A DNA stretch of 64,000 nt, from assembly GCF_019649055.1 (NCBI RefSeq), contig NW_026570282.1, positions 62,001 to 126,000 on the forward strand, read 5' to 3'. Position numbers and translations under genes: made by a program. This DNA comes from Paramacrobiotus metropolitanus (Eukaryota; Tardigrada; Eutardigrada; Parachela; Macrobiotidae). Positions 1 to 64,000 of this stretch are shown here, piece after piece. Under the pieces are notes generated by a model. The model was not told the DNA's origin. It saw only the letters and a program-made list of their open reading frames with translations, and made no database searches. Numbering within the stretch: the first letter of the stretch is position 1; each line of letters begins with the position of its first letter.

Positions 1-948
1 TCCGGTAACCTGGATAACGGAGTTAACACAATACCTCACACTAACTCCCACATTGACATTCCCATGAGAATTCCTAACCAGCATATCACCACCTAATTAA
101 ACTGATAGCAACTATTGTACAAGTACTTACTTGTATCTATGGACTACAGGTATATAATCATGTAAAAAATTAAGCAGCATTTTGCGATACAGTTACCGAA
201 GTCACACATACCAAAATCCTTCTTCGGTCTTTGTAGTTAAGATTTCTCACTTCAGGATAGACTTTATGCCTGCAATATTAAGAAGATGCAGTTGGATGCA
301 CAAGTGCCAGAACCGAAATATGCTGCGAAATTAACATGATAAAACAATTTTAACTACAGTAATAAGCGATCTGACCGCTCACGGGATTCTCACCAATGCG
401 TTAGTTAAACAGAGCTCTAAGAAGTCTAAATTTTGATCGTTTAAGTGATTAAGTTGCACCGAAATTAAACCACCGATCAGCACAAAAACGAAAAGGCTGG
501 TAAAAAGTTATAATTTACAAAATTATCGCAATCAGTAATAAATTTTTATAATTTAAACACTAACTGTTAACTGTCAACATCTAAAATTATACGCTATATC
601 AACAGTTAACAGTGTCAACACATACTTGTGGCTCAGAATCTCCAGATGCTTTTCCAGAGCATCCAAGCGTGCATAAATACTTCTGAAAGGATATAAAAGC
701 AAAGCGGATGGAGTATGATCACAAATCAAAACGAATTCAAAACTGAAGATATCCCTGGCGAAGATACAGGCTGCTTAGGTGAACTCACATGTCTCCCGTA
801 TGGTTGGCACTCTGAGACCACACATGCCAAGATAATCCTGCAATCACGAATTAACCCATTATGGGAAGCTCCAAAACAGCCACTTGAAGCTCATTGATGC
901 TTTACCTAAAGCAATCAACAGGACGACGAGAACAAGCCGCAGGATCAT
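1..948 (-). CDS. UXS1: UDP-glucuronate decarboxylase, 5' part (partial at left edge)
   Basis: This enzyme makes UDP-xylose from UDP-glucuronate in the Golgi/ER lumen, for glycosaminoglycan synthesis. Five short exons join in phase: 948-906, 837-789, 682-626, 269-212 and 9-1 (cut by the window edge), giving 72 codons. Exon 1 encodes a hydrophobic signal anchor (MILRLVLVVLLIAL). Exon 3 encodes a charged stem helix (RLDALEKHLEIL). Exon 4 encodes a stretch ending KDRRRIL, and exon 5 starts VTG, the beginning of the Rossmann GxxGxxG region (KDRKRILITGGAGF in the vertebrate family). The type II membrane topology with a coiled stem matches the family. The catalytic short-chain dehydrogenase domain lies outside the window. 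No single exon exceeds 60 bases, so the gene is invisible to a length-filtered ORF search. The identification rests on the KDRxRIL-VTG junction, the anchor and the phase agreement. Confidence 0.8.
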
Positions 949-1235
949 ATTTTTTCGGAAACGGTCCGCAAGATACCGCGGCAAACTTCTCAAAGATTTT
1001 CTGCTTTCCAGCATGTCATGACTCTGTGCAGGATAGACTGTGACGAATAATTAGATGCATTGCAGCATTAAACGAGCCGGATAACATAAAAACAGAACAA
1101 ACAAAATTACAGAAACGAGGAAGTACCGGTACATACAAACTAATCCAGTTCAGTTATTACTTCAGTACTTGTCCCGTTACAGGCAGTACAAAAAAGTGAA
1201 AAAACGTAAAAACATCCACCGGAAGCTTCACTTTT

Positions 1236-1667
1236 AATAGCCTATTTCAGATTGCATACGGTAGAGGCTCCGTACATAGAATCGCACGGCGTCAGATAAG
1301 CAGTACGTTGGCAGGATGAAAACTGCTTCAGATCTTTGTGCGGTTACACTTTGGTCACGTACAGAGTACAGCAACGAAAAAATTAATCGAGTCGAGTGCG
1401 CGCGAGGACGTGACCACCCTGCTAACGGTCGGCGGTCTGAGTGCTCAAAAAAGATCCACGGGTAGCATACGCTGGCCTACCATTCACTCATGTGTTTGAG
1501 CCGTTGCAAGCATCCGCGTAAGGCAGATAGTTTTTACGCGTCACCGCACGACGCTAGGTTACAGCTGCTAACGTCGCGAACGGACGTAAAACAACCCGCA
1601 ACCGAAGGTTCCATATGGAACCGGAGCCGAATGGAGCACAAACCGTGCAATCTGAAATAGGCTAATA
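1236..1667. mobile_element. Small terminal-inverted-repeat element (MITE-like)
   Basis: A 19-base sequence at 1238-1256 (tagcctatttcagattgca) recurs as its exact reverse complement at 1646-1664, bounding about 430 bases without a coding frame. TA and AA dinucleotides flank both ends, so a short target duplication is possible but not clear. The size and structure fit a non-autonomous DNA transposon. No transposase is present. Confidence 0.5.
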
Positions 1668-1800
1668 CCGCACAACGGGCCTGGTGCTTATGGCGGGCAC
1701 CCGCCTTCGCGAGTGTGATAAGGCGGTTGTCAACAATCAGGCGGGCGTCGGTGGCGGGTATTGCAGAAATGCATTTGCAAAGTGCACTTTCCCACTAGCT
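1665..1800 (+). repeat. GC-rich dispersed repeat, copy 1
   Basis: Contains a 25-base stretch at 1683-1707 that is present in perfect reverse complement at 3630-3654. Similarity continues imperfectly for roughly 130 bases, with shared blocks such as ataaggcgg and gtggcggg. It begins directly next to the right end of the TIR element at 1236-1667. Confidence 0.6.
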
Positions 1801-2160
1801 GCGCATCCAAGCTGCTAGTGCGAGTCATACAATACTTGCTTACGCTACTCCACGCTTTATGATTATTGATACTTACCTTTAAAACCATCTTTTGTCTACA
1901 AAAAAGACTTACGCAGATCTTTCTAAATTGATTTGTTGGGCTTCTTAGTTATGATACAAAGATGCGTAATGCAGGATAAATGTCCCAGTGTCCCGTTAAT
2001 TTATTAGCGGACTTATTTTACTGGTTTCCAGGACTCACTTAACCTGCCAGGTATTTTCTTAAACCACTAAAGAGAATTGGTTTTTTTAATACAAAGATAC
2101 AAAGGTAAAAGGCACAGACGCAAAATATATATTTTATTTTGCTTATGAAATTATATAATG

Positions 2161-2180
2161 ATATATATATATATATATAT
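2161..2180. repeat. (TA)10 microsatellite
   Basis: Ten uninterrupted TA units, followed by more degenerate TA-rich sequence to about 2215. Confidence 0.9.
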
Positions 2181-3534
2181 GTTATTATATATGTTATTTT
2201 ATATATTTTGCTTATAAAGGGAATGCGTAGAGGCGACGACAGCTATGAAATTAGGACAAGCAGTTCAATGCAACTAAACCGAAAAAGAGGCACTTTGAAA
2301 CGCAAAATTAATTTTGCTTCAGCCCTAAAATGGTTTCAAACTGAATTGTTTACTTGCGGAAGCTAAAAGTAACAGCATTTTTGGACGTCAGAGGAAATCC
2401 TGTATACTGCAACGAAATAGGCTGCAACCTAAATTCAAAGGAGCGTTCCGGGAAACGCTGGATTTAGGCAAGCAACTTAGGCCACAGCCTAAATCTGGTA
2501 ACCGCAGTTTTTTAACAAAGAATGCATACCAAATAAACCTTTCCAATTTTTTTCTTTAACGTGAAGATCAAAACAGGTGGGAGAATGTTCTGTGATAAAG
2601 TGAATGAAGGTAAAAAACACTTAGGCTGTAACCTTAATTAATAGGAAAATTTGAAAAACTGTAGCAGTAAAAATAAAAGAGTTAGATGAATCGCGTTTTG
2701 CTCAATATTTCTATGTGATGTGATACAGGTTGAAACCTCTTTTTATTTATTGTTGAAAACCATTATGCGATTGAAACCAGATTGTATGGGACTTTTTATC
2801 TAAAGCAATAACGGTTTATATATATGTAAACAGTTAGTAAACCGAATTCTGTTTTCTGTTTGTTGGTCCATGACTGGTAACCTGACTGTCCCACAAATTT
2901 TAACGGTACGGCTAGCAGACTTACCGTAAAATTTTTCATTAGCAATAAAATATCATAATTATTAGAGTTATAGTTGCTTCATTTCCCGGCATCAGGGTAT
3001 GCACGAGACTCTTTGAGAATACGGTCAACGGTGTCTTGAGCATCTAAATGCATTATACCTGCTAAATTGCCAACACTGACAATATCGTTCTGTACGTTTT
3101 GCGGCTAATTTGCGGGTCTACTGTTATTTTATATTTGGTCACCTTTTTCTGGTCTACGTTACTTGATATTCAATATTCTTGCCGTTAATTTTCTTACAAC
3201 TGTTATTTTAGCTTGTTTGGTACTTTGGAGTAGATAACCATAAACATCTGCTTGAAAAAAGGGGATGGTGTCAGGATGCGTTGGTTTTTGTATTAAACTT
3301 TAAAAAAAACTTGTTCGAAATCCTGAAGGTGTCAAAGCGATCCACGTATATAGCGTTACATCCTCTTCTGTTTTCAGTTGGTCGCATGATTGAACCTGTT
3401 GCCTACTTGCATAACAGTCAAAACAAACAAAAAGACTACAAACCGTTCGTTTCTTTGACTTACAGTTGTAAAAAAACGAGTTCAGCCACGAAAAACAAAG
3501 GCAAATACACAAAAGCAAAAGTGCACTACCGATT

Positions 3535-3680
3535 AGGCAAGTGCAGTGCAATTGGTGCCTCGGTGCAATGTGCAATTCGGCAATGCCCGCCACTGATATT
3601 GATACAGTACCCGCCTTATTGCACCCGCCAAGGCGGGTGCCCGCCATAAGCACCTGGCCGCACAACGGGCACAACGTACG
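3535..3680 (-). repeat. GC-rich dispersed repeat, copy 2 (inverted)
   Basis: Reverse-complement partner of the copy at 1665-1800. The 25 bases at 3630-3654 match perfectly and the flanks match partly. It also carries its own hairpin-forming palindrome, gcacccgccaaggcgggtgc at 3621-3640. Confidence 0.6.
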
Positions 3681-4007
3681 CGTTCGCACAACACGTGCCG
3701 TAAGGCACGTAACGTATCCAATCTTCCAAGAACCAGGCCGCGGCCGCACAGGGCGTACGTACATACACGCGTGCTGCATACGTGCCGTAAGCACGGAGAG
3801 TGCAGAAAGATGCTGTGCAGAAAGGTTTTAGTTTTGAAACAGATCACAGAACTTCCAAAAATCATCCATTTGATTTACTTAGAGTTTTGTGTGAAAATTT
3901 TGTCACACAAGTCTCAACACTGTCTTGAATTTGGGAACTGGAGTTGTTATCTTTCAGTATTGTGGTCTAGCATATTACTAGTAAATTTTTAATTCATCTG
4001 TCTCACA

Positions 4008-5422
4008 ATGACTACCGCGGCTCGTCCTACGTTCAATCCAGCTGTGGGGGGCTCACAACGAAATGAAGGTGCTTTGGCATATCAGTCGCAGCAGTATAGC
4101 TCTCAGGACCTTCCTGGCCATAAGAAACTGAAACACAGGTAAATATCCTGTTGCTACTTGCTTGTTATCTGGACCTTCAGTTATCCTGTTTCTTTCGCCA
4201 TTCAGACAGCCAGGCCAAGGGACAGTTGATGACGTTCGCAATCGCGATTTTCGCACAGAACTCGAGCAACGCGAGTACAGACACAAATCGTCCAAGCGAG
4301 GAGCCATTGATGGTAAAACACTAAAACCGTAACATTTATGACTTACGTCGTGCGATTTATGTTTTTGAAAATGAAAAGAATTAAAAGTAAATAGCTTTTC
4401 GTGTACTTGTTTGTCCGTGTTTTTTGGTAATGCCATTGTCATGAACCTGTGCACAAAGAAAGCCGTGTTATTTTTCAGCTACAGCACAAATTCTAACATG
4501 GCATACAGTTTTTCTACGATGCAGGTGTGATTAAGAATTAAAAGAATTATGATTTTGCTTTTTGGAGTGTGTAATAGCCATAACGAACATAAGTTATTAG
4601 TACCGAGTATCGGGGACTACAGATATTTCATATTACTACAAGTACATACAGTTATGATCTATTTGCCCCATAAGCACTTACATGGTTGCAGATGGAGCAT
4701 ATTCCTCAGCCCAGAGCAGTTCGGGCAGTGCCAAGAAGGCCCGAGTGGAAGCCATTACCCCTGGAAATCTTGATGCTGATGAACCTTTAGATGACTCAGA
4801 CAAAGACACCAGCGACGAGGAAGATGAAGACGATACTGCCGAACTCATGGCGGAATTGAATCGTATTAAGAAAGAAAGGGAAGCAGAACAGGTACGAGTA
4901 GGCTTTCCAAGTCGTCCATGTATCGCGCAGCCGTAGTGGTCACAATTGGGGTTTGTTTTGTGTCTTGCGAAATGCATTTACGGCTAGTAAAACTATGCTG
5001 CAGTCAAGCATGTTGAGTAATTTTGGACATGGATCCGTTTAATGCATAAAAATGCGAGCTGCAAAATCATTTTACGGCCACGTTTCAAGCCATTTCAAAA
5101 AAATCCAAAATCAGATGTTTTCCAGCTTCACTGTATTATATTATTCAGTTAGGTAACCTTTTTCCATTGATTTTTTCAGGTCAAAAAGGATGAATCAAGA
5201 AAAGTGGAAGAAGAGCGTATACGCATGGAGAATCTACTACATGGCAACCCTTTACTTACCAAGAAGGGCGGCGATTTCACTGTGAAAAGAAGATGGGATG
5301 ATGATGTAGTATTCAAAAATTGTGCAAAAGGTCAGGACGAAAGGAACAAACAGAAAAATTTCATCAATGATTCTCTACGATCCGAATTCCACAAGAAGTT
5401 CATGGATAAATACATAAAATAA
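4008..5422 (+). CDS. CWC15: Spliceosome-associated protein CWC15
   Basis: CWC15 (Cwf15/AD002) is a component of the Prp19-associated complex in activated spliceosomes. Four exons, 4008-4138, 4206-4312, 4692-4891 and 5180-5422, join in phase to encode 226 residues, close to the family length of about 230. The start [12 protein letters not shown] and the next conserved block (PGQGT, then [11 protein letters not shown]) are the N-terminal signature. The middle is acidic ([14 protein letters not shown]) and is followed by the helical RIKKERE segment. The C-terminal half contains GNPLL, the [16 protein letters not shown] motif and the terminal [17 protein letters not shown] tail, all typical. A polyadenylation signal AATAAA lies at 5650-5655. 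The gene is convergent with ANKIB1, with about 380 bases between the stop codons. Confidence 0.95.
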
Positions 5423-5803
5423 TGGCCTATTATTTCGGCATTACGTTATTTCTCGTTAGGTAAAGGTGAACGCTGAACAGTTGGATGCTGGAAGAGCTTC
5501 AGTTTTACCTCGATTTTGCTTTTATTTCAAGATGTACATGTTCAACATTTTCTCTTCTAGGATTTTCTTGATGTTTACAAAGCATTCTCTCCGGGCATAA
5601 AAAAGATCACTATAATTCCAAAGATTCGAGAATAGCAGAGATACCAATCAATAAAAAAGTGAAAAGATTCCCTGAAAACATTTGTAAAATAGAAAACCAT
5701 TAAAAACTAAAACCTATGAGCTAATAAATCACCGGAAAACTGACTTCGTTGTATGTTATTCCAGTTCACTGTACAAGACCACTAGGTAAACAGGCGCACC
5801 GGT
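5423..5803. other. Short 3'-to-3' intergenic region
   Basis: Spacer between the stop codons of CWC15 (plus) and ANKIB1 (minus). It should hold both 3' UTRs. AATAAA for CWC15 is at 5650-5655. No other feature is seen. Confidence 0.7.
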
Positions 5804-8800
5804 TTATTTCGAAGTACCGGGTTCGTCAGGTTCGGTATTCTTTAGGATGTTGGTATCAGTCATCTTTTGCAAATGATCCAGGAAAAGTTCGTTGGCAGTT
5901 ATATGGGCAAAATCAGCCGATTCAAGGCTGCTCACGGATTCGGAATTATGGTTCTCCCAACCAGGAGAGACAGGAAGATCTTCGCTTTCAGATTGCTTAC
6001 GTTCTTGCAGATCCTGCAGAGAGAGTTGAATGGCTAAATTGAGATCATATTCCTCCGCTTCTCGAACACCAGGAACTTCTGCAGACAACAACGAGTTAAC
6101 TTTGGCAATAAACCACGCTTCAAACAGGCAAATAAAATTGTTTTCTGCCTCCTACGGCGTAGCATTAAATAACAAACAAAACAATCATTCACGCTCATTT
6201 TCCAACCGAAAAATGTGACACTCATAAGAAATACTTTATCCGTTATCGAACAAACTCGAAATCATGCCATAACCCATAAGGAAAAGTCGCGGATGAACAA
6301 AAGATGGACATGCACCGGGTAATGATTATTGTAACTGGTACAACCTGAAGTTGATTTCAGTACATACCCGCGGCAAAAGCAGAATGCCGACGAGATGCAG
6401 TACCAATGGAAGACTCGGAAGAAAAGGATGAAGTACGGTTTTCCAGATCGCGCTGCATCTGCAAACGCGATAATTCCATAGCGATGATCATATCCAGCTT
6501 GTGTGATGCTCTTGAACCAGATGTGGTAGGCTGGTCTGAAAGCACAGAGAACTTACTTGAACGATAAACCAATCCATCCCAAACAGCACATGTGATAAAC
6601 GATAAACCAAACGTGTAAATTATCGAATACGAGTATACGACCAATCGGCGAAAACTTACAAATAACTTGTTAATAATTAACGTCCGGCAACTACAGAAAC
6701 AATTTTGTTATCAGTCTTACCATCTTCAACGCTTTCTTTGGCATCATCTTCATGCAATCGCTTACAACGGAGTGTACAGTGTCGGTGATAAATTCCTGTG
6801 CGAGGATTTTTTGCACATGGCCGGGAACATCCCGGCCTGCTACACGGATTAAGACCTATTCACCAAAACAAGTAATCATAAAATCGCTGGAATGGCAACA
6901 TTTGGAATGAGTACTCAGAAGCATACTTATTCCAGAGGAAGAGAGCAACATTCCCACATCCTCGTCACTATCGTCAAATTCCGGCCAGTCATACAGCGCA
7001 GCTAGATTTGCATGACGCCCGCGCTTATCAACAACCCATGGATTCTGTGGATCGAGATCCGCCAATGAAACAGCAATGGCAGCTCCCATATCTTCTTGTA
7101 AAACCTTGAGAAAACCATACACCATCGGTTAGATTAGATTTAGATGTACCATACTTCGTTTTACACGAACCACATCGTCGAAATCCATCCCAAACAGTCC
7201 TGGTATGCGTCGCTTCCTCTTCTTCCTTACACTAGGCGGTGTTTCTGGTATAATTAACCTGCGAATAATGTTTAATTTAAGACTGCAGCATAATGTCAAC
7301 AAAAACTACAAAGTAAATGGACATTAACACAAGTTGATGAGCTCATTACACTAAAATCGGTCCTTTTCATGCAATTAAACGGAAATCTGCACAGAAGGAC
7401 CAATTTGCGCGACAAAGATAACAAGAACCAATACTGCACCATAAAAATTTGTACCGAAACGATTAAAGGGTTAAACGGTAAATGAAATTGAACGTTTGAA
7501 ATTCTAACTGCTTAACAGACAGCAAAGTCACCTACCCTTTATTAACCGCTACAACAAATTCCTGACGGCGGCGTCTGATGAGTCGCGTAGCATTAACCAT
7601 ATCATCTCTGCAGTGTCGTAAAAAGCGGGTAGAAAACATAGAATCCATAAGTTCGGTAGCATTTTCCAGCTCAGTTTGCATATATTCGAAAAGAATGCGA
7701 TGATCCTCCAAATAATACGCGTACACGTACGATCCTTTCAAAACTTTTCGCGCTTTCAGCAGTTCATGGGCAGCTTCCCGAAGATAAGAGAACTGCTCCG
7801 CGGAAACATTCATGTAGGTGGACAATCGACAGATCTTCATGTCCACATTGTCAATGAATGGTTGGGCATTCTAAAAACACTCTCTGGTTACAAGGAAAAT
7901 TTAAATACATAATAATTATATAATCTCTATAAAGAGATATACTTGTATAGATGTACTGAACAGGCGCGAACTGTAACAAGTTCGGACAAACAAACAAAGT
8001 TAGCAACGGTTCGGACAAACAAACGCAGTTCACAGTCACAAGAAATTCTAGCATTATTTACGATTCTTCCATTTATTCTGTACAGGGAAAAGCTTAGCAA
8101 GCAACTTTCATATGCGCACAAACAGAAATTTATACTGACACCCGATATTTTATTCAAATGACCTTAAGTGCTGCCCCGTGAGCCTTATATTTGCCGTAGA
8201 AATGCACAAAGCGATTGAGTTCGTTGATCCGTCGATTTTTCTCCTCCGCCGCACTGATTAGCTTGCCAGCTTCGTCCTGTGCTTTATGTACCGCATCGGC
8301 GCGTGTGCACCGGAAGTATCCCCCCGTTGCCGTGCTGTGTTTTTTCCATGCATCCCCACAAATCCAGCAGAAATCATGTTTACATTTGCAGCATTTCATG
8401 TGATTGCAGCCATCAGTTTTCTGGATAGGAGATTTACAACTCGGGCATGGCTTGGAATTCGTAACAAGCCAGAGGTTATTTGCGGCTTCTTCCAGTGCTT
8501 CGTGTGTTCCACGAACTGCAAACGTTCAAAGTTAGGGACTGAAATGTAGTCATCCTAAATAACTGTAAGAAATAAAAATGTTACCGTAGGTAAACAACCC
8601 AATAAACTAACTAGCAAAGATTTAAGAAATCGAAAGGCTCAAAATAAATCTGAACTCGAAAGATAAAGAGATCAGCAACTGGATAATGTACATCCAGTTC
8701 TGATTTTAAGCGCAATTCTGGAATGTCTCAAACAAGAAATCGGTATAAGTTGATAGTCGTGCTGAATATAAATTACTTTCTTCCGGGCGGACGTCAATGA

Positions 8801-11800
8801 TTCGCTGATGCCATTCGGTCCATTTATCACAACTGGACGGCTCATGAGCTTCTCCCGAGCACTCCCAACAAAAGTAGTGTCCGTTACCGCAGTCGACGGC
8901 GTGGGACGTCGCTAAGGGTGGCTTCATGTGGGGAATATCGAGTGACAAGGGCGCCGGTAGTTCTGGTCGGCACACAGCACGCCCGCATCCGGCAAAGGGG
9001 CACCACTTCATGTTTGGGTTACTTTCCACAAAGGCCTGCTTGCACAAGAGATGAATAGATCACTACGCTGTAGACACACAATGTCAGCAGCGGGTAAACA
9101 TACTTCAATGTCAAACTGCAGATATTTTCGCGCGACTTCACGTGACACCAGACCTTCAACAACATCGCAAGGAACGAGTACCGAGCAGCTGGAATCAGGG
9201 CACACGATCGGGTAGATGTTGCCATTGTGTATCTTAATTGTCAAATATCTAAAATGCGAATACAACGGTTGCTACACATTTTTCATTAAGTTCATTCTAA
9301 TACTTTTTTACCATTTATTGTTACTGCATCTGCCCACAGATAATATGCGTAGTAACTTGGCTGCTTACTATACCGTTCACCGACATAGTAAGTAAGTAAG
9401 TAAGTAAAAGAAAGTAAGGAAGTAAGTTAGGAAGTAAGTAAGGAAGTAAGTAAGGAAATAAGTTAGTAAGGAATAATAGTAATAGTAATAGTTAGTAAGG
9501 AAGTAAGTTCCTAATAGCCTATTCTAGTAGTACTAATCTACCTAACAAACTAAAATTTAGCAACGTAAAAACGATTACTGTACAGTGCAGAGCGCTAACG
9601 AGCCCCCATCAACTGCAATTTGACATCATTACATAACAGTTAATCAGGGATTGTGGAAGTTGATTTAAAAAAAAATAACAGGCACCTAACCGGTTTCCGA
9701 ATGTTCGTTCAAACTACAGTACTCTGTAACTGCCGGCCTGTTATTCAACATTACAATACGTACATAATTAGTGAGCATGTGAAATCAAGAAGTGGATTGA
9801 ACAGGTTGCACATAAAGTACGCGTTCTGCCGTATCGTTGGTAGAAAACTTCCGGCTCATGCAAACCGCGATTCTGTTAAGGAGTTTCGCTAACGGCTTGG
9901 TAAAAGTTAAGCACGGATGATTAGGACTTACTGCTGCCAGCAATTCCGACAGAAATCGTGTTCGCACGCTAAATAGACTGGTTCTTCTTCACAAGGCATA
10001 TCCTCCGCACATATCGGGCACTGAAAATGACATCATAATCAATATCTGATGCATTTCGGCTCTAATCTCAATCTATCACATCCCAAATGGTCAAGAGCAC
10101 TAATAAATGTTTATGTTGTCATCTAACCATTGAGTCCGCTTTACGCTGCAATGTCCGTTTGGGACTGCCCAATTCTAAATCCTCCGGTTTATAGCAGCCA
10201 TGTTTACGCCTCTTAGCAAAACTCTCGGGCAGTTTCACTCCGGCATTTTTGCAGCACTGAGCTGGGTTTTCGAACCAAGAATCCAACAATGCTTGTCTTG
10301 ACCACGCTATAACACAACGATTTCATGAGTTACATAAGGAATAGCATTATCTGCAAGTCTGCAAGGTTTGCAGAAATGTTAATTTCACAACAAACTGAAA
10401 TAAACCCATACCAAAATTTCGTAATAACGCTTCTGCAGTAAAAAGAGGCACATGTAGCATGTCCGAAGTTTCGACAACTAGCTGATCTTTTTTCCGTTGC
10501 AGATCTTGTATCCTCAATCCATCAAAACTCTGCAAAACCATATCCTAACATACTGCGGCCGTTATCGGTCTATAGTCTATACGGTGAAGCTACCATTTTC
10601 AGCCTTATATTAAATTTGTGGCACTGTTGTTAGTTTTTTCTAATGTGAGAACAGACTATGAAAATTTGATACAGTATCCTTTTTAAACTAACTGTCAAAT
10701 ACGTTTACAACAAGTACAGTATCTGCATATATACACTGCCACGCAAAATTAAGATGTGTCGGTGGCATTGTATTACTTAATGTATTTGCATTGTATTAAT
10801 TAATGTAATTAATGTATTCCGATGCGTAAATGCGCTCTGAAGAGAACAGATTATGATTTCCTTGTGTACGAGTATATCCTTTGTTGTTTTGTCACTGATG
10901 TGGTTTTTACAAAAAATAAAAGTGCTGCTGATGGTAAACCATGCAACATTGTTAGAAATTTGTGCCCATCATCCTTAATTACCTCAGTGTGTCCTATGGT
11001 CCAGTCTTCGCTCTCGTCATCGAACTCTTTCCCATGGTTTGAACTTGCATGAAAAACTGTTTTACTCTCCAAATATTCAGCTACACGCTCATGCCCAAAA
11101 TCGCAGGCTAGGTCGACCGGCGTTTTGCCGGATCCATTTCTTACAAATAAAGGTTCTAGAGCCTTTTCCACAATTTCCTAGAAAACATACTATCTAGTTA
11201 TCTGTATCAACACAAAAAAAGTTTAAATATCGAAAACAATCACGGACTAAAATACCTCACAAATTTCCAGAAATCCATGGGCTGCCGCCAGATGTAACGG
11301 AGTGTTTCCATGCTGAGAAATAAGCATAAGTGCATTATGAGAAATAAATAAAAGGACATGATTGTATCACTTATTTGTAATTATTATCCAAAAAATGTAT
11401 ACTGTAATGAAAATCGTTTGCTGACATGCCTAATTGCAAAACATTAACGTAAGATAAACAACGTCATCTATGGTTTAAAACCACTGCATATTGATATAAG
11501 AACCGATATAAACCAAATCTGCATTTCGAACAAAATTCCCTTCGAATGCCATAAATAAGATCTCTACTCGGCGGCATCCGCACAAAAAATAGCCTCACCA
11601 TATCCAGCATCATGTACACTTCTTTCAATAAGAGCGGAGCATTCTCCGTGTCCTTATATTCCAAAATTAGCTTCAGGCATTTATGTTTCCGGTCGCCGTG
11701 ATACTGAGGGAGATCCTTTAGGTAAATGGAAAAGGGAAGACGACACACACAATGGACGGCAGTCTCCTGAGCACTGTTTCTTTTTGTGATATCGACGCTG

Positions 11801-12236
11801 TAATCCGTTAAAAATGTCCTAGAAGAAACAGACATCTTAAAACTTGCCAGCAGATGGTACGAAAAAAACACACATACGTTCGGTAACATAAAAACACACA
11901 TAAGTTCGGTAATTACCACATTTAGAAATTAACGTCACAAATGGAACAAAACCACACGGTAAATTAAAATTATTACATTACTATTATTTGATTATTGCAA
12001 CTTTGCTGTCTTTACAAGTTTTTTGTACGATGAAACAATTATAGTTTATACCTGATCAGAGTCTCCATCCCGTGAATGCAGGCCAACTGAAACGGTGTGT
12101 TCCCTTCGTTCTTTATATAAACAATTTCGATGTCCAGCTGTTTTCGGAGATCATCCCGATTTTTCAGTAGCTCCAGAGCGCCAGCCTCGTCGCCGTGCGC
12201 GAGATGTCTTCGCAGTTTGCTCTTGTGATTTCCCAT
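5804..12236 (-). CDS. ANKIB1: Ankyrin repeat and IBR domain E3 ubiquitin ligase
   Basis: This is an RBR-type (Ariadne-like) E3 ligase, which passes ubiquitin through a cysteine thioester. Fifteen exons join in phase: 12236-12052, 11818-11599, 11312-11256, 11177-10983, 10544-10412, 10306-10128, 10020-9932, 9248-9104, 9035-8777, 8515-8163, 7870-7536, 7258-7165, 7104-6927, 6535-6368 and 6078-5804, giving 954 residues (human about 1089). The order is: start [10 protein letters not shown]; ankyrin repeats ([13 protein letters not shown]); a conserved block ending [22 protein letters not shown]1 (CPICAED...[10 protein letters not shown]); IBR (WCPFAGC...[14 protein letters not shown]); and RING2/Rcat ([19 protein letters not shown]), with Cys524 as the expected catalytic residue. 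A helical Ariadne-like region follows. The C-terminus carries three ubiquitin-interacting-motif-like helices. It is head-to-head with the lectin receptor gene and tail-to-tail with CWC15. Confidence 0.93.
9387..9509. repeat. Degenerate AAGT tetranucleotide microsatellite
   Basis: About 120 bases of agta/aagt/aagg units with interruptions, then agtaat trimers. It lies in the ANKIB1 intron between 9248 and 9932. Confidence 0.9.
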
Positions 12237-13543
12237 TTTGAAAGGTCCAGGAATTCTGTTCACCTTAACATGGTGACACACAACGTACATAAAACCATCA
12301 AACAATTGGTAGCAGCTACGTTACAAAACCAGTCGCATTCTCGCAAAGGAAAAAACGAAACAAGCAAGGTTAATGCGATGGAACATTTTAAAAATCAAGA
12401 AAAACTCGTACGTAGAACTGCCATATTCGTAACTGCGACTCAGCGACTGACGACAACATTTGTTTTTGTTTGCAATCCATCAGAATGATCAGATTGCTCG
12501 GTAAATGCGTGACTCCAAACCCCAAATCGGTCGGTTCATTGCGGGACTGGCCTGATCGCAAACCATTAAAGAGCCGAATGTCCAGGAGTTCAGCGTGTGT
12601 GTACTTACATAGTTATGACTGATGCGAGATATGACGTATATTGTAAAGCACAGTAGCACTTTCTAATAAAAAAAAGTGAATTGAAAAGTTGCTTTATCCG
12701 TCCCTCGAAAAATTTTCCAAATTTTCTGTTTCTTGGTTGCGGGCTTGAAATGCCAGAACAGGCAACTTGCTTTTGTTTTTGCTTGTCGTTTTAAAAAAAT
12801 CTATCCCCGCAGCAGGTGTGATGTGCGCACACCGCACGGTAGTCAGCAGAAAAAATACCGCGCGCGGTACGTCAATCTACTTCTTAAAATAATACTGTAC
12901 AGTAAATTTACAAAAGCAAAGCAACTAATTAAGTTAAAAATAGGAGGTTTGTTATAAAATCAGTTGATGTAAGTTATCAGCTATAAGCAAATATTAGTGC
13001 AGTGTTACTGCCAGATTGTTTGCATAGATTTAGATTAACCGGGAGCAGATAAGTAAGACAAATTAGAACGAAATATTGCTGTATCACAACACCCATTTTG
13101 ACATCTTACAACATGTAGGCAAGATTATAACTAACCGTAAGAACAAACTCTAATGACAAGCGATCCAATGACATACTTTCGCTTTAGTTATCTAATCATT
13201 TAGGGACAGCGAGTAAAGTAGTAGCGAGCCTAGTTAATTAATCTTATCAAAGATTTCGTAATTATTGTCAGTAAATCAGCGACAAACATGCATCGCCTTC
13301 GTAGGCACCATTTCTCTATATCAGCGCTTAAAAAGGTTCAATTTATGTTTTATTTATGTTACTTGCCGCTTTATTTAGTGGTGACCGCATACATAATTAT
13401 TGCATTTGTTCAGATCTAGCAGCTGGTTATAAGCCATCAGGACATCTTTTCGCTGTAGTCATGAATAATTTTTAACTCTCTCTTATTGTTTCTGTGTATC
13501 AAGGTTTTCTTGCGTTTTGTTATTAAGATTTTTCATTGGCAAA
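12237..13543. other. Intergenic region between divergent ANKIB1 and lectin receptor
   Basis: About 1.3 kb between two divergent start codons. It should hold the 5' UTRs and promoters of both genes. It is AT-rich and I see no exon chain or repeat that I can support. Confidence 0.6.
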
Positions 13544-16500
13544 ATGACCAGATTTAGTGAAGCCACTGTGTACTGCGTAATACTGCCGGCTTTGCTCTTA
13601 GCGCAGTGTTGTAAGTGTTTTACATTTATAATTGGGCTACTATTTCAGTTTTTATTATTAGTGCACTGTATCGTAACGACCAGTAAATTGGAATTGACAT
13701 AAATTTATTTTGTATTCTATAAATGATAGCGGTTATAGCATCTACCTGCAGAGTTGTGCCGCATAAGTTTTACAGTTGTTATCAAATTGAAATACGTAAT
13801 ACCGACATTTGTGGGACATAACTCTGTACCTATATTCCGCATATTCCGCCTGGACACAGTCGATCGGCACCACCCTCGGTGCACTCGTTGATATCTGCAT
13901 ATGTATAAAATGCCTGTGCTAATATTAATGCTGTGCTTAACAGCGATACAAAAACATTACTTACCGTAGCAATTTACTATCTGTATTGTTGATCTAGGTC
14001 TCATCCAAGGACAAAATTTTACCGGTAGGAAAATCCAGCATTGCCAATTGGTGCATGAAAATCAACTTTTAAGTTTAGGCAAATGCTTCGTACGCGCATT
14101 TAATTTTTTATAACAACTGCTACGGGCATTTGTTCTGATTATTGCTCGGCGGAGGTGCACTGCAGTCAGCAGTGGAACTGTAAAATTATTACATACTGTG
14201 AAATTTTTGCATTTGCCAATTCCACCTTTGCGCTACTCGTAGTTAACAAGAAGTATGTGACGCGAAACAAAGCAGGAGCATTCTCACCGCATTTGCAAGT
14301 TAGGGCGTATTGCGGACGTAGAGGAAGAAAAAGTAAGATGCGAATTGTGTTTTTGCAGAGCTGTGTAAGTCGCGTGTTCCCCTATCCAATACCGGTGGCA
14401 CCTGGAATTTCCTGGAGGATATCGGAGAATGCATTTTTATTGCCAGTGCCTCCAGTACATGGGAAAACGCCGAACTGGAATGTCTGCGGCGTGGAGCCCA
14501 TTTGGCCGTGCTTAATCCCAGCAATACTCCTGCTCTCAATGCCTTGATCAACTCGGTCGCACCCGGTTCATCGGTTCCCTACTACATCGGTCTACGTGTA
14601 TCTGACCTTAACTTGGGCGAGTACACTTGGGTGGATTTTTCCCCATTAACCTATTCCAACTGGGCGCCGAATCAGCCGTCCAGCATAAGCGATCACAATA
14701 CCGATTACTGCGTCACGATGGACTCTACGAGCGGTAAATGGTCCGACCGGATCTGTTCCTCGAATACCCGCTATTTCTGCCAACGCAAGCCGTATGATGA
14801 TCACGGTGTCCCGTCAATACCGACACGTGATCCCCTGGGGAGACATGGCGGCTGCAAAGAAGGATGGGTTTCATTTGGTGAGTTTACAAAAATTAATCAA
14901 GCTTAAATGAAAACGTACACTTATGTGCTGGTGCTACGTAATAAATTTAGGACCGCAATGCTATTACATTTCCTCAACGGATCAGGCTACCACCTGGGCG
15001 GAAGCACTGGAAAGTTGCCGCGATGGAGCGACTACAATGAAAAACGCCAGTCTGGCATCCGTTCTAGCATCGGTCGAGAATGATTTTCTCATTACTCAAC
15101 TGAAAGGTCGCGCAACAGATCCGACCCACATGAATTACAATGGCGTGTGGCTGGGGCTGCATGAAACAGGGCGAGATATTTTCGAATGGTCCGACCACAG
15201 CCGTTACGTGTACAATAACTGGCATTATAATTATCCACGCTATAATTTTCAGGTAAATTAAATTCTGCAATCCAGTTGGTTCGCTTATAATGGTTAAATT
15301 TTGGTTGACAGCTGGAATGCATTTCTATGATGACAGAAAGCAATAAAGTTGGCCGGTGGACAGATTTGGAGTGTACAAAACGACTTCCTTATGTTTGTAA
15401 AGCTCCCAAAGGTCAGTGACTATTGACTAATCGTATACAAATTACATGCATGCGCTGTGTAAAAAAATATTTTAAATTTAAAGCAGCAAAAGAAACAAAC
15501 AAATAATAATAAACAGACACAACGTAAACGTGGAAAGATTATCCCGCGGTACGTAAATCGACACAGCATTGATGTTTTCCATGAACTTTGCAGACTTTGA
15601 TTTGCCCGAGCACCAGACACCTCCCACCATTTGCGGCAGTACTTACGAACAATACGATGATGTGTGTTTCAAAGTGATTGCGTTGCCTAACGAAGCACAG
15701 CGTACCTGGTCCCATGCTCAGCAACTGTGTAGTCTTCAGCCCGGCGAAAACGTTCCCGCTGGTGGCGGTGGTTTGGCGACCATTGCCGACGTCTACGAAA
15801 ACGCTTTTGTTCGCATCTTAGTCGACAAGGCTGCTGCTCAGGCAGCCAATCCAGGATTAGATCTATCGTTTCTCAAGACGAAAGCCTGGTTGGGAATGCG
15901 CGAAGAATACGGTAACTACCGATGGCAGAATAATTGTCCGGTACGCTTTACCAATATGGATTCCTTGGTGGGTAACGCGCAAGAAAACCTGTGCGTTGAC
16001 ATGAACCTAGACGGTAAATGGCATCCTCACAACTGTTCGCTATCCGAAGTACGATTTGCCGTTTGCGAACGCCGACTCGGTAAGGCGATTGTTCTTTTTA
16101 TATCTAAGGTTTTCCGATAATAATTTTTAATCTGGCTGGAAAACTTTCCGCAGTTCCTTGCCCGAGCATTCCGACCGAACGTCCAGAAATTTGTCCAGAA
16201 AACTTTCCACAGGCTTGCGCGCATCACTGCTACACGTCGCGCAGCATTATCCAACACCTAAACCAAAGCGAGCTGGCGACCTTTGACGAAGCACGCAGCA
16301 AATGTATTGCATTAGGCGGCGATCTGGCCACTATCAGAACCAAAGAAGACCAGGATTGCGTTCATCCGTTTGTCCAGTACGCGGAGATGGGCATGTGGAT
16401 GGGATTACGCAACAAAGCCGGTGGCGCTGGAGCCAGTGGTATTTGGCAATGGATTGATCAGTACGAAAACGCCGAACCGACAACCTATGTTAACTGGATG

Positions 16501-19500
16501 ACTGGCAAGAATTTCGCTGCTCCACAAATTGTATATAAATGTTTACTTTGAATAAATATCTTGTAGGTGAACCCAATATGTTTGGCGCGTCTTGCGGAGA
16601 GATGTATCCGAATGGGTTTTGGAACGATGCAGGTTGTTACGAACGCCGAGGGTATATTTGTCAGGCCGCCAGAAATCGCACGGCGCCAGTAACACAACCA
16701 ACTCGACCACCAGGACGTACGTGCGCTCGTACATAAAACAATATATTCAGAGAAAAAATATCCAAAAAAATTTCAACTGAATTAGTAGCTATTATTGACC
16801 TATTACTGAACTGATATTCTGTAAAAATTTTTGGTGTAAGTAAACACGTATTTTTGGTGTAAGTTTACATGGTAAGGTTCATTTAACGATATTAATTGCA
16901 GCGCCTTGTGGAGAACAGCCTACTGACGGATCGGGCACCTGGTATTATTTGGAAAGCGTACGCGAGTGCATTTTCGTTGCCACGAGGATCGAGACCTTCG
17001 AAAATGCAGAATTGGCCTGCAGGCAACGACGATCTGGTCTGGTAGTGGTGAACAATGAAATTCAACCACTGATAACCGAAATCCTCAAGAACACTTCCGG
17101 TATGCTCCCGGGAACCCCTCAGTTTTTTATTGGCCTACGCATAACCAATGTTGACTTGGGCGAGTACACGTGGTTGGATGGTCGACCGATTGTTGGTGGT
17201 TTTACTAACTGGGCTCCCAATCAGCCAGCATCTGAGCAAAACCAAAAGAACTGCGTGATAATGTCTGGAATGGATGGCAAGTGGGCCAGTGAACGATGTG
17301 GAACCTACACAAAATATATATGCCAAAGGCCGGCACACGGTGACCGACCACCGCCGGTGCGACCGACCAGACCAAGTGACGGTTCACACGCAGGTTGTGC
17401 TAGCGGCTGGGTCCCTTTCGGTAAGTACCGGCATCAAATTCGATCACAAATTTGCACAATACTCTCGCAAACATGAATATCAGAATTACATTATTGGCTT
17501 TTTATTTCGAAAGGTCCCAACTGCTATTTTCTGTCTGTTGACCGGCAGACGTATACCTGGGCAGAAGCACTGTCCACCTGCACATTCGGAGAATTCGGGC
17601 ATCAAATGCGGAACTCCAGCTTAGTATCCATTTTGAGTGGTATAGAGAATGACTTCATCGTGACTTTGTTGAAAAATCGAAAATATAATGTCTGGATTGG
17701 ACTCCATGAGGTTGAGCCCAATGTATTCGAATGGTCGGACCATCATACTTATCGCTATAACAATTGGCATTATCAATATCCTCGTGACACCGCAGGCTGG
17801 GGGGTAAATGTTATCTTGCACTTGCAATAAGCGATACAGTAGAAATATGCATGTTTACTAAACCCTTGGCAATGATTCACAGCTGGAATGCATCAACATG
17901 CTTGTGGATCCGAGAACAGTTGGGCGCTGGACAGATCTGAGCTGCCAAGCACGAGGAGGATATATCTGCAAAGCCCCTAAAGGTCAAATAATTACAGCGA
18001 ATCGAAGCCGGATTTTTCTTTTTATATACCTTTACATATACATAACTACTCATATTATAATATGAATTAAATGATAAAAGCACAATAGTTAAGCTGTGAA
18101 AAGTTCAATATATTCTTCTATATCTTTATGTGCAGATTTTGCCATGAAGCCTTATGAACCGCCACCAACAAACTGCAGCGCGGGTTATCAACCTTACGGA
18201 GATGCATGCTTCCAGGTGGTTCATCTGGAACGGGATGGAGAGCATACATGGTCGCATGCGGAACAGCAATGCAGACCGTCCGCGATGGAAAACTGGCCGG
18301 GAGGTGGTGGATTGGCTACTATTTCGGACGTGTACGAAAATGCATTTGTCCGTGTCCTGGTGGACGAGGCAATAAGATTCGGTCGGCCAGGGCAGGATTT
18401 TCGTTCACCAAAAGCTTGGCTGGGTATGCGGGAAGAATACGGGCATTATTCTTGGTACAACCAGTGCCCGGCACATTTTACCAACCTCGATAGCTTAATC
18501 GGAGATGAGAATTCTACCCTGTGTGTGGATATGGACTTGGAGGGAGGATGGCACGCCCACGGATGCTCTGACCGTGACGTCAGGATGGCAGTCTGTGAAC
18601 GTCGGTTTGGTAAGTCAGTGAATACTACGAGTATAAAAAAGTACGACGTACGCGGTACACACTGTAATTTTCCATTTTCAAAAGCCATGGATACTAATGC
18701 CATTATTATTAATTTCGATATCCTTTCCAAGGGTATAACAACAGTAAGTCACTTGATCACTGCAACTTGTGAGCTTTAAAAAAATTTAGTGTACTCTGTA
18801 ATCAGATAAAATCTTTAGAATAAACAATCAGAAAGGTATTTGTACCACGTTTGTATATTACCGGTATTAGTGATGCACCTCTATCTGTATAGTGCCTTGC
18901 CCGAAAATTAACAGTACCACATCGGAGACGGTTGTCTGTCCAAAAGAATTTCCGCTTGCCTGCGGAAATCACTGTTATTTCGTACGTACCATCCAACAGC
19001 ACAACAACCAGACCGACCAGACCGTGCTTGTCACCTTTAACGAGGCCCGTGCGACCTGTCTTGCTATGGGTGGCGATCTCGTATCCATCCGGTCGGAAGA
19101 GCAGCAGAAATGTGTGCGGCCATTCGCACAATACTCGATAGAAGGTTTGTGGATAGGTTTGCGCAATCTTGACTTGAACAGTAGCCCATCGGATACGAGC
19201 AAATGGGTGTGGACTGACCGCGATAACAACACTGAACCAGCCCTCTATGCCAATTGGTACCTTGGTAAGTACTGAGACTGAGCACGCGCAGACTAATTTT
19301 CATCGTTAATTGTTTAACAAATCTTACTGTGGTTAAAAGTTTAACGATATACTCTGTACAATACATATGGATGTGCATATGTATGCTCAAACAAATGAAC
19401 AATATTTGAAAATTTAGGAGAACCAACATCTGGTGGGTCGGAACGCTGCGCGGAAATGTACCCAGACAATGGATATTGGAACAATTTGAGATGCGACGCC

Positions 19501-20139
19501 GATGTCAAGCGGGGATATATTTGCCAAGCTGACAGAAGCCGGGTAGTTATGGTCACCGGGAGCACGATTCCTCCCACAAGTAAGCAGCATCTTTATTCGT
19601 TTGTGTCGCATCCCTAACTAACGGTGCAAAGAAAGTTTAAAAGCGAAATTCGCTTCATATATTAGTGTCATGCATAAAAAATGCCCACAGCTTCTCGGCC
19701 ATAAACGTATTGCTATGTTGCATTAGCTGTGTCGGAGTCCGTTGGTGGTAGCAGCAGCGCTGTCACTGGGCCTTCAACATCTCAGACCACAAAAGGCAAT
19801 AGCATCGCAACGGGCACCATTCATCCATCTCTTCCCACAGCAGCAGGCACCGGCACAACACGAGATTTCGGTGGAGTAGTTTCCTCGACAGCTTCGCCAG
19901 AGGAGACCGGATTGGCCGGAGGATCCATTGCCGGAATTGTCATCGGTGTCCTATTAGGCGTAGCACTGCTGTGTGCCGTTGCTTTTGTAGTTTTAACAGG
20001 AAGAACCGGATTAGTAATAGCCACCGCCAAGAGTACCGGATCTCGCGTTACTAGTCGATGGAGAAAAGGATCTGATGCTGACCGCATACCAGTGGTGGAT
20101 ATGCATCACCGTTTTGATGCCAGCGATTCTTATACTTGA
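13544..20139 (+). CDS. Eight-C-type-lectin-domain type I membrane receptor
   Basis: Predicted cell-surface receptor with eight C-type lectin-like domains (CTLDs), organised like the mannose receptor family but lacking ricin-type and fibronectin II modules. Fifteen exons: 13544-13610, 13998-14024, 14359-14877, 14951-15252, 15312-15411, 15594-16079, 16154-16504, 16567-16716, 16902-17420, 17514-17803, 17883-17982, 18136-18609, 18893-19264, 19418-19579 and 19727-20139. They give 1443 residues with every phase consistent. A signal peptide (VILPALLLAQC) leads. Eight CTLDs follow, then a Ser/Thr-rich stalk, a transmembrane helix at about residues 1374-1396 (IAGIVIGVLLGVALLCAVAF) and a tail of about 47 residues. 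CTLDs 5-8 repeat 1-4 in order. CTLD4 has EPN plus WND, the calcium-dependent mannose-type signature. CTLD8 has EPT and WNN, and CTLDs 1 and 5 have QPS or QPA. The intron after exon 7 begins with GC. A polyadenylation signal is at 20198-20203. The ligand is unknown. Confidence 0.88.
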
Positions 20140-23113
20140 GCGCTTTCTGTTCAAACCTCGTCACTTGTGGTATTTAGAATTGTTGCATATTTTAATTAAT
20201 AAATAATTTTGAAAACATACTGGGGATATAGTTTTAGATTAGTGTTTGTCTATTTTTACATTTCCCGTTGCATCCTCGTCTCTGCTTTTAGAAAATTTGA
20301 AGTTAAATAGAATTAGCAAAGCTAATTCCGGTTAACGCAGTGGAAGCGATTGCAAGGCTGGACGACTTGGTTGACCAGTGTCCAGCCAAGAAAACCCATT
20401 AGGGTGTGTCTTGGGATGCATATTTCGATGCTGTATTAAAAGCAATGCAGTTTCGGTTGTGGATGTTTCATGTGTAGTGATTGTGCATTTCTTTTAGTGC
20501 ATTTCAGTTCCTGTTGTGTTGGAGTAAAGGTTGTTTTCGTGTAACAAGTCGTTCTTCCCTCCCGCCCACCCCCTTTGGAGAGGAGACGGGGGGTTGCTGG
20601 ACGGCGGGGCCGGTTGCGCCGGTGACCCGTGTTCCGGTGCTAGTGTCTTCACCCAATGCCAAAATAAAATTGAATCGTTACGCGCTGCTGTTGTTGTTAC
20701 CGTAGACTGCGTTAAGTGGGCACTACGAAGGATAGCTAATCGGCTATACAAAGCTTTGAGATACAGCAGCAGAGATATCTCGTAGATATCTCGTACTATG
20801 CTTTTGCATTAGGTTGGGATGAGAGATCCAGGTAACGCTCTCAAATTAACTAATATTATAAGTCTAGAGATATGATTATTAAATATAGATATATAAGCAT
20901 ACTTACTACTGTAGATCTAGAGTAAGTAAGACACTAAAGACAACAAGTATGTGCAACAGTGCAAGTACTTCTATAACAAAATCGTTTACAAAATACTGCA
21001 AACTTGCCGCATTATATTGATTCTTTGTGATTTTACGCATGTAAATTTAATACAAGAATATTGAAGTTTTTAAAGAAGGATGCTTTGCAACTGGTGAATT
21101 TTTATATGCGTTCTCAGCACCATGGTCAACAAGAAAAGCGATTGATAACCAATTACGCACAAGCGCTAGCAGTAGTGGTACAAGTACTGTAATAGTTTTA
21201 TGGATGCGCATTTAATACTGTAGTTTTGCACGTACGGTGTAATTTTATCATTATTTATCATCATTATGTGTCGTTACATATTGATATATAGATACAGCTG
21301 CATTGTAGCTGATTGTACCAAACCGAAATTTTAATATTATGTGTAATGACTATACAGATTCCAGACTTACAGTATCAATGAGCAACTACCTTATCGTGGC
21401 GGAAAGTTTAACGATTTTCATTCAACCGCCGCGAGTTGTTGCAACAGAAACACATGTTCTTACACTGCTCACGTGGTGTAACACAATCACTAATTTTTAA
21501 CACCAACCAATCAGCTGAATGGTCCTTCAACGTTTAACAGTCTGCAATCGATAAAGAAAGGGTTGGGTTCGGCAATGATTTGATTCGTGAGAGAAATTGT
21601 ATTGATGTGAAAGACTGAAGAGCCTACCGGGTGCAACCCGCTGTTTCATGGTCAAACTATAAGCTTTGTTGCCGATTCAGCGGCACATCGGGCTGATATC
21701 CGCTTGCAGCTCACGTGCTCCTTTAAAATCGCGAAAGGGAAAGCCCTATTGACAGCAAATAAGTTTAATCGTTACCCATTATTTAATGGTACTTTATCGT
21801 TTTGTTCGCTCACAATCGTTGCCGGCGAAGTCGCAAGGTACCCACGCCTTGCTGACTATGCACGATACTTAAATGTCATCAGCACAATGTCATTGCTTTA
21901 CAAAGGAAATGAGTGTAAAAATTAATTTGTTGCGTTCAAATGCTTGCAAAGTAAATTAAAGGTGCATCAATGCCTACTTCCTACGCATTAAACTTACAAG
22001 CTTGATCTGCAGTCATACAAAAATAAATATGAAATGCGCGTACGCGTACTGCTTCTCTTTTTTGGCCGTTAAATTGTAATTTAATTTAACAGGAATGATC
22101 ACCTATGCAGTGTATTGGTATGTTTGTAAATTCTCGTAACAGCGTCAGTTTTACATTTATTGACAAGTGAGTGGCATTTGAGCCTGATGTAGTAAGTGAA
22201 AAACAAATGAGAGCTCAAACTTTAACAAAATAATTTCGCAAAAAAATTGAACGAAATTTGATTAATACAAAGGGCATGGTACGTCTTACAAAAAATGTTA
22301 TTTGGCAAATAAACATTTCATAAATTACAGTATCTGGCTAATCTAATCCAGCTGACGATTGTAATCATTGCATCATGTAAGTACGAGCAGTATGTATATA
22401 AATGCAGCATCGCCGGTCGGATTCTACCCAAACAATGCACAATATAAATCTTAATCGGAAAGCTTATGTACGGCAAGGGAGCAAAACTCCACTACAGAGC
22501 TTTAATAAAAAACAGTGACCAGATGGCACTGTGTTCAAAATACCTATGCGTTTCCGTGTCGATGGAAAACACGTTCTTATTTTTTCAGTTCCACGTTCAG
22601 GGATATCCCTGAAGTGCAAGACCATGCACCTAACAAGAAAATATTATAAGTTCACATTTTCCAGAGTGCTTAGCCTAATACTGCCAAATCCTTAATGGAA
22701 CCGGCTGGGGCAACATAAAAGTCCCGGGACCATTCTGTTTATTTGTTCTACTCGGCCGTAGCACCCGTGTAGGCTGCTGTGGGCCTGTGTGAGAGCCGGC
22801 GTTCTCTTCGTTTCTCGCTCGTCCTCTCTTTTTCTCTCTCCCTCTCGCTCATTCTCTAGAGACGGGAGAATATCGATTTTTTCCATGCCACCGCGTGCGG
22901 AGCATGTCGGCTACATGTATATAACAAGGAGCCTGCTACTTGCTGGATTGTCTTGTGGATCATTCATATGTAAGCCACGCTCATCGGCAGCGGCTCCACA
23001 GTTGTCAACGCAGGGCAGTGCACTAGCAGCTTCGCGGAAGCTTTTACCATAAATCAGTGCCGTTTTGGATAATATTTTCGTCGTGTCCGCATTACGACCT
23101 AACTGACTCTTCC
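20140..23113. other. Intergenic region upstream of the PH-domain gene
   Basis: Nearly 3 kb. It holds the 3' UTR of the lectin receptor, a dispersed repeat copy (about 20305-20600) and a CT-rich tract at 22812-22858 that probably belongs to the promoter or 5' UTR of the PH gene. No exon chain is recognised. Confidence 0.5.
20305..20600 (+). repeat. Dispersed repeat, copy A
   Basis: Begins with a near-palindromic block (aattagcaaagctaattccg at 20311-20330) that recurs at 47097-47116 with two changes. Further blocks are shared in the same order: the flanking gaa..taaata, cagtgtccag, gtgtctt.ggat, and a C-rich ccctccc stretch near the far end. The identity is patchy, suggesting an old element. 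No coding frame. Confidence 0.5.
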
Positions 23114-23947
23114 ATGGTGCAAAAAGCCGTTAACAGTCCGGCACTTTCCCGGAAGTCCACCAACAGGGATTCACCCCGACAGCAGCGCGCAGGCCAGCCA
23201 GCACCGGCGCCTCGGCAAATGTCAATTGTCTCCGATCTTGATTCGGTTAAGTCGTATCCAATCTCCATTGAAGCCCCATCGGATGTGACATGCGAGAGCG
23301 GCTATGAGACAACTACCGATGTGGTCTGTAAGGGACCGCTCCTCTACTATAAACCCCGCTGGTTCGGTGAGAGCTGGAAACGCTACGATGCCGTGCTGAC
23401 CAATGACGGTGTGTTTCGATGGTATAAAAAAGGGGGCAGTGAGCCCGCCGAGCTGGAAGGCACCCTGGTGCTGCAATCCATTCCCAATGGATTGATTACC
23501 TTTGGAAAAAATACGGAGAATATACCCAAGGAACAGCAAGTGCGGTTTCCTAAAGAATTCAATTTTCAACCAGCCATCGCCATCGGCGAGCCGTACACAT
23601 CTGGGGAAATTTTCTGGTTTCTCTGCCCGTCAACCGATATGATTCGCCTATGGGAACAAGGATTCAGGGATTTAGTGGCAGCGGAGAAATTCAGCTCCGG
23701 CAGCGGCGTGTATTCAGCCTGGAAGAAATACAGTCCCGAACGACCAACCCAGTCCACGCAGGAGCATGAACCGCATAAAGAAGCGGGCTGGAATGATGTA
23801 TGTATAGTGTGTCTTATATGCAATGCAAATATTTACTGCCTGCATTATGCTAAAGGTATACTGCGGGTGTTTAAGGATGTTTCTATTGATCTTTCTTCGT
23901 TTCTCCTACAGGCAGCCATCATTCTGGCATTGGACTTTTCAATGTAG
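23114..23947 (+). CDS. PH-domain protein of unknown family
   Basis: Encodes a pleckstrin-homology domain after a short, basic, proline-containing leader (residues 1-71). The domain spans about residues 72-199: it opens GPLLYYKPRW, has the strand pattern RYDAVLTNDGVFRWYKKGG, and ends with the C-terminal helix holding the usual tryptophan (MIRLWEQGFRDLVAAEKF). Such domains bind phosphoinositides or partner proteins at membranes; the ligand is not predictable here. The likely exon 1 is 23114-23797, followed by an intron to 23911 with a good pyrimidine tract and CAG, and exon 2 from 23912 to a TAG at 23945-23947. The 114-base intron has no in-frame stop, so a retained form would also be translated. 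Other donor choices change the last dozen residues. An upstream in-frame ATG at 23057 is possible, but the codon at 23114 sits closer to the conserved part. I do not recognise an orthologue. Confidence 0.65.
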   Translation: MVQKAVNSPALSRKSTNRDSPRQQRAGQPAPAPRQMSIVSDLDSVKSYPISIEAPSDVTCESGYETTTDVVCKGPLLYYKPRWFGESWKRYDAVLTNDGVFRWYKKGGSEPAELEGTLVLQSIPNGLITFGKNTENIPKEQQVRFPKEFNFQPAIAIGEPYTSGEIFWFLCPSTDMIRLWEQGFRDLVAAEKFSSGSGVYSAWKKYSPERPTQSTQEHEPHKEAGWNDVCIVCLICNANIYCLHYAKGILRVFKDVSIDLSSFLLQAAIILALDFSM

Positions 23948-26900
23948 GGGTATGTTCATCACTTAGACAATTCTTATAATTGCGTGATGACTTATGTCGT
24001 GCTTGGTTTTTGCAGGGGATCATGTGGTGGTGCTGAGTGATAGTTATAATGATTTTTCCATCGTCGGTGGTACGGAGAAAGTGCGGGTGACCTTTTGTTA
24101 TTCGTTATTCTGACTCAGTTGTGGATTGTTTTTCTAAGGATGTTTTAATACGTGTTTTAGAGAAAATCTAATAATCAATGAACGTCTCCACATTAGCATT
24201 TTTTTGTTCTTTCGAATTATTTTGTTTGCATATTGCAACTGTGATCTTAATGGTCACACTTTAAAGTTTGTGCTATGCACAATACTGCGATCCTAGACGC
24301 GATCTTTAAGCCTACTAAACGAATCTGTTAGTCAATGTGATTCTTTACGTTTCGTGGTTTGTTTAACAATAAAGTCTTGATGAATCATGCAAGCCTCACC
24401 TTGCTCTTTTATACCTATTCACATACGATCCACTTATTAGCATAGTCACCAGTGACCCTCAATGGGTACTCGTATATAACATGCTTCATGCCTGAAAGCA
24501 GCCTTTAAATCTGGCCAGTTCGCTTTTATGGAATTGCCGTTTTGACATGGCAGCATCATTTCCGGTCAGACCGCTTGCACCTTACTGTGCTTTGAACGAC
24601 ATTTTGATTGTATTTGCATAAATGGGAATGACTTGGATGGGCTGAGTAAGCCGACTTTCAGGTTCTAAAATCAATCGACATCGAAAACCGATTGAAGAAA
24701 TGTAAATCTACACTGGGGAAGAAGCATGCAGCAGCTTTGCACAAATCATGGCAGAATTCGTTTTTGCAAAATGTGTTATACTCCAGATATATTATTTCGA
24801 CAAATGCTTATAAACAGCCATATTGTCAGTGAATTTGTCTGTATTCAAAACCAACAAGCCTCAGTGCTTCACCTAGTACACCATATAAATATTACAAAAT
24901 TACTTTTGATACTTGTAGTGCACTAGCTATTCATTTATAGTACTGTACAATTTTGCAAGCGCCAAGAGTGTAGTTGATAAATGCAGTATTTCATAATTCG
25001 TTATCATTTTAGCCAAAAACTTGCAATTGGATGCCATTTGACGCTCACAATTAATGATCATCTATATTGTATGTATACTGTTAATAGTAGAAATGATTGT
25101 GAACGGATTCTTTCCTTTCAAACATATTTTAGTGTAAGCATCAATTGTTAATCCAACTCAAAACCCACAGTACTGTTTGAGCAGCGCTTGCTTTATTAAG
25201 AATTTAAAGATATATGCATGAAGCGTAGCTGCTGAACGGCTAGCCCCAGAATGTTTGTTTTTCATTGCCGGTATCCGCGTGGTAATACAGCTTACTCAGC
25301 CGGTATATACGCATTCCTTGAAAAAATCAAAGCCACATCCTTAGCCAAACATTTCTGTTCCTGACTATCAAACTTGATCCAGTTTTACACAATGCACCAC
25401 ATTCAGCACGATCCCGATTTTTAAAGCAATGAGCGGATAAGTTGCCTGACACGCCTTTCTGCTCCGAGCTGAAATCAATACCATTAATCTAGCCGGGGAT
25501 GGTAGTACTGTCATTCCAACGGGATTCGTGAAAAAAATGCTCAAGTAAAAAAAGATCTTTCTTGCATAACTGACAGTTCTACGACCCACACCGATTTAGA
25601 ATTTGGAATTTCCGTGTAATGGCATTGAAGATAGAAGAACATTAGATATTGTGACAACCGCGAGTGGGATGATTAGTAACATTAAATGCCCTGCAAATTT
25701 TATACAGCTTCGGCGAACATTCCATGCGTGATCACGCTACATCCCGCACGCAATATTCGTATAACACGTACAATATTTTAGAATTGTTCACCATAATAAA
25801 TTTACACAACGCTCGCAATCACTTAATGGCCTTGAATTGTCAGAAAGGAAAATAAGGAAATAAAATAAAATAAGAAATAAAATAAGGCAAAAAAAATAAA
25901 ATAAATAGAAAAATAAAATTAACCCAGGAAAACCGGGTACTAGAAGGGGTGGGACTACGGTTTTGAAAATTTACAGTCTGGGATAGAAAAATTCAATTAA
26001 GAGAAAAATGATTTTTTCAAAATTTTAGCGACCATAGGTCAAGCAGGAGATGACCATGTCGGACTAACACGCATGGTAACCATGTTGCACCGACATGTTA
26101 TTTACTGCCGTTTATAACAGCTGACAGAAAAATCGCACAGAACGTGCCAATAGCTCAAACGATAGGTCTCAACGAGTACTTGAACACAGATGCATTACGA
26201 TGGTCATCAAAATGACCAGTGGTCAAGGAAAATTTAGAAACGAAAAAACCTAATCTGCACCAGTACATAAGTGCTACTTCGATATTTCGCAACAGTTGGT
26301 CCCTTCTACACTACGGTTTGGACAACTGGTCAACTGACTTATTGTTGACCACAGTCCTGGTGACGGCTACAGTGGAAATTATACTATACCGGGTTGTGCA
26401 ACCGAATATTATAGCAGAGATAGCGAGCAGAAAGCATAGATAACATTCTCAGAGTGTTGTACAAGTGACCAAGTCGTTCAGAAAACGAGTGTATCGCCAT
26501 TAGGGTCAATAATGTCCTGCCAAAAATTCCACTCGTACAATTTAACTTACGTTTATACTTTATAAAAAACAACAAATGCTCGTATTTAGAAAGGAAGGCA
26601 GTTCTCTTAGCCGACTTGTAGTGGTATGTGGTGGTGGTAGGCTAGCCGACTCCCTAAACATCACGAATTATCCAAATTGTGTGGGAGTGATTGAATATAC
26701 TTTGCACTGTCTATGTCGGCACCGCTGTTAAATAATGTTTATCTGCTTAAAAGGACGGTGCCTTTACTCCCAAACGCTCTCTTCCGTTATACTGACCGCT
26801 TTGCCCAGATTGGTTTTTAAAGGTTACGAGCGCTCACGAACCGGAAGGTGTAAATGTTTTTGATGCTCAATTAGCGAAGCATATAAGCGAGATCAATAAC

Positions 26901-28380
26901 TTTTACAAGATTTCACACTCACTACAACAGTTTAACTCAGATATAATTTGCAAAGAATATACGGTTTTTCTCTGGAACAATGGAGTAGCTAGGTTACAGT
27001 ATAAGGCAATAACAGCGTTCCACACGCAAGCAGTTGCACTGCAGAATCTTTTGAATTCTGATTGTTCCGGGTCACAGCAATTTAAGAGCCACTTACAGCA
27101 GTCATTACACAACTTGTTTGCATTTTATTCACATTAATTTTAAGTTCGTTCAGTCGAAAATTACATTTTTCGGATTTCCGGTCACTGCTGACCAGTGGTC
27201 ATTTTACTGACCACTATGTACAAATCAGTTAATACAGTTTTTTTTAGCTTTATTTTGATTGTTTATTGTATCTTGTACGACGCTTCTGTCAATTAATATG
27301 AATTTCCGACGCTTATTAATAAAATAATACCATGCCCAACCGTGTCATAACCGACATGGCATTTTCAAGTGACCAGTATTGGCCAGTGGGCGATAATTTT
27401 CGGAACTTTGCTTCTTGTTTTTATAAAGCTCAGTAATTAGTTCTCCTGCGATTTGTTTGGTAATTATCTGATGTGGGGGTGGCTGTACAGACTAGCAGGA
27501 CCTCCGGGAGCCCAGTTTGGTCAGTTTTCATCATGTTTGGTCACCCTCCGGACCTTCCGGATATGGCCCAGCCTACGGTTATATATTTTAAACTGTCGTC
27601 TAACATAACTTCTTTGAAATAAAACCAATAGAAACAACCAATGATCATAACAGCGGACTACAGAAAAGAAGTCCTCCACCATGTCGGTCTAACACGCATA
27701 GTGTGGAACGGGTTAAGAAATAAAAAATAAAGAAATAAAATAAAATAAGGAAAAAAAATAAATTAAAAAAATTAAATAAATAATATCTAAGGCAAATCTG
27801 TTAGTGTTATCAATCTGTTTATTTGATAATGAATTTGATATTAAATCTGTATATTTTAGTTAATCTGTATAATAAATTAACATTACTAAAAATTCTAATT
27901 TGCTAGGGTAGGACTGCGTATATGTCATATGCATCCACCCATTAATCTGATGATTATGTTAATTAAATTCGTAATGCTAATAAAAGCTTTGAAGTTGGTA
28001 AATATCAAATTAGACGGTGATTATTGCATGTTATGAAACAATAAATGTTCGGCATGTGAATAAAAGCATTAAGGCCGGACACATCCGTCCATGCTAACCG
28101 TTCTTAGCATTTTTGTATACGGTACTAATGTTAAATGCACACAGCAAATTTCATTTGTGGATAATTAACAGATATCGATCAAAGCAATGCTATGAACTTT
28201 GGTTTGCCTAATTCTGCAAGTGTACGAGTAGCTTAAGTTTCAACTCAACCTATATGACACTGGGAGCTACAAACTTTGGTTAAATATTTTACAATAATAT
28301 TACCCGTTATGTTTGCCCCAAAACTACCGTAATACTTCGTTAGCTGCTTTCTCTGCTTCTAATTAACCTTCTTTTAAAAA
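23948..28380. other. Gene-poor AT-rich region with repeats
   Basis: About 4.4 kb between the PH gene and UROD. I find no supported coding sequence. It includes the 3' flank of the PH gene, an A-rich repeat pair bounding 25859-27790, and the UROD promoter near its right end. Confidence 0.5.
25859..27790. repeat. Composite repeat region with A-rich ends and paired short repeats
   Basis: Similar aaataaaataaaataag-type tracts sit at 25859-25920 and 27713-27785. Inside them, a 22-base sequence at 26053-26074 recurs as a direct copy with one mismatch at 27678-27699. A 17-base sequence at 26209-26225 recurs inverted with one mismatch at 27189-27205, although its core tgaccagtggtca is itself palindromic. 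No transposase or reverse-transcriptase frame is visible. Confidence 0.4.
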
Positions 28381-30268
28381 ATGAGTTCGTTTCCTGAGTT
28401 ACAAAACGATCTAATTATTCGAGCTGCTCTGGGAAAGCCGGTGGACCGCGTCCCGGTGTGGATTATGCGGCAGGCTGGTCGGTACCTTCCCGAATTCCGT
28501 CAACTCCGTTCGCAGTACGATTTCTTCACTATTTGCCGCACACCTGAACTGGCTTGCCAAGTCACCTTGCAACCTATTGAGCGCTTTAATCTGGATGCAG
28601 CCATTATATTTTCGGATATTTTGGTCATTCCTCAGGCCCTGGGCATGGAAGTGCAGATGCTCAGTGAAAAGGGACCACACTTCCCGCGGCCGTTAAATGT
28701 TCCGGAGGATGTGAAACGGTTGAATGCGGATGTCAATGTGAACGAGAGCCTGCAGTACGTTATGCAAGCCCTAACCTTGACACGACAGCGGCTTAATGGA
28801 CGGGTGCCGTTAATTGGTTTTTCTGGTGCACCCTGGACACTGATGAGCTACATGATTGAAGGCGGCGGAAGTCAGACGCAATCAAAAGCCAAAAGATGGC
28901 TATATGCTTTTCCGGAACCATCCACGCAGTTATTGTCCTTGATAGCCCGAACCGTTTCCGCTTATCTTATTGAACAGGTGGGCTGTATATATAGCTATAT
29001 GATGATTACTGCAGGGCACCCAGTTCAACAGAGTGTGAGACGTGTGAAGCAACACAATTGTACAACGAGTAGAGTAGGAATTCGTACATTCTGTATCGTA
29101 TTATACTGATGCATTTATGTATATCAAAAAAATTAATAGTCTCTTGAACAAAAGCCATAGACTGTCACTTTATAAAATTTCCATGAATTTCAGATATGCA
29201 TTTATTGAACAACCGATGGAAAGCGGCACTCCATATCTATTTGCAATTTTGCATTAATTACTATAAATGCGTTCTGCAGCAATTTTTCTCCGAAATAGCT
29301 TTATTCAAGTGGTCAACAGCAATTTGATTTGAAAAATGCTGCTAATAAGTAATTTGCTGCTGTAGTAAGGTGGCTGACATGATACCAAAATGTCTCGGTC
29401 AGTCTTAATATCCGATCCAGCGTCACAACCCTGCAGGTAGCAAATTAAAGTACATACATTTTTATTTATGAAGATTACCTTTATTTTGATATGTGTCGCG
29501 ACACCGTTAAATTTAGATTTGGATATTGGATAAGAAGTTTTCACAAACTAATTCCTGGACCGTACGCTGTTTATAAGTTTGACGTCTTCTGCAATATTAA
29601 AACTACAAAAACGCATAAATTACAAGGCTATATACGGAATATCATCAGCGCATGCATCTAAAATTTTGTTTGCTCCCATTATATTTGTAATTATCTACTC
29701 TAGGTATAGGCCATTACACAGTCATGTTATTCAAAATGTTTGTGGTATATAAATCTCGGTTAAAACAAACTTATCTTATTAGGTTGTGGCAGGTGCACAA
29801 ATGCTACAGATATTTGAATCGCATGGTGGATACCTAACAAAAGAACTGTTTATACGTTTCGCACTTCCCTATCTACAAGAAATTCATGATGCTGTCCAAG
29901 CTGGCTTGAAAGACCGCGGCTGTTACGACATTCCCTTGGTTATTTTCGCTAAAGACTGCCACCATGTTATCGGCGAGGTTAGCGCACTTGGCTATGATGT
30001 TGTTGGATTAGATTGGACTATGGATGCGGTAAAGACCAGACAACTGGTCGCTGATAACGTCACGCTACAGGGTAATCTTGATCCCTGCGCCTTGTACAGC
30101 CCACCGGAAGACCTGAAGCAAATGGCTCGAGACATGGTTGACAGATTTGGTAAACAGCGGTATATTGCTAACCTGGGTCACGGTATTTACCCCGATGTCG
30201 ATCCTGAGAGAGTAAAATGTTTTGTTGACGCAATTCATGAGTACTCTTCTTCCAATGCCGACAAGTAA
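28381..30268 (+). CDS. UROD: Uroporphyrinogen decarboxylase
   Basis: Fifth enzyme of haem synthesis in the cytosol. It removes four acetate carboxyl groups from uroporphyrinogen III to give coproporphyrinogen III. Two exons, 28381-28977 and 29783-30268, join at phase 0 to encode 360 residues (human 367). Signature blocks are present: [12 protein letters not shown] near the N-terminus, including the conserved arginines; the aspartate-bearing [35 protein letters not shown]; and in exon 2 [34 protein letters not shown] and [11 protein letters not shown], with the conserved histidine. The start has an A at -3. The 805-base intron is flanked by CAG/GTGGGC and TTATTAG. AATAAA is at 30610-30615. The protein looks complete and functional. 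Confidence 0.97.
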
Positions 30269-31363
30269 ATGTTCATTATGATTATGTGCTGCGAAAATGA
30301 AATCGAAAAATACAGTCATCTGCAAATAATGTGAAAAACATAACCGCAAAACTGTGTCTTGATTCTGCCGTCCAGATTAAGCGTTGATATCGATATCCAC
30401 GATGTACTCTGTACATGTGGAAGTGCATTTTTTTTTGCTGTATTGTTAAACTTTTTGTTCGCAACACGCTATGCTCGAAAGATTACAGCGTGCTCTATAA
30501 GGGACGAAGGGAATAATTAAGAAATTATCCATCTGTCGGTTAGTGGTGTAGCTGTTGTTGAAGGAAATCACAGCTATGAGTTATGCTAATACGGTTCAGA
30601 TATGTGTATAATAAAGAAATTAATTACAAAAAAACCCTTTTCAGTTCGAATTAGGAAATACTATGTGCATCATTTATACGCGAGCAAAAGCAGAGAACGA
30701 TTAGGTGGCCCCACTGCCCAGAAACATTAACGGTGTAAGTTAATGCTAACCGTAGATACAATACTTAATCAGGTTAATTAAGTACATGCACGGGCATACT
30801 ACTTCACACAGTCACACTTAAAATTAAGACTTATTAACTCAGATAATTTTGAGTGAATTTGTTAATTGTAGAGATTTTTAATTTCGTCATTATCTTTTGT
30901 GCTGGAAGCTTTAAAGATCTGCAGAAGTTAACCGCTTTATATATACATAATATCTGAGATATGGTATCGCAAGCGTCGGTAATTTGAAATGCACGCGTTC
31001 TGGATTTCCCGACGTACCGTACATCGCTTTAATATTGCATTATTATAATCTTGTTTACGCTTTATCCGAAACTGTAATTACCAACGTTTCACCAAACGCT
31101 TGTGGTATTATCGCAATTCGCAACATCAGGTGGTATCCAAGTGTTACAGCATGCAATAGGGATATGATAGCAAGCGAAATCTTATCGGCTAAATGGATGC
31201 TTTGACAACTTCCCAACATGACATAACGCACCGGCCTTAAACCATTCTGTACGTTGCATATAAAAAAGGTTTCCATAATAATTCCGTCAATTCCGTCTGG
31301 CATTTGCTCGTAATAACTAGTGAATACTCTTGAGTACATTAAATATTTGAATCCTCAGCAGCC
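30269..31363. other. Intergenic region between UROD and granulin gene
   Basis: About 1.1 kb holding the UROD 3' UTR and, near the right end, a TATA-like element. Nothing else is supported. Confidence 0.6.
31258..31267 (+). promoter_or_regulatory. Putative TATA box of granulin gene
   Basis: The sequence catataaaaaagg lies about 100 bases before the start codon at 31364, a suitable distance for a core promoter. The call rests on sequence match and position only. Confidence 0.4.
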
Positions 31364-32216
31364 ATGAAAGTCGCGGTGGCCATTTTACTTCTCGGTTTGA
31401 TTGTATGCGGACAGGCCTCCAGGAGAGTGCACCCTCTACGCCGTATTGCATCGTCAGTCCCTAAACTGGTACTTAAAGAGTGCATCCGAGAAACTTGTAG
31501 TTATATACAGTAAACCATACCTTTTTCAAAAAAGGTCATATCATATGCAACATTGACCCTCAGTTATTAGTTACAACCGTGGTCGTGGTGTTTAGTACTG
31601 CTTTGTCAGCGTTTTACGTTTTATTTGTTCTCAAATTTGTCCTTGGTTGAGCGAGGGTTTAGCGTGATGTAAGAATAAGACTTAAAGATGTATACTTCCA
31701 AACATGGTTAAGCACGCTGTAATACGAGTAAATTGTTGCACCGCAAATTGCTTATTAAAACTTCGGATGCATTGTACAGGCAGTAGGAGACGATTGTCCT
31801 GCGGGTACTTGCTCCGACTCGGAAACCTGCTGCCAGACCGACCAGGGTAAGACTGAAGAATGAGAATTCTGGACATCGAGAGAAAGCCGGCAAAAATGCA
31901 TACAAATGTGGAGAATCATTATCATACGTTATGAATCATAATCCAGTAAAACAACAACCAATCATTACTATTCGAAACTGGTGGTCTTATAATTGTTTAG
32001 GTTGGGGATGCTGTCCGTATCAGAATGCCGTTTGCTGCTCGTAAGAATTTCTTGTTGCTTGTATGATGGTCCTTGTGCTACCAGCTATTACAGTTGATTG
32101 CAAGGCAAATAACTGTTTACAGGGATAAACAACATTGCTGCCCTAACGGCACGACGTGTGACCTTGTTCATCAACAGTGCACGAGCAAACGGCCCCATCA
32201 CACCGCCGAAAACTGA
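31364..32216 (+). CDS. Small secreted single-granulin protein
   Basis: Four exons, 31364-31468, 31780-31846, 32001-32040 and 32123-32216, join in phase to give 101 residues. Residues 1-18 are a clear signal peptide (MKVAVAILLLGLIVCGQA). A basic spacer follows (RRVHPLRR). Then comes one complete 12-cysteine granulin/epithelin module with four Cys-Cys pairs: CPAGTC, ETCC, WGCCPYQNAVCC, HCCPNGTTC and the final QQC. The tail is short and hydrophilic. Animal progranulins usually carry several modules, and released single granulins act as growth or lysosomal factors. This gene encodes one module directly. Splitting of the module over three exons at non-domain boundaries is seen in granulin genes. 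AATAAA is at 32371-32376. The function in this species is not known. Confidence 0.88.
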
Positions 32217-34850
32217 AAGTACCACCGTACATAACTCCCGGCAGACCCTGCTTGAAAGAATCCGTTCTTTGTGTAATAACTGAATGCTTACCGGTGAATG
32301 CTATACACTTCTATTTTACTAACGTTTTTAGTATTATGAATTGCATGTCGTACATGCTTTTTGCCATCAAAATAAAGCAAAAGCAATCGTAGAAAAAGCT
32401 TGCAGTCTACAAATTTTTGTTTGTTTTTGCATAGCATGGCGTGCTGCAGCATCAAGCTTAAGTAACGTGATACGACATATATACCCCGATCCGCCACGAA
32501 CAATACCACGTCTGCAACAAACTTTGATACATTTTAATAAGTATAGTATTATATTGAGTATAGTCCTTTTTTAACCCCCGAGGCCGCCCTTGGGCCCAAG
32601 AGGTCTGCTTACGCACTTTTCCTAAGCGTACACGCAGCGCATTCAGCTTCGTTCCCATCGTTTCTCTAAACAAGCTTCCAGTTACATCTATTCGCGCGTT
32701 CTTTCCCTACAGTAAGTAATTCTTCCGTTTCCACTGGCTTATACTAAACACCAAATCAGCTAGAGGTCGCAGTCCCAGGTTGTGGTGTAATGTACAATAT
32801 GCTCGAAGTACTCTGGTGGTTCTACAGTAGGCGTACCTCTAGAACTTCTAGAGTAAATCGCTGTGAAGGCATATATAATACGGTAGCGGAACATTGTTCA
32901 AGATGAGCCTCCTTTCGGAAAACTTATTGGGAAGCGCAAACGTCGATAGTATTGTACACTTGTATCCGTGGAGGTCCAGAGCACCAACATAGGTTGAGAC
33001 CGTTTACGTACTTCCGGTTTTGCGGTGCGCACTTCTTGCAAGGAAAGGATAAAAGTTACAGGGGCGAAGAAGTGAAGAATTTAAAAATGCAGTGTGAGTT
33101 GAAACAGGTTGATCGCATATTCCATTTTCCGCCGTTAAACCTTTCTGAAATTAAGGGTGTTAACACCATCAGAAGTGCCTGCCAATGATTATTTTTTAAG
33201 CAATTGCCTAAATATTGTCCTACGTACAGTACTGGTTTGAGTTAAACCAGTTGATATATACAGTACTCCGATTCATACACCGGAAAAAATTCCAAATTTG
33301 TTATGTGTGTGTTTGGATTACTTACTCACCTGTGAACAGATGCACCAGACGTCACTCGTATTCATGAGAACTTATTGAGAACTACTGAAAGTGCTGCAAA
33401 CTGCAAAGGTAGCCTGTCTCCGAAAAAAATTACGTAATATAGATATAAGTACACGATTATATACATCAGTTTTATGTCCCTTTTTAATTGTGAGCAATAC
33501 CTTATGGTCGGACTTTGTGCATTTCGTTAATTTTGCAGTTCTGGATGTCTGGCGCTCTGTGTAAACATATTAGCTAGAACCTGACGTTTAGCAGTAAATA
33601 CGGGAGCACTGTCGTACCCACTGGACAGTCGGTCAAAGCCGCTGGACAAACAAACAGCTAATACTGTGAGTACAGTACTTACTTTCTAGATTTTAATAGC
33701 GATGCAGCATGGCTTCAGTGCAGTTTGCATGGTAGGAGTAATATCATCCTTGTGGTCGCATTATATTGTGCAGAATAATTTTTGTACAAAGTGCAGCGAT
33801 TCTTTATCACATAGGTTTACGGCACTGTTATTGTTTCGTTCTTAAAATATTTTAAATCTCTCTTGAATTCCGTGTATTTATGCTAATCCCATTTGCATTT
33901 TATAATCACTCTGAAAATGCACAGTTCTTTCCACTGCCAGAGAGTGGATTATTGTGACAGCGTTTGCCTTTTACAAGTTACTCAAGTTCTTCTTGATGTT
34001 TACATTTTAGCTATAAAATAGAGTGACCTCGTTATTGTTTAAGGGCTGTTGTCAATTAAAGTTACTTCTGCTAGCGAATACGTAGGCAGCAAAAAGGAAG
34101 ATACTTATTAATACAGGCAGTAATAGAGTTAATTGTAAATTAAAGATTTTCAGCTATCAAAGCTATAATATCACTAACATTGTAAAAATCATCAACATAC
34201 GCAAGTGACAAGACGACTGCACTTATAAGTGTAGTACTTGTATGTTCAAAACGTACTTAGTTTCCAATTTTGATACTGTACATCAGAGACACAGTAATAG
34301 CATCTTTGTAAAAACGCCCGATAAATCTAGAATACAGCAGAGTGATAATTATTATTCGATTATGCGTACATAGGTGGCTTACAATATTTCTATCTTACTG
34401 CTAAAGATTATTGATCCAACAAAGGATAAACTATTTCAATTTGGCGTCACGGATGCGAAGGTCACACAATAAACAGATAAGATGTCCACAGCGGATGGAC
34501 TGCCTCATGGCTGTATCCTTTCATTATCATTCCGTCATGCCTGACTATGTATTTCTACCAGAAATTGGTCATGTGTGAAATTATGTGGTAGCAGTCCACG
34601 AATCCGATAAGAAGTTTTAGAATCATTCACATACTGTACAGTAGTGGCTCCTTTCTTCAGCGCCAGAGAGGACGGCACTATTGTCGTCTGTCGTACGTAT
34701 CCTCTGGTCATTTTGATCTCAAGCTTAAGTGGATCATGCCTAACCACACCGTGATTTCTTACACCGCTATCATCATGTTCAGTTTACCGTAAACTGTGGA
34801 TAATAATCTTCTGGTCCAGTTTTTAGTCTACATTCTCAAAAGCCGTCAAT
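32217..34850. other. Intergenic region upstream of MYRF
   Basis: About 2.6 kb that should include the MYRF promoter. A 70-codon minus-strand frame at 34535-34747 reads smoothly but has no recognisable motif and could be chance. No other feature is supported. Confidence 0.5.
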
Positions 34851-37800
34851 ATGGATCAGACTATGCCAAATTTTAACCTATCTTACGATGGTTCTTATTC
34901 TAACACCTACAATGACTATTTTCCTAGTTTTACCGAGCACGATTACGACATGCCGGTATTGCCAAATTATCCACCGAATGATGTAAATTATCCCGGACTG
35001 AGTAATGGACACTGTGTGCTGCCGGACAGTCCTCCTGACTCTCACCCGGACAGCTATGCCATACCAAATCAGTTTGGTCTTCTACAGAATGTACACCGGG
35101 TAACCAGTGGCTACATTCCGCATCATGGCGATGTGTCGTCCTCAACGGGGCCCAGCACTTCCGGTGTCATCCCGATTCCCGCTAAGCCCCAGATCAGCCT
35201 TCCCCACCAAGGCTTGCCCCATGTACCACCTTTTCCTTATCCAAAAAAACGCCTGAAGGGCTCACTGAATGTGGATGTCTCCAGTACCAGCTACTCGTCC
35301 GCCAGTAATTCGCCCTTGTCAATCCACAGCTGTAAGCAAGAGGACGATCGTGACCTTGATTTCCCAATGTCGAATTCTCACACTGGTAACCTGCTGTATT
35401 ATCAGCCACTACAGTCGTCTGCACCGTCGGATGATATGATATTCGGCGCAAGTGACTTGGGCGATGAGAGTCAACACCGCAATATTACCTTCAAGCCCAT
35501 ATTCACTGAACAGTGGTGTAACGTGGCTGTGCGTAATGATAGGGTGCTAGTGCCGGCATCCATTATGGAGTTTAAAGTGCAGGCTGATAAGGGGTTCAAC
35601 TATTCTCAGGTATGTTTGCACAGAAGCCATCGGAAACAGTGGCGCCGACAAATTATGGGCTATCAGCACCGATTTCGGGTTATTTAGCCAAATTTTGATT
35701 CCTAATGACTAACAGTAACAGCAATCGTGCTGTTTAGGTATTTAATAGCGAAAACCAGATTTACCCGTACCATGCACTACTTGAACAACAATACCGAGCA
35801 AATGTTTTGAAAATTTTAATGGTGAAATTCTAAAGTTAAGACTCATGATTATAACATAACTATGGAATAATTTTTAGAAAAGTAGACAGAAAGCTTGCGA
35901 GTTATTGCAAAGCAAATTCAGCTCAGCAGTAGATAAGTAACGGTGAGATAAAGTTATAAACGCTTGCGCACGCAAAACTGAATAACTGGGGTTTACTAGT
36001 AAGTTCGCTAAATATAATCATTATTACAATGTAAATTATAGAAGGTGTACTGGTAATATAAGCAATTTTAACGCTTATACAGGGGGCCATGCCACTTTTC
36101 TGCAATTAAAGTAAATGATTGTTTACTGCAAATTTCATATCGCCGACCCAAAGGTCATGTTCATACTGTAACGAAACGGATACACACCGGTGCTATTTTA
36201 ATAGATTCGAATTCGAATTTACTGGCGGCCGTAAACTGATGATATTATTTTGCTGGGCACTTTTTTAGCCCAAACCGGTGTGTCAGTTTATTCATTTTGC
36301 TTCACAGGAGTTAATAACAATACCATAAAATGCTTGTTTGCAGTACGATTTCGGGGCATTTATTTGCCAGAAAAAGAATCATTTCCAAGTTACCGTTCAA
36401 GTCGTCCTTAGCGCATTGCCGCAGTTCGTCAAATTACCAACCGGGGACGACTACGAACAAATAAAGAGTTTCTTTATCGACCTTTGCGGGGTACGCGCTG
36501 AAAATATTCATCAGCATCCAATCAAGATCGAAGAATCGCAGAGCGACCGTTCCCGGAAGTCTTTTATTCCCCGCACCATTGATCTCTCGCATTTGCGTCA
36601 GCAGATGACCATAGCCCGACTGCACTTCAGTGAAACTACGTTAAATAATCAGCGGAAGAAACTAAAAAAACCTAATCCCGAACAGAAATTTTTCCGACTG
36701 GTTGTCGGTTTGTATGCTGTAGTGGACCTACCCGATGGCCAACAGGGAAAGCGGCTGATACATGCCGTCGGGTCAGAAAACATCATTGTACGGGCATCGA
36801 ATCCACAACAGTTCGAGCATGACGGCACGCCGACACCACAATGGCAGAAGGCCCCGCATGACGATGAGGCCATATTTTACACCGGCAGTATTGGGATAAA
36901 CAACGACCGCCCAGAAGAAGCCTTGGACATTCGAGGCAACATGAGACTGTCCGGACGTCTCATTCAACCGTCGGATGCGCGAGCCAAAGAGATCCTGGAA
37001 GAAGTGGATCCCAAAGACCAGCTGAAAAATATCGGGAGGCTACGCATTGTGCGCTACAAATACAAGGACGAAGTGGCCAGGGTGTTAAACCTACAGGAAG
37101 AGGCGCAATACGATACGGGCATACTCGCTCAGGATGTGTTGGAGACTATTCCTGAAGCGGTGGAGGATATTGGGGATCTGGTGTTGGAGAATGGAGAAAC
37201 CGTGGAAAACTTCCTTATGGTCAATAAGGACAGATTATTCATGGAAAATCTCGGAGCCGTTAAGGTTTGTAACTAGTCACTTACACACTCCTTATTGTAT
37301 TTTGGTTTGATCAGCGTCACAGTTACCTCACCTTGGTTTGCGCAGGAACTGTATAACCTAACGGATAGTTTTGGCTCACGTATCGTGGAATTGGAACGCA
37401 TGTATCGGAGAGTTGCTCATCTGAAAAGCCGTGATAGTTTTCGCTCAAATATCAGTGCCGTAACGACGAAATCCGTTCAGAGTTCAATCTTCACTTCGGT
37501 CTCGAATCGTCTGCCGACATCCGTATCGGCTCGACCGTCCATATACTCCGTGGCACCGCCACCCGGTGTCTTCACTGATAAACTTCAGAAAAAGCCCAGC
37601 ACATCTGAGCCCGCATCGCTTATACGGTTAGGTAAATCGTACATGCAATGGTTGACGCTGGGTTTGGTGACCTTGGTGTCCATTTGCCTAATTGCCCTGT
37701 TGGCTCTGTACATTACGTCGAAGCCTGGTAACGACACCAGCGAAGACCAAATATTTACGGCCGCCTTGCAGTTCGGCTCGACCACTGCAACGGCATCATC

Positions 37801-39202
37801 AGCTCCGGTAATTTCCACTAGGCAACCGATTATTATACCGGGTTCTGATCAGGAACCTTTTTTTCCGCAAGTAATCGACGTGAACTGGGATGATGCAACG
37901 GTTCTATGGTCAACGGGGTTGTGCAAGTTCGTTACACCGGTCGCAAATGATGAAAAATGCGTACTCAATGTCACATACGCAGAAAAGTACTGCAAACGGT
38001 CGCCGTTCATGGAAACGGACGACTGTTGTGTAGCCATATCAGCCAATCAATTTATTCCTCCAAATTTTATTAATAACCCCATTAGCATAAACGGGCACGG
38101 CTATGGCTATGGTCGTCATCCTGCACCCATGCAGCTTCCGGAATACAAGACCGATCAGAACGACTTGCCCACAAAAGGAATGGATAAAAATTTGCAGATC
38201 TCTTTTGTCACCGAAACTGACAGTGGTATGTGTGTAGTGTGGAAAGACTATCTTGCAATTGTAATTGTACAGTTTTGCATTGCATGATATACGTATACAG
38301 TACATATGTAAGCTGGGAACTCTTTAGTCTATCTGAACCTCTACTGCGTATAGCTGTATATTAAATTTTGCATATGGTGTCGTTGTGAACTTGTCAATCT
38401 TAGTATTGTTTGATAAGGTATTTACTGCCAATAAGTCGGCGAATGTTATTGTTACGTAATTTTTGCAGCGCACTCTGGAGTGGATGACATAATCAAGCAT
38501 TACCCAAACAAACTGTTTGGCAAAGAACTTGACGATGGCAATGCCGTATTATACCGTGCTGATATCAAACCAAAACAGGAAAAGGATTCCCGAAATGTAA
38601 AAAGCGGAGTTACCGATTTATCGGGGAAAAACGACAAATATATTCCCAGCGGCGAGCCATGTCCGGATATATCCGAGCACCAGACTGGTAGGGAAATGCG
38701 ACTCCCAGCTTTTCGACGGAAGCTTGATTTTAATTCGGCTTTAAAAATTCGTGATGTACTTTCAGAAAACTGGGATATGGTCGAACATATCGATCTGGTT
38801 GAGCCAGATATTCGTTTGACTCGGGCGTACTGTAACACTCGTAAAGAACCTTGTGGTACGAATCATAACTACCTGCTCACCGTCCCATTAAGCAAGTACT
38901 ATGCCGATCAGAACATCACTGTCCGATTCACGCGTAAAGTGGATACAGTGCTGATGACCTGTGCGCACTACATCGAAGGTGGAAGTTGCTTCCGGAATCA
39001 AAATCGTCCGGGTTTCGTTTGCCGATCGGATGAAGCTGAAGAATGGATTACTGTGCCAATTGCCAATTATTTGCGGAGTGAACTGAAAATCCGAGTGGCG
39101 GAAAAGCGGACAGCTGCACATTTTAATAAGAACCTCTGTGAAATCGAAGGTTCAAAAGATATTGTTTATTATAATATTGTCTTTGTCAGAAGCTGTCGAT
39201 AA
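34851..39202 (+). CDS. MYRF: Myelin regulatory factor-like transcription factor
   Basis: Membrane-bound transcription factor. It is made in the ER as a trimer, cuts itself, and the N-terminal part goes to the nucleus. Four exons, 34851-35609, 36344-37264, 37346-38225 and 38469-39202, give 1097 residues (human 1151). The N-terminal activation region is rich in acidic residues, Pro, Ser and Tyr. The NDT80/PhoG-type DNA-binding domain starts near residue 212 (ITFKPIFTEQWCNVAVRNDR) and continues into exon 2. The peptidase S74-type intramolecular chaperone domain contains QPSDARAKE, with the Ser463/Lys468 dyad needed for self-cleavage. A heptad-like helix (DSFGSRIVELERMYRRV) and one transmembrane helix (about residues 662-684) follow. 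The luminal cysteine-rich MYRF C-terminal domain comes last. AATAAA is at 39357-39362. All parts needed for processing appear intact. Confidence 0.94.
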
Positions 39203-39972
39203 CATTGGTATTCATTTTAACATCAGTCGCTCTTTGAACGTTACGCTGACCACAATGTGCAATACCTAATAGTTATGGCGAGTGTGCTTCAGGTTTTTAT
39301 AAAATGATTCATGCTACTTACTGTATTTTTAACTGGAACATAGTGTTGTTGAACAGAATAAAAACCTTTTTGTCGTGTTCTATCACTTCTACAACTCAAA
39401 ATAGGCGCTTTCGTTGTGCACATATGCACTTGCCATACTTAGCTGGCTAAAGTATATATATTTTATTTTGACCGCAAACAAAAACCTTTTCCATTGCCGG
39501 GTTTTTTTAAGATTGCAGGGCGATTGTTTTGCAGTCAGCTTACTTCATGTGCGCGTGTTCTACCTTTAACGCTCTTCGCAACAAATACTGGTTATCATGA
39601 TTCATGCACATTAAAAAGATATCAGTCAGAGCGTCCGCGCAGCATTTAATTACTTACAATAAAGAAAACTAACACTAGAGTAGATCGCGATGTATCTGAA
39701 TATACTTGTTTTAACTGGTGATGGGTAGTTTCAACAGTGAGGAGAAAAAGAAATCCTGTCTGAAACGCAAAATGCGATAAAACTCTATTTCAAATTAGAA
39801 CATTACCCATCACTAAACAGAACATTAAAATGACTAGGGCTCTCTAATAATCACTAGAATGGGAACAATAATAATCGCAAGCACTTAATACTAATAATCA
39901 AAATTTAATGTCAAATTCTGCATAACACAGTATTTACCACATTGCCTAAAAGTGTAACATAAGCTAAAGAAT
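39203..39972. other. 3'-to-3' spacer between MYRF and HDC
   Basis: About 770 bases between convergent stop codons, holding both 3' UTRs. The MYRF polyadenylation signal is at 39357-39362. No gene is seen. Confidence 0.7.
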
Positions 39973-42900
39973 TTAGTGCCCTCCGTGATTTTCAGCCCCA
40001 GCCGGCAACTGAATTGCCGGCACGGAGAAGGTCGTCGCTGTCCCTGTTGACTGAACAAGCAGCGGGTGAGGTTTTTCTTCCACCTCCTGCTCTTCGGCTT
40101 CTTCCGTTTGCGGTCCATTATTATTTTGACCACGGTCGCTTAATGACGGCGACCGGTAGCGCAACATGATATGCTTAGCAAACTGCTGATAAGCATCTTG
40201 ATCTTCCGGATCATTCGGCTCGAAAACTGCCATGCACACCGATTTAGAGCGCCCTCGGCCGCTCATGCCACCCATACCCACATTACCGATGCCACTGGGA
40301 GCGGCCGGATCCGCGCCTTCCTCCAGTTCTTGGCCTTCTGGGGAGCCGTCATTGTACTCCGAATTAATCTCATCCAGGTCGGGTAGATAGCCCTCGATGG
40401 TGTCACATATGGACTGAATGCGGGAGTCCAGACTGTATTGGCGATTCTTACCCATCTTCTCCCCTTGTTTTCGGAATGGTCGACGGCGGCCTTGCATATG
40501 ATGCAGATTAAGCTGCCGATTCAACTGTCGAGCGAATTCTTTAGCAATCTCCGAATTTCCGAATATGGCCGCTATGGATAAGCATGTTCTATTATACGTA
40601 GGTTAATCATTTTCACACATCCTCTTTTTTAAATTTTTGGTCGTGGCACGGGCAAAGCGCCTAAATTCCATTGCACATGTGTGCACTTTATCATTACAGA
40701 TTTTGTTTGATAAATCGAGATTGTTTTAGCACCGAACTCCCGTCCTTACCGTAACTTCCGTTAACAAACTTTGGTGACAGTGGGCTGTTGGCCAATAACA
40801 GGCTAACACCAAACGGTTTCTTCTCTTCGTCCACTATGCCGTTAGCGACCACTAAATTATTAGCCTCCAGTGCCTTATCGTATGGCCGGTGCAGTTTCTT
40901 GAATTCCGCTAACAGCACTTTGGAGAATGCGCGGATGATATTGAAATCGCGCCGGATGTCGTCCAGTGTGGTTACCGGTGAGGTCACCGTATAACGAATA
41001 ACATAGCGGCCCTGCAGATTGGCCGGAACCATGTGTACCAACCCGGAGCGATTCAGTTGCTTTAGAAGATTCTCAGTCCGCTCGTTCTCTCCCTGTATTG
41101 CAAAATAGCATGTTATTGCTAGACTATACTTACAGTTACACCACACGCACACCAGAAACCATTTAATCGTCTTGCTAGCATAAACATGACTGTGTTCACC
41201 TTGAGACGGAACACCACCATGCCCAGAATCCGCTCAGCCGGAAGCTCGAAATCAGGATCACTTCGCAGAAGCTCTTCAAACTGTTTCGCCAGCGCCACAC
41301 CCTAATGAAAATTGAATCATGTTGTTGTCGGTATCAGCAATTTAATCTTCTGCATTAAATGCGCAGCAGAAGAAATTAATTACGACTACGTTTACATTTT
41401 CAATTTTGTCTTCGTCCTGTGCGCTTCGACGGTTTTCAGTGGTACGCACGGTACGGTTTTCAGTGTGGTACGGTTTTCAGTGCACTTCATTTCGAGTAAA
41501 ATTAATTGTGTTATTATCTAATTCTTCTATCTATTAATCAACACTCTTGTCTCTTGATATTACCGGAAAATTTTTAATGATCACCAACTAGGCTCTTGCC
41601 AGACGTTGATATTGTTACGGTGGCATACGGATCGGATATTTTAACATCAAAATATCCTTATTTCGTGTTCGCCAATGGTAGTGCATAGTGCATAGTGACC
41701 TGCATACTTCTTAGTATCGTGGTTACTGCACTCACATGACGAATATGTTTTTGTAGTCCTTTAACTCCATAATTGCGCAGGACGAACCATAGCTTCAAGG
41801 CGCGGAAACGTCGACTGAGGGGGATTTGCCAGTGCTGGATGAGGGATAAGCGGTTAGAGAAGGGAGAATAAAAAGCACACTAAGTATCAATTAATGCACG
41901 TCGACAACGGCAGGACATCTGCTCATATGCGCAGGGGATGTTGTATACAGCTTTAAGCAGTTGCAGCGGCTTAAATCCGCCATCCCTGGCTTTCCCAGTG
42001 CAGTTGCATCCGGGGAATGCCCAATCGGGAACGGATGGCGAGCCAGCTAATAACAGGCACTCGTGGCCATCTAATCTAATCCCAATTACACGTCACTTAA
42101 TCATAGCCTAGCTCGCCGTGGAATCGGTACTCGGTAAAGTGCCGAAGCATGTCCAGTTTTAAATGCAATTATATTCTGCCGACAGGAACTGCATTTGTGT
42201 TTGCTGCCGGTAACAGCCTGTTGCAAGCAGATAATTAAAGACTGTCGTAATCTTGTTAGATGTCTGTTTTGTTGAACTAAATCAGTAAGTTTATTTTGGT
42301 AGCTTCTTAAAATTAGATTCACACACCATACTGCTTAGAAAAACGTCAAAAAGTTTCGAAACATGCCTGAGTCAGGAAATCATTTTTAGTATTGATACAT
42401 GAGAAATAGTAGGTCCGGATGTCCTGGTTACTTTAATTTTGCAAGGAAAGAAAAGTCTATAACTTCTTTGCACGTCAAAGGGTGTTTAATTTATCACCGT
42501 TACTTATGGCTATTCGTGGAAGATTTCTCAGTGATTAATTCCTGCAGTTACCAGTAAAACCGCTCCCGTTCATTTGTTTACGCAACTGTCCCACAATTGC
42601 CGACGATTAACGATACCGTCGATACGTACCATATAATCAATGGCATCGCCGGACTTTTCATGGCGCAAATATAAAGGATCCACGCAAAAGGTTCGATGGA
42701 GAGCGCGACTGTTTTTCACCCTAGTATGTCAAAAAAGAAAATGACAACCCTACAAACACATGTCCATCACAGTGTGACACGTTTTCTTTTCTACGACCCG
42801 CTAAAGATCAGGTTGCACGTCGTTAACGTTGTCAAGGCGCTAAACAAAAAGGAACCGGCATATAGCGCCTGTTTTACGACACCTAATGCGCACCTCAGAG

Positions 42901-45900
42901 GATTGACGATCTAACGCCGTCGCGCCATGTATGCGTTCGCGTGCCGTGAGCTCGTTAGTCACTGCCAAGTGTGCTAATGTTTATTACTGCGAAAACCACG
43001 ACCTGCACGGTATCGTTCTATGTTTACGTTTCCGGCTCTATTTGTGGCTTACACCGTCGTCATATTTCCGCAACGCATAGCTTACTAATTATTTACTAAA
43101 TTAAGCAATTAAGCATCAGATTTCAGCTAAAGTCGCTTGATTAGAAAAACTTTCTACAGCTTACGTGTTACGTAATACTGATGTACCGCGCAACTTACCA
43201 CATAGCCGTGCAATCAAAATGGACCATAAGCCATTTGGAAGGGTTGAACGCGAAGGAATTGGCGTATTCAACACCTTGCATGAATGACCGATACTCCGGG
43301 CAAATAAAAGCGGCTCCCGCATAAGCCGCGTCAATATGCATCCAAATATTTTCCTCCGCACCTGCAATATCAATTAAAAATTATTATGCACTTCATCTAT
43401 GGGACTGGTAGAAGTAAAATGTCGTTATTATATTCTAATGGCGGTGATAATCGCCAGCTGCACTTACAGATAGGCCCCAGTTCTTTTAAACGATCAAAGG
43501 CACATGCGCCGGTGGTACCCAGTGTCGCGCATAGCTAAGGAGATTTGAAAAGTATTTAACAAATTTAACAACAAGTTTATGCATGCCGGCGGTACAACGT
43601 TATTTCTTGTTTGGTTAAAATGGTAAAAGGTCACCCTTCACAAATTGGGTGATAAAAGATATAAGTAATGGAACAGTTAATTTTACATAGAACGGTATGA
43701 GTCCATCGGCCACATCCGCTTCCAGAGCTGTACGAAATGCGGCTCCGCCGATGCTGAGTTTTTCATCGCTGGCCACAAGTCGCAGTTTGACCAGTCCTAT
43801 TAGGCCAGCTTTTTCGACTGAACTGTGGGCCTAGCATACGGACAAGCAGAGTTTTTAATACGTTCATCGGCGTTCTCCGATTTTTCATGCGATTCCTATG
43901 AAAATTTATACCTGATCAGAACAGTAACCAACCAACCGACTATTAATTTCCGCATCATCCAGATCAGGTCGAATTTGACGAACACGACGCAGTGCCTCCG
44001 TTCTGGCGGCCAGAAGGGATACAAAGGTAGCTTCGCTAGCTGTGGTCTAATAAAATTAGGCAAAAATGTTTATTAACTTCAAACAACAAAATATGAGTAT
44101 CTTACTGTCGCAACCTTGTTCTAGATCTACCCTGTAGCTAGGCAGATTATACCTGAATAACTCCGCCACCAACCCCCGAAGAACTATGTAAGAATTCTGA
44201 AGGTAGCCCAATCATTTTCCCCAACCAGTCCATGACGATGGTTTCCAGTTCCGTGCAAGCTGGACTTGATGCCTTAAAACCATACATTAATATATACATG
44301 CATTGCAGATTCGCCACATTATCAGTTTCCGATACTTCTATGGTAATTACGACACATTAAGTCAAATTAACACTGTGATGTAAAAATTATTGTATTTTTA
44401 TGCAAATATGCTCAGTGCCACCGCCGCATATACAGATTACAGTACAGAATAATTTTAACTGAATGCATAGAATTCAAAATGTTAGGGTTGCTGGTACCCA
44501 AGTAAATCCAAGACAATTAATGGCATCAGCCAACATGTCGCCCAGCAGGGATGGAAACGAATTCAGTGCTGGGAAATAAGCGTGCATGTAGGGACTTTGC
44601 CAGTGTGTCACCTGAAAAATTGTTAACCTGTGAACAACTGGTCTTGTTATGCAGCTCTAGGTATGGACATTTTTCGACAACTGATTTCGTACGTAAACTG
44701 CCAAAATTAGCGAAGGGCAAAAAACACACGTTGTATATCGACGATAATAATGTAAGACGTAAGTACTAACCCCAGGCATTATGACTCGCTCGACGTCGGA
44801 AAAGATGTCTTCCCATCCTTCGCCGTCTTGTGGTGCGCTATCTGGTACCAAATCCCTCATATAACCCGGCTGCACATTTGGGAACACTCGGCGAGAGCGG
44901 ATGTTCTCCAGATAGTCGGCAATATAATCCACCATTTCTTTACCTATTCATAAATTCAAAATGTCCTAAATACTATTTTTGATAATAAGTACTGTTTTAA
45001 TGCACGTTTGGGCGCACACGCGTGCTGGTCAATTATAAGTATTTTCTTGCGTGTTCGTACAAAAAAAAGGTAATGTAAAGTACGAAGTAGTAGCCATAGG
45101 CCATAAGTTCCCATAACCAAGTTGAAAATGCACATGCGTAAAGGTCGTAAACTATGTAATTTATAACTATCCATAATTAGCTGCAAAGCTTAGTATAGTG
45201 TAACTCGGATGTTGAAGCCGCGCAATAGCGACAGCGAAGTTGGTAATATCAGTGAAAAAAATACGGTATAGTATCTGAAATGTAAATATTAAGCTATTTG
45301 TGCTTTTGGTTACTAAAAATTAGAATTTGCGCCGACAAGCCGGATGGTATGTAAAAAGTCCGTGGCGAGTTAATTAATGTAGGCCCGCGAATGTCGGAGG
45401 TCACGCGCTTTGTGACCGGACGTCAGGCATGAATGTCAGTCTATCAGGTAGGAACGCTGCGACAGTATCTGTCGTTTAATTTCCTGTTATCATTGGATAC
45501 TGCGGTAATTTGAGGCAACGTCGGAATCCGAGCATTAATTACTTGTCGGCTACAGTTGCAGCTACACCTGTTTGCGCTTTATAATATAATTGCATGAATC
45601 ATTTCGGTATAGTGCAAGCGTGATTTTTCCAAAAGAAATCTATATGTGTACATAGTTGCAACTATTCTGGTGACGACTCAATAGCTCAGTTTGCATTCTG
45701 CTGTTATAGATGAAAACTGTCAAGTTATCACAAAATTAGTACACGAAATACATTTTTAAAGGTTTATTAAGTACGTTTGTGTTGTAGAATGGAATCAAAC
45801 CACAGTAGTATCATCAAACTGATTATGGTACCCCAAATTCAAAAAGGGCAGATGTACCGTTTTGGTTTGTATAATAATGAAATTGCAATAGTTAACACCG

Positions 45901-45978
45901 GACTTGAACTGTTGATTAAAGACTGCATATAACAAATCGCATAAACTCACCTCGTTTTCTGTATTCGTTGACATCCAT
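39973..45978 (-). CDS. HDC: Histidine decarboxylase
   Basis: PLP-dependent group II decarboxylase that makes histamine from histidine. Thirteen exons join in phase: 45978-45951, 44943-44771, 44611-44498, 44272-44153, 44046-43912, 43830-43687, 43534-43468, 43361-43199, 42720-42630, 41834-41736, 41301-41200, 41092-40750 and 40571-39973, giving 725 residues. Family blocks in order are [16 protein letters not shown], the [12 protein letters not shown] substrate loop, [26 protein letters not shown] and [12 protein letters not shown], with Lys303 as the PLP lysine. The motif QIPLSRRFR has serine (Ser352) where aromatic amino acid decarboxylases have glycine. This residue separates HDC from DDC. After the catalytic core comes an extension of about 200 residues, with SLDSRI and a glycine/glutamate-rich tail, comparable in position to the insect HDC extension. 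The use of histamine as a transmitter is an inference. Confidence 0.92.
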
Positions 45979-46562
45979 TCTGGGACGTTAAACTTGGTAT
46001 GAGACGAGATGAAGACTATTTCGTCACAAGTAACTAGATAAAATTTTGCGATAAACTAATCGAAACATCCAAGTGGTTGAAAGGCAATGATGTATGACTA
46101 CGACTTGGAGAAATCCAAACAATTACGAAGAAAATATATAGTTTAAGGTCACTGCTGCAACGTTTGGAAGAGCGTAAAACGGCATACGTATAATCAGGAC
46201 CAATTGCAATAAGATTTGATAAACCGCACTTGCTGATATGATGTAGAACAACTCTGAGAAACAACTCCTGAAAGATTATCTAGTGGAAGGAAACTTTGTC
46301 ATAATATTCGGAGATTATATAAAATGGATGGGAGGTCGGATACACCTGATACGACGGAATAATATCCTGCGGGCTGCCGGGAAATACGTTGTACATTTAA
46401 CTGCCGGGGTTGGGCAAAACTTGTCGTCCGCTCTCGTATCACCCTTGTACGAGTATGTCTCTGGTAGGGATGATTGGGAAGAGCATCATACTCTCCCCCC
46501 GTAAAATGTTAGCACGGAGATCCGAAAAGATGCAGTATTAGCATGGCATACCAAATACAGAT

Positions 46563-46868
46563 TTAGTTTGCCGTGGTATTAGCGCTATACGCCGTACATA
46601 CCAACGTATATATGCCACTTGGATTTTTTTGTACAAAAACTGGATATAAAATGCCCCGTCTCGGTACATGAGGTACAGAGCCTAATCGAACGAGCATGTT
46701 CTTACGCGCGCGTACATACTCGTACGATGCGAATCCCATGGTGGTTCGGTGCAGGAATGTTAGCGTTAAGCAACCTTCCTCGAATTCCTCGAAGGTGTAC
46801 GGTTGTTTCTCTTTGATTGGCCAAAATAAATCCAGAGCGGCATCCGTAGCGCTTTGTTTTGGCGGCAA
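46563..46868 (-). CDS. Hypothetical small protein or exon
   Basis: A 101-residue frame that starts MPPKQSATDAALDLFWPIKE and continues with an acidic then mixed segment (PYTFEEFEEGCLTLTFLH). The composition looks protein-like in the first half. I do not recognise a family. A possible donor (GTACGC, after codons for YEY) could make the first half an exon of a longer gene. It lies upstream of HDC on the same strand, with about 580 bases between them. It may also be chance or a transposon remnant. Confidence 0.3.
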   Translation of the reverse strand: MPPKQSATDAALDLFWPIKEKQPYTFEEFEEGCLTLTFLHRTTMGFASYEYVRARKNMLVRLGSVPHVPRRGILYPVFVQKNPSGIYTLVCTAYSANTTAN

Positions 46869-47085
46869 CTTTACAAAGGTTCTTTATAGAGAGATCTGGA
46901 ATGAAGATAACAGTACGATTAATTGATAGAACATTAGGATGAAATACGCGTAGGACGGAATAGGATATTAATTGTTCAAAAAGTTCAATTTTCCTTGTCC
47001 ATCTGAACGATGGTTTATCCAGAGACCAGAGGTACTACGGCTGCACGTCATATTATCAAGTTGGTATTTTTGGTGCCATACACTT

Positions 47086-47360
47086 GAAATTAAATAAAAT
47101 TAGCGGAGCTAATTCCGATTAAGGCAGCGAAAAATGATGAAAGGCAGGTCGGCGTTTGCGGTCGGGTGCCGGTAGGGCGTTCGGGCAGTGTCCAGTTATA
47201 GCATTGTGTCTTATGGATATTTTCATGGGACTTTGTATAGTCGTACATAAATGTGCGATTGATGTAGCTGTCAGTAGAGTCTGGAGGTCAGTTTTGCGGC
47301 TGCTATAATTAAGTTTGAGAATTTTTTCACCACCCTCCCTCCCTTTCATTCTTGGACGGG
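47086..47360 (+). repeat. Dispersed repeat, copy B
   Basis: Counterpart of the copy at 20305-20600 and in the same orientation. It shares the aattagc..gctaattccg block (47097-47116), cagtgtccag, gtgtctt.ggat, and a C-rich caccctccctccc stretch, with divergent sequence between them. Confidence 0.5.
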
Positions 47361-48997
47361 TTGTTGTGGAAATGTTTTAAATTTGTAATAGGTCCGCTGT
47401 GTCGATTACCTAGAGTTTAGATGACCTTTTCGATCCGCTGCGTCGGTTACGTAGATCATCGATACTTTTCCCCCCAACAAAATACCAGTAAAGTCATTGT
47501 TGGTGTGCCGTCTTAACTCATTGTTATACCATTTTAACAGCATAAATAACGGTGGGCCCAAACTTGTTGTTGGTTCAGAAACAGGTTCAAAGATTGTAAC
47601 AGACTCTTCAAATACTGTAATTTGTTTTCTGGAAACTTTGTCGTGTGCTTCTGCTTCATTTTTTACTTTTTACAGGCTTTAAAATTTAAAAACTATTCGT
47701 GACGTTGGAAATACCGTAAGAGGAAAGCAGGAAAAGGGCAGCAAGATTTAAGACTTGAACTTGAAGTATATTTTCTTCGATCTTTTATTTGTTGGTTACC
47801 CGAACTGTTGTCGTAAGAATCTGTAAAGTGTAAACAGCCACACAACAAATCATAAGAAGCGTAATTTAAGTTAAGCCTATACAATGCACATGTACATCGT
47901 GCTCACTGCAGCTCACATAAACACCATTTGCCGCATTCTGTATTACAAATAACGAAACGAGTTTTGAAAACGACCAAAACAATCGGCGAAAATTTATCCC
48001 GGACAGGAAAGAACAAGCAGAGTCCAAACGACAGCCGTCGTACTCCAGGTTATAAAGAGTCATAGACTTTTCTTCCAAAATTCTTTGTCATTTCTCTCTT
48101 CCTTCCCATTTTTTATTTGAGTGACACTACTGGTATCCTTTTATTGTATATAGGCACCCCTTTAAGGCCCTTTTGCATCGCGTTTTACGTAGACAACCCT
48201 TTTCAATACTTGACGCTCAAACGGTCGCACCGTGTTCGTTTACCTTTTTATAATTACAAGAGTTTATTTTTCGGTGTGGCCTTTGAACGAAAATTATTTT
48301 CACATTCTTTTTTGCTCAGTCCACGATTTGTATTAAATACAGCATGAAATTTAAAGAAAGAACGAAGAAAAATACACTCCGTCCAGTTACTCAAATCAAC
48401 GAAAAGTTTGCAAACGTTTTTTCTTGGTACAGCTTAAGATCTGTTTTAAATCAGAAAATGAATGTACACTCTACATGCTCTGGAGATCGTTCCTTGTGAA
48501 ATGTTCGAATATAGTTGTCTCCCTTTCTGAAAACATCTTTTGGATGAAAAAAAACATAACTTGTTTTTTTCGAATAGAACCGGGACACAATCCTCAGACA
48601 ATTCCAGTTTTTCAGTTTTTGTTTTCTGCGCTACTTGTATTTTATTAATACAAGTATGCATATAAGATTTACGTAGAACGGAAAAGAATCATTGGCGACA
48701 CGAGAAACTGGGTGTCGCAGAACGCAACAAAAATGAAAGCACTAAATTATGTACAACGAAAACATTTTTGAATAGCACCACTATGATATTTTGGTGCAAA
48801 ATTCACCCATCTTGAATACAAGTTATAATATTTGGAAGGCGGTTTGCAGCGTTTTAGAAAAATATTTTCCAGTCATAAGGTCAAGATGTACACCCTATAG
48901 TCCGCAAACAAACGGGGTGCGCACAGTACCTACTGAAAGGGTATAATTTTATTGAGTTGGTTATTAGCTAGAATTTTAAACATCACATTAGCAAACA

Positions 48998-50407
48998 TTA
49001 CAAAACAAAGTAAACAGCATTAAGACCATCCGAACGTGGGACGGTCGACGTAACAGACAAAGCATTTCCCCTCTGTATTTCAATGCTAAGACGCTGGAGT
49101 AAAAACTCAAAAGAGCGTCTTTCTCCCGTAGCGTTCTTAAGCCGCGCGCCCAGCTCGCGCAGAAACTTCATACATGCTGGGCTAGATACACCGAAGGTCT
49201 CAAAAGCTAACGGAGCAAACTCGTATTCGTGTGCCATATATTCGTATTTCCGGCGTTTTTCATCTTCAGCTTTCCGGGCCGCTTCACCAGCTTTTATGCT
49301 GCTGCTGACGACGTTGGACAATGCAACTGTGTCCACGCATGTGACATCCCAAGCAAGTCGTCGTCCGTTTCTCCAAGGCAGCTGTGATACACCATCCGGC
49401 CGTCGGTCATTCACGTCGCTAGTCCCTCGTGGTTCAAGTACCGCCGGTGTGTTGGCGGTGACCAGGCTTCGCCGAATCACTTCGTTCAGTGACGAATGAC
49501 GTATGAATCGCCCGGCGCTATTTTTGCAGGATAGTCCGTGGTGGCCGTATTCGTCCACGGGTAGACGGCAGTCAATACAGAGATGAGGATTACAGATTGG
49601 TGCGCCGATTCTTAGTCCAACCGCAACACGGAAACTCTCGTCAGACATCAAGGTTCCGAGGGAAGGAACAGGTAGAGCGTTCAGCCATTTTCCCGATTCC
49701 GGCTGTTCAACTGCAAGTAAACGCGCGCAGTGAGTGACATCATTTGAAAACGTGTTTTTGATAACTTCCACAGTCTTTTGGACAAGAGCTTTGTCCCAAA
49801 CTTTCTGTGTGCGCCGCAGAATTTCTGGGGGCAGCTCTGCGCCCGCAGCTGCTTGCCACATCTGAAGCGCCAAGTCATAACTCTCCGTTCCAGTGGTAAT
49901 GGCCGAGACCAAAGACGATGTGGCATGAACCGAAGCCAAATAGGCTGGAGTAGCTAGTTCTGCAACACGTCTGATCCCCAACCCACCACTAGAAACAGGG
50001 AGAGATGCCTGTGCCCAGGTGATACCGTCAATCTTAACGTTTGTTATAGCTTCTAATGCTGATTTGGTAACGCTGTCGAATACATCAAGTTCGTCTCCGC
50101 ACAACCACGTTGGACTTGCACGTAGCACATAGTTCATTTTGGGAACACCGACACAAGTCCGCAACAGAAAATAAGCCTGATGAGCAGGCAGTATACTTAG
50201 CTTGGAGGTCAGTCTTTGCAGATCTTGTGTCTTCTTTTGAATGGCATCAGGAATGGCCGCCTGCAAAAGAGGAGCACCGAGCAGTATCAATTCACTTTCG
50301 GTGTGTTGCACAAATTCCGGGTAGCGGTTAGCAAAAGCTTGTTTCGTATTCTCGCGATCTTGCAATGTACCACCGAAAACAAAAAATTCACATTTAGAAA
50401 AAACCTA
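48998..50407 (-). mobile_element. 5'-truncated non-LTR-type retroelement (C-terminal ORF)
   Basis: A 455-codon open frame (50365-48998, with the frame open to a stop at 50405-50407) matches the C-terminal part of a widespread family of metazoan reverse-transcriptase-related proteins. The recognisable region includes GAPLL, HQAYFLLRTCVGVPKMNYVL, the WAQASLPVSSGGLGIR motif, a Cys/His cluster (C258, C263, C266, H275-H276, C280) and RRPDGV (323) followed by WDVTCVDT (340). That last pair is spaced like a PD-(D/E)xK restriction-like endonuclease core. The polymerase motifs that should precede it are absent, so this is a 5'-truncated insertion. The frame has no internal stop, which suggests it is fairly young. 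A reverse-strand AATAAA lies at 48953-48948, just past the stop. It is unlikely to be autonomous. Family placement is from memory of motifs. Confidence 0.7.
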
Positions 50408-51463
50408 CTGAAAAGGGATGCTTATATAAACAGTAAAACGGGGTGCAGTAGAGAGATCTGTGCTTAACCCGGGTAGATGGAAGCGCCTATACTGGCAATT
50501 TTACTTTATTTTTGTTTGGAATTGTTTCGCTTTTTGCGTACCAGGTCATCTATATAACTGCAAAAGCGTAGTGTGCGAAAGGGAAGGCAACCCTTGTACA
50601 ATAGTCTTGCACCATGTCATAACAACCCTATGACTTTTTGGTTTTTGTAATTAGCCCTGATTTCTTTATATTAACCATCCCATCTTAAAAGAATGGCGTT
50701 GGTACTAAACCCTGTATGAAGTTCAAGTAATGAGTACCTGTTGTTGCTGCGGGCTGATCACACTAAAAAATACTGAGTTTTAGATACTTTAAAGTATCGG
50801 TGTCAAACTGTACATACCTATCCGTCACCGATATTGTATACTTTTCATGTTGTATACCATGTCAACGCCGTTCTTGTTTTTTTTTGCATTTGTACTGACT
50901 TTTGTACTGACTATAAAATTCAAACCGGCTATCACTGCGAGTAAAAATCGAAAGGTCGTGAACTTGAAAAATTATGATTAACAAGTGTTGTTGTTTTATA
51001 AACGAAGTGACAGTAAGCAAAAACTGATGAAATCAAGCACCAGATTTATACAACATTGGCTGGTCACAGAAAAATCAGTAAATGCGACATGCCAACTGTA
51101 CAGCTACGTACATACTCATCACTGTGTTATCGAGTTTCGTTCGTATTACATCACAATATTCTCGACAATCTTTGAGTTAAATGTCACCACTCGAATTTTT
51201 GGCGACACGGAAAGAATTAAATTCCAAAATTTTTTGCACTTAATCATCTTCAGAGGTTGGCTGGAGAACGATTAAGCACTTTTCAAGGAGAGTATTTCAG
51301 TTGATGTTGCTGATACATAATTCATGAATATACCGTCCGACATTGGCTTGGCCTTCATCCGGTCCGTAAAGCATAGCATAAAAACTGAAACAAATCACTT
51401 AACTTTATTTCTGGCCGGTAGCCGATCCCTTACAGGTTCATATTTTCCAAAATAACCTTGACA
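50408..51463. other. Intergenic region
   Basis: About 1.1 kb between the retroelement remnant and the secreted-protein gene. It should contain the promoter of the latter, with a weak cataaaaac element about 85 bases before the start. No gene is seen. Confidence 0.5.
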
Positions 51464-52355
51464 ATGAATAAGCTTATCCTGGTAGCGACGGTTGTGGCCT
51501 GCATTGCCATTAGCCATGCCCACGCTGACGCGCTCAAGGCTGCAGGAGTAAGCAGTGAGCACAGGGGAGCCAGTACTATCCCAAAGGGCACCATTGTCGG
51601 ATCTGTCTCGGCTTCCGGTGGAAAGGCTCCCTTTACTTACAAGATCACCACAGGAGAGAAGTAAGTTGGGCAGTTTGTGCAGTAATAAACTTGTTTGTTT
51701 GCTTTAGTTTTTCTGGTAGATGCTTGATTGCTAAACAATTACTGGTACCTTCTGGTCTTTTTAATGCGGCACTATAAGCTAAACGGTGAAACTGGTCCCG
51801 ACTTGCGGTAATTTTGCAAAGACCATTAATTTTTAGAGCTGGTTTGACAATTTTGTGATTGTTATGAAGGCTTTGGTAGAACTGACCTTTCGATTCGAAT
51901 TTTTATTAGACAGCTAAATGGTATGCAGCAATCGATGCATGTTCAGAACTATGTACAGTAGGGTACTGTGCTGTTTTATGCAAGATCTTCATCCAGATAG
52001 AGAAGTAGAGAACTTTTGCTGCCTCATGTATCGCACTATGAGTTTCCCGCATCTCAGTTTTGCCTTGTATCCAGATCACTGATAAACCACTATTTGTTAT
52101 ACCCTAACGATGATTATCTGCATTGTCCTACAACAGCCAGCGTGTTTTCGCATATATGTTTTTTCCAGACTTGTTGAACTGTTCCCGGACATGATGAACC
52201 CAGGCGGTCAAATGATCCTGGCAAAATCTGAAATGATTGCCGCAGCATCAAACAAGGTTGCTGTTACCATCACCGACAGCGAGGGAAAAACCGATACAGT
52301 CCAGCTCAACATTCCTCCTCCTGCCGTGTCAACGGTTCCCAATAAGCCCCAATAA
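51464..52355 (+). CDS. Small secreted protein with one cadherin-like beta-sandwich domain
   Basis: Two exons, 51464-51660 and 52169-52355, join in phase to give 127 residues. The start is the ATG of MNKLILVATVV. A signal peptide covers about residues 1-20 (ending AISHAHADA). The rest reads as one extracellular beta-sandwich: GTIVGSVSASGGKAPFTYKI, then GGQMILAKSEMI, and finally VAVTITDSEGKTDTVQLNI. This order (GT.VG.V.A.....P.TY.I ... V.V.ITDSEG..DT) resembles a single cadherin or Ig-like repeat. There is no membrane anchor and there are no cysteines after the signal peptide. It ends in a short proline-rich tail. I do not recognise an orthologue; single-domain secreted forms like this are unusual for cadherin repeats. 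It is convergent with the FARP gene, with about 280 bases between their stop codons. Confidence 0.7.
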
Positions 52356-52634
52356 CTATAATACACCAGTGAACTTTTTGTGTTATTTAACGTGGTTTGT
52401 GCAGCTCTGCTGTTCCTGAAAAATGGTATTAACTGACTGATTGCCACAATTTGTTAAACATCCTTAATTTTAATACAAAAATTTGCCCCCTTCACATTCT
52501 TCGAGCAACAGCTGCCACATGGTGACCTTTGTACACCAAAAATGACATCAGACCCATTTCACTCAGCCGCAGAATACAAAACATACCCGCTCATATCAGA
52601 CCCAAAAAACCAGTAAAAAATCAAACCTTAAAAT

Positions 52635-55600
52635 CTAAACATGCATGCCTAAGCCGTTATTGTCCGGCGAATCGCTGAGCAGTTCGGTTTCTGTAGCACT
52701 GCCGATAATTTCCATCCATCTAGTAAAATAAAAAACAATCACAACAAAATCGAAAAGAGTATATGAAACGAAAGAATGCTTTCTGATTAGCAACCTGACC
52801 TTGAATAACTGTATTCACTTTCCGTTCGAAAGAAATACACGTGATTGCGGAAGTGCAGTTTGAATACGTGGTCTTTATGAATTTGGTCCTCAGAGGAAGG
52901 CGGCGATACACGGTATCCAATCAGGGGAAGACTAGCAAGCGGGCATTCCTCAAGATTGTTCTTGAAGAAAAACATGGAGAAATTCGTAAACACAACCCAG
53001 AGTTTCTGCCATCCATCACTGCTTTTGAATTTCCGCAGTAAATATCCACTCATCTGCAACTAAAGCGGAAATTTGGTACCACTAGGTCAGATAGTGGTCT
53101 CGACATGCATTATTAGGTCCAGTGATCAGGTAATTTATCATGTAAATGGTTTTAAACAGAACAAACTAAAAAAAATAATAGGAAGTGTTGACTACCTCAC
53201 ATAAAAAACACGGATAATTTATTTTAATAGTACAGAAACTACTGGTGAATTCCCTACCATGTGTTTTAAGAAGGCCGTTTACGGAGAACAAATGTAATAA
53301 AAACCGACCCAGTTAATGCAGCGAGAAACAGATATACAAATAAAATATAAATAAATAACAACAAATATACAAAAAAAATAAAAATATTTACTTGGAAGGC
53401 CCTGGAGAGATCACGAACACCAATGGTCATATTGCGGTGCCAACACACATGCAGTGTCGTATTAGTCCGGCTGGACAGTGTGCTGCGCTCAACTGACGCT
53501 TTCCCATCCACTCCAGCATGCGCCGCTGGGGAGAGAGGTGTTGATTCCAGCTTATCCAAGATCTCATCGGAAGAGCTGTATGACTTCAGACTACCGTAAT
53601 GAATTAGTTTGTCGTAGGCTAAGCGCTTGGACTGCTCAATAGCAGTGTGTAGATCATGCAGCCAGCATAATTTTTCTTCGGATGAACTAGGCGGAAATCA
53701 CAATCAGTGTTGCAGCGAAAACTTATAAAACCGCAGTGCAAAATTTGTGGGCATACTTAGCAGCTATCACCAATGCTCGGTTTCCGCCGTAGATGGTAAA
53801 ACAATGCTCCATGCCCATTTTAGCCTCACAATCCTCCACCATCATACCACGGATACCGATCTGTCCGTGGATTTTAAACGGGGCAACGGGGTTGGCTGTG
53901 CGATTGGCGTATAACAACAAATCGGTCAACTGCAATCAAAAACCTTTCGTAATCGCTAGCTGATGTCCATAATGTTCTGCATGAAAACAGCCCGAAAATC
54001 GTAATACGCTCCATCTTGTTAACTACTTTTGCCAAACGACAAAAAGCATGATATTCGTTTCAAAAAGGAGCAAGTAGTTTATATTACATTATTAGCAAGC
54101 TAGTAAATAAAAGCTTAATATGCGCCACCAAAATAGAAATATGCGGGATAAAAAAAAATATGCAACAACAAACTACATGTACTGCAACTGCCGCCAGTTA
54201 GCCTTAATAAATAATCCACAATTTCGTCTACTGGGAAAATCCCGGGATACATACGATAGAAACCATTACACAAATTCCCAGCTTACCAGAATAAACATAC
54301 GCTGCTGGTAACCTTTCTTGGATAATTTCTGCAGACATCCTTCGCGGACAAATTCCTGCTCAATATGTCACAGGAGAGAGATTAATACCAGCCGATAGAT
54401 ATGTCATTATATGTGTGTACGGGGAAGAGAGAGAAGCGCAAATTACCCGTCCCGGTACAGCCAGATTATCAATTCCCATTAGATCGCGCTGCAGTTCCGC
54501 CAGCTTGGTATAGTGTTCAGCATGCCGGACCGCGTCGTGCACCGTACTGCTGGCACGTCGGAGATTCTGGAGGGCCGCTTCGCAGTCGCCCACATCCGAA
54601 TGATAGGCCGGGTAATGATTCAGCAGACCTGTCAAATCAATCCCATCACCTCACTCAGACGCACATCAACACACGCCCGGCTAACAAGATCTGACCGAAA
54701 AACACCGGCACTTCCCGTTTAGCCAGTCGCAACATTTTAATTGAGTCAGACTATTATGTGCCTTTTTATGGATTTAAATCAATTAACTCAAATGGAAGTA
54801 AGTACTTGCCTTAATAATTACAGGAAAAATAACTGTTTTTGAACAACCGAACAGAATATTTATAAAGAGAATATTTCCAATATTATTCCCAAAAGAAATT
54901 TTTCCATTTCCTTCTAAAATCCAATGTAAAAAAAGAAATGTATAATCGAGAAAAGTAGTAACCAGCAATATAAAAAATTAAATTTTTCATCACAGAGCAC
55001 ACTGAATTCGAAAAAACGTACGTTCAAGAGCATTCTGATAGCTGAGCAGCCGCTGCGCCGGTTTGAGCAGGAAGGCCGTTAATGGCAGGTAGCAGTATTT
55101 CTCTCCTTCAACACGCCGGTACAACTGTTCAAAAGCTTTATTCTTCTTCAAGGCCACGTCGAACTCTTGCAGAAAATCAGGCACTTTGAGGAGAAATGCG
55201 CAATATTGGTCCAGGGCTTGGTTTTGTCTGAGCAAAAGGTCACCGATGTGATTGCAATCACTGCGATGCGAGGAGGCCGCGCTGCCGACCCGATTGTCCC
55301 TGTACACAGACCACAAGATGAAGTCGTACAAGCACCGTTGCTAGCTGCGTGTCACACGGAGAGCAGGAGCGATGAAATACTTGCTTACCAGGATGATAAT
55401 CGATGTTCGATATCAACTAGTAGTGTCCCTTGACTCTCCCAGATAGGTTGCAGCAGACTGAAGACATTGTGCAGTAGTCCACTGGGAATCTCCTCAGACC
55501 GGCTCAACTCGTTTTTTAAATGCTAGAAACGACCAAAGAAACGATGCATGCTTGCCTTTTTATTAGATTTCCGCTAAGTGACTTGACCCAGCGAGAAAGT

Positions 55601-58600
55601 AGATTCTTCCACGGCGGAAGTAGCGTGCGTGTACTTAAAGGAATGAGTCCGCATAACGCATGCGTACTGTGCAATATCTTAGAATTACGATTAATGTAAC
55701 CCAATTTTTTGTTGCGACAGCCACTAATAACCAGATTTATTTATTCTGTTTGTTTACTTGTGCGTTGCGGCCGCTGTTTCTTCGTTAAAACTAAAAAGCT
55801 TGTCTTTCACCGAACTTTCAGGAAAGCGCGACCGTGCAAAGGGGCGTTTATCATAATTATCATCTAGCATTACGACATTTGGTTTATCAAGTAATTATTA
55901 ATTTCGCCACCTCAATTAAAACGCAATTTTAATCATCTGGCTTGATTTACGAAATTTGATAATTACCACGCAAAGAACTTCAAGGTCCTTCTTATACGTC
56001 CTTTCCCCATTAAGAATTTCCTTAGCAATGAAGTAGCCGAGATCGGACGGATGGCGCTAAAAGGAGAAACCAATAAATTATGCATGGTATACAGACGGCC
56101 ATACAAATGTTTTCGCTATGAAAAATACATATGTATGTCGCATCTATTCTTAGGGCGCGCTTGTGGAGCAGTTGACAGCAAAATGCCAGTCGTTTGGTAC
56201 ATTTACTGTTACATAACGTATTGCACACCCAAGGAAAACCAATTAGCTTAAGTACACAATGACAAATATGCGTCCGACTGCACAGTGATGTGGGAGGCTG
56301 GTGAGCACACCCTTTTTTCCAGTTTGAAGTTCTCCGTGCTCATCGACATCATTAGGGCAGTTTACAGAACTCATGTACGCCACATTACAAGATAGATATA
56401 TGGATAAAGCAAGAAAAAAACGTAAGTGCATAAAAGCTAAGTAAACCCAATGGCGGTGGCGTTCGCATGTACATAAAAAGTGGAAATCGGGCCTTTGCAG
56501 CAAACAGATACGATAATAATTTAAGTTGTAAAAAACGAATTTTGTTAAAAAAATTTGTCTGCATTTGAACAAACGCTTATTTTATGATGGTAGCCGACTG
56601 CTTAATTTTGCAAACAGTAGTATTGCAAATAATACCTCTCTTCTGAGTCGGTTCTGGCTTTGAGTCTCTTGCATACATAATACGAGTATATGAAAGCGCG
56701 TAGAAAACAGTTAATTTGTGATGCTCAATAATATTCGAATTTGTATGGACCACAATTTGACCGGCCGAGGCATTTTAATCCGTCGTGTCCAATAAAATAA
56801 ACATATTCTTCCGCGAATTAGGGACAATTATATCGTAAGCTCAATTGAGCGTAATATAGAGTGGATATGCTGCGTGGCACTTAAGCGATAGCGATGCCAA
56901 CCGATACCGGCATCATGGTCCTGCAAGCGGAAGTAGCAATTGCCTGATGGGATAATTACCGCTATGCTGCCCGATCCCCATACCGCTACTGTATATATCA
57001 CAATCTTACCCTCTTCCGCCCATCCATACTGTCATCGGCTAATGTCCGCAACGATTCACCAAACGATTTACTCTCAAATGATGCCAAAAAAGACTCCTGG
57101 TTAGCGCTGGCAGCGGCTGCCGACTGCAGTTTCCAGCCGTTAATTTTGCGTGCTAATTCCTCCAGTTCGTGACCAGCGGATGGGGCTGGCGTGGTGCCAT
57201 TTAGTAGGCGAGCCGATAGGGAGATTTCACTCTTACGCTCCAATGTCGATCGTGGTGTGCGGCTCGGGATATTCCTGATGACGTCTTAACCGAGAAAAAA
57301 CAACAACCAAACACAAAAACTCACTTCCGGTCGTCAGTGGGTATTTTACTACCGAGAAAAACGGCTATGAAATGATACGGGACAACTGTTCACGTTGACA
57401 ACCGCGGCATAAAAGAGCGTACGAGCCATCTATACAGAGAGACGCAGGCCCAAAACCCCGGAGGGCGTACAAAAGATGGGATATATACGCGCAGTCTTGC
57501 AATCAGCCGGAAAGTTCACTGCACCAAAGCGTCTGCCGCGGCCAATTGGTGAATTAGTCCGCGAAATCCATCAACACGCATAATACAATACTATCACTGG
57601 GAGTATCGACCATTTTTCCTTGATGTATACGCATTGCCGACCATGGTCTGTATATTATTCCCAGATATTCTCCGGGCTGCACACATACTGCCCACTTGTA
57701 AAGGTTCGATTAGTGTTTCATAATGAAAGAGCAAAGTGTCTAATTTGTCAAATTGCTGATGGCAAGAGGATTCACCATGACGGCGCAGGCGCACTGCAGC
57801 ACAACTGGGATGTTGTTGCGGCGGCGATGCATTTCCCTGATTAAACCCGTCAGCGCGCACACATTTCTGGACACGGCGTTGCGTAGTCAGTTATATATGC
57901 GTGAATGCCATCATCAGCAGAAAATCATTTCAATGCCTGCCACAACTTTACATATAGTAAAACTTATTGAATGGCTGTGTAGCTCGTTTTGGCGTTGAAT
58001 TCAGCAAAAGAAAATATATCCCGTCTCCCCATGTATGTACACTGCTATACACAGCACATACAAATTATACAACACAGCCGCTCAATCGTATGCAAAATCG
58101 ATTCCGGCGGCAGGAGATTAAATTCGCAATGTTCTTTAGCAGTTGGTTCCAGCGGAACAAGTGTATGTGTTATACGCCCAAGCCGAGTATGTATATCAGT
58201 AACTGTACGAATGTGCCGCCAACACAGCTGGATTGCGACTCTGCTCTACCGATCCCGGACTGGCAGTCGTTACATGCTAAAGAAGACATGTCGTGAAAAG
58301 GACCAAAAAAGAGATATCCCAGCTAAGACGAAATGAGTTTGTCATTTCCCGGTTATGGCTTGTCAAGTCGCAACACAAAACGCCACTCACACACGCAGGG
58401 CGGATGTAAAGTCCAAAACTAAATCCGACCATGCCGCTGCATGACAGGAAATGTGCGCCCAGAACGCTCAACAGTAGGGTTTTTTGTTAGTTATTACATG
58501 CCCTACTCCAGTTTTACTTACACTAGTCAAATAACCACACCGTCGGATGATGTTCTTTTTCAAAATTATGTATCCAGACAAAAGCAGCAACAATAGTACA

Positions 58601-61600
58601 ATATTCATTTTGCAGGACTAGGTTACCGACGCAACCAGAAAAACGCCGGCACGTTGCCAGAGCAGCGGCTGTTTTCAAGCCGGCTTTAATTTCATGAATA
58701 GCAAAAATAAAAGAATGTTCTCCAAGTGCTAAAACTGCTGGCAATATCAGTGATATTTTCAAGACCCCAAATTTGCAAGTAAATTAGTAAAACTGAAACC
58801 CAAAGGTTGTCACCAAATTAAAACAATCGTCAAGAAAAAAATAACAAAAATCACACATATTTGGCAAATTTAAGTATGAACCTGTGTTCAAAATCAGCTA
58901 CACTGAATACATGCACCCTCTGTTTCTTAAAAGTTGAAAGAAAGATGAAATGCCTTGACTTCCTGCCCTGCGTAAATCAAACTGGTGCAATAATATCAAA
59001 TTTAAATTTTGACACCTATCAAACGAAAGCAGTAAGGTGTTACCGTGTTAGCGATTATTATAAGAGTAAAGCAATTCAACATGCCAAAAATTACTCCGAC
59101 GTGTAAATGGTGGCTTGTTGGGAACCTCAATCACGTATATCCACAAGAGCAGTTTAATTGCTCCGTCCACTTTCTTGTAGTTAAATAATATTTGCTGAAC
59201 TTTCAACTTCCCCTAAGTAATCCTCCAACCAGTCTGATGTGTACCTAAATGTACGCACTCTATGGACTCTAACTGCACGGAATGCTGTCCAAACGATGTC
59301 GGAATGGACAATGTAATCAATAATACATGTTTTCCCATTTTAGAAATGGGAATATAATGACACAGCCATTTCGGCCAATGAATCGCCCGTTACGGTCTGA
59401 ATCTACGAAACTTTCACTCTTCCGACAAGTTGGAATATGCGCACTTCACATTGGCAATCTATTCATGATCGGTGTTTGGGTTGGCTACATTAACAAAATA
59501 GACAAACACTTCAAAGAGGTTAATGTGACAATTGGAAAGTGACCTGCCAGCAAACAAATTCGGAGTCGAAATCATGCCTATAAGCATTTAGTTAACCATT
59601 GCTTAAATTTATGGCGTTATTTACTGAAAACAATGTTTATTAAAACATAGTTTTATAACTGCACTCAAAAGTTGAACAATGATATTAGTTAGAAACATAC
59701 CATAAGAAATTCATGTTCATGATAACTACCGGACAGTTGCAGTTTTCAGTTTTGTAAGCAAATATTGCTTACTTCCTCGAATGTACAGTTTCCATACTCC
59801 GTACTCGTACCATTTATTAATATAATTTTTGTAACACTCTCGAAAATTACTGTACCGCGTACTCTCGAAAACTGCACCGCGTGTCACTTGAATGCTACCT
59901 ACTCTTCTAGTGTCACTTGAATGCTGACTCCCTGACAGATAACTAGAACCCTGTATCGTTTTTGTAATGTTAAAATCATAAAAAAATTAAGCGTGCCACA
60001 AAATCTCATGGATATTGTTGTCCGAGTAATTACTGCCCTGTCGTACACTAATAGTAACGATCCTATTCCATACTGCTGGGTGTACTCGAACATCAGATGC
60101 TCTGGCAACTCTACTTTCCCTAACCAGGTGGCTGTATTGGTTTTCATCATTCCCGTCTGGTTTATCGCTTACAGCCAGAGCATCTCTAATTAAGCAAAGC
60201 GTGAAAACAGAAAGCAGTTCGAAAGAGTGCACATACTTAGAGCTAAAGTTTAATACCCTTCACCAGCTGAGAACCATGAAGTATGCAATAATAAAGGCCG
60301 CCACCGAGAATAAGACTCATGAACAATCAACAATACAACAGGCGGCAAACATAAACCCTTTCTCTAACAGATACAGAGAGAAGTAGAGAGAAATGCATCA
60401 GGAAACTTATTTTCACCAGGATTGAGAGAGAAAGAAACACGCTCATAAAAAAAGAAATGCCACACCGGAAGATCAGCGGAAGACCAGATTGCTTTTATAA
60501 AAAACCGTATCTCTTCATCGACTAGAAAAAGATGCTCTGACTGTTTTCTTACGACACATAAACCATCATATTCTTCCCCCATATCTGAGATATCAGAGGT
60601 AGTATTACTTGGGTGGGGTGCGGCGGGGTTCGCGCGAGCCACTCGGATGCGTATCCGAGGCACTCGTCTCAGAGTCTTCCCAGTCGGGATCACTACTCGT
60701 GGCGCGATACAGCCAGCTCGATCCGATCGGCGTCCGTCGTGTAAATGCCCGAAAACCACCTCCAGAATTCGATCCACTGCCCCCGGAACTCTGGGACGGG
60801 ACGTTGCGCTGTCCGCTCGTCCCGGGGGTCACCGGCGACGGCTCATTGCTGGAGCGTGTTCCGGCTAACTGTTCGAGTTCCTTCATCTGGGCCTTCCACG
60901 CCTGGTACTCTGGCGGCTCGGCGACCACCGTCGTGGGCGGTGCCGGCTCGACGGTCACAGCCGGCGCATCGCGAAATTCCTCCGGCACGTCGGGAATTTC
61001 AATATCCTCGATATCAATCGGGATAGCGGACAGCTGACTAGGAGAGGGGAGATCCTGAATATTGAGATTCGGGCTACGTCGATCACCTTCGACGGTATCA
61101 CTGCTTGAGGTAGAGGAGGTTTCTGTGTGAACATTGTACGTGCGCACTAAAGCTCGTATCTTTTTTACGCTAATCTCAGGCACATCCAGCGGTTCGTCAG
61201 ATGTCGACGACATGTTTTCCGATGAGGTGACCCGGTCTAAACCGATACTGCATGTCTCGCGAACCGTTTGCTGAATATCGCCGTAACATCGCTCATCAAA
61301 TACTCTTAAATCCATATCTGACAGATCAAAACTATCCCGAAACGACTGCGAGTATTCCGCGAATTTGGCAAGGACCGCGAGCTTAGGAGGCTTCGGAGGC
61401 ACGGGTGGAGGATGGGAATCGCTGCCGGCGAGCGAAGGCCGACCGCGCCCATCCCGTATTGCTAATTCGTAACTTTCGCGGCGGTGTTTGGGTTTGAGCA
61501 GTTCCAGATCGCCGAACCCGTTTGGCGGTTCAATCAGCGTGTCTTCATCTTCACTATTCTGAAACGCGGTACTAATCACTCCAGCCATATGTTGGATCTC

Positions 61601-63882
61601 CGCTTCAGTTCTGGGATCCCATTGTGGCAGTGACCGCACGGAGGTAACTGTGTTAATACTGGTCGTTGAGCTAAACGCGGCCGATTCGTTACCGCTGGGA
61701 TAAATCTGATCAAAGATCTGGCTGAGATTTCGCATATTAGTCAGCTCTTCCAGACTAACGGTGTCGTACGAATCGGCCGAAGTCGATGACGTCTCTGATT
61801 CGTTGGAACTGATGGACTCTTGCGACTGGGACTTTTCCCGAATCTGCCGCATTCGCTGCAGATACTTCTGTTTTAGTGCTTCAAACAGTTCGCGTTCCAT
61901 GGAATCCACGGACGCCGAATCATCCTCGTATGAAAAGTTGCCCTCCGGTGGCAAGTTCTTCCGGTTAACGTAATCCAGTATTCGGAACTTGTTGGGAGGC
62001 GTAGGCACACGTTTGGCGGAGGTGAAAAGATGTGGACTTTCCGGTGTAATCTTGTGCGTCTCCATGTAATAGATGAGTTTGCCATCCTGATCCTTGGTCA
62101 TTGAGGTTTTAACAAACTGCTCCTTATGCCCTGACCGCGATGACCCCGCCGTACTGACTGACGACGGCTTATCCCAGTGGATATGCCGTCTATACAGGAC
62201 ATAGGGAATGTCCTTGTCAATGTCCACCCCCGTGAGACTGTCCACCCGAGCCAGAGCATCTTCAGTATCTTCTGATACCAAAGCCGGTTGCACGTGATGA
62301 TCAACATCAGGTACAACCGGAACATTAACTAACTCATGCGGCATTTCATGTGTAATATAACCCAGTGCGCTGTCACGGGATATTCTTCGTGGCGTTAATT
62401 CACCTTCCATCGTGACGGCGACCTCCTGGACATGTCCGTTGGGACGGTAGTCGTCATAGCGTTCCGTCCGCATAATCGTTGTATGACTAGTGTAGTCGTC
62501 AGGAAGGTGTTCGCGGGAAGACAGTGGCACCTGCTACAGTAAATCATCGTTTAGCCAAATGTAAACGTGCGGGCGAGTTGCAAGATATTAATTAGATGGC
62601 AGAACATCAGCTGATTTAAAAACAACAGTACTTTTAAAAAAAATTAGTCCATTACGAATCTTAAGAATCTATTCAGCAGCAGCTGTAAAATAAAAACAGT
62701 TTGGGGAGACAGAGGAAATTAAAGCAAAATGAATCAGAGAAAACCATACCCCGTAATGAACCTAATAATAGGATAATCCTTACTTCATGCGCACTATCCA
62801 CTCGCTGTGTGCGTTCCAGAGTGCGACTGCCACTATCACTGCTCTTATCCGGATTAGTTGCCTGCAAGACAGCGTACGCATACAACCCTTGTTCCTACAT
62901 CCAAATAACAGAATAAAGGCAAGGCAGAAACCTCTGTCACCTCCATGGGTTCACTTCGTGAGCGTGCCAACACTCCATTCTCGCCTTGTTGCATTTTGCG
63001 ACTGCGTGTACCACCCGTGGTATTGTACCGACTGTCCCGCGTTCTTGCCATCGGTAAGAGCGGGGTCGCCGCCAGTGAAGCTCCACAACTCTGAGACGAG
63101 CGGATCCGGGAAGCCCCACTGGCGCGTTGGAAACTGGGCCGCTTGCCGTAATTATCACGAGCAAATTCCAAGACTTGCTTCTGCGTGCGGCCAGAAAATC
63201 TACGATAAAGCCCGGATTGACCTGGTTAAAAATCTGAACAACAGTCACCTTAACGGCATCGCTTACCTGAAAGACGAACCCGAAGGAAAGATTCTCGTTT
63301 TGGAACGAGGCAGCGATGCCACCATAGGGCATCGAAAAAATCCATGGTGTTCAATGCATTTCTTCCAGAAATTCTTGCAAGAATTTCGCGAATCAAAATA
63401 AAATTCCACAGTATCTTTATAGTAACCCTGAAAATATCACCCACGACGTTACAAAGCATTCCAAAATATAAAATATCCCTGACACAACAAAAAGTATCAA
63501 GTTACAGCAGCTAGACTTATGAGAGCAACCGCAAAACCAGTGGAAAAACTCGATTCACAAGAAAGTCGGCCAATACAATAGTTTAGCTAGTAACTCAGCA
63601 ATCAATATTTCATTATCAAACTACGGCTTTTTCTACGAGAGAACATGGGTGCTCCAACCGGAAGTGAAACCTTAGTCAACATATTATGCAATTAGTCTGA
63701 GCCGCAGTCGTTCCCGAGCCACTTACAAATCCTTCTGGATGCAGTTTGATAAGGAAGCGTTTCCTCTTAAAGCTCAGCTTGCGAATTTTGGCCCATGAAA
63801 AGGTATTGATTTTCGCAAGATTCTGGAAGACAACTATGCCCATGTGTGCTACAGCCAGATTCAGGGCGACGCCTTCATGGTC
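52635..63882 (-). CDS. FARP: FERM, RhoGEF and pleckstrin-domain protein (partial, 5' end beyond window)
   Basis: FARP1/2-type Rho-family GEF that links membrane receptors to the actin cytoskeleton. Fifteen exons in view: 63882-63727, 63427-63267, 63199-62941 (or 62932), 62861-62784, 62530-60609, 57274-57010, 56056-55967, 55522-55389, 55299-55022, 54628-54447, 54355-54287, 53929-53757, 53686-53392, 53053-52800 and 52719-52635. They give about 1466 residues in one frame. The FERM C-lobe ([44 protein letters not shown]) leads into the FERM-adjacent block ([16 protein letters not shown]). A long low-complexity linker follows. Then come the DH domain ([17 protein letters not shown] ... [19 protein letters not shown]), PH1 ([23 protein letters not shown]) and PH2 ([22 protein letters not shown]). 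It ends with a short DSPDNNG tail. The FERM F1/F2 lobes lie past the right edge. Whether it is closer to FARP1 or FARP2 cannot be told. Confidence 0.92.
56243..56431 (-). CDS. Hypothetical secreted peptide inside a FARP intron
   Basis: A 62-residue frame opens with a plausible signal peptide ([19 protein letters not shown]) followed by a cysteine and acidic segment, then [14 protein letters not shown]. That stretch recalls the start of a CUB domain but is too short to assign. It lies in the FARP intron between 57009 and 56057, on the same strand. It could be a first exon of a nested gene, a pseudogene piece, or chance. Confidence 0.25.
   Translation of the reverse strand: MHLRFFLALSIYLSCNVAYMSSVNCPNDVDEHGELQTGKKGVLTSLPHHCAVGRIFVIVYLS
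58170..58608 (-). CDS. Hypothetical nested two-exon small membrane or secreted protein
   Basis: Exon 1 (58608-58522) would encode [18 protein letters not shown] and 11 more residues, ending at a consensus donor GTAAGT. Exon 2 (58322-58170) follows a TTTCGTCTTAG acceptor and stays open to a TAA, for 79 residues in all with four cysteines in exon 2. Phases agree. It lies in the 3.3-kb FARP intron on the same strand. No family is recognised, and a chance pairing is quite possible. Confidence 0.22.
59357..59542 (+). CDS. Hypothetical single-pass small membrane protein
   Basis: A 61-residue frame: a basic N-terminus ([18 protein letters not shown]), one hydrophobic helix ([21 protein letters not shown]), then a charged C-terminus ([11 protein letters not shown]). 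The frame lies antisense within the large FARP intron. A TTTTAG acceptor just before it (59342) would allow an upstream exon. The layout resembles small mitochondrial or integral membrane proteins, but no family is recognised. Confidence 0.25.
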   Translation: MTQPFRPMNRPLRSESTKLSLFRQVGICALHIGNLFMIGVWVGYINKIDKHFKEVNVTIGK

Positions 63883-64000
63883 CTGCAAGCAAATAGAATG
63901 CACACATTACTGCCGTAGTTGTACCACGTCGCGTACGCTTATAGCAAAACCACGGGCCATGACCGATGAACCAGACAGCAAATCTCGCTTCCGGTCACGA

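Follow-up and report, generated by a model that had tools for sequence, protein, structure and literature searches.

Probable formation of a tardigrade eight-CTLD receptor gene by merger of two tandem four-CTLD units

A predicted receptor gene of the tardigrade Paramacrobiotus metropolitanus carries eight CTLDs in two corresponding sets of four, which raises the question of whether the two sets arose by duplication within the gene or by another route. The gene lies on the plus strand at 13544-20139 of the window, by which we mean the whole 64,000-nucleotide stretch that was analysed (positions 62001-126000 of contig C62). In the splice model, a single gene is made up of 15 coding exons; it encodes 1443 residues plus the stop, and its frame is intact (Table 1). 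All of its introns are GT...AG except for a single GC donor after 16504; this donor, at the end of the block 1 CTLD4 exon, reads G/GCAAGA, and a GT donor is found in block 2 and in the copy on contig C3. Elsewhere in the window, open frames at 23027-23947 and 10851-12320 (minus) look by eye like PH-domain-like and ankyrin-repeat-like proteins.

Table 1. Parts of the eight-CTLD gene model, in window positions.
Feature	Start	End	Strand	Content
Exon 1	13544	13610	+	Start codon and predicted signal peptide MTRFSEATVYCVILPALLLAQC
Exon 2	13998	14024	+	27-base micro-exon, phase 1-1, proper splice sites
Exon 3	14359	14877	+	CTLD1, HMM match 14451-14783
Exon 4	14951	15252	+	CTLD2, first part
Exon 5	15312	15411	+	CTLD2, end
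Exon 6	15594	16079	+	CTLD3, HMM match 15698-16069, without sugar-site motif
Exon 7	16154	16504	+	CTLD4, first part; GC donor
Exon 8	16567	16716	+	Rest of CTLD4 and Pro/Thr linker; last exon of block 1
Intron between blocks	16717	16901	+	Phase 1, 185 bp
Exon 9	16902	17420	+	CTLD5, HMM match 16988-17326
Exon 10	17514	17803	+	CTLD6, first part
Exon 11	17883	17982	+	CTLD6, end
Exon 12	18136	18609	+	CTLD7, HMM match 18240-18599
Exon 13	18893	19264	+	CTLD8, first part
Exon 14	19418	19579	+	Rest of CTLD8 and linker; last exon of block 2
Exon 15	19727	20139	+	Ser/Thr stalk, predicted TM helix (about 19918-20001, GGSIAGIVIGVLLGVALLCAVAFVVL), cytoplasmic tail ending ASDSYT

Pfam searches found Lectin_C above its curated cut-off of 22.6 bits in every CTLD segment of the window protein, and no other family rose above cut-off. 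With two matches in each segment, CTLD1/2 together scored 109 bits and CTLD5/6 together 115 bits, and CTLD3, CTLD4, CTLD7 and CTLD8 scored 36, 63, 31 and 70 bits, respectively. These matches and the splice model support the single receptor, with eight CTLDs in two matching blocks, that a preliminary description of this locus had proposed. The block exon lengths it listed (519/302/100/486/351/150 and 519/290/100/474/372/162) are exact, and the phases are identical between blocks, but its exon list overlooked the 27-base micro-exon. Spliced straight to the first CTLD exon, exon 1 would run into a TAG stop, and the micro-exon restores the frame; its peptide, NFTELCK, has the counterpart SFTELCG in the C3 copy. 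In the 2 kb searched upstream, exon 1 is the sole signal-peptide-like exon with a good phase-1 donor, and the membrane exon (exon 15) has homologues in ten other copies of the family described below.

The two blocks align end to end at 51% identity, and the one-to-one match of CTLDs 1-4 with CTLDs 5-8 that had been described is borne out in sequence, exon order, length and intron phase. The pairing 1/5, 2/6, 3/7 and 4/8 that had been expected of a CTLD tree is recovered when the window's eight domains are analysed alone, but not when the family paralogues are included. The further claim of an "intragenic duplication of six exons" is likewise not supported, since the window halves are not closest relatives once the other copies in the genome are added.

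These copies were found by CTLD searches covering the 169.8-Mb assembly (533 contigs), followed by spliced alignment. The four-CTLD block, here called the quartet, recurs at least 15 times, on contigs C3, C41, C62, C78 and C107. Nearly all copies have an exon pattern of roughly 487/290/100/450/357/155, the block borders in the family models are phase-1 introns, and a receptor usually has a single quartet, after which comes a membrane exon whose core reads GGxIAGIVIGVLL. The window gene shows the same features, namely CTLDs 1-4 in order, the exon pattern, phase-1 borders and a membrane exon after the block. Across the copies, every domain position (two upstream of the block and the four within it) clusters separately, with the exception of one unstable position-1 row in the larger tree; the CTLD order is therefore old and fixed.

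Except in the window, at C3 3.29-3.30 Mb and on C41, the quartet forms the C-terminal end of longer receptors, whose CTLD number, counted from HMM pieces, is about 10-11 in C62_3 and at least 14 in C107_2. The long receptors (C62:266-317 kb, C78, C3:1041-1048 kb and C107) share with the window gene the quartet before the membrane exon, its exon order and phases, a homologous membrane helix and, in several cases, a tail ending in [ST]Y[ST]-COOH, but they carry several further CTLDs upstream that the window and C3 genes lack. About five of these multi-CTLD receptors, roughly 10 kb apart and each with a quartet and a membrane exon, form a tandem array at C62:258001-320000. The C-terminal motif [ST/V]-Y-[ST]-COOH was seen in the tails at window 20070-20139, C62:285842, 296428, 306422 and 316972, C78:320368 and C107:267359, often preceded by an aromatic residue 4-6 positions upstream, and is absent from C3 A and B. 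In the open literature we found no tardigrade paper describing a multi-CTLD receptor family, and searches on tardigrade C-type lectins and CTLD gene fusion returned nothing relevant; the quartet analysis reveals a sizeable receptor family unstudied in the literature searched.

The relationships among the blocks bear directly on the origin of the window gene. The 15-block tree pairs window block 1 with C3 block A as sisters (100/100) and resolves a second group as (window block 2, (C3 block B, C41)) with support of 95/99. Outside these five falls the C-terminal quartet of C62_5, one of the long receptors; this quartet was assembled from two parts. AU tests rejected a forced union of the window halves (p = 0.0003, at a cost of 122 log units), as well as a forced union of the two C3 blocks (p = 3e-5). 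In the single-domain tree, the four block 1 CTLDs all pair with C3 block A (bootstrap at least 95). For block 2, positions 1, 3 and 4 fall with C3 B and C41, and the placement of position 2 is not resolved; in total, seven of the eight window CTLDs are grouped with a C3-side counterpart instead of their partner in the other window half. As judged from these trees, the quartet duplication predates the separation of the window and C3 copies, and the duplication mechanism suggested earlier for the window gene is probably wrong. Differences between the window and C3 blocks, by codon position, are 0.23/0.20/0.56 and 0.28/0.21/0.59, and because they fall mostly at third positions, both halves have evolved under protein-level constraint. 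The C41 copy (C41:186380-199020, minus) is a B-type quartet that stands alone, and its CTLD2 is interrupted by a 10-kb intron; no recognisable membrane exon was found within 10 kb of it, and it may be degenerate or partial.

The window and C3 loci differ at the junction between the blocks. At C3, 3.1 kb separate blocks A and B, and this gap contains a homologous membrane-and-tail exon that carries a stop codon (3297788-3297550), whereas the corresponding gap in the window is the 185-bp phase-1 intron, which contains no membrane exon, signal peptide or start and has stops in all three frames. The C3 inter-block exon shares only 22 of 42 residues with the membrane exon after block B; this is about the divergence seen between the blocks (53%), so the exon looks old and not like a recent copy. 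Block A at C3 has a signal exon at 3301865-3301814 (MTNLFFAFALVLLQAGC); for block B no in-phase signal exon was found, only weak or out-of-phase candidates. Within 15 kb, the window and the C3 locus have no flanking genes in common.

We favour, with a probability of roughly 0.68, the reading that the window gene encodes a single-pass, eight-CTLD surface receptor for recognition or endocytosis, formed by merging two tandem four-CTLD units that had already diverged. A quartet with its membrane exon would have split off from a long receptor and been duplicated in tandem to give units A and B; the A-B pair would then have been copied to two places, now the window and C3, and the window copy would have lost the stretch that runs from unit A's last intron to unit B's first, including the membrane exon of A plus whatever started B. 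Such a merger would keep the frame, since all the family models have phase-1 introns at their block borders. The membrane exon is present at C3 and absent from the window, and the deletion that we infer from this difference gives the simplest history. Since no clear signal exon was found for block B at C3, the two blocks there may belong to a single transcription unit that can end at either of two places; the window copy would then have lost an internal membrane exon, and no fusion of two genes would have taken place. The C41 copy is weak proof of a free-standing B gene because of its possible degeneration.

An origin by six-exon intragenic duplication, with the resulting eight-CTLD gene then copied to C3, is in our view unlikely. 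It agrees with the one-to-one match of the window halves and their equal exon numbers and phases, and an event of the same kind is real on C107, where the consecutive blocks 2a and 2b form a sister pair (100/99) at 64% identity and are separated by a phase-1 intron of about 140 bp. By sequence comparison, C107 is a true intragenic block duplication, and the mechanism exists in the quartet family, but not for the window gene: its halves do not form a sister pair, their duplication predates the split between the window and C3 copies, and the extra membrane exon of C3 differs from its partner about as much as the blocks differ from each other. Under intragenic duplication, either the membrane exon appeared between the C3 blocks later or further duplication and deletion split the gene, and the account needs more events (a C3 split or membrane-exon gain, or a tandem copy with two deletions). 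The C107 receptor itself (C107:267180-279142, minus) has at least 14 CTLDs by HMM pieces, with its last quartet internally duplicated as 2a/2b.

We consider it very improbable that the window holds two separate or alternative transcripts, one for a secreted four-CTLD block 1 form ending in RPPGRTCART and another for a block 2 product from a different start. Reading past the exon 8 donor into the 185-bp intron does reach a stop within seven codons, and C3 has a membrane exon at the corresponding place, yet signal peptide, start and membrane exon are all absent from these 185 bp, and exons 8 and 9 join cleanly by splice sites and phases. To an assembly artefact that removed real sequence at the block join, we give next to no credence: the matching published genome was built from long nanopore reads (PMC8277472), which may be set on its side, but the intron has proper splice sites and the blocks are too diverged (51%) to collapse. 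The merger of two tandem units would make this locus a clear one-genome case of receptor growth by that route, alongside what is probably its un-merged sister locus; a third locus in the same genome (C107) adds an independent internal duplication.

CTLD4 is the only one of the eight window CTLDs with both EPN and WND, but it has ASC where ExC is expected; because it lacks the Glu two residues before the following cysteine, its sugar binding may be weak or absent. CTLD8 carries EPT and WNN, and position-3 domains have no sugar site in any family copy. The EPN/WND motif also occurs in CRD4 of the mannose receptor, where specificity is set by Glu725 and Asn727 (PMC7949135). Calcium-dependent sugar binding by the window protein could rest mainly with CTLD4, the other CTLDs serving as scaffold or in protein binding. 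Like the mannose receptor, the predicted protein may be a type I receptor active in recognition or endocytosis. Read by eye, the window tail has no FxNxxY and ends in the conserved [ST]Y[ST].

In the mannose receptor family, MRC1, MRC2/Endo180 and PLA2R have eight CTLDs and DEC-205 has ten. Mannose receptor family members are type I membrane proteins with a long CTLD array and a short tail, and the family is defined by ricin-type and fibronectin II domains (PMC4229073). The window gene resembles them in having a CTLD number within the 8-10 range and a type I layout, with signal and membrane segments predicted from sequence, and in that its sugar motif persists mainly in one domain, CTLD4. It differs in consisting of two copies of one phase-1 quartet with its own exon pattern. 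The Pfam search of the window protein confirmed the reported absence of both ricin-type and fibronectin II modules, with Lectin_C alone above cut-off in the N-terminal segment. Across the genome, no Ricin_B match fell at a CTLD locus, and the fibronectin II search gave no match, though its control was also silent. A Ricin_B match of 41.9 bits at C62:54923-55315, about 7 kb before the window, is not joined to CTLD exons. Because the defining domains were not found, we do not file the window gene as a member of the mannose receptor family.

Some invertebrate proteins also go by the name of mannose receptors, among them shrimp LvMR (PMC10341498) and Manila clam RpMR1-13 (PMC12321717); these too are receptors that bear CTLDs and have links to immunity. 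LvMR differs in having FNII with two CTLDs, and the clam set was gathered by Pfam Lectin_C alone; the passages covered of the two reports do not describe a quartet.

Among solved structures, the quartet finds its best matches in DEC-205 (E = 4e-41) and the macrophage mannose receptor (5e-33). In DEC-205, CTLD1-4 and CTLD5-8 form two rings (PMC7948739), a grouping by four that resembles the window quartet, and we treat the parallel as a lead. Given that DEC-205 arranges its CTLDs in fours, the recurrence of the quartet offers a way to test whether groups of four are structural units that evolve whole. It is possible, at less than even odds, that the quartet is a genuine unit of both structure and evolution, perhaps a DEC-205-like ring, that was cut, duplicated and fused whole through phase-1 introns to give receptors with 4, 8, about 11 and at least 14 CTLDs; were this so, the unit would have built CTLD arrays longer than any in the mannose receptor family.
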